Shown here: one piece after another, positions 1 to 64,000 of the stretch | How positions within the stretch are numbered: position 1 is the first letter of the stretch | Layout of the letters: each line of letters starts with the position of its first letter | Source of the DNA: Podochytrium sp. JEL0797 | Taxonomy: Eukaryota; Chytridiomycota; Chytridiomycetes; Chytridiales; Chytriomycetaceae | Length of the DNA: 64,000 bases | Direction of reading: 5' to 3' | Assembly: GCA_027596195.1 (NCBI GenBank) | Contig: JADGJG010000012.1 | Span: 43,320-107,319, forward strand | Notes under the pieces: model-generated | What the model was told of the DNA's origin: nothing | The model's database searches: none | Seen by the model: only the letters and a program-made list of their open reading frames with translations | Made by a program: the position numbers and the translations under genes

Positions 1-436
1 CGAGAAAGGATCGCGAAATAATAGAGCCAAGAAACGAAACGCGATCTCGAGGGACAGATTCATGGAAATCACATGCCAACCCCCTTTGCTCCCCCATCGT
101 CTCTCACCCTACCGTACACGTAATCAAATCTAAACATATGAAGAATCTAACCCAAAAAATTGGTCAGGCTTCCCAAACTTTCGTTGCAAACTCGAACCCC
201 GATATTTTGCTCATCTTCAGCTTGATAACCTCGATCTCGTCTTGTTACTGTATCAAACTGAATCTTTGATCACACTCTCGAGACATCAAAAAAAAGACGC
301 GTTATTCTCTCTCGTGATTCGATCCACAAAAAAACGCGTGCCCCAATCAATCAATCTAGACCCGATATTCAACAGCAAAAAAGAAGAGTTCCCTTGAACT
401 GATTTATACCCCCAAAAAGAACCGCGGAAACAAAAA
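1..436 (+). promoter_or_regulatory. upstream region of the G-alpha gene
   Basis: No coding exon is visible here. The stretch is pyrimidine-rich and A-rich, as expected of a promoter and 5' leader. Positions 296-314 carry the motif GACGCGTTATTCTCTCTCG, which recurs with one mismatch at 22229-22247, again about 100-125 bp before a start codon. It contains ACGCGT, the MCB core known in yeast cell-cycle promoters, but a regulatory role here is inference. Confidence 0.4.
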
Positions 437-2101
437 ATGGGAAACTGTGAATCGGCAGAAGCTGTTGCCGCTGCAACCGCGAGCAAGGAAATCGACAGGC
501 AAATGAAACTCGAAATGAAGAATGTGGAACAGAATGTAAAGCTGTTATTATTAGGTAGCTTGAGTCTTTTTTTTGATTTCTTCCTCGCGACAACCCCCCT
601 CGAGAAACCAAACTCACCCCCCCACCACCACCACCCATTCCAAAAAAAAAGGCGCCGGAGAAACCGGCAAATCCACGGTCCTAAAACAAATGCGAATCAT
701 CAACGGCTCCGGGTACGCCGACGAAGACCGCGTCGCCTACCGCGTCACCATCCTCACCAACATCATCACATGCGCCAAAACCCTCCTCACCGCAATGGAC
801 ACGCTCAAAATCCCGCACGGGTTCGACCCCGCCACAGCCGACACGACACTCGCGCCTCAGACGCTTGCTGCCGCGGAGTCCGGTGCCGGGGAGGATACGA
901 AGAGCGAGGCTGGATCCGGGAGCATGCTTGACATGGATAAAGGAGAGGAACAGGAGAAGAAGGAAGTCGTGGAAGGACAGCTGCAAGCGAAAGTGGAAGA
1001 CCCGGTCGCACGGGCCGCGACACACGCGTGGAAGACCGCTCAAGAGTCTGGAGAAGCCCTCAAAGGCCCGATGGCGGAAGCCGCGGCACTCGTAATGGCG
1101 AGTCCAATGGGATTTGGAATTGGGGAGCAGATGCCGAAAGCGTTGAAGGAGGCGGTAGCGTTGGTATGGAAGGATGTTGGTGTGCAGTATTGCTACCGGA
1201 GGGCGAATGAGTATCAGTTGATAGATTGTTGTCAAGTGTGAGTTTGGCACTTTCTACTTCCTTTTTTTCATTTTCTCCACATAGCGTTTTTTTATAACCG
1301 CCCTTTCTACCCAGATTCTTGAACGACCTCGACCGACTCTGCGACCCAACCTTCATGCCCACCGACCAAGATATTCTGAACTCGCGTATCATGACCACCA
1401 CCATTATTGAAACGCGATTCAAAATCGAGGGCGTGATTTTCCGAGTGTTTGACGTGGGCGGGCAACGAAGCGAACGAAAAAAATGGGCCCCGTATTTCGA
1501 CGACATCAATGCCATTATTTACCTTGTGGCCATCAATTCGTATGATCAGATTTTGTTTGAGGATGATTCGACGAACCGAAGTAAGGAAACCCCCCTCCCG
1601 CCCGCGCTTTTCCTTCTCTTCGAATCTAAGCAATGTAAAAAATAGTGATCGAGTCCATGAACTTGTTTGCTTCCATCTGCAACCACCCCATGTTCAAGAA
1701 AACAGCCATGATCATTTTCATGAACAAGATTGACTTGTTCCGCATCAAACTCGAAACGAAACTCATTTCAGATTACTTTCCGTCTTACGAAGGTGAACAA
1801 AAAAAACCCCCATTCTTGAAGCGCGTTTTGACTGACCCCCCCCCCACTTTCGATAAAATCAGGCCCCAACGATTTCGACAATGGCTCAGAATATTTCGCC
1901 ACCCGGTTCCTGTCGCTCAACAAATACGAAAAGAAAATATATGTGCATTTCACGTGGGCCACAGACACGAAACAAATCAAAACCGTTTTGGCGATAGTGA
2001 ATCAAATCATTCTGAGGTGAGTAAAAAAAAGCGAGCGAGCCTCCTCAAAAGCTGATTTTTCCACAAAAAATAGATCCAATTTGGTGGAAGCTGGTCTATG
2101 A
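437..2101 (+). CDS. heterotrimeric G protein alpha subunit
   Basis: GTPase subunit that couples seven-helix receptors to effectors at the plasma membrane. The start is fixed by the N-terminal myristoylation signal MGNCESAE. Exon 1 ends at KLLLLG, and splicing restores the P-loop GAGETGKST. Later exons give the switch region DVGGQRSERKKW, the guanine-specificity motif NKID and a TWATDT loop in place of the usual TCATDT. The last short exon gives SNLVEAGL-stop, the expected C-terminus. Five short introns are readable. The odd point is an insertion of roughly 90 residues, rich in Glu, Ala and Lys, in the helical domain after LKIPHG (about 820-1130). The C-terminus lacks the Cys used by pertussis toxin. 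The family assignment is secure; which subclass (Gpa1, 2 or 3) is not resolved. Confidence 0.96.
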
Positions 2102-2245
2102 AAATATATTTTTGAACTTGCTTACAACTGTTTGGAACCCCCGAAGGATGTGGGGGTGGAATGGCATTTTTTCTCATTTAGTTCAAAAAAATATAGTTTT
2201 ACTCGAGTTTTGAAATGATTAATTCTTGGGGAAAAAAAACCATCC

Positions 2246-4799
2246 CTACGAAGAAGGAAACATGCCCCCAAATAGCACAGGATCCAAATTCATCAACGCG
2301 TCCACATCCGCCTGAAAGAGTTGGTTAAAAAGGGGTGGTCAAGGAGCAGTGGACACAAGAAATTTCACCTTCATCTCGTCCCCACAAATCGCAATCATCT
2401 GCTGCACAATACTTTGAACCTCCTTCCTCAATTCCGCTCGATCTACCATTTTGAAATAAAAACGAGCGTCAGTTTCCCGCCCAACTCCCTTCCTAAAACA
2501 AGAAATAAAAACTCAACTCTTTGTATCTTCCTCCCGCTTCAACCTCCCATCCCGCCGTTCCACCTCTTCCTCCCTCCCCATATTCATCCACACGTCCGCA
2601 CACGTGCGTAAAATCAAGCCGCGGTATACTCCAATTCGTGGTCGACAAGCGTCGAGAATCGCTTGCACGGCGCGACAGCATGTGAGTTGAGTAGGTGTAT
2701 CTTGGTGGTGGAGTTGCAGGATTTGACAGGTGAGTTGGATCAAGGGCTTTTTTGGTCGGGGGAAAAGGCAATTGTGAGTGTGGTGAAAGGACATGATTAA
2801 CAATCGCGTTCAATAATTACCTGCAAATACTTGATTGTCATGATCCCCATTTCCTCAATCAACCCCGGAATCGACTCAAGCACAATCTATCAAAAAAAAT
2901 CGCATCAACACCCACAGAATCAAACACACGGGAGGGAAGCACATTTACCCGAATAATTTCAATCTTGCCTCCAATCGACAACCCCAACCCCCGCACAACA
3001 CCTTCCTCCATCACAATCGACAACTTGCTAAACTCCTTCGCCGACCCCTTTTCTTCCAACATGCAACTAAGCAACGTGATAGTCTGAAACGTTTCTCGGA
3101 GAACGGGTGGCGAGGAGTGGTACGTCAACCCCACGCGAAGCGTCTATTTGTTTCCCGTAAATCCAACAAAATCCAACACGTTATCGCGAAACCAAACCTC
3201 AAAAAACACGTCCCCAAGTCCACTCCCGCGAATTTCAGAACGTGACAGATTCGCCAACACACATGTTCTCAGAATCGACACACCCCACGCTTTGTACCTA
3301 GGATCATAATCGTCCATCAAAGTCAACACGGTGGGAACCACGAGGTGTTGAATCTGAGACATTTCTGGATCCTTGAAAAGAGGTTACCCCCCCGCGCTGA
3401 AATATCAAAAAAAAAACTCAAACCTTGACATTCGAAACCACCCACTCAAACACTTCCACACATTCCACCCGTTCGCACTTCCACGCTTGATTCTCAAACC
3501 CCTCCCCAACCCTCTTTTGCTTCGGCTCCTTCCCCAACCCCTTCTTCCTCTCAGCAGCAGGGTCGCGATACGATTTCTGGAAATACGGTTTCACAGCACC
3601 TTCGAGAATTCGTTTGGCGTGTTTGGAGACGAGTGTTTGAATTAAAGGGGTGGATGTTTGGGTAAGCAGGGAAGCGAGGAGGGAGTGCGCAGCTTGATGG
3701 GAAGGCGCGGTTGCCCAACGCGGTGGAGTAGAAATTTGACAGCCGAGGAAGGCGGCGATGGGGGTGAGGAGGGTAGCGATGGTTTCTTCTTTCAGTTTGG
3801 TCTGAAGTGCGAATGCAAGAAGGTAAGAGGTTAATTCGAGCGTGGGGAATGGCGCGAGATCACCTTCTCATCGAGCAGTGAAGCAAATTTGGCAAGGATA
3901 TCTAGTACAAGACCAGAAGAGTGTTGAAACGCTTTGACTTGATTCCGAGGCTCCGTTTCCGCCACTACAAACAACATAAACCGCGACGTGAGTCTCACGC
4001 GCACTCCGTGACTCAAAAATCAACATACAAGTCTTCAAATCATTCAAATACACGAGAGGCACAATCAAGAATCCACAGAGCTCCGACAACCCATCATCGA
4101 GTCCGACAGTCACCGCCGTCGTTGAGGGATCGTACAGTTGCGCGAGAGAATGTAAGAATGCGAATGCATTCGATTTCTGGAACGCGTGTTTCAGTGTTCA
4201 AATGATCCAAGAATCAACTGAATCTCAAAGAATCCACCTCTGCCAGAGATTCTCGCGTGCTCAACAAGCTGTTCATTCCATGGAGCATCGCGTTGGGCGG
4301 GATACATTCCGCAAGTACTTTCAAGAGAGCTCTAAAAGTGATGCGAAATAGATTTCAGAAGCCGAGTTTCGCAGAAGGTGAGGTTCGGGAAGATTTGTTT
4401 TGATGAACCCGGGATCCAGTTTTCACAAGTCCGTAAGATATACAGCGTGATCGATTCATTCAAAATGTGGCATTCTTGATCCAATTCAACGTCGAAGGTG
4501 CGGAAGAACAAGCATCGAAACACGCGAGGTATCGACATGCGAAAGAGGTTGATATCCGCAACACACCTCCATGGCTCAGCCAGCTTAGAAGCAGCAACAC
4601 CAAGTCCCGACAAGTGAACCAAGGGACCCAACAGAGCCAACAGCGAGTCACTCGACAGGTCCAATGGCTGGGTCCGCACGGCAGCTTCAATCTCTGCGAG
4701 AATGGCAGCAGTCTCAGGACTGTTTGGATTTGCAGTGTTTCTGGCACACTTGGCAGCAAGAGAGGCAATGAGTGAGTTGGTGGTGGATGTGGCTGGCAT
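2246..4799 (-). CDS. TTI2: TELO2-interacting protein 2 (TTI2)-like HEAT-repeat protein
   Basis: TTI2 is part of the Tel2-Tti1-Tti2 (TTT) cochaperone complex that matures PIKK kinases such as TOR, ATM and ATR. The gene is split into many small exons. The clearest block is in 3144-3362, where VLTLMDDYDPRYKAWGVSIL matches the TTI2 family pattern (a DD dipeptide, then a leucine-rich helix). The exon at about 2500-2800 gives ILDACRPRIGVYRGLILRTC, matching the C-terminal family block that ends in Trp-rich helices. The last exon, after a TTTCAG acceptor, ends GGMFPSS-stop at 2246-2248. The start MPATSTTNSL is chosen because the divergent zinc finger gene begins only 29 bp away. Individual exon borders are uncertain; the family call rests mainly on the C-terminal half. 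Confidence 0.72.
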
Positions 4800-4828
4800 G
4801 GTTGGTTCGTTTGTTTTTTTCCTCGAAG
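4800..4828. promoter_or_regulatory. 29 bp bidirectional promoter spacer
   Basis: These bases are all that separates the divergent start codons of the TTI2-like and ZNF277-like genes. The spacer carries a T tract followed by TCGA. Transcription of each gene must start inside the other gene or inside this spacer, if the chosen starts are right. Confidence 0.4.
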
Positions 4829-6743
4829 ATGAAACCGTTTCGCTCGATTGGACGTGGTATTGCTCTGGGCAGAGGCCAAACACCACCCATCGGAGAGAGT
4901 ATCGAGGATCCCGAGGGTGTAGATGCGGAGGAAATGGATTCGCCAAGGAACATGAATGTGCGCGAGAATGCGGTAGGTTCCCTTCCTGCTTCTGCCGGCT
5001 TGGTTACTCCTTCCTAACCACCCACCAGTTCTTCTCTGGTGCCGTCCACTTCATGTGTCCATTCCCCCTCTGCGATGACTCTCTCTCGCCCAAAGACCTT
5101 CTGAATCCACACCAAGTGATCGACCACCTTGCCCTCGCCCACCAAATCTGCATCTGCAACCGGAAGCAGGTCATGCCGTATCTCGACTGGTACCTGCGCG
5201 AGTGGGGTGCAATAATCGACGGTAAGCAACCTTCGATAATTCCCCGACTCAACCACTTCTTCCACAGAGGCCCTGCAAGCACAAATGAATCCCGATTCGG
5301 TCGAATTCATGACAGAGCAAGATCTCGACCATCTCCCCTCGGAATCGGAATCAGAACACAGCACGACCCCGATTTCTGCCCCGCCAACTTCAGACCAAAT
5401 GTCGTATCTGTACAAAGTCTACGAGGACCTCGGAATCCCGTCTTCAACTCACTCGTGCGACGTTGATCTCTATTCATCTCCGCCAACAGCGTCGAGGAAG
5501 AAGGAATTCCGATCAGTTCCAACAACCAAAAAGCTATACCACCTCGGAGACATTACTTTTGAACGCGACTTGGAACTTCGAAAAACACTGCACACCAACA
5601 AACTGGTAACCCCGGCCCTCCTCGAAACCCCACTCCCTGCAATTCACACGCGACCCCTTTAACAGACGGAAATTCTCGCCTCCCAAACCACCCTCCGCAC
5701 CAACCCGCCACCCCCGCGCAAATGCATTTTCTGCAAACTCACTCCAGACACGCAATCTCTTTTTTTTCAACACATGCACGAGGAACATTCGTTCCACATT
5801 GGGAACCCGCTGAACTTGACTCAAATTGACGAGTTTTTCACGTTGCTCGAAAACAAGATGGGGAACGGCGTGTGTATTTACTGTGAGGGAAAGTTTCCGG
5901 ATATGGTGGTTTTGCGGCGGCATATGCGGAAGAAGAAGGTATTGTTGTCTGCTTTTTTTGTGGGTTCGTTGGTGGCTTGGCTCGTTCGCCTTTTGTTGAG
6001 TCTGTCCTGATTGTCTGAACCCCCCCAACCCTCTCTCCTTAACCGTAGCATTTCCACGTAAACCCTCTCAACTTGAACTACGACCGATTCTACGTAGTCA
6101 ACTACGCCGACTTTGAAGGCCGCCGATGGCGCGACATGGAAGGCGAGAAAGACGAACCCTCGCGCCTCCTCGACGGATTCACACGCGTAGGAGGTGGTCC
6201 CACTCCCGAAAACGACGAGGACGACGCATTCGAAGACCACACAGGCGACTGGGATGACTGGAAAGCAGATTTGGAAGATATTGGTGGGGAAGGCACAATG
6301 TGTTTGTTTGAAGACGTTATGCTTCCAACAGTCGAGGATGCAGTGAATCATTTGAAGGAGGTGCATGGGTTCGATTTGAAGGCCATCAAGAAGGAATATG
6401 GTGAGTTTGTACTCGGCACCGGTTCGTTGCGTTGCAAACCGAATCTCATCTTTATTTACCGCACCAAGACCTCGACGAATACGGCATTATCCGTCTGATC
6501 AACTACATCCGCGGCTGCACAGCAGAACCTAGCTGTTTCGGATGTCGCGCGCCATTCGAGACGCTCGACGAGCTCGCGGGGCACTATCAAAACACGCTGC
6601 ATCACTTGATTATGATTCCCGAAAAGAGCAACTCGTTCTGGAAGGATGTGGAGCACTTGTTTCCGGCGTATGATGGGGATCCTTTGTTGACGTGGGATTG
6701 CGACGGGGATGATGAAGAGGACGGTGACGATGAGAAAGAATAA
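4829..6743 (+). CDS. ZNF277: ZNF277-like C2H2 zinc finger protein
   Basis: In animals, ZNF277 is a C2H2 protein that associates with ribosomal protein uS5 and with Polycomb factors; its role in fungi is unclear to me. Exon 1 encodes a Met-rich start and is followed by a 55-60 bp intron. The next exon reads FMCPFPLCDDS, then HQVIDHLALAHQICICN, the family's first finger with the characteristic degenerate helix. Further exons give KCIFCKLTP with HMHEEHSFHI, CIYCEGKFPD with a paired HMRKKKHFHV after splicing, a Trp/Asp-rich block and CLFEDVMLPT with HLKEVHGFDL. The last finger is CFGCRAPFET with HYQNTLHH. The C-terminus is acidic (DDEEDGDDEKE). The order of five fingers and the tyrosine-rich linker after finger 3 (NLNYDRFYVVNY) are typical of ZNF277. 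Confidence 0.85.
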
Positions 6744-6839
6744 ACGTATGTGAATGCGGGGAATAGCTGGATGCGTTGGATTCCAACCGATTCGAGTTCG
6801 GTGGCCAAGAAAACAAAAATCTTTCCGAAAAACACTCCG

Positions 6840-9456
6840 ATGCAGCAAGACCCGCACGCCGTGACTGTGGCCAACTCGAACGGCACGCGATCACACAAAG
6901 CGCGCGTATCGTACCACTACCATCGTACGTGTGTCCACTTGCATCTACAGCCCACTCACCATTCCTTTAATAGCCGATGTTGGGCTCTACAGCTACGGAG
7001 CGAAACACTTCATGAAGGTGAGGTTGACTCTCTTCACCACCTATTCTAACTCTCAACAAACCACCAGCCCGCACGTGTGAGAATGACGCACTCGCTGATT
7101 ACCGCATACGGACTGCACAAGAAGATGGCCGTCGAGGTGACCCAACCAGAATCGCAGCGACACAGAACCTGACCACTCCAGGTTCACAACAGGTCCCCAA
7201 CCAAGCGAGTTTCAAGCAAATGACCAAATTCCATACCGACGAGTACATTGTGAGTGCTTGGTGCGAGAGAGAGAGCCGGGAGTTGGACCCAACAGAATCT
7301 CACACCCAACCCGCAGGACTTTCTGCGCAGAGTCACCACCAACCCGTCCGATGACCTCAAAAAGTACGAAACGAAATTCAACGTGGGCGAGTTTTGCGGC
7401 GATTGTCCGCTGTTTGACGGGATTTATGAGTTTTGCATGTTGAGTGCGGGCGGTTCGATCGGTACAGATATCCGTGTTGGGTTCGCAATTCTCCTCCTAA
7501 TCTGATTTAATTTAGATGCTGCGATGCGGTTGAATTCGGGGCGCAGCGATATTGCCATCAAGTACGTCATGGTTTTGGTTTCTGTTGCCGACCTGTTTCG
7601 TTAATCCCTCTCGCTTCCATTAATTAGTTGGGCCGGCGGTTTGCACCACGCCAAAAAGAGCGAAGCTTCTGGATTCTGTTATGGTTCGTGTGCTTTTTTC
7701 TCCTCAACCGTGAATCATCTTTCCCGTTACTCACATGGCATACCACTCCCAATCCAACAGTCAACGATATTGTATTGGCTATTCTGGAACTGCTCAAAGT
7801 GCACGAGAGAGTTTTGGTAATAGGTTTCCTTGACGCTCCCTCCCCCCGCAACACATTTATTGATGCTCCTCTCTCTTTGTCCAGTACATTGACACGGACG
7901 TGCACCACGGAGACGGAGTCGAAGAGGCGTTTTTCACAACCGATCGCGTCATGACGTGTTCGTTCCACAAGTTTGGAGAGTTTTTCCCGGGAACGGGAGA
8001 TGTGAATGTGAGTGCACCCCATCCCAGCATCGGTTGTTCGAACGGCTCTAATGGATTGCGATTTTTGGTCGTTTTTTTCTAGGATGTTGGATTTGGAAAG
8101 GGAAAGCATTACGCGTAAGTCCCACATAACCACGCCAATGGAAACTTCTTCTCAAAATGCCCTCTCTTTCCCTCCCCGAAACCAGCGTCAACGTCCCATT
8201 GAACGACGGAATCGACGACGAATCCTACCACGCCATCTTCAGCACAGTCATCAAAGAAATCATGGCGCGGTTCCGACCGGGTGCCGTGGTACTCCAACTC
8301 GGAGCCGACAGTTTGATTGGCGACCGGTTGGGATGTTTTAATCTGTCGATGCAAGGACACGGTCGCAGTGTTGCATTCATGAAGAGTTTTGGGGTCCCGT
8401 TGATTTTGTTGGGAGGTGGAGGGTACACGATTCGGAATGTGGCGAAAGCGTGGTGTCATGAGACGACGTTGGCGTTGGGCGTGGAGGTACCGAAAGGTAA
8501 CCAACTCACTTTTTCGATGTTTTGTTGTCAGCATCCTCAACACCCGCGACATAACAGAAATCCCCTACCACGACTACTTTGAAGGCTATGGCCCCACCTA
8601 CCTCCTCGACATCCCCTCCTCCAACATGGAAAACCTCAACTCGCGCAAATACCTAGACCAAATCCAAACCAAAATCCTCGAATCCCTCCGCCACCTCCCA
8701 CACGCGCCTTCCGTCCAAAGCCACGAAATCCCAATCGACCAGTTCTCATGTAGCGACAATGAGAGTGAAGACGAACTCGTGATGAACCCCATGAACCCAG
8801 ACATGCCCGTGCGCGAGAACACAAAGGATTTACGGATGCGGAATCGGTATCGCGACGCGTATCGTGTTCCGGAGGAGGCGTTGAGTGATTCGGAGGGGGA
8901 GGAGGGGGGGAGACGGGATCGTGCGAGTTATCGGGGTGGGAATGGTGGTGGGCGGGGGAAGAAGAAGACGGCGGGGGTTGCGAAGAATGGGGGGAGTGGT
9001 GCTGCTGGTGCTGCGAGGAACGGTGGGTCGGCTTCGCAGACGCCTGCTATTGTGGCGGTTACGCGTGCGGGGTCGAATTTGTCGGAAGTGCCTCCAGCGC
9101 CTGCGTCTGTGGCGGCTACGATGGATGAAGACAGTGAGAGTGAGATGAAAAAGATTGATAGCGTAGCGGATCGGAACGAACGGATGCGGCAGAGAACGTT
9201 TTCGGGGCGGGCTGGGATTCACGGTGGAGGTGTCAGCAGCGCGATGCCGGCGATTCATCTTGCTGCTGGAGATGGGGAGGCCAGGGGTGGTGCGGATAGT
9301 GAGATGGAGGACGATGGGAGGGTAAGTGAGGTGGAGGAGTTGAGGTTGAGTGAGGAAGAGATTCGGGAGATTGATCAGTTGAATGACGAGATGGATGTGG
9401 ATGTGGCAGCAGGGGAGGAGGAGCCGGCGGGGGATGAGAATGCGGAGAATGTTTAA
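6840..9456 (+). CDS. class I histone deacetylase (Rpd3/HDAC1-2 type)
   Basis: Zinc-dependent deacetylase of histone tails and catalytic subunit of Sin3-type corepressors. The exons splice into the canonical core: [87 protein letters not shown] (zinc and catalytic His/Asp), [35 protein letters not shown] and [16 protein letters not shown], then LPHAPSVQ. About ten short introns interrupt it. I chose the Met before [12 protein letters not shown], since upstream Mets at 6750 and 6771 crowd the ZNF277 stop; the first exon remains open to that position. After the core there is a Gly/Ala/Ser-rich then acidic tail of over 200 residues, longer than in yeast Rpd3. One odd residue run is LGAD where most relatives have CGAD or CGSD. 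Confidence 0.95.
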
Positions 9457-9577
9457 GGAGAGTTTTGATTTGATTATTTCTATTATGAATACACTTGCTT
9501 TCAATGGTTGGATATGTGGTAAAAAAGATTTGTCAGGGAGGACGGTCGCGAGATTTTCGAGTGAAATCAGTGGTGTT

Positions 9578-12500
9578 ATGGAGACGCCACACCTCCCACT
9601 TCTGCCTCTCCTTCGTGATGGATCCTCTTCCTCCATGTCCATTCCTGCCGTCTCCGAAAGCCATGCCGCCCCAATCGAAACAAAACGCGTGGCTCCGAAA
9701 TCAAGCCTCTATACCGCGAGCACCGCCATCGCACTGAAGAATCCATCTCAACCACCTCGAAGAAGAAGTGAACCGCCAACACCCTCCTCGGGCCCCTCCA
9801 TCGTTCACGCGCCAGTGAACCTATCCGAATCACCGACCAAACCAAACGCAAACGAACGATTTGGATCAAAACCACGGCCCACCAACAAACCACATACGGC
9901 ACCACCTGCATCACATATCCTCTCTCAGACTCCTTCATCGCGGAAAACATCTGCAAAATCCGTCAAAACGGCAACCTCGAATATATCTCGCAAAAAACCG
10001 TCTACCGCGCCACAACCACCATCCACCCCAAAACACCCCGAAAGCAACCCCGCAAACGGTTCTCACCTTCGAAACCTCGCCAAACAGTTCCTCACCGATC
10101 GCGACTCATGGGTCGTGTTGAAAGAAAGTCGATTGAGATTGGAACGAAAAAAGAACGAAACACGCGAGAAACAACGGAACGAGGAACAAGGCGATTCACC
10201 TGTTGTTCACCTCCCACAGCTTCAATTCGAATTCGAATTGAGTGAAGAAACGGGTGGCGATTCTTCCATCAAGAATGCCGCGGACGAAGGGGGGATGCTT
10301 GGGATAGCGGGAGGGTCAAAATCAGGAAGTCGGAGAACATCTCTCGGTATATTACCACCTGAGAATTCGCTTGGGATTGGCGGAGGATCAAATCCAGGGA
10401 GTCGGAGACCATCTCTCGGCATATTACCACTTGAGAATTCACTTGGGGTTGGCGGAGGATCAAATCCAGGGAGTCGGAGAGTGTCCCTCAGCAAAATGCC
10501 ACTTGAGAATTCGCTTACTATTGGAGGAGGATCGAACGCAGGGAGTCGGAGAGCCTCCCTCAGCATAATACCGCTTGAATCATTGTCCTTGAGTCGCAAA
10601 AATTCCATCACTCTGAGTAGAAGGGGCTCAATTTTAGACAGTGATATGGGTAGCAGGAAAGGATCAATTGGAGATATGGGAATTAGCTTCATGGATCTGA
10701 TGTCGAAAAGCGGGAATAGTGTCACGATAGAGGTTGATGCCCCGCAAGAGGCAATACAAGAGGCCTCCGAAGAATACGAAGATTCAGACTCCGAGTTTGA
10801 TGAAGACGAAATCCCCGAATCACGTTGTCTCAGCACCCATTTGAATTCCACTCTTGTTCTCTCACGGAGGGACCTGTATCTGCAGGAAAGGCGCAAAACT
10901 TCAGTAATCGTCGGATACGATGTCGGTTCCACTTTCCTAACTGATTTCGTTGTGGGCGGATACGGCAAATCCGACCTCTTCTTCCGCCTCCGCCGAATGT
11001 TCCGCCTTGTCGCCCTCGCTTCCCACTTCACAAAATACCTGTCCAAAATCCTCAAAAACCCCGTCCAATGGGGCTGGGAATACGACCCCGACGCCAACTT
11101 TGCAGAAGAAGTCGCGAACCCAGGTGTCTCGAAATCCGAAAGCACGCGCAACGTGATATCCGCGGTCGATTTCGCGGTTGGGCATTTGTTTTCGAAACAC
11201 AGTTTTGAAGGGTGGATGACTCCCACGATGCGGAGATTGTTTCGCAAACCGCCTGAGATAAGGACTGAATTGGAGTTGAGCGAGATGCAGCAGTGGTCGA
11301 GCTCAATGAAGGCGTTTCGAAAGGTTCCGGCAAGTATTCAGCGCGAGTTTTTGCGTGTTGGGAGATATGAGAGGTGGCATAGTGAGCGTATGATTATTGG
11401 GGAAGGGCAACGAGGGATGTACTTTTACATCATTCTGGGTAAGGATTCAGTTCTATTGAGTTGCGGGCGGTGGGCAGCTTCTAACGAGGGTTTTCAGACG
11501 GCGAAATCGAAATGTTCAAAATGGATCGAGAAGGAATGGAGAGAGACAAGCTTCGAAAATCGAAAAGTCTGTTGAGTCTGGCGGGCTCTCGAAGCAATAG
11601 CACTGAGTCTGTGAATGACACCAAAAAGGCGAATGCTGATGATTATGAGCGCAAGTATCGTGTTCCACTGGGAAGCCAATCAAGTGGAGGTAGGCTTGCT
11701 ATTTATTATTCAGTAACTCTAATTATTGAATTATAGAATCCTTTGGTGACATGGCTTTTGATGGTGGACGTCGAATCGCATCAGCCGTAACCAAAAGGAC
11801 CACTGAATTCCTTCTGATCGAGAGAGACGATTACCTCCGAATAGCAGCCAACATGGGCAACGACCAATCCCGAGACATTTTGAAATTCCTCAAAAAGATT
11901 CCCGTGTTCAAAACTCTCAGTGCCAATCCAGAAACTATTGCTCATTATTGCGATCTCAAAGTGTACCCCCCTGAAAGTGTGGTTGTCAGTGAAGGAGAGC
12001 CCTGTGAATATTTGTATTTCCAAAGGTATTTTATCCTTTGAGTGAGATTTCCAGCTTACCCCTTCTTCACAGAACTGGCACAAGCCGACTCGTGAAATCC
12101 CTCATGTTTGCCAAAATCATGCTGCATAACGGAAACCACCATATCGAGCCAATAAACGTGATCCCACTGGTGAATCATGAGGCTCAACCCCACTTCCCTC
12201 ACGCACTATCTGAGAATCACCTCTTGGCAGCTTCTTTGCCTCCCAACTCGACACTCGTCACAAAATTCGTCGTCACCCAAAAGCTGAACCCTGGAGACTA
12301 CTATTTTGATGGAAGTGAGAATATCAATCCAAACGATCTTGCTTTTTCAACAGGAGCTCGTGCCATCACGGCCAAAACGAGTGTCATCACGACTCTCAAG
12401 AGCGAGTTTTTGGTCATATCAAAAATCGATTTCAGCAAGTTTGCCACAAGGGAAACATGGAAAGAAGTCTCAAAGGGAACAATGGAGAAGGCGTTGCCTC

Positions 12501-12610
12501 CTCTTCCTCTCTTGACACAAGTTTATGTTGAGAACAGAAAGTGGGATGTGCACAAGAAAAAAGTTGTGGCTGAAATCATGGCTGATATTCGCAGAATGAA
12601 AGCGAAATAA
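9578..12610 (+). CDS. protein with two cyclic nucleotide-binding domains and tandem PKA-type sites
   Basis: The C-terminal half holds two cNMP-binding (CAP-like) folds. In the first, KVPASIQREFLRVGRYERW leads into IIGEGQRGMYFYIIL, then DGEIEMF across an intron. In the second, LKFLKKIPVFKTLSANPETI leads into VVVSEGEPCEYLYF, followed by a long C-terminal helical part. The domain pair resembles animal CNBD2, not the PKA regulatory subunit, because no dimerisation helix is visible. The canonical phosphate-binding FGE...RAA cassette is not obvious in either domain, so ligand binding is unproven. The N-terminal third is disordered and Ser/Pro-rich and carries four 24-residue repeats (separate entry). 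The start Met (METPHLPL) is a choice; an in-frame Met at 9485 is also possible, and frames open further upstream overlap the deacetylase. The stop lies 8 bp from the convergent KIF-binding protein stop. Confidence 0.8.
10310..10597 (+). repeat. four 72-bp (24-residue) in-frame tandem repeats with RRxSL sites
   Basis: Units start at 10310, 10382, 10454 and 10526. Each unit encodes GG-S-x-x-GSRR-x-SL followed by a hydrophobic LPxENSL segment. The four phosphosite cores read RRTSL, RRPSL, RRVSL and RRASL. RRxS is the known PKA consensus and RRASL is the core of the Kemptide substrate. Two more basic Ser sites (RKNS, RRGS) follow directly. Confidence 0.9.
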
Positions 12611-12618
12611 AATGATGT

Positions 12619-14651
12619 TTATTCAGAGAAATCACGCAATGACTGCTTCAGCAAATCCAGCATTTGTGTCACAAAATCAAGAGTGTCTTCAAAATCTGGT
12701 ATTCCAAATTTTAAATTGTATTTCGTGATGGATTCATAGCATGCGATACTGTGTTTGCGGTTTAGATATTGATGGGATGCTGATATTTTACAAACCTCTT
12801 CATAATCCATTCCTTTTTCTCCTTTCTCATTTCATCCACATCCATCCCACTTTCCGAGTTGTTGGGAAGCATATGCAACCAGCCCCACAGCACAGCCATT
12901 CGAACAACTGCAGTGAAAACCCCATGTGCTTCATCCTTGTCCATCAATTGCTCTAATGTATCTTTTCCCTTGGAGTTTCCATGTAAATCCAGAAATTGTT
13001 GGTATCCAGAAATTGCATTTTTGATTGATTTGTTGATGTCACGTTCAAACTGGAGTTTTTGAGTGACTGAAGTGAATAACCCAGCCATGCATTGCTCTTT
13101 GAACTGCCTTTCTTTTAATTCAGCAATTCTTTCATGTGTGTTTGCAACTGTGAAGCAACTAAAGGGTAAGTGAGGGTGATGAAAGGAAGTTACAAACCTT
13201 CATAACACAGCTCTTTGTTAAGACCCCCATAATAGACATTGCTCAATCCACTGTTCAAAATGTTCTCCAACATGTCCACTCTCCTTTGGTGTAGTCGTCT
13301 GCACTCAAAATGATCCAGCTCAAACTGAGCAAACACTTTACACAACAGTGACTGATCTTGAACCAGTTGGACATGATCTGACACATGCTCCTCAAGAGTA
13401 AAGTATTTCACAGCTTCTGTAAAGTTCTGAATACCTGCAAGAAAGAATGGCTTTGCATTCTCAGCTGTCGATTCCAAGGGGAGAGGACATGGTGGTGGAG
13501 GCCAGTCAGCAACCAGGGTATCTTTGGAAAGAATGGGAAGCGAATTGTGGGGAAACAGAGGGGCTTTCATGAGGTGTTTCATGGATTGACTGTGAAGTTT
13601 GAGAAATGAAGAAAACAAAACTTAAAAATGATTGCAAACCAGATTTCTTCAACTTGGTCTCCATCCCACAATTTGTTCAGCAATGAGAGATAGAATTTCC
13701 CCCAAATCCATGCCAAATCAGCCTTGCATTGCATCACAGAGGCATCGTCAATTTCACTAACAGACAAAATCATGTGATTGGCAGCCTTTAAGCTCTGGAA
13801 TGAGAGATCGTATGCATGGTTCTGAGTGTAATACTGTGACAGTGTCATGCAATCCAAAGCCCACATCTGGTTAAAATTGTTGTTAGTGTGTATCTGGAAA
13901 AAGGTCACCCACCGCTGGATTCAGGGAGATATCTTTCAACTGTCTCTGCAAGGTGAACAAACAATATTCTGCGGACTAGTATTTGGGTGAATTTGATGCC
14001 ATTGGTATGCATAATCTGCCATTGCTCACCTTCTCTCCCACTCCCATTGCACCACAAACTTGAGCCAGAAAGTACACAGTCATGGTGAAATGAGAATTCA
14101 AAATATCTAAGCCAATATCTTCTACATCCGAGTCAGAATCCTGCAGCAGGAAATCGACAGCGACTTTGGGGTGTGGTTCCATTGCAAGAAACGCCAAATA
14201 CGCCTTCTCGGCTTTCACCAAAACTTCTTTGGCCTTCTCCATCTCGCCCCACTCAGTCCATAGAATTCCAAACTGATTGCATGTGTCAATCAGCGGGATG
14301 ATGCAGTCTCCTGTTGGTTTGTGCCGCTCCAGGACTGGAAGGACTTCATTTGACAGGATGAGGTTCGCTTCGGGCGCTTCTTGCGTTGACAACAGCGTCA
14401 ATGCGATTCGATATTTGAGCAAAGCACTTCTGAGTTCCAGATCGCCGCACCCTGTCTCAGGGACTGAGCCGAGGAGTTGTTGCTGTGTGTGATCCCAGGT
14501 CAGCTCGGGATTTGACACATATTGAACAATCGTTTACCAACAGAGCTCTCGCCAGATATTTAGATCTGTATGGCGCGGAGACGGGATCCGTTGTGATATT
14601 GATCAGGCGAATCGCCTGGCGATAATCCTGTTCGAAAACGGGAGAAAGCAT
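12619..14651 (-). CDS. KIFBP: KIF-binding protein (KIFBP/KBP)
   Basis: KIFBP is a TPR-like adaptor that binds kinesin motor domains and blocks microtubule binding. The N-terminal exon carries the family signature SAPYRSKYLARALL (human YKSKYSARALL). Middle exons give a TPR-like array, for example LLKYRIALTLLSTQEAPEAN and EKAKEVLVKAEKAYLAFL. The hallmark C-terminal block is in 13190-13618: DHVQLVQDQSLLCKVFAQFE, then CRRLHQRRVDMLE. The final exon ends QSLRDFSE-stop. The gene has several short introns; the first, just after LARALL, is hard to place exactly. Its start codon lies 25 bp downstream of the stop of the WD40 gene on the same strand. Such a gene suits a cell with microtubule-based flagella or active kinesin transport. 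Confidence 0.88.
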
Positions 14652-14676
14652 TTTTGACAGGTTTTGACAGCAAGAT

Positions 14677-16372
14677 TTAATATCCAACCTCATATCCCAG
14701 CACAATACCATCATCCCCAGCACAAGTAATACCAATCTTCTTTTGCCTTCCTTGTATTTCACGAACTCCAAAACATCGAATCGCGTTCTTTACGCCGGAC
14801 GAACGCGTTTCAAAGTTTTCAAAAACAGTTTCAGTTCCTCCAGGCGATGGCATCACATTCATTTTGTCTGAAATCTTGTCGTTTGAACCGACTATTCGTT
14901 GATTTCCTTCACATTCAGAAGTTTCCGTCAAGTTTCGAATCAGTTGAACGCGCCCATCACCCCATGCCACAAGAACACCATTCACTTGAGGCACGCTTTT
15001 CATGGCATATGCAACCGAAGAGGGGCTGACTGCGGAAATTGCCAATGATTTGGCTGGCTTTTTTACCCGCGAGTTGTCGGTTTTTCGTGACAGCACTTCC
15101 TTGATTACGTCAATTCCCTTCAACTTTCTCATTTTCCCACCTCCTCTCACCTCCAGTACCTTCAAAGCACCGTCTCCTCCTCCACCACTTGTTACAACAC
15201 TCATGCAATCACCAGATGTCGGATTCGCTCCTCCACCCACACCAACCATCATGGTGATCCCGCCCTCAGATCCCCGCGCATCAACTGAAGAGCAATAAAT
15301 TCCTTCAAATCGCCCAACGCACCTTCCGCGTCCTTCTGAAATTCTGAAATCAAAACACCGCACGGCACCATCCAACAATCCGCTCGAAATCATGACATCA
15401 CCACCCGGATGACTCGAAAGGAGCAGTAATGACGAGATTGGCCCATGATGTGCTTGAACCGATGTTGTCGGAGAAATGCGACGCGTTGATGAGTTGATTC
15501 CGGAAGTGTTCGCGATTTTCCCAGGAGTTTGATTCAAATCGTGCTGATAAATAATTCCAGAGCGAGTATAGGTGGCGACTCGGTATGGCGACGCTTTGGA
15601 TGATAGGCATGTGTTGGCACCAGTTGTTGGATCCGTGTTGATGAATCCGAGAATTGCGTTTAAAGGGGAAGGGCGACGCGATTTGGCACAAAATGGGCTC
15701 ACATTTGAGTTTGTTTGAAGTTTAGTGGCAGATGCCAATAAGCTTAAGTCTCGCAAGTTGATGGACTTTTCCAATTTGGAGTCGAATCGGTCGGTGGTGG
15801 GAATTGAATCTTGACCGAGAGTGGCCAAACATGCAGGGGAACCATTCAAGTTCCAGATCTTGATTTTAGAGTCGTAGGATCCAGATGCGAGTAAATTCTG
15901 GTTTCCATGTGCGGATTCGAAAGCTGGGTTAAAAAAGTTAAAGCAAACCTCTGAAATCACGAAGAATACCTCTCAAACAAGACACAGATGCCTCATGACC
16001 AATTAAATCCACACATGCAGCTTCTTTGACCGCACTTCTCGAGTCTCGAATGCTTTGTTTTCGCTGCGTTCCCGCTGAAACGAGGTTCCACAAACAAATC
16101 TTCGCGTCCATCCCACCGGAAGCCACTCGCGCCAGACCAGACTCATCAGAATTAATTCTTTCAACGCATGTAACCCATTCTTGGTGGCCGCATTGTTTGC
16201 TGAACAGTTTCCCGACGATTTTTGAGGATGTCAAACAAATCTGGGAAAGTCCATGATCGGCTCCTCCAGCAATAAACTGAGGGCTTATGTTTGGACTAAA
16301 TTCGTTAGTGACGGTGTCAGATGCGAATAAGGGACGATCGGAAACTGGGATGCGAAACGTTGGCTGCGTCAT
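14677..16372 (-). CDS. WD40-repeat protein, function unknown
   Basis: Two exons are joined across an intron of about 45 bp near 15930-15975, giving SCLR then AFESAHGNQN. Beta-propeller blades are visible as GHQEWVTCVERI with VASGGMDAKICLWNL, GHEASVSCLR with LASGSYDSKIKIWNL, and GPISSLLLL with MISSGLLDGAVRCFDF. A last blade ends CAGDDGIVLGYEV. The protein is about 560 residues and Ser/Thr-rich between blades. I cannot tie it to a named WD40 family. It sits head to tail with KIFBP, 25 bp apart, so they may share transcription, although operons are not expected in fungi. Confidence 0.75.
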
Positions 16373-16432
16373 CGCGTTTTGAGAACAATTTCAAAAGCAA
16401 CGACATGCGAACGCGTTATTTATTTTGCGAAA

Positions 16433-16722
16433 TTAATGGGAAGGATGTGAACTTCTGTCAGGGGCAATAGCCTCTTTGACTGCCTCTGATTCTCGTCTGA
16501 CCTCCAACAACATTTGCTGATGCGTTGGGACACCCTTCTTCAGTTTTTTCCAAATCGCATTTACTTCTTCGTTTATCGCGTTTTGGACAGACGAGTTTGA
16601 ATTCTGCCTTTGTTTGGTGGGGTTTTTAGATTCCCTCACGGCGCTTAAGAAGAATCTTACATCATTGAAACTTCCGTTTCAGTAGATAAAGCACTTTTTT
16701 GCTGTACACTCTCAGAGCTCAT
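16433..16722 (-). CDS. small coiled-coil-like protein of about 78 residues
   Basis: Two exons: MSSESVQQKSALSTETEVSM, then an intron of about 53 bp (GTAAGA to ACAAAG), then MQNSNSSVQNAINEEVNAIW and a charged helix ending APDRSSHPSH-stop. The splice keeps frame and restores an ATG start 46 bp from the divergent RSPH9 start. The charged amphipathic second half (WKKLKKG, LLEVRRESEAVKEAI) could form a helix or short coiled coil. I do not recognise the family, and it could also be a chance open frame. Confidence 0.5.
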
Positions 16723-16768
16723 CAAGTCTCGTTCCGCGATTGTCGTTCACAAAAAAAAATTCCCCCGA

Positions 16769-17915
16769 ATGACAACTCTGGACATCTCCGACGTGCAACA
16801 ACACTTTTCACTCGCCGGAATCACTCTGAACGCGCAAGAACGCGCCGTCATGACAACCTCGCTCAAAGTCAAAGCCGATGCGGAAAAACTGACAAACCTG
16901 TGCTTCTGGGGCAAGATTTTGGCGATTCAAAAGGACTACATGATTGCGCAGGCGAACGGGGCCAACTTTTTTGATCGAAAGTTTTATTACAGGTTTTGTA
17001 TCCATTGTGTGCGCGTGTGAGATTTGAGTTTTGGACACGTTGCTGAACGGCAACTTGCAACCCCCCCGCCTCCAATATTTAGTTTCGATCTCGTCAACTG
17101 GCTTCAGCTTCCTGAAGTTACTCCTGAGGATATGCTTGTGATTGAAAAAATCACAAAGAGGTTTACCGGAGACCCTGCCTTCGAATTTAGTTTGGGTAAG
17201 CAGATTCCCAACCCTCGGAAACCGATCTAAAGGAATCGTATTTTTTATTTGATATCGCGAAATAGCAACGGAAGAAGTTGAAGGAGAAGAGGTACCAGAT
17301 GACTTGCTGTTTTTTCCCCATCTCATCCCTGAGTTTCTTTCCGTTTGCAGAAACCCAAAGGACAAAGCATCAGCGAAGAAAAAAGACTCTCTGGCGTGAT
17401 CCAACTCATGAACTACGAGGTCCAAATCGTCCCTCGCGGAGGATACTTTAGAGATGGAAACTTGACGCTGCAGCAAAACCCCATGTTCCAAGGTTCGCGT
17501 AAACGCGTTCAAAATCGAAACGGCTGACAGAATCTCGCTTATTTTTATCAGGCTTGGCCCAATCCGAACTCGGAGAACTCACAAACTATCTCCACTTTCG
17601 CGAAGGCTTCAACATCAACAAAAAGACGGCCGAAGAACGCGTGAGAAACTTTGACGAAACGATTGATATTTTCGATTCCATTTCGGGAGATGAGCCACGA
17701 GGTGATTCTAATCCATTTAATTCTGTTCTTTTTGTCTCACAACTCCCGCAGGAGTTTGGAGTGTCACGACCGAACGTGGTGGATCGGTTGCATTGATTCG
17801 TTCGCTCTTGTGGCCGGGATACGTGTTTTTCCACACACCAGCACCTACAAAATGGGGAGGAATGTATTACGGATGGGGATTGAAGAACCAGAATATCGGA
17901 TTCATGTTGCCGTGA
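16769..17915 (+). CDS. RSPH9: radial spoke head protein 9 (RSPH9)
   Basis: RSPH9 is a component of the radial spoke head of 9+2 axonemes and is needed for motility. The exons give LNAQERAVMTTSLKVK with CFWGKILAIQKDYMIAQA (human LFWGRILGLVADYYIAQ). Next come VNWLQLPEVTPEDM with RFTGDPAFEFS, then RLSGVIQLMNYEVQIVPRGG. Later exons give the family blocks NYLHFREGFNI, GVWSVTTERGGSVALIRSLL and GYVFFHTPAPTKWGGMYYGW, then NQNIGFMLP-stop. Six or so short introns are readable. The family C-terminus (DLPFML in human) coincides with our FMLP end. This is the strongest single sign that the organism makes motile flagellated cells. Confidence 0.95.
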
Positions 17916-17983
17916 TGTGACCTTTTTTGAATTTTTTCTTTTATTTTGAATAAATAGTTAAAACCGTGAATGAGGTTAAATGA

Positions 17984-20900
17984 TCACAAAGAGTCGACAG
18001 TCACATCACTCTTCCACCGCAGCCTCCAGGCCGCCAAACTCCCCACCAACCCACAAACACCCACAAACCAACTCGGAAACACCCCACCCTCACTCTCCAC
18101 CACCGCCGCAACAGCCAACGAGTCCTTAGTCACACCCACCAGTTTCTCCATGGACTCCGTCAAAGCCCCACTCGTCACAAACGTGCCTCCAAACGCTTGC
18201 GGCAAGTCTCCAATCACAGCCAAAAACGCCAAACATGCAATCCGCATATCCCCCTTCAAAGAGCTCATCTCACTCATGAGCATCCGATACTCCATCGAAT
18301 GTCCCGCATCCGAATCCGCCCTCACAGGAGTCAAAGTCCCACGACTCCCCCCCACACCCACACCTGACCCCCCCCGCAAACCCACCCCTCCTTTCCTCTT
18401 CACAGCCTCAAACAACTCCACAAACGCACCACCCCCCTTCTCCACAACCCCCGCCACAAAGTCCTCCACTCCGTACACCGCCGCCCCACTATTCCCCGTC
18501 GGCGACACCCCACCACCCACCGACTTCCTCCCCACAAACCCACCCCTCCCCGCCAACGCCGCCTGCCGCCTCACCACCACAATCGCCTGTACAGCATTCA
18601 CAAACCTCCGCACCCAAACCCCCGCATCCACAAGTATCACCATCGTCCACACCACACTCATCCACCGCTTCAAGTCCCGCGTGCGTTGAAGACTGTACGA
18701 CTTGCGTGTATGGATAGCCGCGAGACGGGGCGGGGGAGTGAATCCAATCATGTGGTTGCGCGACATGAGGTGTGCGATTTGGAGCGGGAGATGAATAAAG
18801 TGGAGGATGGTTCGCCATGTGGTCAGCGCGTAGGTGAGTTTGTCTTCCGGGTCTGGGTGAGTCGGTTTGAGGGGAGTGTTGGCGAGATTGGTTGGGGTGG
18901 GTGTGGGTGACTGGGGGGTTGCAACGGGAGGGGATTTGGAAACAGGGGCTGTGGTTGATCGAGAACGCGGTTGGATTGGTTGCGGTTTGTAGTGCGATAC
19001 CATGGAGGAGGTGAAGGAGAGTACTGAATCGTGGACGGGGTTCGAGTGGACAGAAGCACGCGAGCCACCGACTTGAGGATTCGGGTTGGACGACGGTCTC
19101 CCATCTCCTGTCGCAATTGAAATGTTGGATCCCGCGACAATGGTGTTTTGAACTCGTTCCGAATGGTTTAACACCGGCGCGCTCGATTTCCCCGCACCGA
19201 TCGCACCCGACGCGAGTGGAACCGAAGAAAGGACTTCATCCCCGCGACTATGACCTCGTTTCCTTCGCTCCCTCTTTCCCCCCTCGCTCCGCTGACTCGT
19301 CATGGTACCTCCCCACCGAGACCCACGATCATCCGAACTCCCATCGTCTTCCGACGCGACACTTTTGGCAACCCGTCGCTTCTCTTCCTCCTTTCTCTTT
19401 CCCTTCCGTTTCTGTTTCCTTTCCACTTCACTATCGCCAGCTTCTGCACTCACGTCTCCACAACTTCCCGCCATCGAGTCCTTACTCATCCCCGCTTCTC
19501 TTCTCTGCATCCCCTTCTCATCCTCTGTCTCTTCTTCATCAGTACACCTGCTGCTGCAAGAGCTCAATGCGCTGCGCGTTCGATTCGTGCTGGAAGTTCG
19601 ACACGTGGGTGCGCGGCTGCGCGCGGGTCGGGCAATGAAGGCGGTTGTGTCGCTGTCGGTTGCGGAAACATGCAATGGACTGGTGGAGTTGGGGCTGGCA
19701 AGGAAATGTGGATCGTGGACGCTGTTGTCGTTGTGGTCTGGATTGGCTGTTGCACTGGGTTGATTTGGAGCGGGTGATTTGGCGTCTGGAATTTCGGGAT
19801 TTGAGAAGTGAAATACACAAACATGGGCTGTCAAGAGTCGAAAAACGCTTACACAAGTCCAGAGCCTTTCTGAGACCAAAGAAAATCCGCACAACATCTC
19901 GAGTGGACATCATTGTGAACCACGCGCGCAGGAACTTCAATGCAAGCTTTCGTCGATCATCACCACCATTGAATCCGGCGGCAACAGCAAACCAGGCAAG
20001 GTTTGGTTTGCCTGATTTGGTGGTTGATGAGGTAGGAGACGTTGGGGAGGAAGATTCGGCAATTGCTGACGCTGCTGCTGTTGCGTGTGCCCACCAACAG
20101 AGAATGCGCCACCATCCAAAGAACAAGGTTTGCAGGCGAAACCAACGGAGAAAACTTGTTGGTTTGGAACGCGTCGGTTGGGCATTTGAAGCGGAATTTG
20201 CTGCTGATTGAGAAGTCAGCCGACGAGAGCTCAGAAAGGAGTGGGATACTTACGCTGTGCGATTCCATCCAAAACACCACCTGAAATGAAAATGACAAAT
20301 TAATATCAGTTTGGCGACGCCACCCACGTGCGGTTTTCCATTTATCCGTCGTCACATCGCCATATACGAAAAGAATACTCACTCCATGCTCGATCTTCCT
20401 CATCCTCAATCCCAGCCATGAGAGTAAACCCACCAGCAAGCGTCCTCGAACACGATCCAAGAAGCCGCAACAAAAGATCCAGGCCTTCGAGAGTCTCCAA
20501 AGATCGTGCCAATCTGAAGGAATAATTCTGGATGCGAGCCATGAAAGATGCCGCAGTCCCAGGCTGGGGAGTCGCGGGAGACACTGCCATGGCTGAAATC
20601 TGAAAAGACGAGTTCGAATTGCGCCTCGACAAGTTGCTGTATTGCGACACGGTGGCCTGATCGGGAGGTATGTTTGCTGATGCGTACAGGTGTTCCTTGA
20701 TTCGATTCAGCAGGTTCGCGTAAGGGTTGGCATCGGTGGAATACGACGCGGCATGTGGGATGGAGGTTCGTCCCGTAACCTCATCGGAGAGCAGGTTTGT
20801 GGTGCTAATAGGCAGTGGGATTCTCCCCGCGTGGCCGTGGGCGGACGATACGGAGTGTGAGCGCGAGAACGCAGTGGCTGGTTGTGGGGACGTGGCAGTG

Positions 20901-21014
20901 GCTTCCGATGGAACCAGGGGTTTGTCATTGACGATTCTGCAAAGAAAAGTTGGTGGAAAGGGAAAGGGGGGCAAGATATCTGCACCTATTCGGCCAGGGA
21001 TCGATGTTCTGCAT
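17984..21014 (-). CDS. PEX11-gamma-like peroxisomal membrane protein with a long disordered insertion
   Basis: PEX11 proteins shape and divide peroxisomes. Matching the human PEX11G plan in order, I see LETLEGLDLLLRLLGSCSRT, then DVVRIFFGLRKALDL, then TTWRTILHFIHLPLQIAHLM. Next is LKRWMSVVWTMVILVDAGVW, and last FPSWFVGVCGLVGSLAAWRL near the stop. The first exon, MQNIDPWPN, joins RIVNDKP across a GTGCAG...TTTGCAG intron and lies 28 bp from the NUDT21 start. A Ser/Lys/Glu-rich low-complexity insertion of roughly 280-300 residues (about 18900-19750) separates the second and third blocks. Typical PEX11G has about 240 residues; this protein is several times longer. Helix order and the Trp-containing final segment support the call; sequence identity is low. 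Confidence 0.62.
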
Positions 21015-21042
21015 GTTTGTTTTTTCAAAAAAAATCGAGAAC
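21015..21042. promoter_or_regulatory. 28 bp bidirectional promoter spacer
   Basis: The divergent PEX11-like and NUDT21 start codons are separated only by these bases, which are T tract, A tract and TCGAGA. The same layout recurs at several other divergent pairs in the window. Confidence 0.4.
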
Positions 21043-22138
<1,096 letters not shown>

Positions 22139-22228
22139 TCTGGATTGTGCGTGGGGGTGATGATGACGTTCTCAGCCTGTGGAATTTGAAAATATATTCG
22201 TCATAAATGTCAATCTGTGCCAAAGGAA

Positions 22229-22247
22229 GACGCGTTATTTTCTCTCG
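22229..22247 (+). promoter_or_regulatory. repeat of the G-alpha promoter motif
   Basis: GACGCGTTATTTTCTCTCG differs at one base from 296-314. It lies about 100 bp before the start of the small membrane protein gene at 22347. It contains ACGCGT. A shared transcription factor site is inference from two copies. Confidence 0.35.
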
Positions 22248-22346
22248 CCTCTTCCTTTCCCTTTCATTGTTTGTGGCAATATCGCTCACTAAGTATCGGA
22301 GCTCCTCCATTCCCGCCGAAAATCGACTTTTTTGACAGGTCGAGAA

Positions 22347-22835
22347 ATGCTTTGGAGATTCCTTGCCGGCTTGACACAGCTCTCCATCGCAGCATTATGC
22401 ATTCCTTTGAATCCATTGAATGACTTCAACCGCGGGTAAGGAACGCTTGTGACATTGCGCGTTCGACTCGGCTCGAGCTTGACTTCCTCCGGCAACAGAC
22501 CCCTTCTCACGAAACTCGTCCAACCCAGCCCCCAACCCCCACAAACTCAATCCATCACCGAATTCAACTACTACACAACCGAATACAACTCCACCGCCGC
22601 CCAAGAATTCCAACAACAAGCCCGACAACAAGCCCAACTCGAAATGTGGATGGGAATCGGATGCGTATTGTTTGTCACAGTGGTGTTGCTGGGGTTCGCG
22701 TTTATCGCTTACCGGATTCTGATTGTGGAGCCGGAGACGAGAGCACCCGCTTTGGATGTTATGGCCGTGAGGTTGGGAAGGTCGGCGGGATTGAAGGCGG
22801 GAACTCCGGTTTCGGAGGCGATTCCAGATGCATGA
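22347..22835 (+). CDS. small single-pass membrane protein, function unknown
   Basis: Exon 1 encodes a hydrophobic N-terminus (MLWRFLAGLTQLSIAALCIP), likely a signal peptide. A 60 bp intron (GTAAGG...CAACAG) follows Gly-Asn-rich residues. Exon 2 has a Gln/Asn/Thr-rich external part with possible N-glycosylation (NST), then one membrane helix (GIGCVLFVTVVLLGFAFIAY). A short basic cytoplasmic tail ends SEAIPDA-stop. The total is about 150 residues, consistent with a type I membrane protein. I do not recognise the family. The gene starts shortly after NUDT21 on the same strand. Confidence 0.65.
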
Positions 22836-22953
22836 CTACCCAAATATACCACCTCACCTTAAAGTTATTCGCGTTTCACATTCTTGTCTTGACACCTGTC
22901 AATTCTTTTGACAGGATTTTTTGAAGTCCGGCAAAAAACAGAGCGCAAAAGAA

Positions 22954-24479
22954 ATGACGTACCGTACGTTTCTCTTGCCTCTGCTTCTCACCAGTTTGTC
23001 CGTCACATGTTATCCAGCCCCTGCACGCGACCACAAACGCGAGCACGAGCCGGATCGAAGCATCCAACAGCCCCCCACAAACCAAAGGCAAACTTGACAG
23101 GTCCTCCCATGGATCAAGAATTCTAACCATCAACTATTCCCCACCAGCTCACACAACTTCACATGGGCCCCACCGACCTGGAAAATCCCCACGAACCTCT
23201 CCTGGGCGGAAGGAATCCCATGGACCGGAAACGCGCAACACACGAACGGCACGACCGACATCACGAACCTCGATTTGAGTGTTTCAAAGGGCCCATTCAC
23301 GACTTGTATAAATGCGAATGTCTGGGGTCTTGGTTTCGACGATGGTAAAAATTCGCGTGTTTGTATGAGTGCGTGTTTTGTTTTGACAGTTTCTGCAAAA
23401 ACACACACACGCACAGGACCAAGTAATTACACGACCACACTTCTACATGCTCTGAAGGAGAAGGGAGTGAAGGCTACATTTTTCGTGATTGGAAGCATGA
23501 TCGCGAACTACCCAGGTGCGACCACGTTCGACACATCCACTCGATATGAATCCGACCTGTTAAAATAATCCAGACGTCTTGATTGAAACCTACAACGCGG
23601 GACACCAAATCGGAATTCACACGTGGTCGCATCAAAACATGAGTTCCCTAACGGAAGGGCAGATGGTAGCGGAAATCGTGACAACTGCGAGGGCCATCAA
23701 GGAACTGATTGGAGTGACTCCGCGATACTGGCGACCACCGTGTAACAAATTCCCTCCTTCGGAATTATGGCAGACGTATTAAATGCATCCAACACAGTCG
23801 GATACTTTAACGACCAAGTATTGCGAGTCGCGTCTGGACTAGGACTCACGACAGTTCGATGGGCCAATGACACAAATGACTGGAAACTTGCTTCTGGAAA
23901 GACAACGAACCAAACCGTTTTGAAAGCGGTATCAAGTTGGATCCAAAATGGAGCCCACAATTCCATCTCTCTTGGTACGTTTTTCTGCAATATTTTCTCA
24001 AAAAATAACAAAGGTGTGTAGAACACGACTTGTACCAACAATCCACCGCCATCGCGCCATCAATCCTCGACATTCTACTCACCGCCAACCTCAAAATCGG
24101 CACAATGGAAAAATGCTTAGGAGTAGAAGCATACGGTGGCCCCTTAGACGCCTTTGTATCTCAAACCATTAATTCCACCGCCCCAACACGCCGCGACAGC
24201 AATTTGAATTTCACGTTGATGGAGAGCGATCCCTCAGGAGGACAGAATGGTCTCACGCCGGTTTGGTTGGTGGTCGGGACGCTGTTGTTTTTGGGATCCG
24301 TCATGTTCATGTTATTCTGCGCTCAGCGTGGACACAAGTTGATGAAACGAAAGCGTCCGGCGCCGAGAAATCAGGCTGGGGGTGTCGCGGGTGACGCTGG
24401 TGGTGCTGGACGCGTCGTAGTGTTGGATGGTCAAGGGGGGAGTGTGGGAGGAGGGTTAGAGTTCAAAATCACGGCATGA
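22954..24479 (+). CDS. membrane-anchored chitin deacetylase (NodB domain, CE4)
   Basis: Removes acetyl groups from chitin to make chitosan in fungal walls. The NodB motifs are clear: WGLGFDDGPS (metal-binding Asp pair), HQIGIHTWSHQNMSS (His-x-x-x-His), RYWRPPFGY after splicing, then LGLTTVRWANDTNDW and the final ILTANLKIGTM-like region. The C-terminus has a membrane helix (VWLVVGTLLFLGSVMFMLF) and a basic Gly-rich tail, so it is a type I anchored enzyme and not GPI-linked. The start is the uncertain part. ATG at 22954 opens a good signal peptide (TFLLPLLLTSLS), but the same frame hits TGA at 23095-23097 before the mature region. An intron from GTCACA (after LTSLS) to TTGACAG would remove it in frame, with a weak donor. 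Confidence 0.88.
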
Positions 24480-24645
24480 TTGGCGATGGGTGTTTGGTTT
24501 CATTTCCCATTTCTGTTGTTTGTATTTTAATTCATAAATATTATATTCGTTCCAATGAAGAAAGGGGGTTCGATTTGCAATGGGTGACGAGCTCGTCACC
24601 CACTTCAAAAGACACAGACACAGAAACAGAAAATAAATCCCCGAA

Positions 24646-25160
24646 ATGACCACAAGCGGCACGCCGAAAGAGGACAAGCCCAAGTCCTTCACTGTTGGCT
24701 CCCACCCTGCTGATATGCAGGAGATCTCTGTTGCGACGTAAGGAAGCTTAGAAATCACTCCACTCCCTCACGATCACCATTCTCAAAACACTCAATCACC
24801 CCAGCATGTTCGGTGCCTGCTCCGGATTCGCAGTCAAGAAGATCGCCAAGGGCGCAGGCTTTGCGATCGGTCTCGGATTCATGTCTCTCCAGGCGCTGTC
24901 GTACTCTGGAGTGATTAAGATCAATTGGGACGACATCAACAAGAAAATCACTGGTGGTTTGGATGCGGATGGAGACGGGAAGCTGACTGCCAACGACTTC
25001 AAGGTCATGGGTGCCAGACTGGTTCAGAACCTGTCGACGGATTTGCCTTCGGCCGGTGGATTTGGGTAAGTTGGCTTTGGTTTTGGCGAAAACTGATGAG
25101 AAATCTGAAACATATTCTCCCATTAGGGCGGCGTTCTTCCTCGGATGGAGGTATGGTTGA
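24646..25160 (+). CDS. FUN14-family mitochondrial membrane protein
   Basis: FUN14 proteins are small outer mitochondrial membrane proteins; animal FUNDC1 is a mitophagy receptor. Three exons join as QEISVAT, then MFGACSGFAVKKIAKGAGFA with LQALSYSGVIKINWDDINKK, then AAFFLGWRYG-stop. This covers the whole FUN14 domain: the Gly-rich first helix, the SYSGxIxINW signature and the final Gly-rich helix ending in Phe-x-x-Gly-Trp-Arg-Tyr-Gly. Between helices lies DADGDGKLTAND, an EF-hand-like loop common in non-animal members. No clear LIR motif (Tyr-x-x-Leu) is seen in the short N-terminus, so a mitophagy role is not shown. Confidence 0.92.
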
Positions 25161-25221
25161 GCTTTCTTCGGAAGCGAGAGGACAAGGGCTTTATTCGAAA
25201 AATAAATCCATTTTCGCGCAT

Positions 25222-25824
25222 TCACACAAACAACTTGCGAAAGATCATGGTGGCCGCCGTATTGACCAACAAAACCCGCGAGTAAAAGTAGTGGAGATCC
25301 ATAACAGTCGACCGCATGAAGATCTTGTTTTGATCAGGAATATTGAGCCCAGAACCCATTTGAAGTGTCACGGATCCGTTGTTGGTGTCGCAAACTTTGA
25401 GCCAGGTGCTCCCAGAAAACGGAAACATCTTATCCGCTTTCCAGACCATCAACACCTCGTTCGAAGCAAGACTCTTGTCATCAACAGTCCAATAAGCCAT
25501 GCGCTCCCCCTTGTCAAACTTTTCCGGAACCGACACGTCAACCGCCAACTCGGCACGTGTAATCAACCATCTCTCAAGAGAAAACACGGGCGAGATGCCA
25601 AAGCTGCGCGCAAATTCTTCAACTGCTGTCGATCGAATCATCCAACGCGGAATCGTCATTTCGAAGCTGTCCATGGGAAGCGTGGAGTTTGGGAATTGGA
25701 TCTTCCAGGCCGCATTCTTGTTGGCGAGGAGGGAGCCGAGAGGGACGGTGTCGAGTTTGGTTGTGAGCGCGTACGTTGCGGCGATCCCGAAGCCGCTCGC
25801 GACCAGGAACGTGCGGAAGATCAT
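25222..25824 (-). CDS. membrane-anchored protein of 200 residues, function unknown
   Basis: Single exon. The N-terminus is a hydrophobic segment (MIFRTFLVASGFGIAATYAL) that could be a signal anchor. The rest is a soluble, mostly beta-rich looking region with several Trp (FEMTIPRWMIRST, SLERWLITRAELAVDV, RMAYWTVDDKS, VLMVWKADKMFPFSGSTWLK). It ends in LLVNTAATMIFRKLFV-stop. Codon use and length suggest a real gene, and it converges with the FUN14 gene 60 bp away. I do not recognise the family; the pattern resembles fungal ORFs that are conserved but unnamed. Confidence 0.7.
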   Translation of the reverse strand: MIFRTFLVASGFGIAATYALTTKLDTVPLGSLLANKNAAWKIQFPNSTLPMDSFEMTIPRWMIRSTAVEEFARSFGISPVFSLERWLITRAELAVDVSVPEKFDKGERMAYWTVDDKSLASNEVLMVWKADKMFPFSGSTWLKVCDTNNGSVTLQMGSGLNIPDQNKIFMRSTVMDLHYFYSRVLLVNTAATMIFRKLFV

Positions 25825-26073
25825 TTTTGATTGATTTTGGAAGGAAGCGATTCCTTGCTATTCATCCATCTCCTTTTGGCTTACGCATTTTTGGCAGGGA
25901 AAAAGTCACGGAAAAGGGTGAATGCGCCACTGGCAGACGCGCCTTTTATACTTCCTTTCCATCAACTTTTAATCATGCTTGTAATTGCCTTCAATTCCGA
26001 ATTTGTAACAATTCAAATGGGAGGGGATGAAAACTGTCAGCAAAAGCCGCAAAAAACTTTCCGCGCAACCAAC

Positions 26074-27217
26074 ATGTCGAAACCAAACGTGATCGTCACC
26101 GGCGCATCGGGTCTCCTCGGCAGAGCCGTGTTCAAGGCTTTGCAAAGCCATTTCACCGGTAATATCCTCCTTCTTCCCCCTTGTTAACCAGTGGCTGATC
26201 GTGACCCCGCAGTCATCGGAACTGGCTTCTCCCGCGTCCAGGCCCCGCTCGTCAAACTCGACATCACGAACCACGAAGATATCAAGAACTTCATGGATCT
26301 TTACAAGCCTGTGGCAGTCATTCATTGTGCTGCGGAGCGTCGCCCGGATGTTGCCGAAAAGAACCCTTCCGGTTTGTTTCCTTTCTCTTTCGAAGAAGTT
26401 CAACTCCCAATGAACGAGTGAACAAAAGGTGCTCTGATTCTCAACGTGAATGCAGCCGGGTGGGTCGCTGAAGAGTCCAAACGAGTCGGCGCGTGGTTCT
26501 GCTACATTTCGACCGATTACGTGTTTGACGGCAAGAACGCGCCGTACGAAGTCGATGCGCAGCCCTGCCCGATCCAGTTTTACGGCCAATCCAAGTGGGA
26601 GGGTGAAAAGTCGTGTGTTGCGAGCAACCCGGATGCCACGATCTTGCGGATTCCCGTGTTGTATGGGGACGTGGAATTCTTTGGGGAGTCGGCTGTGAAC
26701 TTGTTGGTTCCAATTGTTTTGGTAAGTTGTTGTTGGTTCTTATTGGTGCCTAATTCGTGTTTTGCGTTTCCTTGATTTTCGGTTTTGGTTCGACCCACAG
26801 GATCAATCAAAGAAGGTGATCATGGACGACTTCCAAGCACGTTATCCAACAAAGTGAGTCCCCATTCCTTGGCTCCCAACATCCCTTGCTTACCAGAACT
26901 TCAGTGTCGACGACATCGCCAAGGCTCTCTCCCAACTCGCCCTCCTCTCCCAAACCAACCCCACCATCAAAGGCATCTACCACTTCTGCGCCAAAGAAAA
27001 GATGACAAAGTACGGCATGTGCTCCATCATTGCCGAAGCGTTGGGAGGCGTCGACATTTCTCATTTGGAGCCGTTGAGGGAGGCGGATTTGAAAGCTGTG
27101 GCGAGTCGCCCATACGATTGTCAGTTGTCGAATAAGCGGATCGAGGAGGAAGCTGGGATTCGTATTGAATGCGTTTCGTTCAAGAAGTGGTGGATGGAGA
27201 ATGCACCGAAGCAGTAA
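26074..27217 (+). CDS. MAT2B: methionine adenosyltransferase 2 beta-like NAD(P)-binding protein
   Basis: MAT2B is a short-chain-dehydrogenase-fold regulatory subunit of S-adenosylmethionine synthetase, related to dTDP-4-dehydrorhamnose reductase. Exons give the Rossmann start VIVTGASGLLGRAVFKAL (GxxGxxG), VIHCAAERRPDVAEKNP, YISTDYVFDGKNAPY (Ser/Tyr region), FYGQSKWEGEKSC (Tyr-x-x-x-Lys), ATILRIPVLYGDVEFFGESA, and IKGIYHFCAKEKMTKYGM. Each matches the human protein in order. Five short introns are visible. The C-terminus ends KKWWMENAPKQ-stop. The closely related bacterial RmlD cannot be excluded on fold alone, but the HCAAERRPDV and KMTKY blocks favour MAT2B. Confidence 0.9.
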
Positions 27218-27951
27218 AACGTAATATAGGTCTTTAAAAACAAGTGCGCGAATGTGTCGCTGGCGGATGGAGTTTAATCATTTTGGAAGCCGCGATGGGA
27301 GGATTTCAGTGAGGCCACAAGTCTTCGGCTTGTTCCAGAAAAGCGGCTCGTTCGAGTAGGGTGTTGAACATGTGCCATCGCGCGGCCCGTCCTTGATTTC
27401 ATTTTTCTGGATTGATTGCGAGCTGATTTGTAAATTGGCTTAATTTTCTGTTGATTGGCATTCTTTTTTGTCCGGAAGTTGTTTCGTTCAGCGAACACTT
27501 CAAAAATCGCATTCACTCTATCGTGAAAATCGTGCATTTCTTAGAGTATCGAAGGCTGCCTATCGACTGGTCCGGTTGGCGCGAAAATTCCAATCCAGAA
27601 AATTCGCTGCGTCTCCAATGCCGCCAGAAAGGAGGCGCCAACCCGCCAATATAAAAACAGCGTGATCTCTGTGAACTCTCTTCCAAAAATATTTTCAAAA
27701 ATATGATCAGTGCTCCCACTCGTAAAGCAACGCACACCGACTCCCCACTCCACAAACACAAACAACCGGACCTGTCCTCGAACTAAACCTTATGTCCAGA
27801 CTCGCAGTTGGATCTTTCCACGCGCGACACGTCGTCGTTGATTGACCGCACAAACACAAGAGATGGGAAAGCAGCGATAGTATTTTATATCTCTTTTCTA
27901 TATTCAGAATTATTTAAAAAACCGACACGCAGGCCAAAAAAACCCCCAATT
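27218..27951. other. gene-poor interval with a decayed gene copy
   Basis: No intact gene is seen over about 730 bp between MAT2B and the calpain gene. Its left half holds the relic described at 27290-27600. The right half has only a C-rich low-complexity stretch and no readable signals. Confidence 0.6.
27290..27600 (-). pseudogene. decayed copy of the 3' end and downstream DNA of the 57.5 kb gene
   Basis: Read on the minus strand, this stretch aligns by eye with plus-strand DNA at about 57340-57620. Shared blocks include AAGCCAATTTA, CGCAATCAATCCAGA, GAACGAGCCGC and TTTGATACTCT or TTCGATACTCT. The 57.5 kb stretch covers the last codons and the downstream flank of the basic repeat protein gene at 57536-58688, in antisense. 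The copy has many substitutions and small indels, so it is old. Confidence 0.65.
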
Positions 27952-30640
27952 TCACACAACCTCTCGTCTCGAAAACAACCCCCTCATCTCACACCCACAC
28001 TCCCCTCCACCCCTCTCCCCAACCCTAAACCCCCCCTCACAACACAAACACCCACCAGCCCCCAAATCCCACTCCAAATCCCCAACCCTCACAACCTGAT
28101 GTCCATACACCCCTTCCCAACTCGGACACACACACACACCCACCACGCGTCGCGATTTGGGGGGCACGACTCTCCACACACTTGCGACGGTCGCGTTATA
28201 CGTTTTAGTCGCGGCCGTGAGGGAGAGTCGGATACGGAGGGAAAGTGTCTCGTGTGTGTTTGTGACATGTGCGAGGGCAATACCGCGCGATTCGGTGACG
28301 CGGAGGGTGAAGTGGTGGGAGTGAGGCCAGGGTTTAGGGGTTGCGAGGAGAAGGTTTGGTGGGGTTGGGTGGTGTGGAGTCGGAAGGTTTTGTTGCATGG
28401 TCTATGGATTTTTTTTGATGAAGACAACACAAGAACAAAATATTCAGTTTCCTCACCAAATTCAACGACCCACAAACCCCCCTCCCAATTAACCCCATAT
28501 CACACATCCCTCTCTCCACAGCATCCCACACAAAATCCACCTCCCCCTCCCCACACCTCCGAAAACAAGCCCCCACCAAATTCGCACTCAAAACCCTCAC
28601 AGTGAATTCAACGCGTCCCAATTTCAACCGATTCCCCCCTCCACTCTCTCCACTCCCAAGGCGATGCATACCGCTTCGAAACACTTTCGATTCACGCACC
28701 GCGGTTTCACGTTCAATCGAAAACGGGATAAGGAGGTATCGTTTGGATTTATCGCGTTCGCCGAGGAAGAGATCAAAGTGGGAGTCACGCCCTTGTCCAA
28801 ATAGACGGAGATCGTGAACAATAGTCGCGGTTTCATCCGTATCCGAAAGCGTGAGAATCACCAGATTCAAGTCGGAATAGTAAAATTCCTCATTGGCTTT
28901 CCCGCGTTTCGTGCGCTGACATAAACTGATGCTAATCCAAGAAGGATCCGGAACCGACAACTCAATAAGATCCATAGGAACCGCCATCCCCTCAGGAAGC
29001 ACACACTCCAAATTCAAGACTTGATGATGCGCATGCGTGAAACACACATCCACTTGCATGAACCGCTGCAGAAAATCATGATATGAGATCCAAAACACAC
29101 CCCCTTGATCCCCCGATCCCGCCTCCTCCCCATTCAACCGCTTGCGTAGACTTGCACTCCACTCAGAAGAATTCACGCCAAACTTGCCCTTCCATTCCAC
29201 TTTCCCCCACGGATTCCTCAGCTTAATCAACCGCAACATCCCATGCTCCGTAACCCCAAACTCTTCCGAATCATCCAACTTGCGTTTCCGCCCACCCCCA
29301 AAATAATCATGCAACGTAGCCACCCGCCCCAAAACCAACCCTTCCTCAATCGACTCCTCAACAACCTGCAACAACGAATACGCATGCCCACCCACCAGAC
29401 CATCCCCAGACAAAGGACACACAGCACCCATCAGAAACCCCTGACTCTGAAACGACATCAACCGCGTCCAAAACAATTCACTGTCGAACCCGACGCCTCC
29501 AAAGCAAATAGACTCGCACGGGAACCCCGTGAGGTCAAACAACGCCTCAGCAATTTGACCACCGCTAATCGCCTTATACGAAGAATGTGCTTTCGCATAC
29601 GCCTTTTCGAGAACAGGAACCCAAATGTTGCCGTTGACCGATTTGGCAAAGTACAAATGAGGCCCCGAGGTGTTTGCCACCGTCGACTTTTTGATCTGAG
29701 CAGGCGGCATGATCGGAAACAAGGAATCAACGCAATATTCACGCCATTTCCCATCGATAAAGAACCGCGCCGTAAAGAATCCCTTCCCCTTGCCCGTCTG
29801 CCGCGGCAACACGCGATGCAACAGCCCAGGATTCTCCGCAATCACAGCCAACGCAGAAATGAACCAACAATCCCCAACCCTTCCCTGCCTTACATGCCCA
29901 GGAGAAAACTCCCCCTCCCGCGAGGCAAGTAATTCCGAATCAAGCCGTTGCCATACAATATCTGCATGTTCTTTCGAATGGCGTGGAGCGAATTGACCCG
30001 TCGTGGGAGCCCACATGAAGAAGGAGCAGGATGTGGTCATGGGGGACGGGCAGGCAAAGAACTTTCGGCCGTGGTTTTTGTTTTCTTTGGATACGGTTTT
30101 GAGGCGGGCGGGTTTGTTGCAGGCGCATTTCGGGGCTGATGGGGTGGAGGAGTGGGTGGCAGTATCTACAGGTGTTTTGATGCCGTCCTTGAAGAAGCGA
30201 TGTCAGAGAATACAGCGACTTAAGTGGGGACGGGAACTCACTATGGCCGAGGCATCCGCTAAGAAGTCTTCATCTTTCCACATTCCACGCAACGGCACTT
30301 CTGGAGCCGCACTGGGCGGATCGCTTTCCGCATCGGGCGAGTCAGAGAAGACCCAGTCGTTCGAAGTCCCCAGCGAGGGGATGCACAGCCCTGATGACCG
30401 TGCGCCGAACGAGCCAGAGATCTTTGGCGAGCATCCGCTGGGAAATGCCTCGCTCTCCCTGGGAAGCAGCTCTGCCTGCAACTCCGGGGGAAGTGCGTCC
30501 CACACAGAGGGATCCACGCCAGGCGGGCGAAGCTTCGTTTCCTGCGATAGAGGATTGGCTGCCGCAAGTTCCGCTTGGATGTCGGTGGGGAGACTGATCC
30601 AGTCTTCCCACGAGATGTCGCTGGGTTTCGAAAACGCCAT
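27952..30640 (-). CDS. calpain-type cysteine protease with two UBM-like motifs and a GRF zinc finger
   Basis: N-terminal exon: two ubiquitin-binding-motif-like segments, DISWEDWISLPTDIQAELAA and GVDPSVWDALPPELQAELL, each with the Leu-Pro core of UBMs in translesion polymerases. An intron of about 60 bp (GTGAGT...CTTCAAG) joins SAI to DGIKTPVD in frame. A GRF zinc finger follows: KCACNKPARLKTVSKEN, GRKFFACP, SCSFFMWA (Cys-x-Cys, GR-x-F, Cys-x-FF-x-W). Then the calpain core: VRQGRVGDCWFISALAV (catalytic Cys), DGLVGGHAYSLL (His) and LIKLRNPWGKVEWKG (Asn). Next come a domain-III-like beta region and, after an intron ending ATCCATAG, a last exon with another beta region ending FSRREVV-stop. Roughly 850 residues. 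All three catalytic residues are present. No penta-EF-hand is seen, so calcium regulation is not implied. GRF fingers bind single-stranded DNA or RNA; UBMs bind ubiquitin. Confidence 0.9.
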
Positions 30641-30847
30641 TTTCAAATGTTTTTTCTTGGACGCAAAACCTCCACCAATCACGAACACGCCGCCCACTAG
30701 AGCCATTCAAGCAGTTGCGGTGAAAGATTTGGAGTGGGGATATTAGACTCGAATGCGCATGCCGTATATCGGCTCGCGAGGAATAAATATAATTTGGACC
30801 CACAATAATCGTCGACCAGAGCTTCGTTCTCCCCCCCCCCCCTTCCC

Positions 30848-31988
30848 TCACACACCCACTGTATACACCAGAAAATCGCGTCTCCCGAAATACTGTATCG
30901 CGAGCTTGCGTCCTTCGATTGTGGGTTGCGAAAACGCGATGCGATCCTTTTCCAAGCAACAACCAAACAGAAACCGCCGCCTGAGATTTGGAAAGAAAAA
31001 ATCAGATTTCGATATTGAGAAACGTATCTGCTGGGTCAATATACCTGCACACATCCAGCATCTTCAACGCGATTCCTTTTCGTCGATGATTTTTGGAAAC
31101 CCACACGCGACTGATTCCACACACTGCCGGTTCCGAAACGCCCCAGTGACTATGGCAAACAAGAGTGAGAACATGCTGTCATGACAATAAACACACTCGT
31201 TTACCTAGTAACCATCTCGGAATTCTCGTCCTCCAACTCGCGATCCGCAACATTCAACCGAAACGCCTGCTCAATCGGCTCCGCAAGAACGCAACCCACC
31301 ACTTTTCCCTTCGCAACATACAGGATCAGTTTACACAGGTCCAAAGACTCTTGGGAAACAGCCACAGCGCCAAGCTCCTGATTCACGATCGCCACAATCT
31401 CGGCCACCTTGCGCTTCTGGGCAACCGACATGGTCGAGGTTATGGCAACAACAATGAGCTTCACTCTTCCCGATTCAGTCAGAAATTCTTCGGCAATCAC
31501 ATCGTGCGCGTATCCCTGAGAATTTCGGGGTGAGTTCAATGTCCGAAACTACAACACCAAAACAAAGCAAAAACACCCCACCAAACCTTATAATCAATGC
31601 CCCCCAACACAGACGCATGATACTTCAAATGCAACACGTCATCCTCCTTGGCCGCATTCGCAAACCGCATCCCACACTCTTTGCACACAGTCATGCCTGC
31701 GTTCTTTTGACCGAGATCGAGAACCGTCTGGACGAGACCGCGGGGCATTGACGAGGAGGGTGTTTTGCAGACAGGGAGATCGGAGTTGCGTGAGGATCGC
31801 GGTGTTTTGGGGCTCGATGTGGGATGGCAGGTTGTTGCGGGGGACGAGGGCGGGTGATGAGGATGTGTGGGTGGGGTGGGTCCAGTGGAGGAGGGAAAGG
31901 CACGCGTAAAGAAGGAGGTGATGGGTGGGTTCGAGAGTGTTGGTTTCTTGCGGTGCGGAGTTTCGTGCGGAGGATGGCTGCGTTTCAT
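30848..31988 (-). CDS. ECO1: cohesin acetyltransferase Eco1/ESCO
   Basis: Acetylates Smc3 to establish sister chromatid cohesion in S phase. The N-terminal disordered region contains NPPITSFF, close to a PCNA-interacting PIP box (Asn instead of Gln). The C2H2 finger is CKECGMRFANAAKEDDVLHL with HLKYHASVLGG. Later exons give LILYVAKGKVVGCVLAEPIE. After splicing comes the acetyltransferase core CGISRVWVSKNHRRKGIA, then the family C-terminus DRIAFSQPTIEGRKLAIQYF, then FLVYTVGV-stop. These match the ESCO blocks CGISRIWV, IAFSDPTPDG and QFLVY. Three introns are readable. The gene is divergent from ERV1 with 60 bp between start codons, and lies just upstream of the calpain on the same strand. Confidence 0.92.
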
Positions 31989-32048
31989 TTTTTGGCTTCG
32001 GAAAGAAGTCTCGAAAAACGAACCACGTCAGGACCAGATCGAATTCAA

Positions 32049-32596
32049 ATGGGAACCACAAACGACCCCCAACTCGGCCCAGACGGGAAACCCTGCGGAG
32101 TCTGCGACGGATTCAAGAGCTTCTCATCAGATCAGAAGAAGAAGACTAAGAAGAAGGGTGATCCCTCTACTACAGCCACTACTGCTACTGCCCAGTTGCC
32201 ATGCCCACCAGACTCGAAGCAGCTGGGACGACACACCTGGACATTCCTGCACACGATGGCTGCTTATTACCCAGACAGTCCCACACCCGCTGAGCAGCAG
32301 AATGCCTCCACCTTCATGCACTCCTTCTCGAAACTCTATCCCTGCTCTTACTGCGCCGTCCATCTGCAACAAGAGATCAAAAGGGCTCCTCCGAAAGTCT
32401 CTTCGTCAAAGGAATTCAGTCTGTGGTGAGTCTGCTTCAGGATGCATGGGCCGCGATCCCAATGTTTTCACTTTTGAACCGAATTTCCCTCAGGATGTGC
32501 GAAGTCCACAATGAAGTCAACGAACGCATGGGAAAGCCACAATTCGATTGTTCCAAGGTGTTTGAGAGATGGCGCGACGGTTGCAAGGACAAGTGA
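32049..32596 (+). CDS. ERV1: FAD-linked sulfhydryl oxidase Erv1/ALR
   Basis: Oxidises Mia40 in the mitochondrial intermembrane space for disulfide relay import. The N-terminal shuttle pair is KPCGVCDGF. After a Lys-rich linker (KKKTKKKGD) comes the core: [19 protein letters not shown], then the redox pair [10 protein letters not shown]. Across one intron follows [20 protein letters not shown], the FAD-binding Cys-x16-Cys helix, ending DGCKDK-stop. Length, about 155-160 residues, fits the family. The Lys/Thr-rich linker between shuttle and core is typical of fungal Erv1. Confidence 0.95.
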
Positions 32597-33392
32597 AACC
32601 TATTTCTGTCCAATGCGCGATTTTTCAAATTCACCCCTTCCTCCCCATGAGAATTCAACAAAGATGCATTAGTAGAAACAGAGTTGATGCTACCATTATT
32701 TCAATTTCAAACATGGAGCTGTGAATCCCTTCTCGCTTGCTCCAATCTGGATTTCTTGGATTTTTTTGATTGGCGTCCATCCTGACAGCGCTTGTCAAAT
32801 CCATACACTTCATATTTGATTTGTAAAATCATTAAATCGCTAATCGTTGCCACATAGTGACCCACACTCGGTTCGTCTGGTGTCACTGCGGAGAGCTTCA
32901 ATTCGTAGAAAATATGACTGGTGTCACTGCGGAGGGCTTCAATTCGTAAAAATATGTACGAGGGGGAGCAAAGTAGCCAGAAGAGAGTCTTTTGTCGCCA
33001 GCCGGGATTGAATGTCTGCAAGATCACTGGGTCTTGTCCAAAAGAGCATCCTTCCACCGAATCGCGGAAATGGATGAAACATCAATTTCGCCCAATCGCA
33101 CCCAAAGGAGCACCCGAAGTGCTTACTCAGCTCAATCGATACAAGCCCATCTTTCCCATCAACGTGGATCCGTTGGGAACTCAATTCGGCAACGACAAGG
33201 AAATTTAGAATTGATGTGAACGAAGGGCGAGGTTGGGACGTGAATCTTTGTGTTTGCGTTTCAAGAGTTTGGCCTCTTCGGTGGTAACAAAGGACGCGAA
33301 CGGCGAACCGATATAACAATAGAATCGGCCCGTGGTTCGAAATGCTTTATTCTTCGGTTACTCGGGCGTCGGGAATGCAACAGTGGCGATTT
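32597..33392. other. interval without a recognised gene; 41-bp tandem duplication inside
   Basis: Both strands have short open frames, but none has a convincing start, splice pattern or family match. The minus-strand frame through 32707-33057 ends in a Lys/Arg-rich stretch (RQSKKSKKSRLEQARRD) and might be a small gene or another decayed fragment. A 41-bp direct duplication spans 32877-32958. Confidence 0.4.
32877..32958. repeat. 41-bp tandem duplication
   Basis: Two adjacent copies begin CTGGTGTCACTGCGGAG at 32877 and 32918 and differ at only a few bases toward their A-rich ends. The period is not a multiple of three, so it would shift any reading frame. Confidence 0.85.
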
Positions 33393-33849
33393 TCAGTTTT
33401 TCTTGGTCGGGCTCAACGCTTCCGTTTTCAGCGCATGCAGCTGGCCTATACACAACATCAGCAAACTACAAACACGATACTTCACAAAGCTCACCAATCT
33501 GCTGATCATTCATGGAATCCAACAGCTTCGAGTTCATATTGACGCCAAACTCTGGCTGCGGCTTCTCCCACCTCGCGGCCGCATCAACCTGCTCTTTCAT
33601 GGTATCCAAGTACCGCGTCCACTCCTGAATAAAGTTTCCCAGCCACTGCTGCGACTCTGGCGATCCCACCAACGCTGAGGCCTGAGAACCCACTGCGGAT
33701 GCGGATGATCCAGCATCCTTCAGGACTTGTCTGTGCCGGCTCCACTCGTCGCGGACGTATTTGTTGCCCATGAAACGGAGTGCGGGCGGCAGTTGCTTGT
33801 GGATCCGTCGGATCGAGCGATATAACTCCAGGTGTTGCCGAACGTACAT
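33393..33849 (-). CDS. SDHAF3: succinate dehydrogenase assembly factor 3 (SDHAF3/ACN9, LYR family)
   Basis: Mitochondrial matrix factor that helps insert the iron-sulfur subunit of complex II. The start MYVRQHLELYRSIRRIHKQL contains the LYR motif. It is followed by LPPALRFMGNKYVRDEWSRH and FIQEWTRYLDTM, the ACN9 family blocks. An intron of about 50 bp (GTGAGC...GTATAG) joins MNDQQIG to QLHALKTEALSPTKKN-stop, restoring a natural end. The start is 27 bp from the divergent nicastrin start. Confidence 0.93.
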
Positions 33850-33876
33850 TTTCGCGGGAACAAAATTTCTTTGGAG

Positions 33877-36491
33877 ATGCGATCCGCACACCTGTCAATC
33901 GCCCTCTTGGCGCTGGCTTGCGGCCTGGTCCTGGCACAGAATACGTACATTGCAGGCGGAATATACCAGCAGATTGAGGCCTTTGGTGCAGTTCGGCTGC
34001 TCAATGCAACAGGAGTGACAGGCCCGTCAAGTGAGTCGTGTGTCTTCGTTGATTCGAACTGCAATGGCTCACCACGGCCCCTCCCCAAGGTCAAATCACC
34101 GACGGAGTTGTCTACCAGATCCTGAACAACAACGATCTCTCTGCATTCCTGGCCTTCAGCCCCGCTTTTGTCAATTTCGCCGTCGTCCTGCCCTTCGCCA
34201 TGTTCATTCCGTGGGTTTATCCTCGCTTCAGTTTCGAAACGGAATGTCGAATGTTGAAATCGAACGTTACAGATCCGTGGTTACCTCGTTGCGAAATTCA
34301 AACAAATTAGCCGGCATCATCGTGATCCAAAACCAGGGCGCAGCATTCCCTGTCCCACCGTTTGACTCCCCAGACGACGTATTCCCAAACTATCAGTTCT
34401 CATTGTATGCGAATTCCTCGAATCCACCACATGCGTGGAATCCAAACGTAAATTTGAATCTTGCTGTCCCCATTTTGCCGCCAAACTGACGTTTCGGGAT
34501 TTTGCTAGGGAACCGGAATGATGTACCAGTCATTCGATTTCCCCATTTTCGTTATGCCAGTGAATCCGAATGACGGGTCGTGGGCTCAGTCGATTGGAAC
34601 TTTGCTCGAGGTACGCGTGTGGTTCCCGGGCGCGACCAGTTCTGTTCTGACATGATGCCTTTAGACGGCACAATACAATTTGGATCGCGGATACCAGAAC
34701 TACCCGTTGTATTCTATCGAGTTTAACCAATTTATGTATGGATCCATCGATGCAGAAACGTGTTTGCGAAGAGGTGAGCCAAAACCTATTCCCGTCACTT
34801 TCCCTAACATCAATCTGTTGCAGGATGGTGTACCCCCGTTGGCGCCTCATCAGTATGGGGAACTTTCAGTTACAATATGTCCCAGAAAGACACGAAAAAT
34901 ATTGTGGTTGTGTCTGCACAACTGGATTCGAACGGATTCTTTCAAGAATTTCTGACTAACGCGGAAACTACGGCGTCGGGATATATTACTCTTTTGGCTG
35001 TGGCCAACGCGTTATCGCAAGTAAGGACTCATCTCAACCCGCTGAATCGAAAATTACCAACCGATCCAATATTTTGATAGAACCAACCGGCAATCACATC
35101 TCTCCCCTCCGATATTCTATTCACCCTCTTTTCGACCGAGGCTTTCGGATTCGCGGGTTCCCAGCGCTTTGTTCAGGACATCTCCACCCCCTTCAAGTGC
35201 CTCCAACCTCCTGCAAACGCGAACGCCTCGACTTCAAGTTGCGCATACCAAGGCCCTTATTGCGCGAACCCGTGTCAGCCAACCGCAGGATTCACGCAAA
35301 TTGGATTCGATCGAATCAGCGCGATTGTAGAGCTCGGTCAAGTCAGTGGCGGAAATGGGCAAATGTATCTGCACGTGAACGATGTTGGAGACGCCGGATC
35401 GCAGGCATTGGTGAAGACTTTGTCGGGAAGTGCGACGGGGACGGGATTGAAGGTTGGGGGGAGTGGGGGTGGCGCGGCGAATGTGACGGTTCAATTTGGA
35501 CCGGCTGTAATGGCGGGGCAACCGAATATCGGACTTCCTCCGTCTTCAGCAATGTCGTTCTTGCAAAAGAAGAATATTCCGGCGGTGGTGATTGGTGATT
35601 TCCAAACGAGCTTTTCAAACAAGTTGAGTGGATTTCGTAGTTGGCCACCGTAACGCGTTTTATTCTGACGTGCTAATTCACCCCCCCCCCCCCCACACAC
35701 ACACACACACACACACACAGATTCTATAACTCGATATACGACGACTCCACCCAAATCACATCCGAAAGCATAGCCACCATGTGCGCCGTAGCCACCCAAA
35801 CCGCTCGCTCCGTCGTCCTTCTCGCCGGCGGCTCCCCAACCCTCGCTCCCACCTTCTCCGCCAACTGCACCCTCGTCTCCATCCTCTTTGACTGCTTCAC
35901 CTCCAACTCCACATGCCCCCTCTTTCGCTCCATCTACCCTTCCCAATCCGTCCCCTTCGTCTCCAACTACCCCGGCACATTCACCCAACAAGCATTCACC
36001 ACTTCCCCACCCTTCCTCGCGTACAACCTTCTCGCCAACTACACCGCAGCAAAACGCGTGCTCAACAGCTGTGATGTGACACAGGGCTCGTTCTGCGGAA
36101 ACGACGCCACGAGCTTTTGTGTCGACAAGACTTGCGTGACGAGTCAAACGAACCCGCATTTCGCGTATGGGACTGGTATTGAGATGGATTATGCCACGGG
36201 GGTGTTTGGGGTGGTGGATCGGAGGAAGGCGACTTGGGTTCAGAGTCAGTTGAGTGGCCCCCCATTTTTACCTGTGACGGCAGTGGATTGCCTAATGTGT
36301 GGTGTACTGATTCGTTGTTTTTCTGTTGTTTTTCTTTCAGATTGAATTCGGGAAATGTGCGGATTCGAACATTCCTGACGACTTCGCCGCTGTATCAAGG
36401 GATGCAGGTTGGGGTTGGGATTAGTTTGACGGTGATTGTTACGGCAGCAACGTGGTATGCTCAGCGGTATGTTGACGCCAAGTTCAAATAA
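33877..36491 (+). CDS. NCSTN: nicastrin, gamma-secretase substrate-receptor subunit
   Basis: Type I membrane glycoprotein of the gamma-secretase complex. A signal peptide (MRSAHLSIALLALACGLVLA) leads into IEAFGAVRLLNATGVTG (human CVRLLNATHQIG). Further exons give IIVIQNQGAAFPVPP, a Phe-Pro-rich segment, and FMYGSIDAETCLRRG with the Trp-Cys of the DYIGS-like region. NIVVVSAQLDSNGFFQEF with ASGYITLLAVANAL is the degenerate aminopeptidase-like domain. Also seen are FGFAGSQRFVQDI and, near the end, a single membrane helix (VGVGISLTVIVTAATWYA) with a short tail KFK-stop. Many NxS/T sites lie in the lumenal part. About eight introns; one acceptor directly follows a CA microsatellite. Its presence implies a gamma-secretase in this fungus; the other subunits are not in the window. 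Confidence 0.9.
35681..35719 (+). repeat. C-run plus (AC)n microsatellite at a nicastrin intron acceptor
   Basis: Fourteen C followed by about twelve AC dinucleotides runs straight into the splice acceptor CAG. It replaces the usual polypyrimidine tract. Length polymorphism here could affect splicing. Confidence 0.9.
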
Positions 36492-36669
36492 ATCAGGCGG
36501 GTGGGGGTTGATCCTTTCTCCGCATTTCCAAAGCAAAACTACTCTCAATAGGCTTTATTCGAATTGCTTTTTTTGGGTGTGTGATGTATTGCTGCCGTTC
36601 GTTTCCGTCGCGTCATTCTCAAAAATACTCAGTGGTTCAGTCCAAAGTCTCGACTGATTCTGGCTCCCA

Positions 36670-37125
36670 TCAGCTATCAAAATGAATCAGATAAGCGAAA
36701 GCTCCGTTGCACTGGAAATGGTAATGAAGCCGGAAAGCTTTCTTCTCTTACCTGCGAGAATTTCGAAGATTGACCGTGGAAACGCGTAGGCATCTCGTGA
36801 ACAGTTGGCGCGTAGAGACCATACATATTTGACGTTGTCATGTACGTTTTGTTCTGCTCCTTGGGTTTATATTGCCATGAACCTGGGTGGGGTTGCAGAG
36901 CCAATAATGAGGGCACAGGACGGGGGGAAACGCGGTTCAAAATCACAGGAACATACCAGGACACTCAAATCTCCTCGGAAGAGTCGTTTCGCACGCGTAA
37001 AAGTCGGAAGTACGCGTTCCAGACTCGTATCCTGTCGTGGTGGGTTTGGAGGGAAGTTCGGCCTTGACGGGTTTTTGGTGGAACTGGTGTTCCAGAGGCA
37101 TCTTGTAGATTGGTTTCTGCTCCAT
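36670..37125 (-). CDS. PIERCE1: PIERCE1-like (C9orf116) axonemal microtubule inner protein
   Basis: PIERCE1 lines the lumen of ciliary doublet microtubules and supports docking of outer dynein arms. Start MEQKPIYKMPLEHQF is the first true ATG. The family blocks follow in order: RTSDFYACETTLPRRFECPG (human TSDYYRVSADLPGRFNNPG), then after a 70 bp intron SWQYKPKEQNKTYMTTSN. Next is MYGLYAPTVHEMPTRFHG with QSSKFSQ (human YGSRAPTVHEMPKVFYPNSNKFSQ). A last short exon gives CNGAFAYLIHFDS-stop. The protein is about 115-120 residues. With RSPH9 it shows a complete axonemal programme. The divergent PSMD5 start lies 72 bp away. Confidence 0.9.
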
Positions 37126-37197
37126 TTCGTTTCTCGTCGCGGGTTTACTACGGGTGGCGAGTGACGCGTTGATTTTTTGCAACAACGAAAATCAGAA

Positions 37198-38820
37198 ATG
37201 CCAACACAAACCGAACCCGAAGCATCCCCCGGCCAGACCCTTGAGACTTCACTCGCGGGAATCTGGAGCACGCTTTCGCTTCTCTCAACGAAGCAACCGA
37301 GCTCCATGGCCGCCCAGCAAATGCTTCAGTTTCTTCAAGAAAAGCAACTCTCTGTCACCGATTTTATTGGTATTATTGTGAGCAAACCGTCTGATGAGGC
37401 TGTGGATTTGGCTTGCAAATGTGTATCGGTTGTGTGCAGAGTGTTGGGGCTCGAGAACATGGAGGAGGTGAGAGAAACCAACCCTGGTGTAAAGACTCAC
37501 ATGACGCTCAGAGCGGTCTGATTGACGATGGACTCTCGCATTCAGATGCTCAAATCCAAGGCCTTGTATTGGACCTGTTGGTCGCGCCAGGAACCAAACC
37601 AGAGGTCTGTGTTTCCTTGTCTGAAAAAAACTCAACCGAACAACAGCTCCGACTCCAACACCTCTCGAACCTCCTTCCCCTCCTCGCGTCTCCCTCCACC
37701 GCCGTTTCAACCCCAGCCACGAGTCTCCTCATCCAAATCGCAACAACCAACCCCACCGCGTTCTTCTCCCCATCCACCGTCTCAGAGCTCACAGACCTCC
37801 TCCAAACCAGCACAGACACAGTCAAACTCCGCGTCATCGAACTCATCATCCGCCTCGCCTCCTCAAACGACGCAACCCTCACCGCCCTGGACACCAACGG
37901 CCTCCTCTCCCTCGCGATCGAAGACCCCCTCGAATCAAGAGACATCTTAACCCGCCTGAACGGCCTCCAAATCCTCACGGACCTGTTGACAAAAGAGACG
38001 GGGATCCAGGTCCTCGAACGCAGCGGGGTGTTGACGCGTGTCTCGAATTTCATGAAGGGAAACGACGCGTTGGTGCAATCGGCTGCGATTGGGTTTTATG
38101 CGCGGTTGGCGAGTGTGCAGAGTGGGGTTTTGAGCGCGTTGGAAGACGCGTATGGGTTTTTAGGCGAAGTGGAGCGACTGTTGGTGACGGAGGAAGGGGG
38201 TTTGGGTGTGAGGGAAGCATGTCTGGTTGCTGTCGGAAACGTGGGTTCATCTGCGGAAGGGTTGTTGATGTTGGGGAGTCAGTTCCAGAAAGCGTTGGAG
38301 GAGTTGGTGGAGACGGTGAACCGAGGAACGGGGATGGTGAAAGTGGTTGCGGTGCAGAGCTTTTCGTGTTTGTTGGATGGGGATGGGGATGTGGAAACGT
38401 GTGCTGGATTGTTTGAGAAGATTGGAGGGTGTTTGGGAGGGGTGTTGCCCATGATCAAGTCGTTTGATGAGGAGCTGAGAGTCAGTGGGTATGCTGTCTT
38501 GAAGGGAGCAGTGAAACACGAATGGGGGTTGAAGAAAATGAAGGAGTCAGGGCAGTTAATCAACTATTTGTTGGATCGCGGGACCGAGACGACTCAGCAG
38601 GGAATGGTAATGTGTTGTCTGGTTCCGTCATTATGCCTTTATTACCGCTCATTTCTTTCTTTTATAGAAATGGAGATTCTCGGTCATCGAATCCATCGCG
38701 TTGGGCCCCTTATCGAAGGAGGTGTTGCAGGAAGTCATTTTCCATCGGTTCGTGAAATACGCGAAGGAAGGTCCTTTCTACCGCGAATCTCAGCCGCAAG
38801 TGATGATGATGTCGTCTTGA
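37198..38820 (+). CDS. PSMD5: 26S proteasome assembly chaperone PSMD5/Hsm3-like
   Basis: HEAT/ARM-repeat chaperone S5b that binds the Rpt1 C-terminus during proteasome base assembly. The exons give MAAQQMLQFLQEKQLSVTDF, IDDGLSHSDAQIQGLVLDLL and repeated leucine-rich helices, for example LSNLLPLLASPSTAVSTPAT. The C-terminal family signature is KHEWGLKKMKESGQLINYLL with RGTETTQQGM. After a 50 bp intron follow KWRFSVIESIALGPL and KYAKEGPFYRESQPQVMMM (human RTFVKEGPYYVRAQPAVAV). The stop follows SS. A fragment of this gene recurs at 41140-41255. Confidence 0.9.
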
Positions 38821-38929
38821 ATCATGATTAAAGTGTAATTTAGCGATTTATTCATCTCCTTTTTTGAAGTCAATTCCGTTTTATTAAAAAATCGAGAAGG
38901 GGTGTCGCCATCGCCAACCAGTCAAGTGT

Positions 38930-40994
38930 CTATCTACCAGGAACGCAGCGATAATTCGCGCAGGTGTAACAGTAAGGTCCAGGGCACCATGTGGGCTCAA
39001 AAAAGTACCAGCTCATTCCAGCCGCTCCTCCGCAAATCTCAAACGCATTACCCGCACAAAGGGTCGAGCATTCAATGGGTGCAAGGGGACCACTAGGACT
39101 AAACGATGGACCACCCCAACACTCGTTCCCATTCTTCAACCCCATGTTGTAAAACAAAGTCGGAGTAAACATGCTCGCCATTGCAGCAGCCTGGGCACAC
39201 AACTCCAGTGACATGTTTTCGCTCGTCAGAAGCAAGTCCCCGGGATCTCCAGGAGTGTCCACATATGCACAACCAATGGAACTGGCCCAACTGTGCAGAG
39301 GTTTTCCATTTGGCGGGATCGTGTACATAGAAACAGTCGCTAATCCCCCACACTTTTGACTCGAATTGCCGCCGCAAGGAACGACGCAGTTCTGGCTCGG
39401 CACCAAAGGAGTCTCCAAGTGTCCAAACCGACACACATTCCCGTTCTCAAGGCCAATCGTGGTAAACGGATAGTTTTGTGAATGCGCAATCTGCGCACAA
39501 TGCTCCAACGTCATCTTTGGATCCACGACGTTGAGATTGACCGATGTCTTGTTGAACCAGTTGTTGCTCTCAAAGCAGCCAACATAGGTATACGGAATAG
39601 GTGACCCATGGCTGGCAACGGCCGAAGTGACGACGGTTTTCGTGGTGAGCTGGGTCGAAGATGCCATCATAGTTGAGGTAGCTGTCGTGCCCGTAGTCTT
39701 GTTCACGAGGCCAAAAATGTACATGCTCACTTCTGTCGCTCCACCACAAGTCTCATTCACGTTCCCTGTGCAAGGAGACGTGCATTGCAAGTCCCCAATC
39801 AACCCAGTCGCCTCACTCGGAGGGATCCATGAACCGCCACCCAAACACTCGTTCCCGTTCGCTAAACCCATGTAGTAATATGGAGACGCATCGAACGTGC
39901 GTGTCATCGCAGCAGCCTGGGTACACGACTCCACCGTCATGTTGTCACTCGTCAGCGGAAGCAAATAAGTGGCAGAGTACGCAATTGTGCAACCAACGTA
40001 AAGGAACGGATCGTGCAGAGGTTTTCCATTCGGCGGGATCGTGTACATAGAAACAGTGGCCGGGCCACCACACTCTTCACTCGCATCGCCCCCGCAAGGA
40101 ACGACGCAGTTCTGGCTCTGCACCAAAGGAGTCCCCACCAAGTATCCAAACCGACACACGTTCCCATTCTCAAGGCCAATCGTGGTAAACGGATAGTTTT
40201 GTGCGTATGCAAACTGCGCACATTTGGCTAACGTCATATGTGGATCCAGGACATTGAAGTTGCCCGAATCCTTGTTGAGCCAGTTGTTGCTCTCAAAGCA
40301 GCCAACATAAGTGTATGGTACAGGTGACCCAGGGCCAGCAGTGGCTGTGGTGGACTGTGTCGAAGTGATAGGAATCAACATGGTGGTAGTGGCAGTGGTG
40401 GCAGTAGTCTTGGGCACAACGATTGTACTCAAGGAAGCAGTGTTGACAACCTGGGTGGAGGAAGTCTGGGTCGAGATGGCCCCAGAACTACAAGGGCCTT
40501 GCAAACTCCAACCACCATCACCGTGTTGATCTGGGGTGAGCTTGCCAGTTTCCCACCACTTGGCAACGTAGTTGACGCCGTTGAAGGAAACAGCGGCTCC
40601 TTTGAAATAACCATGTCCAAGAACAAAGGGCGTGGAGCATCTTGCAGACGAAGCTAGGGGCAGGGCAGCTGCGTTGCGGAGACCAGAAGCGGCGTGGCTA
40701 GAAAGCTTGGCACAATCTAAATCCAAGCAAATGCCCAGTCGGCAGTCAGTACCAAGAAATGTGATGCTGACAACGCGTAAGAAACTTACGCGCCAGGTCG
40801 TTGGGACGACAACTAGTCTTGCCAGTTGGCAAATCGCCAGGCGCAACGCAGCAAACATATGTGGAATCAGCGCACATGTCAAAAGGGCCGCAAGCGCCCA
40901 AGGCGGGGATCGGAGAAGCTGCCGAGCGCTTCAGAGCGGGGACAGCGGCAGAGAGAATCGCGCCGAACGCGAGAGTGAAGGTCGCAATAAACAT
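38930..40994 (-). CDS. secreted wall protein with chitin-binding module and four WSC domains
   Basis: WSC domains bind carbohydrate and occur in fungal wall sensors and secreted wall proteins. Signal peptide: MFIATFTLAFGAILSAAVPA. A Cys-rich segment (CGPFDMCADSTYVCC) follows. One intron of about 70 bp joins NDLA to HCAKLSS. Next is a CBM5/12-like chitin-binding module (VNYVAKWWETGKLTP, GGWSLQGPC). A Ser/Thr linker leads to the WSC domains, arranged A-B, linker, A-B. The A domains start YVGCFESNNWLNK and YVGCFESNNWFNK; the B domains start YVGCTIAYS and IGCAYVD. The conserved NGNVCRFG, CGG and SMY blocks repeat. The end is PTWCPGPYCYTCANYRCVPG-stop, with no membrane helix, so it is secreted and not a Wsc-type sensor. 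Confidence 0.9.
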
Positions 40995-41139
40995 CTTTGA
41001 GGTGTTTGATTTGCTGCTTTGATTTCCGAGTGCCGACTCGGGTATTTATACGTCAGGCTCGGGCTTGGTTGAGGCAGTGCTGTGGCAGTGCCGTACCTCC
41101 CCGATTCCAACTGCTTGGCTAATTTTTATGCCCAGTATT

Positions 41140-41255
41140 CGAGTTGCAACGAAGTGAGCGAACGCGAAACAGAACAGGGCGCGTACGCATATGGGTTTTT
41201 GGGCGAGATGGAACTGTTGGTGACGGAGGAAATGGGCATGGGTGTGAGAGCAGTG
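41140..41255 (+). pseudogene. decayed fragment of the PSMD5 gene
   Basis: This stretch matches parent DNA at about 38105-38215 in the same orientation. The best block is TATGGGTTTTTGGGCGAGAT (parent TATGGGTTTTTAGGCGAAGT). CTGTTGGTGACGGAGGAA follows in both, then GGGTGTGAG. It has no start, stop or flanking exons and is clearly non-functional. Confidence 0.75.
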
Positions 41256-41689
41256 TGGATATTCCATGATATTTGCTCCCCTCGGCCACGGACTCAAAAG
41301 ACCCTGGACATTCGACAACGGACCAATTTTGCTCCCGCAGCCTCAAATCATGGCTAATTTTACTGCTTTTGCCTACTTGAGACCGTAAGATTAAAAATAA
41401 TTCCGATGGAATGCAAAACTTCAAATCTTGGTCAGAAGAGAGAAATGACGCGCTTGTGTTCTGACAAGACGTGTGCAGCTTAATAAGACTCATTTGATGT
41501 TTGGAAAATGAATTGGAGGCTGTCAAGCTGATTTAATAATGCGGGAGGAGAGATGCGGCGGGGGCAGGACGCGAAATTCGACGCGTATTTAGAAAGGAGA
41601 GTGAAATCTTTGCCACAATCCGTTTATTCGAATCACACTACAAAAAGAAGGAATAAAGAATCCATGTAACATGTCAAGACCCTAAGGGA

Positions 41690-42235
41690 GCAAGCGAAAG
41701 CAGAGTTAAAAACGCGTCGGGTGTCAAACAGGGAAAAGAACGTCTGAGTTGGTTTCTCAGAGTCTCTCGGGACTCTGGTACTCACAGCGGGCACCACTTG
41801 AAGGTTGAGACTCGCCCGCCACTTACCTTGTTCGTGTGTCCATTGTTGTTTTCGAATTTCGGTTGACAATCTCGTCGGGACTCGGATCTCGTTCAAACAC
41901 AAAGAGCAATGAGTTCAGATGGGCAAGGAAGCGATACAGCGAGGGAGGTGAGACTCACGTTCGGGTTGGCGAGAGAAAGTGGTTCCGGTTCGAAAAAACA
42001 GGCCTCATCCAGAGAGGATCCTCGAACACAGACCCCAACGGGGGGTTGTTGGAAGAGAGCGAATACTGCAACCTGCCCCCATACAGCCAGGAGCGTGGCC
42101 TGCCATCAGGTGCACGACTCCATCCCTCTGCCAACCCGTCACCCGCGCGTACTAGCAGGAACCACGCGAGCAAGGGGTTGCAGAAGCCTCTCGTGGTTTA
42201 GACGGCATGTCCTCCACTCAAACGAGGTGAACTGT
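41690..42235 (+). repeat. dispersed repeat R1, copy a
   Basis: Aligns by eye with 44700-45190 over roughly 500 bp, same strand. Shared blocks include ATCTCGTCGGG, GGGTTGGCGAGAG, AGAGGATCCTC, ACACAGACC, AGAGCGAATACTGCA, CAGCCAGGAGCGT, TCAGGT-x-CACGACTC and CAAACGAGGTGAACTG. Reading frames are not conserved between copies, so it is not a gene family coding for protein. It could be an old duplication, a non-autonomous element or a structured RNA locus; no terminal repeats or poly(A) tail are visible. Confidence 0.8.
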
Positions 42236-42390
42236 GCTTCGGTTGTCCAAGGTGTTCCACTTGATTTTTGGCGAGATTTTTCGACCTGACAAAACCAGCA
42301 AAACGCGTTGTTTTGACCCACGTTTTACAAACCACGGAAAATAGTTGAAAACGCGTATTATTTTCTTCCCACCACCGATTGTTGGCAAAA

Positions 42391-44324
<1,934 letters not shown>

Positions 44325-45610
44325 CGGGTGTTTGATTTTTTTTTGGCCTTCGAAAATCAAATCACATGAAACCTTCCCCTGACGGAAGGGCATAAAGACC
44401 CAGAGGATTGAGCCTACTGCGAGCCAACCCAGAGGAGTACTACGCTAAATAAATTGTGGACAGAGAAATGCGCGATTTGGGAACCGCGGCATCCTTCACC
44501 AGAGTCTGCTTCTTGAACAGCAGATCCGTGATATTCCAGGGCTCTAAAATCGCTTTGAAATTCCGCCGAGAATTGACTAAAGTAGGGTGTGTGGGAGACA
44601 GCCAAGAAACGTGAGGGGAGCTTCCACGATGAAGATCCGACTTTGGCAAGGAATGCTTTCTAAATATGCCAATTCCAAAAGCTAGTAACAACCTAATATT
44701 GTTGAGAGTTTAAAGAGGCAAACAAAACAGAGTGAAACGAACAGGGGAAAAAGTCCGTGTTTGGTTTCGCGAGTGCCTCGCTAAACTCTAATAATGTTCC
44801 AATTCGTGCTACCCTGTTCGAATTTCTTTTGACAAATCTCGTCGGGTGTTCATTTGAGAAATGAGGGCCAGATGTGCAGGGATGCTAAAGAGTGAGGGGG
44901 GTGAGACACATATGCGGGTTGGCGAGAGGAAGAGTGGCACACAAGTTCGACTTCAATCCAACAGGCTTCAAACCAGAGGATCCTCAGACACAGACCACAG
45001 CGGGGGAGTTGTTGGCCGAAGAGCGAATACTGCAGCCTTACCCATTCAGCCAGGAGCGTTAGCCTGCTGTCAGGTCCACGACTCTGTCCCTATTGCCAAC
45101 CTGGTTACCCGTGTGGGAGCCACGCTAGCAAGGAGCTGTAGAAGCCACTCGTAGGTTAGACGAGCACGTCCTCAACCCAAACGAGGTGAACTGCGGCTTT
45201 TGGTTTGCGCAAGGTGTTCCTCGTGATTTCTGAAAACGTTGCGTGCAAAGTATTGAAAGTAGCCGGAAATCAACTTTGCAAAAATTCCGTGGCCCGCACC
45301 TGTCGCGAGAAAAATGGTGAAAACTTACAGCACGTTTTTTTTATCATTCTTATACGCGTCAAACGTCTCCATTGATTCACGCGCAAAAAGGAAGGAAGCT
45401 TTTTGCTCTGTTTTGCAATAAATTCCATCTTTGACATTCGACATCTGAACTGATTCCGTAGCAGACTCGTGCTTTCTTGCCACATCTCGAACAAAAAACT
45501 CAAGCAATACCGTTTTCTTTATTCTTTTTTTCCTCCTCTTGTTCTTTCATTCGCTTGTTCTTTCCACCTCTCTCCCCTTTTTTTTTCGGTTCCAACCCAC
45601 TCCCACCAAA
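44325..45610. other. gene-poor interval between GCN5 and makorin
   Basis: Contains repeat R1b (44700-45190). At 44440-44690 and 45270-45507 the minus strand has coding-like stretches without an ATG or splice context, for example FVRDVARKHESATES with FLFARESMETFDAYKN. They may be relics of genes outside the window; I could not identify them. Confidence 0.45.
44700..45190 (+). repeat. dispersed repeat R1, copy b
   Basis: Second copy of the repeat described at 41690-42235, same orientation, with many substitutions and small indels. The pair brackets the GCN5 gene, so GCN5 could have been inserted between, or the block duplicated around it. Confidence 0.8.
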
Positions 45611-47531
45611 TCACGCCGTAAAAAAATCAAACAACTGCACACTCCCCATCACCTTCACCTCCTCCCCCTCCATCCCCCCCACCACAAACCTCACCCTCCC
45701 ATCATCCAAACTCCCATCCTTCCTCACATGTCGATACAAACACGAACTCCCAAACGGACACGTTCCTTCCCCCGCATTGTAATGCTTACACTCAATCAGG
45801 TTCATGCGTCGTTTGTATGCTTCGAGGGCAAGCTGTTTGGAAGTCGGAGAGGTCAGGAAGGTCGGGGACGGGATGATGATGTGTGTGATTTGGCGGCAGA
45901 TGGGGCAGGCTTTGGAGTTGTCCATGGATTCGTTTTGGCGCCATTGGCGGATGCATTCGAGGCAGACGCAGTGGTCGCATGCTGGGTGTCAATGAAAAAG
46001 AACTTGTCAGAAAAATCACCAAGCAACGAAAAGTCTCCCATTCTACTCAACTCAACAACCCAAACCGCGGATCCCGCTTCCTCAACACCCTCTCAAAACA
46101 AACCACACAATCCATCTCATTACTACGTCGCTCCGCAGCCGCTTCTTCCTCCACCGCGTCCGCAGGGTCCACGCGTCGTTGATCCGAGTTGGCGCATTCT
46201 TCGAGATGTTGGTCCCGCAGTTCCATGTTGCGCGGGTGCAAGCAGAATTTTCGGCAACGCGGGCATTTGAGGCCGTGTGTGTATCGGCATTTGTCTTCGA
46301 ATCGGCAGAGGCCTGAAGTTTTGGGAGGGGGGAGGGTTTGAGCAATGCGGGTTCGATGGAATAGGGGGTGGGGTGGTGGTGCAAAGGACATGGGACGCAA
46401 TCTGCAATCTCTCCCGCCGCACATGATACACACACACACACACACACGCCACACACACGTTCTCTCTCACCATTAAACGCAAACGGACACAACTCGTCAT
46501 TCTCGGCCGTTCGATGCACCCGCGTTTCCAACGGAACTTCACTACGAATCAACGGCGATCCCGAACTACTGAACCCAGCCGCCGTGCGTTTCGGGGACAA
46601 CAAGGCCGGAGGGGTGGTTCCCATGACCGCTTTTGCAACGAGAGAGTACGAAGGAACGCCGTTGGTGGGTTTCGTGGGGGATGTGGTGGAGGAGGAGTAA
46701 GGTGTGTTGGTTGAGGGTTCGGGTGTTTTCGGGGACAGGAGGGTTGGTGGCGGGGCGGGGCGGTCGTAGACGTCGAATTCGTCGAAGGAGAGGGAGGTTG
46801 TGAATTCTGGGAAGGGGTTTGACGACGAGGTCTGTTGGGTGTGGTTGGATGGATATGGAGCAGGGAATCAGTATGTCGAATCGGGCTTATTGGGACGACA
46901 CGGGGTTCAGGCAGCGATTGCAATGGGATGCCGAGATCGAGACCAATCAACACGATCCGCCGAGGCCATAGTATCGGAGCAATTCGAAACAGTTTATGAT
47001 TGGGATAGGCAAGTCTCACCGCGGGCATCGGGAGCACATCCTCTGGATCGTAGTCTTGTGGCCACTGGCGCGAGGCCTCAAAGTCAGCCTGGAGGGGAGG
47101 AAGAGTCGGGTCGAAGGCGTCGTAGAGATCGGTTGTGGTGGGAAGAAGCAGCGGAACAACGGGCGGCGGAACAGCGGGGCGAGAAGGGGGAGCCACAAAG
47201 GCTCTCGGCGGCGGCCGCGCGGAAGTCAAAGGATGTGTCTGGGCGCAAGCGGCGCCGAATCGACAAGTGCCCTGGAGAAAGACTAGGGAGTTGTTTAGCG
47301 AGAGATCTGCTAGGCGATGCTAGGTGCTGACTAGAGATCTGCTAGGCAGTGCTAGGCATTGCTAGGCAAAACGTAGCCATGCCTGGCTAGAGTGTGCAAC
47401 CAAGGCCAAGAGCACTCACACTTGCACACTTCGCGCTCGCTCGCCGGCGCATGCGAGAACGGACACGTTGATCCGTTGCGGCACTGGCCGCGCTGGAAAA
47501 AGACGCAGTATGGCCGCTTTTCGCTGCTCAT
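45611..47531 (-). CDS. MKRN: makorin-type CCCH/RING E3 ubiquitin ligase
   Basis: Makorins are RNA-binding RING ligases. Finger 1 is CVFFQRGQCRNGSTCPFSH. Splicing across the repeat-filled intron 47291-47418 joins VCK to FFLQGTCRFGAACAQTHP, finger 2. A Pro-rich stretch follows. LCPFAFNG lies before an intron; then LCRFEDKCRYTHGLKCPRC with FCLHP forms the makorin-type Cys-His region. The RING is CVVCFERVLRKRDPRFGLL, then CDHCVCLECIRQW and CPICR. A last CCCH finger, CKHYNAGEGTCPFGSSC with LYRH, precedes the end QLFDFFTA-stop. The order CCCH-CCCH-CCCH/Makorin-RING-CCCH is diagnostic. Introns near 46370-46460 contain a CA/CACACG microsatellite. Confidence 0.9.
47303..47396. repeat. GCTAGGC repeats filling makorin intron 1
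   Basis: GCTAGG occurs at 47308, 47318, 47341, 47351 and 47361, with a 10-bp period in the last three and a GCCTGGCTAG end. AGATCTGCTAGGC itself appears twice. The repeat occupies nearly the whole intron and creates many internal TAG acceptor-like sites on the coding strand (CCTAG). Confidence 0.85.
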
Positions 47532-47607
47532 GCAAAGAATGATTTTTTTGTTTTGCCCAATCAAGAATGAAGAATCGAAACTTCTCCTTCACCAAAACAT
47601 TTATTAA

Positions 47608-48618
47608 TTATTGGTCCCACCGACTCCGCTTCTTTCCCTTCTCATTCGATGTTCCCTTCGCAACCGCCTCCTCCTGCGCCTTCAATGCCGCACTCGGCGG
47701 CGCAAACGCAATCCCACCAACAATCGCCGTTGCCCCAGTCAGTGGATGCGTGTTGTAACTAAACGGAGGCCTCTCAGCCACAACCTTCTGCGCCTTGGCT
47801 ATCAAAAAACAAACACAATCAGCACCTAAAATAAACAAGAATCGCGTCGTCCCACAAAACAAACACCCACCAATCTCATCATAATACATCCCCACAGGAA
47901 ACCCGTTCGGATCCAACACCGCCTTCTCCAAATTCGTTCCATGCTCTTCGATCCCCAAAAACGAAATCAGTTTCGACATGATGGCCGGGTTCCCAAATGC
48001 ACGCGTTTGTTCGAGTTGCGCGTTGAACCGTCGGCCGGATGTGTGTCGCAGGTGAGTCCATTTTTCAATCTTGGCCTTTTTGTTGGAGCGATGGAATGTC
48101 GGATTAGAGGGGGTTCGCATGATGGAAGTCTCGTGGGAGGAGGGAAGCTCACTTGCAACTGCGCATCGCACTGACTCGATGGTTCTGCGGGAATCTTGGA
48201 CCGTAACCAAGCCCGTGGTGATGAGGATGTATCTGGGGTCTCTTCAGAGTCTGCCGGCTGACTGTTCGAGCCATCTTCACCTCCGGCCGATGCTGCAAAA
48301 CTGGGCCGTGCGAACTCTTCGACAGATTTCACGGCGTCCCGTAGCTTTGGCGTTCCAATTGCATTCGAGTGGACGATTGGGGATGGGTGTGCGGATCGAG
48401 TCGGTTTGATGACGTTGAGGAGCGAGGAGGACGAGGCTTTCGGTGTATCTGCGTTTATGAAAGGCTCAGGGGGTGCCTCCATTCGCCCTTGCGTACAATG
48501 ACTGGTTACCTGGTTTGCTACTAGTAGATGCTGGAGTCGTGATGGGTTGGGGCGTCACGCGAGGTGGGGTTTCGTCTTCGCCTTCCGAATCGCTCGATCC
48601 GTATTCGGTGAAATTCAT
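47608..48618 (-). CDS. SAP30BP: SAP30-binding protein (HCNGP family)
   Basis: HCNGP/SAP30BP proteins act in transcriptional corepression and, in animals, in splicing of short introns. Exon 1: MNFTEYGSSDSEGEDETPPR, acidic. An intron (GTAACC...ACGCAG) is followed by a disordered exon. The HCNGP domain is RFNAQLEQTRAFGNPAIMSK with LISFLGIEEHGTNLEKAVLD, then MYYDEIAKAQKVV after a short intron (human NPSIYEKLIQFCSIDELGTN, YYEALAKAQK). The end KKRSRWDQ-stop is basic as in the family. A role in handling this genome's short introns is an attractive but untested inference. Confidence 0.88.
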
Positions 48619-48894
48619 TATTTTTTCTTCTTCCTGCTTTGTCCCTGCGGGCTTCCCTGCGACTTGCCCTCACTCGACAAGAGACCTGGTCGCGTTTCTT
48701 AATTCCATTGGCGATCTGCAGGGTGTATTGGAGGTGGTGGAGGTTTCTTGTTTCTCGGTCTATCGACGCCGATGGACGCTTTAGGAGTATGACGGACAAA
48801 GTGCAAAAAAGTGCGAACGAATGCCGAGAATCTCTTCGATTGGCTCAATACACGCAAACGCGTATAAATACCCGGAAAATATTAAAGATTTTTG

Positions 48895-49253
48895 CGATAA
48901 CTTGCCTGGACCCGCTCACGCCCTTGAACCCGAACGCGTGGCCCTTTGTCGAATCCGTCCGAGACTACTTACACTATCATCAAAAAAAACCCATGAGTAA
49001 TGAAATCCTCCCCAAAAACGCGTCTTCCACAACCACTCGCACCCACACCTATTCCACACACCCAGACGTCAGCACACTCGCGACCTGCGTCGAAAACGAC
49101 GAATACCAAACCGTCGAAGCATTCGTGAAAGGGACGCGTCCCCAAGATTTTCCACAACTGCAAAAATCTACAACAAAGAGCCCGGGCACTGAAAAGTGGT
49201 TCAAGGAGCGGATTCGGACATTGAAAAAATATTTTTTGATACAAAAATCGTAA
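48895..49253 (+). pseudogene. partial GCN5 copy (bromodomain exons with intron)
   Basis: The sequence encodes NPNAWPFVESV, DVSTLATCVENDEYQTVEAF and KWFKERIRTLKK, as in GCN5. It also keeps a diverged version of the intron between the last two exons (shared TTCCACAACCACT and CCCAGACGTCAGCACACTCG). It lacks the rest of the gene and carries frame-breaking indels after EAFVKG. Orientation is opposite to GCN5. Intron retention points to DNA duplication and excludes a processed (reverse-transcribed) copy. Confidence 0.88.
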
Positions 49254-49514
49254 TCGCGAGAAAAAAGGAAGGTTTTTTTCATTTTGCAAAAATTATGGAC
49301 TGGGAGAGGGTCGATGGAAGACTGCCTCACACGTTATCATACGAAGAAACCGAGAAATGGCAAGAGCCACACTTCGGCACAGAGTCAACCAACCAACCCG
49401 ATGCTTGACCTTTTTTGACAAGTGTTCGTATTGCTTGCAATGATGAAAGCTTTTAGGACACGCCAAAGGATACCTGTGACCCTGAGAAATGTTGCATGGA
49501 AGAGACTCAATATG

Positions 49515-49670
49515 GACCCTTCTCCCCGTCCAACTTGATTCGATTTTCTCCGTCCCATATTCGACAGGGGGAAGGGTTGGTTCCTGTTGGTTCATGTCTG
49601 CGATGGGCAGTGCTGACGGAGAAATCCAACGCGGAAACGAGTCTCTTGCGCCGCGTTCTGCCAACCTCAT
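49515..49670 (+). pseudogene. fragment of the GRF-calpain gene, catalytic Cys region
   Basis: Matches the minus strand of the calpain gene at about 29810-29935. Shared blocks include TTTTCTCC, AAGGGTTGG, TGTTGGTTCAT, TCTGCG and GCGGAGAA or ACGGAGAA, then CGCGT-x-x-TGCC. In the calpain frame the remnant RVLP and SPSHIRQG are still visible, but the catalytic GDCWF is destroyed by indels. It lies 260 bp after the GCN5 fragment. Confidence 0.65.
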
Positions 49671-49844
49671 ATCATACTTTGTCGTGTGACTCTTTATTGA
49701 CAGAAAACCCCTTCACTCAACTCTCGCGTTACATGGAGTACGAATGAGAGTTGCAGACGCTTTTATTTGAGTTTCAATAGGCTGGTAACCGTCTGCGAGA
49801 TGTCGTTGGCGCGGTGTGTGCGGGGTTAAAATATATATGGGGGT

Positions 49845-49990
49845 TTGCCGAGGGAGTTGGAGGTGTTGAACAAGTTGAGGTGTTTGGTGCTGAGTTTTAA
49901 TGAGGGATTGGTGGGGAATGTTCCAAAGGAGTTTGTAGGGTTGAGAGCGTTGGAGTATTTTTACGCGCAGGGAACGGGAGTTGGGAGGGG
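49845..49990 (+). pseudogene. leucine-rich repeat gene fragment
   Basis: The frame LPRELEVLNKLRCLVLSFNE with VGNVPKEFVGLRALEYFYA shows two LRR units of the plant/fungal type (LxxLxxLxLSxNxLxGxVPxE). There is no ATG (the frame opens at TTG), and it ends quickly. No parent LRR gene is in this window. Confidence 0.6.
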
Positions 49991-50694
49991 TGTGTGGATA
50001 TGGTGTAATAGTTATAAAAAATGTTATCACTCACTTTTTGGAAAGGGTGAGTCTCTGAAACCTTAATTCCGCGGGACGGACGGGACGGATCCAGAAGAAT
50101 TTTATTTTATTTGATTCCGGACAGCTACGGGCGAGAAGGGTCCCCAGCCTCACCCAACCACGGAAGAGAAAAACCGACAACAGTATCAGGTATATCGCCT
50201 AGGCCTATGATCATTCTGGTGATGAGAGTCTTGGCCATCGACGCTTTGGCGAACGCTGGGTCGTGGCAGCTGAGGGGTTCGTTGGCTTTCTTCCTGAAAT
50301 TTTCCTTCATCGGGGTGTGTTTCAGACTGAAGCTTGGGGGACGCGAGGCAGATGCTGGGCCGACGCCGTTTTATCAATGGCTCAATCCCACTTTTCATTC
50401 CCCTGCAACTAAAGGAACATTTTGGGAACGGAAATAAAAGGAGGGTTACTTTTCCCGTCTTTGCAATCTACTGCACTTTGCGATTATGGCAATCATATGC
50501 TGGTCAAGCGTGGGGCACGCCTCTTTTACGCGATCTACTTTTGTGAACGTTGCAAGTCTCATCGTTTCCGAAACTCCCAAAACCAAAAATAATAAACGCT
50601 CGTTTTCTTTTTTCCTCTTCATCAAAATAAAAAGGGTGGGTGCACTGCCCGACCGGGCCCTAATTTTTGTCACACAACCCAAGTAAAAAAAAGT

Positions 50695-51587
50695 TCACAT
50701 TTGTCTGTTCACAGTGAGAAAAGCTTGTGGTGGTGGTGGTGGCGCTTCTGATGTTATTGGTGGTGGTGCATCGCCCCCACCCCCGCCTCTCTTTTGTAGG
50801 TCCGCATCCGCCTCATCCGTATCATCATCCCATGCATCATTGTCTGACGCGTCGTCGTCTCTCTGTGCAAGACCCCCACTTTCATCTCTCTTGTTCTTTT
50901 TCATTGCCGTGGCTCCTCCGTGAGGTGGGATGGGTGCATTCAAAGCGTCTCTCTTGTTCTTGTGCATTGTCATGAACCCTGCTTTTATTGCTTGGTTGGG
51001 AACTCTGACTTGATTATTGGAAATGGTATCGTCTCTCTTGCCCTTTTTCATTGCCGTGGCTCCTCCGTGAGGTGGGATGGGTGCATTCAAAGCGTCTCTC
51101 TTGTTCTTGTGCATGGTCATGAACCCTGCTTTTATTGCTTGGTTGGGAACTCTGACTTGACTATTGGAAATGGTATCGTCTCTCTTGCCCTTTTTCATTA
51201 CAGTGGATCCTCCGTGAGCAGTGTTACTTCCGGGGTTCAAGAGGATCGGCGGTGTATTGGAGAGACTGAAGTCTCTTGATTCTGTAGGGTTTCTCTTGTT
51301 CTTGAGCATTTTTAAGAATCCTGCAGCGATAGGACGCCTTGCGGGGGCCGACAAGGGGGAGTCATTTGAGAGACTGATGAGGTCTCTCTCGTTGATGTTG
51401 TGACTGGGTGGACTGGGTGGCTGCTGGTACACGCGTGGAATGGCGGCCGCGTTGACTCCCGGCATTGGCTGTAATGGGGGGTGTTGAAATCAGTAAAGCG
51501 TTGAAAATGGAGGCAAGAGTAAATCGCGATTACAATCGTTGTCAAGAGGGTGAGCCCCAAGGACGCGACAAGAATCGAAAGCTTCAT
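50695..51587 (-). CDS. secreted Kex2-type repeat peptide precursor 1
   Basis: Exon 1 encodes MKLSILVASLGLTLLTTI, a clean signal peptide. An intron with donor GTAATCGCGAT and acceptor ATTACAG leads in frame to PMPGVNAAAIPR. The rest is disordered and studded with Lys-Arg sites: FLKMLKNKR, TVMKKGKR, GFMTMHKNKR (twice), ATAMKKGKR, ATAMKKNKR, DADLQKR. Cleavage at KR, as by Kex2, would free two alternating peptide types. One ends AGFMTMHKN and the other ends GGATAMKKG. The tail is acidic, then Pro-rich, ending VNRQM-stop. Two further genes in the window share signal exon, intron site, core motif and tail. It resembles fungal pheromone or KEP precursors in layout, not in sequence. Function unproven. 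Confidence 0.82.
50902..51200 (-). repeat. 147-bp in-frame tandem repeat in precursor 1
   Basis: Unit boundaries at 50902, 51049 and 51196 give two nearly identical 49-residue units and the start of a third. Each unit encodes the GGATAMKKGKR site and the AGFMTMHKNKR site. Only about four bases differ between the two full units, so the duplication is recent or homogenised. Confidence 0.92.
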
Positions 51588-51655
51588 TTTTTGGGCCGAC
51601 GTGTGTTTGTGGGGTGGTTTTTGGCCAGATTTTTATGAAGCGACTGCACAATGGG

Positions 51656-51695
51656 ACATTGGGCGAACCTCCAATCGCGTTTGAAGGCTTATTGT
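51656..51695 (-). promoter_or_regulatory. element shared upstream of the peptide precursor genes
   Basis: CCAATCGCGTTTGAAGGCTT (51671-51690) then ATTGTT recurs as CCAATCGCGTTGGAAGGCTT at 62051-62070 before precursor 3. A looser form (CCAACCCCGTT...GGCTTCATTG) lies at 52781-52815 before precursor 2. GGGACATTG directly precedes it at precursors 1 and 2. Positions are 84-158 bp before the start codons, so a promoter or transcription start element is likely. Confidence 0.5.
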
Positions 51696-52063
51696 TATTG
51701 TTTGCGTGTTGCTGATGCAATTCTGATTGGTTGTTGCGTTTAAAATGACGAAAACAGGTGACTACTTGCACGACAATAAATCAAGATTTACCGAGTACAT
51801 TTAATGTCCGCGTAAGGATTCGATGCTGATTATTTTTTTTTCCAGTAAACAGGAGATAACGATGTAGCGCGCACATTCCGTCACTGTGAGTGAAAAGGTC
51901 GCGAGTTGGCGTTAATTGTATGCGCTTTTCATGTATTTAAGCGTAGGCGAAGAAACAAAAGGGTATGTGGATGTGGTGATGGGCGTGTTGCCGATTTGAA
52001 ACACAAACAAATCGGTATTTTTATCCCAAGAGTAAGTAGAAATAAAACCACGTCCTCTATTTT

Positions 52064-52623
52064 TCACATTTGTCTGTTTGCATCAATTGACGCTTGTGGT
52101 ATATAAATTTTTCTCTTCTGCAGGTCCGCATATTTGTCCCACGCATCATCGTCCGACGCGTCGTTGTCTCTCTTTGGAGGCTTTGATGATGATGCTGGTG
52201 GGTGCTCAACCTCCCTCTTATTCTTCAACATTTTTTTGGATCCTGCTCCAGCAACGTTGCTAACGGCGACCAAGTGGATCGGTACATTGAAAGGGTCTCT
52301 CTTGCTCTTGTGCATGATCATGAATCCTGCTCCGACTGTGGGGACTTTTGCTTTAGAGACTTCCTCGGGAGGATTTACGGATCTTTCCATGCCGGTGGCA
52401 GGCGAGGCGGGAGACACGGCTTGTGGCGCGGTGTTTTCCACGGGATGGTTGAATCGACTGGGTGGCTGTTGATATGCGCGTGGAATGGCGGCGGCGTTGA
52501 CTCCAAGCATTGGCTGTCATTGAAATAATTAGTACCGTTCTTGCAGAAAGGGAAATAGATCGCGATTACAATCATTGCCAAGAGGGGAAGCCCGAAGAAG
52601 GCGAGAATAATCGAACGCTTCAT
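52064..52623 (-). CDS. secreted Kex2-type repeat peptide precursor 2
   Basis: Signal exon MKRSIILAFFGLPLLAMI, the same intron donor GTAATCGCGAT, acceptor AATGACAG, then PMLGVNAAAIPRAYQQPPS. Dibasic sites follow AGFMIMHKSKR, GSKKMLKNKR, SSKPPKR and YADLQKR. The acidic segment DNDASDDDAWDKYADLQ parallels precursor 1 (DDDASDNDAWDDD...ADLQ), and both end NRQM-stop. There is no long tandem repeat here. The separation of about 480 bp from precursor 1 on the same strand suggests tandem duplication. Confidence 0.82.
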
Positions 52624-53349
52624 TTTTTGAGGAGGGGGTTCGTGTGTTTGTGGGCTGTTTTTTTTTCTGGGGGGGTGTGGTGATCCTGACTATTTTGTAG
52701 CCTTCGATCATTGTCTGTTTTCGGAGAACAAAGGGGTTGGTTCCTTATTGTTTATGGGTGAACAAAGGGACATTGTGCCACCAACCCCGTTCAATTAGAG
52801 GTAGGCTTCATTGCTTTTATGTGAAAGGGTGGAAAATCAATAAACAGAGGAGGAGTGATAGCCGTCTCAGATGCTCGGCCTTCCCTCTTCTGTTTCAACA
52901 CCAACCGTATTTAGTATAAACTAAAGTCTTTATTGTCTTTTAATTTAACTTTTCCCGCTGAGAATCAACGAGATTTACGGGTTTCTCAGGCTTTCTTGTT
53001 CCGAGAGAGAATTGCCCGCAGCGCAATCCATTGTACAGACGATGCTCATCTCTGTAAAGTTTGAAGAGGGGAAAATTGGTAAGAATCTCAATCGAGGGAA
53101 AACATTCGATGGGTTGGTTGGTTTAGGGGCAAGGCGGGAATCAAGGAAATAGTGGAGATGCGGTGCTCATCTTCCGCACAAACTGGAATGACTTGGGTGA
53201 CCGCTTCCGTGGCATTCAACAGAAACGCCATTGGGGGGGAAACTTGTGACTAGAACACACGCGTGGCGGTGCGTCCCGCGTTAAATCGGACTGTTCCGCG
53301 CACACAATCGAAAACTATCGGACCAAAGAATCGCGTTACTTGATTTATT
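52624..53349. other. upstream region of precursor 2 and unassigned DNA
   Basis: The first 200 bp hold the promoter of precursor 2, including G-rich and T-rich tracts. From about 52830 to 53349 I see no gene, repeat or relic I can name. Confidence 0.5.
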
Positions 53350-54395
53350 TTAAATCACGTCTTGAATCGATTCAAAATACTTCTTGTCCATTTGCTCCCC
53401 CATCTCTGCTTTTGTCAGCCATGCATGTTCAGACAACTTGGAATTGAGCTCCACTTGTCCAGATAGAATTAATTGCTTCATGATGAAAGTCTGGTGTTTA
53501 TAAAAAAAAAAAGGGGGGGGGGGCGGGGGTTTCATGAGAAGTTCGATCTCGAAAGAAGAAAAAGCAATACAGCCAAATACCTTGTCTGCTTCGCTCTTGG
53601 CCACATGTCCAATGGGAATCTTTCCAACCATCCATGTTTCCATTTTGGTTCCGCAGTTTTCTTCGACGGTGCGTTTGGCGGCCTGGTGACGAGTCGAGGG
53701 ATTAGTGCCATTTGATTTCATTGATTTCTGATTGGTGATGTGATCGAGAGGTGGGTTGACAGCGGATTGTGGTGGTTTCGAGACTGATAATTCGTTCAAA
53801 AGTCATCCATCGAAGCCGCATTCGCGCAAATAATCACACGCATAGGAACATCCGAATATAATGATGCGACGGTTTCCAATTCCGAGGCAATTTCGCAGGA
53901 TTCGAGTTCGGGGCCAGCAGGACAGGGTCAGGGACGGACGGCAAAAGAGCAAATCACCTCGTGCAGCAGCTCGCCGCTCTTGATAGCCCCAAACGATCCA
54001 GGCAACACCCACTTTCCATCTTTGTTATCCTTCACGACCAAATACAGCGAGTCAGCCAGTTTGCGGTCGAGGCTCTTGAGATCCGCATCCTTCTTGTCGA
54101 GGCGGGCGACGGTTTCGTTGATCTGGGCGACCGCGGCCAGAAACTCGTCGTCGACTTGGTTGCTGGTGATGCTCGGCGACTGCGGCGACGAGAAGGGCGT
54201 GTCGTGTTGGTGCAGCTGCAGCCATTTGCGCTGAAGCATGGACCCCTTTTTGAAGAAGTGGTCGTGCGCAAACGCCTTCGTGTTGGACGCCTTGAGCGCG
54301 AGAGTGTCGCGGTACTGGAGGTAAGAGGTCTCGAAGGCGGAGAGTGGGCGAAGCGTGGTTGGGTTGCGCGTGAGGAGAACGGCAACAGAGACCAT
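53350..54395 (-). CDS. MRPL46: mitochondrial large ribosomal subunit protein mL46 (MRPL46)
   Basis: Nudix-fold mitoribosomal protein. Start MVSVAVLLTRNPTTLRPL, with a mitochondrial-type N-terminus, then helices (FAHDHFFKKGSMLQRKW) and the family block DSLYLVVKDNKDGKWVLPGS. An unusually long intron (about 53680-53935) joins ELLHE to AAKRTVEENCGTKMETWMVG and KIPIGHV. The next intron, full of C and T homopolymers, joins SEADK to TFIMKQLILSGQVE, then HAWLTKAEMGEQMDKKYFES, ending IQDVI-stop. These match human MRPL46 (VVKDKKGGKW, GNAPIG, HVWVTKDEL). The Nudix hydrolase motif is degenerate as expected. It is divergent from bystin, 65 bp apart. Confidence 0.9.
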
Positions 54396-54460
54396 TTTTG
54401 ACGTGCCAATTTTTTTTTTTTTTTTGCTTCGACCTGTCAAACACAACACCAAAACACCAA

Positions 54461-55916
54461 ATGGGCAAGGCAACCAAGAAGAAGCAGGCGGCACCGCCCC
54501 GACACAACCCGCTCCACGTGGACCTCATCAACGACTCGCCGTACACTCACTCGCTGGCTGCCTCTACTGGTCTCGAAGTGCCGCGTAAGGCAGCGAAACC
54601 CGCTGAGCCGAGAGACGACTCGTTTGCGCCAAAGGACGATGTGGTTGTCGATGCGAAAACATCGCAGAAGATCATGCGCCTCGCTAAGGCACAGCAGTTG
54701 GACGAGCGCGAAGAGGAAGATCGCGAGGCCATTTCGCAGAAGAAGAAGATGCCCGTCTCCAAGGCCGCATTCAAGTTTGGCAATAAGAAGGCGAGCAACG
54801 ACTCGGATGATGAGGACGAAAACCTCGACGATCCCGACTTTGACACGGATGCCGCGTACGAGGCGAATCTCAACATTGACGAGGCGGATGCAGAACTGAT
54901 CGACAAGTTCATGGCCAAGGAGCCGCGGAAGCAACTGAACCTCGCCGATTTGATCATGGAGAAGCTCAGCGAGGCCGCCAACAAACCCGCCGCCCCACTC
55001 GACCCCGCCAAGGAGAAGGAACGCCTCGACAACCAGTACAAGGACTCGTCTGACCTCGACCCAAAAATCATCGAAGTCTACTCCAAAGTCGGAGTCATCA
55101 TGTCGCGGTACCGTTCGGGAAAGCTGCCCAAGGCCTTCAAGATCATTCCGAGTCTTCCCAACTGGGAGCAAGTCTTGTACCTCACGAACCCGTCCGGATG
55201 GACCCCGCACGCAACGTACCAGGCCACCCGTATCTTTGTGTCCAACTTGCAATCGCGTATGGCCCAGCGTTTCTTCAATTTGTTCCTCCTCGACCGCGTC
55301 AGAGACGATATTGCTGAGACCAAGAAGCTCAATTACCACCACTACCTTGCCTTGAAAAAGTCTCTGTATAAGCCAGCTGCCTTCTTCAAGGGTCTGTTGC
55401 TCCCGCTCTGCGAGGTATTGTCCCCTTTTTTGCTTTCCATCCCCCTTTCCGCAACCAACTCACCCCTCCAATTAGTCCGGCTCCTGCACCCTCCGCGAAG
55501 CCGCCATCATCGGCTCCGTCATCACCAAAGTCTCTATCCCGATCCTCGACTCGGCCGCCGCGATCCTCAAAATCGCCGAAATGGAATACTCTGGCCCAAA
55601 CAGTCTCTTCATCCGTATCCTCCTGGACAAAAAATACGCGCTGCCCTACAAGGTCCTTGACGGCCTCGTGTTCCATTTCCTGCGGTTCAAGAGCGACCAC
55701 CAGGACAAGCTTGTTGAACTGCCCGTGTTGTGGCATCAGAGTTTGCTCGTGTTTGCTCAGAGGTACAAGGGGGAGCTTGTGCCGGAGCAGAAGGAGGCGT
55801 TGTTGGATTTGATCAAGTACCGTTCGCATCCGTTGATTACGCCCGAGATTAGGAGGGAGATTGTGAATTCCAAATGTAGGGGGGAGATGTTGGATTTGGA
55901 TATGATGGAGGCTTGA
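54461..55916 (+). CDS. BYSL: bystin/Enp1, 40S ribosome biogenesis factor
   Basis: Needed for 18S rRNA maturation and export of pre-40S particles. The N-terminal part is Lys-rich then acidic ([15 protein letters not shown]). The bystin domain runs [80 protein letters not shown]. After one intron of about 65 bp come [57 protein letters not shown] and a C-terminus ending DMMEA-stop. Length, about 460 residues, fits the family. Only one intron, in contrast to most neighbours. Confidence 0.97.
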
Positions 55917-56198
55917 GTTTTCGCCTGTTTTATTTCGCCCTTTGCGAAATAAGGAATTGAATAAACTTTATCAGAAATTTAACCTGCACTTTCTAATTCC
56001 AGAACCAAATATGGTGCTCAACTGAGTCAACGGACTCGAGTTTCATTTCCTGTGGTTCATTCAATGTGAAATGCGTCCGTCAGAGACGAAATCCTCGGCA
56101 TCCGCATGCTCACGGCATGGCTATCAACTGCATTCGCCGCTGGGTTCATTGGATGCTTTTTTTACAAATTTCAATTGCTTTTCTTTGTAGGTCAGACT

Positions 56199-57231
56199 TT
56201 ATTTAAAAATCACATCACTCTTCGAATGAGAAACTTTGGAGGCCCCAAAATGCACCAACCACAAGCGCCATCCCACAAGACAGACAAACAGCGTGAGGAC
56301 AAGAGGAGAAGTCGAATCTCCAATCAAAAAAGCGAGGAACTCGACCCTTAAAAACGCGCTCGTGTGCAGAAGTTTGATGTACGAGAACACGTCGCAGTTG
56401 TCACTTCCCGCAGCCTCACGCAACATCTTGTCAGAGTTTTCAATGCCCTCGCCGTCAGCTTTGGTGGAATTCTCATGCAGCGGCTTGTTGCCCTTGACGC
56501 CAACATAGGAAGAGTTGATTTCGTCGACTGTGTCATCAAGTTCATCCGACTGTGTGAGACAATCTTCAGTATCTCGGATCGAGAACAAAAACTGATGAAA
56601 CCTTTGCGAACCTCCATCGCGGAATCGTCCGAATCACTGCAGCTGCTGCTGTCGGACAGCGAAGCGGTGCTGCCGCTTCGCGAAAAAATGAAAGCATCCA
56701 CGTGAGACTGGAAAAGAGCAAGCAAGATGTCATCGTCCATATGCCTGAGGCACGCGCGGAAGATGTCAACGCAATCCCTCTAATTAAAGCATCACCGATT
56801 GAGTTTTCTACAAAACCGAATTGAAAATAAATAACGAACGTTCGACATCTTCGATATCTGCTCATCCCAGGAGCCGCTCTGAGATTTGACACTCAACGAC
56901 GTGTCGCCTGCGGAAAGCCAATTGCTAGTGTGGACATGATGTTCGAGTCGACGACAGGTCGACTTGTATGATTTTTTGTGTTGGGGCGTCGGTGTGCGAG
57001 ACTGGAGGAGCAAAGCTTCTTCCAATTGAGTCCCCTTCAAACCGAAAAGAAAATAATACGAACCTCCGACTGCGTCTCTTCGTTGCCGCTTTGAGATTCG
57101 GCACTCGACGACGTGTCGCCTGCGAAGAGATCCATCTGCGAGTCGGGCCATAAAGTCTGGGTCGACAACAGGTTGGGTTGTTTGAGCTTGTGCAACGGAG
57201 AGTCGGTTTGCGAGACTGCGAATGTATTCAT
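56199..57231 (-). CDS. multi-exon protein with duplicated exon and C-terminal membrane helix, function unknown
   Basis: Start MNTFAVSQTDSPLHKL. Exon 1 ends AGDTSSSAESQSGNEETQ; after a 60 bp intron exon 2 contains the related AGDTSLSVKSQSGSWDEQ, so an exon seems duplicated. A third exon has MDDDILLALFQSHVDAFIF and an Asp/Ser-rich run. A fourth has CLTQSDELDDTVDEINSS, then a helix rich in Leu/Phe/Trp (LVLTLFVCLVGWRLWLVHFG) near the C-terminus. Several candidate introns start GTTCG and some would be under 35 bp, so joins are uncertain. Not recognised; the acidic Ser-rich body with a tail anchor is all that can be said. Confidence 0.45.
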
Positions 57232-57339
57232 AATTTGAAAATGCTGTTTTTTGAAAAGAGATGGGAGGGAGTTCTTCGTTTTTATATTTGTCAGGGCGGA
57301 GAAACGAGGCGTTTTTTTATTTTTGGAAATGGGGGATAA

Positions 57340-57620
57340 AGGTCGCGAATTCCGGGGGGTTTGGAAATTTTTTGCGCTGTCCAACCGTACTAGTCGATTG
57401 AAAGTATTTGATACTCTATCTTATGGGTTACGAATTGCACGATGGACTGGGTGCGATTTTTGACATGTTTGCTGAAAAAAACACCTTAAAGCCAATTTAT
57501 TCAAAACAGCACGCAATCAATCCAGATAAATGCAATCAAGCACGAGCCAAGCGACGGCGAATGTTCAAAGCTCTGCTGGAACGAGCCGCCTTTCTGGCAC
57601 GAGCCTCCTTCTTGGCTTGA
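57340..57620. repeat. segment shared with the relic at 27290-27600
   Basis: This segment, covering the 3' end and downstream flank of the basic repeat protein gene, is the intact counterpart of the decayed inverted copy at 27290-27600. Confidence 0.65.
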
Positions 57621-58688
57621 CGGTTTCTGCGCTTGCGTTGGCAGCGTCCACCCTTCGGATAAGATCCATTCTGGTGACGCGAGGTACCCCATCCTGGCTT
57701 GGCAGCGGCCCAGATCTCGAAGACGGCTCTTCTCGCGTCTTCCTTCTCAACTTTGCCTACAAAAAAAGGCAGGTGAAAGAATGAACCACGGGTTTGAAGA
57801 AGAAACCTACACAAGAAATGGATCTTTGGAGGCTTGTATAGATCGTAAACATGCTTTTTCACAACCTTGGGAGGCACTTCTGGATAGAACAAATGGTTCA
57901 CAAAGTGTTGAATCTCGTTGCGTTCCTCGGTCGTGAGCTTTGGTATTTTCCAGGGGGACTGAGGCTTTGGCTGGGGCTTGGCCTTGATGTTTTTGTGGGA
58001 CTTGACTGGAAGTGGTGGATTGCTCGACTTCTTGGCAGACTCTTCTGGATCGAACAAGTGGTTCACAAAGTGAATTTCGTTGCGCTCCTCGGTCATGCGC
58101 TTTGGTTTTTTGCAGGGGGGCTGAGGCTTTGGCTGGCGTTTGGCCTTGATGTTTTTGTTGGCCTTGGCTGGGAGTGGCGGGTTGCTCATGGTTGTGGACT
58201 TGGTGAGAGGAACTGGCGAATTGGAATCGCCGAATAGATGCTGCAGGTACCACATATCGTCATCGTCATCCATCTTCATATTTATAGCAACTCAATAGCA
58301 AGATGTCCCCTTGGAAGAAAAGATCATATATCTGGTATGACTTACACAAATCGGGTTGATGGCTATTGACAATCTTCTGCGCAGGCACCGCGTTACCATT
58401 TCTCGACTTGGCGCTGCTGTTCATGGATCCAGCGTCCTTCAAGCCGAAAGCGTTCTGGATCAACACTTTGCCGTAGACGGATTTCGCGTGCAACACGGGA
58501 GGAGTTCTACCAGCCATGGCAGTCAAATGATTTTCCTTGCCCTTGGATGGGTGGAGCAACGATGCGGATTGGGTAGTGGATTTCGGGGTTTGTGGCTTGG
58601 GCTTTTGCGCCAGTGGCGCGGTTTGCGTCTTGGCGGGCGGTTGCGGGTCTCTCACGACGGAGGTGGGAAGGGCGGTTTTACGAGTCAT
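57536..58688 (-). CDS. basic nuclear-type protein with internal repeat and KEN box, function unknown
   Basis: Start MTRKTALPTSVVRDPQPPAK. A KEN box (KGKENHL) lies about 50 residues in; KEN boxes are known APC/C degrons. After one intron (GTAAGT...CTATTGAG) come an Asp run and two tandem units. The units follow the pattern NPPLP-x-K, KNIKAK, QPKPQ, PK, TEERNEI, ending FVNHLF; a first, shorter YLQHLF precedes them. A further intron (GTAGGT...TTTGTAG) leads to GKVEKEDARRAVFEIWAAAK and a very basic tail (RCQRKRRNRQAKKEARARKA). The KEN box plus basic tail recalls securins or other mitotic regulators, but no separase-binding block is recognisable, so I leave it unnamed. Confidence 0.65.
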
Positions 58689-59279
58689 TTTTGGAAATCA
58701 TTCATGAAGAACGGGGCGTCGTATTTATGATAGGGCGCAATGTGATATTTTTGGAACGCGTGAAAATCATGTGAAACACATGAATTTTTTGTCGCGCATC
58801 CATGCCACACGAGAACCCCACGTTTCCATATTGTTAGCACCAGGAAATCCGAAACGACATTGCAGAAAGGTGAAAAACATGCAACTCCTCATGTTTTCTC
58901 CTTTTACATAATTGATCAGCGAGTTGGCGCGTGGGTGAGCCCCTTGTAAGCGTGTTTGATCACATCTAAGACGGAAAGTCCAGTTCAGGTGACAAGGGAA
59001 TACTTTAGATTACGAAGCTGCGCTTGATATGTAGATTGGAATCGAATCGCCGAGTCTATTTGTGTGCGGTGACGCGAATCTCCGCTGTCAAATCTAATTT
59101 CACGAATTTCTCAGTGCGATCGGACTCAACCGTATCCATTAACACTCAGAGTGCTCCCCAACCTCATCCAACATATTCCCCTCCATGCGATAAATCGGAC
59201 ACGGCGAAGATTTTATTCTGCGACACCGTATTATATTTCACCTCAATCACAATCATCTCCCCCAAAAAACAACCCCCAA
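58689..59279. other. interval without recognised features
   Basis: About 590 bp upstream of the basic repeat protein gene. It serves as that gene's promoter region and as the 3' flank of the next minus-strand gene. No further gene or repeat seen. Confidence 0.5.
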
Positions 59280-60419
59280 TCACCCAAACAACGAATCCAT
59301 CAAATGCTGCCTCCTCCCTCTCACCCCGACCCCTCTCCCCGCACTCCTCCCCAAACTCTTCATCACCGTTTCCACAAAATCATCGACCCCAATCCTCCGC
59401 TCAAACCCGCCACACTGCAACGTGAGCTCCGGAGCATACCGGTTCGCAGGGATATCGTGGTCCCAGTAGAACTCGGGTTCTTGTTTGACTGTAACGGCAT
59501 CTTCTTTTTGTGCTGCAACAGCAGCAGCCCGAGGCCCACCACGCGTTCCAGTGAAAGCGGGGATTTCGTGGATCGTGAATTTGGCTCGTTTTGCGGGCGC
59601 TTTGGTGGGTGGTGCCGGTGGGATCTCTTCAGATTCATGCGTCGATTCATCATTCATATCTGTGTTGGCAGAGACCTCGGAATAGGTATTACTGTCTGTT
59701 GCCGCATGCGTTGATTCGGACCCACGCGTGGCTGGTTTTAAAGCACTCGCGGTAACAACTTTTGATTTCCTGCGCGCCGCAGTAGAAGCAGCGCGAGACG
59801 GTTCCTTCTGCGTTGACTCTGACTGAGGAGGACCCTCGTCCTTGAATGAGAATTTTTTGCGTTTCGATTTGCACGGCTTTGGGGCGGAAACGGTTTCTTT
59901 CAGCGGGACGCGGGGTTTGGAGGATGGAGGAGGTGGGTTCTGGGTTGGATCGACGAGTGGGGATCGTGGCGTTGCATGGAGGGGGACTTCGGAGATTTGG
60001 TTCTCAGTGACAGTTCCGCCATATGCGATTTTGACGACGGGTGTGGTACCTGTTCCAGAAATCGTGCTTAGGAACAGAATGAGGATACGCCTGCGAATTG
60101 AGAAGTACCGCTGACTAAATACGAATGCCGCGTTCGCTTGCGGGCAGATTCAGTGATGGGAGCGTCCTTTTGGGAATTCGTAGCAGATGATTCATTTACT
60201 GGTTCGATTGGGGTTGGAGAAGCGGGAGTGGATGTTGTTGGGGCAGCGTTGAGGGTCTTTGGCTTCAGCAGTGAGAATTGGCGTGTTTTTACGGTTGTGT
60301 TTCTTGTGGGTATTTGCGGTTACTTGAACTGTACTAGTGTTTGTAGCAACTCACTTTTCACCGCGAAGCCGGTTGTTGATGCGGGTCTGCCACTTGGTCT
60401 GTTTCTCCGGTTCCGCCAT
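59280..60419 (-). CDS. disordered, probably nuclear protein with a conserved-looking C-terminus, function unknown
   Basis: Start MAEPEKQTKWQTRINNRLRG, 52 bp from the divergent NOP16 start. Further exons are Pro/Ser/Thr-rich with basic clusters (ESARKRTRHS, CKSKRKKFSFKDEG, AARRKSK). The last exon includes VVKIAYGGTVTENQISEVPL and, near the end, FYWDHDIPANRYAPELTLQC and GFERRIGVDDFVETVMKSLG, stopping after HLMDSLFG. The aromatic C-terminal block looks like a folded or binding segment; the rest is disordered. I do not recognise the family. At least two introns are needed to keep the frame; the first exon junction is a best guess. Confidence 0.6.
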
Positions 60420-60471
60420 TCGCAGAGTTTTTTTTTTTTTTTTGGTTTCGTAAAATCTCCTCCACCCAACC

Positions 60472-61191
60472 ATGGTCAACCCCCTCCAGCGCGCCAAGAG
60501 AAAGAACGCACACCGCAACGTGTCGCGCAAGACCAAAAAGATGGGCATGGACAGGGCCAAACAAGTCTCCTTTGCGGGCGTGCATCCCGTCATCGCAAAG
60601 AACTGGGACAAGAACCTGACCCTCAGACAAAACTACCAGCGCATGGGTCTCATGGCGAACTTGAACGGAAAGGCCGGTGGTGAGGGTGTGACGCTGCGGA
60701 AGGTGGGGGAGGAGGGCGAGGAGGACGAGGGTGAGGAGCAGATGGAGGTGTCGTACCGCAGTATGGAGGATTTCGACAAGATGCCATCGGTCTCACGCGC
60801 GCAGGACAATGCGGATGTTGTGGCGACGGCGGAGGATTTTGAGGACGAGGAAGAATTCGAGGTGGATCCGTCGCTGGTGGTGCTCGGGGCGCGGTTGGGG
60901 CTGCATGCAAAGGGAGGAAAGGGCGACGCGGCGCTGCTTTCGACGCGAAAGTCGATTGCAAAGCTGCCGCAGGTGATGGAGACACTCGAGGCGGAGGCGG
61001 CCCTGGGCGAGGCACCGCGTTCGTACCACACGTCAGAGTCGGAATTCGAGGTGCTCGCACGGCTGGAGAAGAAGCACGGCGATGACTACTCCGCAATGCA
61101 GCGCGACATCAAAATCAACACGTACCAGTTGTCTGCGGGGCAGCTCAAGCGGAAATTCAAGCGGTACCATGCGATGCTGGCAGATGTTTGA
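60472..61191 (+). CDS. NOP16: nucleolar protein NOP16
   Basis: 60S ribosome biogenesis factor. Single exon of 239 residues. Basic N-terminus MVNPLQRAKRKNAHRNVSRK, then HPVIAKNWDKNLTLRQNYQR with MGLM (human HAWDHAKSVRQNLAEMGL), an acidic middle, and the C-terminal block LEKKHGDDYSAMQRDIKINT with YQLSAGQLKRKFKRYH (human VENHGEDYKAMARDEKNYYQ, TPKQIRSKI). The ATG follows a long T tract shared with the divergent gene. Confidence 0.93.
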   Translation: MVNPLQRAKRKNAHRNVSRKTKKMGMDRAKQVSFAGVHPVIAKNWDKNLTLRQNYQRMGLMANLNGKAGGEGVTLRKVGEEGEEDEGEEQMEVSYRSMEDFDKMPSVSRAQDNADVVATAEDFEDEEEFEVDPSLVVLGARLGLHAKGGKGDAALLSTRKSIAKLPQVMETLEAEAALGEAPRSYHTSESEFEVLARLEKKHGDDYSAMQRDIKINTYQLSAGQLKRKFKRYHAMLADV

Positions 61192-61467
61192 GTTTATTTT
61201 ATTTTATGCAAACAGAATACACTACTTTTTCTTTACTTGCTTGATACTCGATCTTCGCTCCGTTTCTAGTATACACGAAGAAGGGGGGGGGGTGAATTCA
61301 TATAATTTTTTACAGCAGATGCGAAAAGTCCTGCAACTCGCGATTTTCTGGCGATTTTCCTTCAAATTCAAAAAACATAATTGAAAGCTCCTGTTCCACA
61401 AACCCGAAAAAAGGAATACGAGCTTTTTTTATTTTCTGATTGGTTTTGTTTCGATTTTGCAATTCTT

Positions 61468-61922
61468 TCAAACGTTCTTCGACGTTTTCATATAATAAGC
61501 TCGTCCAACCATGGCATGTCCGACATGTGTGTCCGAGTCTGGATTGCGCAGATTGACGGATCCCGCTGCTCCTTCGATACCCGGGACAACATCAGGCGAA
61601 GCGGGAGACACGGCCTGTGGCGCTGCGATTCTTGCCTCTCTCTTGTTCTTTGACATTTTTACGAATCCTGCTATACTCACAAGGGGCGCAGGAGGCAACG
61701 GGGACGGCACCGCTTGTGCTGCTGTGACTGCCGCGGGAGCGGGAGATACGGCTTGATGAGCGCGCGGAACCGCGGCGGCGTTGACGCCAAGCATTGGCTG
61801 TCATATAAATGGTGTATATTCAGTACGCGTCGAAAGTGCAAGTAGCGGCAAGAGAAAATCGCGATTACAATCATTGCCAGGAGGGGAAGCCCGGAGGACG
61901 CGAGAATGATCGAAAGCTTCAT
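61468..61922 (-). CDS. secreted Kex2-type peptide precursor 3
   Basis: Signal exon MKLSIILASSGLPLLAMI, the same GTAATCGCGAT donor, acceptor TATGACAG, then PMLGVNAAAVPRAHQAV. Ala/Pro-rich spacer, one core IAGFVKMSKNKR with dibasic site, then a long spacer ending YYMKTSKNV-stop, where a second core seems to have lost its KR. The acidic tail and NRQM end of the other two precursors are missing. It lies about 9 kb from them on the same strand, so it is a dispersed paralog, perhaps partly degenerate. Confidence 0.78.
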
Positions 61923-62985
61923 TTTTTTTTGGGGGGGGGTCTTGTGTTTGTCGGTTGTTTTTTTTCCAGATTATTTTGAATCTCGGGTAACAATGAGTTG
62001 ATTCCACTCCCATTGTCTGTTTTGAAGGAGCGAAGGTATATATGCGAGCCCCAATCGCGTTGGAAGGCTTCATTGTTGTTAATTTTGCAAATTGGAAAAT
62101 GGAAATTTTTGGTGAAAAGCAGAGAAAAGGGAAGGGAGTCCGGCTTACAAACAACTCCAATTGAGACTGTCAATTACAAATGGAGTTGATTGACATGGAA
62201 TTTGTGTTTGTTGTCTGGAGGGAATTGGGATTGTGGGTCTTGGCTTCAGAGTAGAATGGGGCTCGGGGACATGTCGAGGACAGTTGAATTCCTAACCAGG
62301 TTCCAAAAACCCGCTGGAGGACGCACCGATGTAAGTCGTATGAGGATACGTGGGTGGTACACAGGAAGACTTGCCATCCTTCAATTTTGGATGCGTAAAA
62401 CATACTAGCGGTTTCGAAAGAAGGACTGACCTCCAGTGCATCTCTCTAAGTTTTGAACAAGTTGAATAAAGCTTTCAACGCGTGGTCAGATCACCAACAC
62501 ACACTATTTCCAACTTCGGGGCAATGTTTCAAGTTTTGAAATCGCCCGACGACTCGGCGCAGTTTATTCCGACGGTCCGAAGCCTACTAACAGCAGCCAA
62601 TTAGACGTATTTTGGTACAGCGAGTGCTCCAGAATAGTGCGTTGTTGAATGTCAAAGGGATTAATCGCGCGCTGAATTTTCTACAATAGGGAGGGAAAGA
62701 AGAAAAAGCTTATTTTTCTTGGACCGTGAATTAATGGACAATTTGGAATGGTACAAAAGCACGTGGGTGTTTTTCTCTATTTTTCTTGCAACGGGTGGGC
62801 CCAAAACAGCGCGTTTGCCTATTATCAGATTAAAAAAAAAACTTAATTGCTAAAGTATCACGACAGCACGCCAATGGACAACCGCAAGATCAGGGGCCAT
62901 CTCGCACCTGTTGCGTCTCTTCATTATTCACTCTTTCAAACCATATAGTGTTCAAATATATGGGAAAAATAAGGTTTTTCTTCCT
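61923..62985. other. promoter of precursor 3 and unassigned DNA
   Basis: The first 150 bp contain T and G tracts and the shared CCAATCGCGTT element (62051-62070). From about 62200 to 62985 both strands carry only short frames; nothing recognised. Confidence 0.5.
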
Positions 62986-63901
62986 CTACGCGTTGTTTTT
63001 TGAGGGGATTGTTGAAGTGGTTGTCGCCAGGCTGCTTCGTTCATCGAAATACAGGGCAACTTTCAGAGCAAACAGCACAAAAAACTCAATATCCGCTATA
63101 ACATAACGAGCATTCCCATCAGAAAGGAACCGGGCATATTTAAGGAGTAGAGGACTCCATGAGCAGCCCCAACCATCCAGATACTGGAAGCGCAGATGCC
63201 ATAGCGCGCAATGATGGCGAGGCGCGGGTTCATTTTTGACTTGATTGTCGTGAATTGTTGCGTGAGTGAATTTGATGAAGGAGGTGAGGAGGAACACGTC
63301 CATCACCAAAATGATACTGGCCGAGATACTGATGAGGCCGTTTTCGACGCTATGCAAGACCAGGGCCAAGGTTTTGCTTTCTTCATGGACAAGAAAAAAA
63401 GAGCGAGTAACCACGACGCATTCTGGGACGTTGGAGAGGAGGACGACGGCGTGGAACGCCATCATCACTTTTTCGAGATATCTGTGCGCCGTTGGGTAGA
63501 CTCGATGCAGATGGGACTCCCTCTTTTCCATGAATAAAACGCGTAGCAGATTTCAATGACAGAGAGCAGCAAGTTTGACAGAGTGCCAAACAGCTCATAC
63601 ATAACTGGGTTCGTGGTCTCGAACAGAAATGCCCCCAGCAGATGCGCAAACAACAGCGAGAGTGAAAAAAGAAACAGCGACGTGTTGAAAGAGGTTGCAA
63701 CGTTTTCCAGCTGCGGGTTGGTGTGCCTGTTTTCTGCGCGCCCGCGTCCAGTTTATACGACTCCCAGAATACCAAAAACGACACGAAAGCTATAAGTCCA
63801 ATGGAAGAAACTCCAGTCATTGTGTACGCAAGACGGATAGCGTCATGAACCGAGATTGATCCATCTGAGATGGCGAGTGTGGTTCTTGTCCCATTGTTCA
63901 T
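62986..63901 (-). pseudogene. multi-pass membrane protein, frameshifted or degenerate
   Basis: From MNNGTRTTLAISDGSIS the minus strand encodes up to seven hydrophobic helices: SSIGLIAFVSFLVFW, LFLFSLSLLFAHLLGAFLFE, LSNLLLSVIEICYAFYSW, MAFHAVVLLSNVPECVVV, ISASIILVMDVFLLTSFI, IICASSIWMVGAA-like, and FFVLFALKVALYF. They do not share one frame. At least three frame changes are needed, and only some could be explained by short introns. The layout recalls a seven-helix receptor, but no family motif is visible. It may be a pseudogene, or sequence errors near the contig end may have broken it. Confidence 0.5.
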
Positions 63902-63903
63902 TT

Positions 63904-63905
<2 letters not shown>

Positions 63906-64000
<95 letters not shown>
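63906..64000. repeat. 95-base poly-G run at the window end
   Basis: After ATTTTT the sequence is G only to the last base. Shorter natural T-then-G tracts occur upstream of other genes here (for example after the start of precursor 3), so a real G tract may have stopped assembly. The length itself is more typical of a sequencing or assembly artefact. It is not a TTAGGG telomere. Confidence 0.9.

Follow-up and report, generated by a model that had tools for sequence, protein, structure and literature searches.

A predicted chytrid calpain with UBM-like motifs and a GRF zinc finger nested in its protease core

The window is a 64,000-nucleotide stretch of a 107,319-base contig from the genome of Podochytrium sp. 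JEL0797 (24.4 Mb in 995 contigs), a chytrid of the Chytridiales. It contains a predicted three-exon gene on the minus strand, running from 30640 to 27952 and encoding 859 residues. The gene and its parts were placed as follows.

27952..30640, minus strand: whole gene, encoding two UBM-like motifs, a calpain core with an inserted GRF finger and a SOL-type C-terminal region
30242..30640, minus strand: exon 1 (residues 1-133), containing the two UBM-like motifs and the start of the protease anchor motif
30554..30619, minus strand: UBM-like motif 1 (residues 8-29), degenerate, with Leu17-Pro18
30461..30526, minus strand: UBM motif 2 (residues 39-60)
30182..30283, minus strand: anchor segment at the start of the calpain core (residues 120-135), split by intron 1 and parted from the remainder of the core by the GRF finger
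30188..30241, minus strand: intron 1, 54 nucleotides, GT..AG, at the SAI/DGIK junction
28457..30187, minus strand: exon 2
30008..30133, minus strand: GRF zinc finger (residues 152-193), inserted in the protease core, with four conserved Cys and a net charge of +7
29042..29983, minus strand: calpain core, Peptidase_C2 match (residues 202-515)
29867..29869, minus strand: catalytic Cys240
29384..29386, minus strand: catalytic His401
29213..29215, minus strand: catalytic Asn458
27952..29056, minus strand: C-terminal region (residues 511-859), interrupted by intron 2, homologous to that of CAPN15/SOL and including a C2-like beta-sandwich
28402..28456, minus strand: intron 2, 55 nucleotides, GT..AG
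27952..28401, minus strand: exon 3

Upstream on the same strand, a frame at 31536-32027 carries the zinc finger of an ESCO acetyltransferase, a cohesion factor (zf-C2H2_3, 49.6 bits), and is apparently continued by a frame at 31201-31548 that is without a Pfam match. On the plus strand, the frame at 31794-32429 encodes an Erv1/Alr sulfhydryl oxidase domain (76.2 bits); this frame overlaps the ESCO-type frame opposite, while the matched domain itself lies clear of it. A further plus-strand frame (26858-27217) gave an RmlD substrate-binding match of 42.3 bits. No tRNA or Rfam RNA was found in the window or under the gene.

From its N-terminus the predicted protein reads UBM-like motif 1 (8-29), UBM motif 2 (39-60), anchor (120-135), GRF finger (152-193), core (to about 515) and C-terminal region (511-859). 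An earlier note, made from the DNA sequence, had joined the N-terminal exon and the protease into a single gene, and both the splice junctions and the orthologs bear this out. The SAI/DGIK junction lies within a conserved motif, D..F....S.DG, in which the Asp and the Phe are invariant and the Gly is conserved to at least 90% among 28 aligned relatives, and the second junction is also spanned by sequence conserved in orthologs. Orthologs from Rhizoclosmatium (P0002, 64% identity) and Obelidium (P0003, 61% identity) each cover 100% of the 859-residue model, and full-length orthologs containing UBM, GRF and calpain were found in several chytrids, showing that the fusion is not absent from related species. 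It could be argued that the UBM exon belongs to another gene than the protease, and the joining of exons in the window is indeed a prediction; however, with the junction placed inside a conserved motif and with orthologs that align from end to end, a splice artefact was rejected and we give this explanation almost no weight.

The deposited protein of the same gene, P0001, shares 93% identity with 75% of the model and has an identical SAI/DGIK junction. The two differ because P0001 was derived from its own gene model, which stops early and lacks a portion of exon 2 lying between GRF finger and catalytic Cys; the predicted three-exon model of the earlier note fits the orthologs better. P0001 carries the public name 'dek1', which its domains do not support. 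DEK1 has a long transmembrane part and LamG ahead of its protease. Pfam detected no DEK1-type domains ahead of the protease in the window protein, where only about 120 residues precede the core.

The protein is assigned to calpain family C2, with a CysPc fold and, as the earlier note had stated, an intact Cys-His-Asn triad. It scored 193.7 bits against Pfam Peptidase_C2, and the alignment of relatives identified Cys240, His401 and Asn458 as the catalytic residues. Five acidic calcium-site positions were checked by motif, using a numbering (106, 331, 333, E302) that we take to be that of classical calpain. Four of them are lost in the window protein, which has H, V, G and V where the classical calpain P0213 has D, D, D and E; E302 is kept. 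Across 99 GRF-calpain rows the Asp at position 106 (the first) is kept in 58 and that at position 331 (the fourth) in 75, and the Glu at 333 is also missing from the SOL proteins P0047 and P0053. CAPN15 is reported to be calcium-dependent (PMC12805371). The losses would be in keeping with a non-calcium switch in these chytrids, but they are not a trait of the GRF-calpain family. A weak nuclear-localisation-like signal, RKRKLDD, was noted within the core at residues 433-439 (29270-29290, minus strand); P0002 to P0005 have KRK at this place.

The GRF finger scored 52.8 bits against a Pfam cut-off of 25.9, confirming that a full finger is present, and in a six-frame search of the genome, which gave three GRF matches, the window gene was alone over the cut-off. 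Across 28 relatives its four Cys hardly vary, and its nearest solved relatives are the fingers of NEIL3 (E 2.8e-19) and APE2 (E 0.002), both DNA repair enzymes. GRF fingers bind single strands and need not distinguish RNA. The finger of the window protein is predicted to bind nucleic acid. The earlier note had placed it ahead of the calpain core; it is instead assigned a position inside the core, within the PC1 part. This nesting rests on motif spacing and structural alignment, because the MAFFT alignment did not line the anchor up. The distance from the anchor has a median of 71 in GRF-calpains versus 12 in other calpains, with overlapping ranges (23-210 and 6-215); these values come from the 71 of 101 GRF-calpains and the 95 of 117 other calpains in which the spacing could be measured.

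The two Leu-Pro-centred segments at the N-terminus had been read as UBM-like, and a check for a Pfam-level score had been suggested. The Pfam UBM profile gave 20.0 bits in the window protein, below its cut-off of 23.3, and in the six-frame search it returned three genomic matches, none over the cut-off, of which the window gene was the best (E 0.008). When the first 65 residues were compared with solved structures, five of the six listed matches were UBM chains of REV1, Pol iota or HUWE1, at weak E-values of 0.015 to 1.0. Pfam UBM was listed in eight of the 28 members of the first alignment, with E-values up to 1; among ten relatives scanned singly it was listed for P0021 and P0169 only, and not for P0016, P0019, P0027, P0121, P0122, P0124, P0130 or P0156.

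A separate profile was built from five solved UBM fragments only. It scored motif 2 at 25.7 bits and gave 18 matches of at least 6 bits among 218 proteins, with none in ten shuffled sets (best 5.2 bits), which rules out motif 2 as a chance match. The 27 best domain matches of this profile all lay in the N-termini of GRF-calpains or of P0010 and P0012, two chytrid orthologs without a detected GRF; nine of the 27, at 2.2 to 5.3 bits, are at or within the shuffle range and count only through position and motif. Within motif 2, Val46, Trp47, Leu50, Pro51, Leu54 and Glu57 align with V1019, F1020, L1023, P1024, L1027 and E1030 of REV1 UBM2, such that five of the six REV1/Pol iota UBM2 residues listed as contacting ubiquitin in the available part of PMC8468184 are kept and the Phe is replaced by Trp. 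Motif 2 is 45-60% identical to its counterparts in five aligned chytrid orthologs, and the stretches flanking it (28-40 and 61-95) are 8-34% identical. These results indicate a Leu-Pro-centred helix-turn-helix with known ubiquitin contact residues, for which ubiquitin binding is predicted.

Motif 1 stands differently, and here the proposal of two UBM-like segments held only in part. It is degenerate and scored 2.2 bits with the five-fragment profile, which puts it among the nine matches in the shuffle range; it is 42-58% identical in three of the five aligned chytrid orthologs and absent from P0005 and P0007. A regular expression for the UBM matched twice in six chytrid rows (one of which, P0001, is the window gene itself) and once each in P0005, P0007, P0010 and P0012, and had no match in the chytrid rows P0004 and P0175. 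A structure model of the Rhizoclosmatium ortholog P0002 (mean pLDDT 80, pTM 0.80) places one pair of helices at motif 1 (H10-15/H18-28) and another at motif 2 (H46-51/H54-61). We therefore treat motif 1 as a putative UBM on the basis of its position, its orthologs and the helix pair in the ortholog model.

The C-terminal region relates the protein to CAPN15. When 13 selected GRF-calpains were compared in this region with nine SOL proteins, hhalign gave a probability of 99.4% (E 7.4e-22, 238 columns), against at most 0.2% in ten column-shuffled controls and at most 0.3% over all shuffled and reversed controls; the region of the window protein alone gave 94.3% (E 1e-7, 113 columns). In the second of two phylogenetic trees the GRF-calpains and the SOL/CAPN15 proteins came out as sister clades (supports 100/93 and 96/97). 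The first tree contained 75 rows and grouped ten chytrids with a support of only 63. For the second, 20 rows were removed as long, of odd composition, redundant or unneeded (the chytrid P0175 among them), P0146 was restored and P0199 was added; the SOL/GRF split was the same in both. With one long-branched classical calpain as the root, and without known DEK1 or CAPN7, the window gene did not fall inside the SOL clade. Pfam found no NZF/RanBP-type zinc fingers in the window protein, and for this absence of N-terminal NZF fingers it is filed as a sister rather than a member of SOL. The two share a sister-clade core, a homologous C-terminal region and N-terminal ubiquitin-binding modules (those of the window protein being predicted), whereas CAPN15 has NZF fingers and no GRF insertion where the window protein has UBMs and a GRF finger within the core. 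The GRF-calpains P0146 and P0199 have an NZF-like finger at their start and may connect the two architectures.

Mammalian CAPN15 was reported to be ubiquitin-directed in December 2025: it acts on the ubiquitinated E-cadherin-catenin complex, a membrane protein complex, leaves untagged substrate uncleaved, and does not rescue the knockout when deficient in ubiquitin binding (PMC12805371).

Ubiquitin readers were then compared across a GRF-calpain set of 101 rows, comprising 98 in which a GRF was recognised by Pfam label (91) or regular expression (79) together with the window gene, P0010 and P0012; the window gene enters twice, once as the window model and once as P0001. A reader was detected by profile or motif in 69 of the 101 rows and none in the remaining 32. 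UBM was found in 21 rows, UBA in 31 (partly by construction, the profile having been trained on 11 calpains of the GRF clade, nine of them in the set), UIM in 16 by regular expression or Pfam (shuffling expectation 1.05 of 98) and NZF-like fingers in three. No row among the 101 combined UBM with UBA, and the double readers were P0149 (UBA and UIM) and P0138 (UIM and NZF-like). Outside the set, the UIM expression matched 16 of 119 calpains, at least P0038, P0039 and P0161 of which lie within the GRF clade of the 75-row tree, and NZF-like fingers occurred in 75 of the 119, SOL calpains included. In the second tree the UIM rows formed one clade (100/98), and UBM turned up in two places, one made up of the chytrids plus P0122 and the other a distinct group that includes algae. 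This distribution would suit an old UBM that was later exchanged for other readers, gain and loss being indistinguishable, and suggests a constant GRF-calpain core around which the ubiquitin reader was exchanged across the family, several algal relatives included.

In 15 of 99 rows a SUMO-motif-like sequence precedes the protease (in 200 rounds of shuffling, mean 0.4, maximum 3), and 30 of the 99 have one at some position (mean 2.2, maximum 7). It is not specific to GRF-calpains, because 15 of the 119 calpains that lie outside the set have it too, including the SOL proteins P0047 and P0051. The single match in the window protein, at residue 577 in the region modelled as C2-like, was not credible and was rejected. 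Pfam found no PBZ finger in the window protein; among relatives, P0157 and P0206 have a PBZ finger, P0025 and P0126 a CCHC zinc knuckle and P0160 an Smr domain.

Calpains with a zf-GRF have been listed since 2012-2015 (Zhao 2012, PMC3563603; Rawlings 2015, PMC4631099; also PMC13413365), and in some of them, from Ostreococcus and Micromonas, a UBA_4 precedes the GRF. The window protein shares the GRF and the calpain family with these proteins of algae and other protists. The earlier statement that no characterised protein of this order was known accordingly needs narrowing: the pairing of GRF and calpain was on record, whereas UBM and fungal members are unlisted in the available portions of the three surveys, which also do not mention a nested GRF or a SOL kinship of the C-terminus. 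Relative to those portions, what appears to be new is the UBM, the nested finger, the fungal members, the SOL kinship and the exchange of ubiquitin readers.

SPRTN, Wss1 and GCNA couple a protease to DNA binding and to readers of ubiquitin or SUMO, a logic that they share with the window protein, whose DNA role is presumptive. They are metalloproteases (SprT/WLM) and it is a cysteine protease; because Pfam found no SprT or WLM domain in it, it could only work like these enzymes and not be one of them. NEIL3, whose GRF fingers are the closest solved relatives, pairs GRF with an NZF ubiquitin-binding finger but is a DNA glycosylase, not a protease. According to the available parts of the literature, most of the DNA-protein-crosslink proteases reviewed can bind ubiquitin (through UBA or UBZ) or SUMO (PMC7782752), and SPRTN is affected by DNA and ubiquitin jointly (PMC12279946). 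By term count, the word calpain is absent from the main text of PMC7782752 and of PMC10815813, and no calpain with this role was proposed in the titles and opening abstract lines of the matches listed for crosslink, protease and calpain. The genome holds two WLM (Wss1-type) loci with three matches over the cut-off, and no SprT-like place over the cut-off in a search blind to introns. Replacement of Wss1, which the earlier note had allowed for, was rejected as unlikely on account of the two WLM loci, and any crosslink role would be beside Wss1-type proteases.

We propose that the window protein is a ubiquitin-directed calpain tethered to nucleic acid, most likely at damaged or replicating DNA, which works like SPRTN or Wss1; we put the probability of this reading at roughly 0.45. 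In this model a ubiquitinated substrate would be captured by the N-terminal UBMs, exposed single-stranded nucleic acid would be bound by the GRF finger that sits within PC1, and limited cleavage of the substrate by the calpain would follow. The likeliest site would be damaged or replicating DNA, presumably in the nucleus, and the substrates would be trapped or crosslinked proteins, such that the enzyme would act in the manner of SPRTN/Wss1 but with a different protease, beside Wss1. Placement of the finger within PC1 makes a direct switch by nucleic acid possible. The earlier note's suggestion that a protease is recruited to ubiquitinated proteins on nucleic acid is supported, without its 'in place of Wss1' clause; the kinship with ubiquitin-directed CAPN15 and the exchange of readers strengthen its ubiquitin half. 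Arguing for the proposal are the domains and triad, the UBM contacts, the NEIL3/APE2-like finger, the SOL kinship, the reported dependence of CAPN15 on ubiquitin, the readers in 69 of 101 rows, the ubiquitin or SUMO binding of most reviewed crosslink proteases and the four lost calcium-site positions, as well as features of relatives that the window protein does not share, namely the SUMO-motif-like sequence (15/99) and the PBZ of P0157 and P0206. Against it stand the 32 of 101 rows without a detected reader, the unspecific SUMO-like motif, calcium-site losses that are not a family trait, Wss1-type proteases in the same genome, relatives with CCHC or Smr that fit RNA at least as well, and the reported CAPN15 substrate, which is a membrane protein complex.

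That substrate bears on an alternative in which the protein is a ubiquitin-directed signalling protease of the CAPN15 kind that has no part in DNA or RNA processes, its UBMs selecting substrates and its GRF serving as a structural or protein-binding zinc module. The sister relation and shared C-terminal region fit such an enzyme, as does the action of CAPN15 on ubiquitinated E-cadherin-catenin. However, the finger of the window protein is strongly basic (+7) with four Cys that are nearly invariant in 28 relatives, and the PBZ in two relatives points to chromatin, so that we regard a purely signalling protease as unlikely, albeit a serious contender. If the nucleic acid were RNA, the protease would serve ubiquitinated proteins on stalled ribosomes, mRNPs or RNA-protein crosslinks; the CCHC knuckles of P0025 and P0126, the Smr domain of P0160 and a finger type that need not discriminate against RNA are consistent with this, but the nearest solved GRFs are those of NEIL3 and APE2, the nearest solved UBMs come from REV1, Pol iota and HUWE1, and PBZ is again found in two relatives, all of which makes an RNA protease improbable. 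A role in cytokinesis or microtubule organisation, as was proposed for calpains at large in 2026, seems very improbable indeed: zf-GRF calpains are listed in the comparison of calpains and cell division in PMC13413365, but the main text of that paper contains neither the word ubiquitin nor CAPN15, its available part gives no GRF-specific evidence, and the accessory domains of the window protein are predicted ubiquitin and nucleic-acid readers.

Through the window protein and its relatives, the kinship of ubiquitin-directed calpains, reported for mammalian CAPN15, reaches fungi and several algal groups, and on the proposed reading the job discussed for SPRTN, Wss1, GCNA, FAM111 and DDI enzymes (PMC7782752, available part) would gain a cysteine-protease candidate. 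The swapping of readers around a constant GRF-calpain core amounts to a natural experiment that hints at the module's necessary function, and the nested finger suggests a direct route by which a calpain could be activated by nucleic acid. A broader proposal, which we consider rather doubtful, is that GRF-calpains constitute an ancient calpain-type class of proteases for DNA-protein crosslinks (or for protein on nucleic acid), sister to CAPN15, that would read ubiquitin (some lineages SUMO or poly-ADP-ribose as well), carry a nucleic-acid sensor in the core and be switched jointly by tag and strand, in chytrids perhaps in place of calcium.

A six-frame profile search of the 24.4-Mb genome located three calpain places, the window gene included. 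The second (L002) is a partial C2 match (profile positions 70-146) in a 476-residue frame, and the third (L003) is a 47-position match broken by two stop codons.
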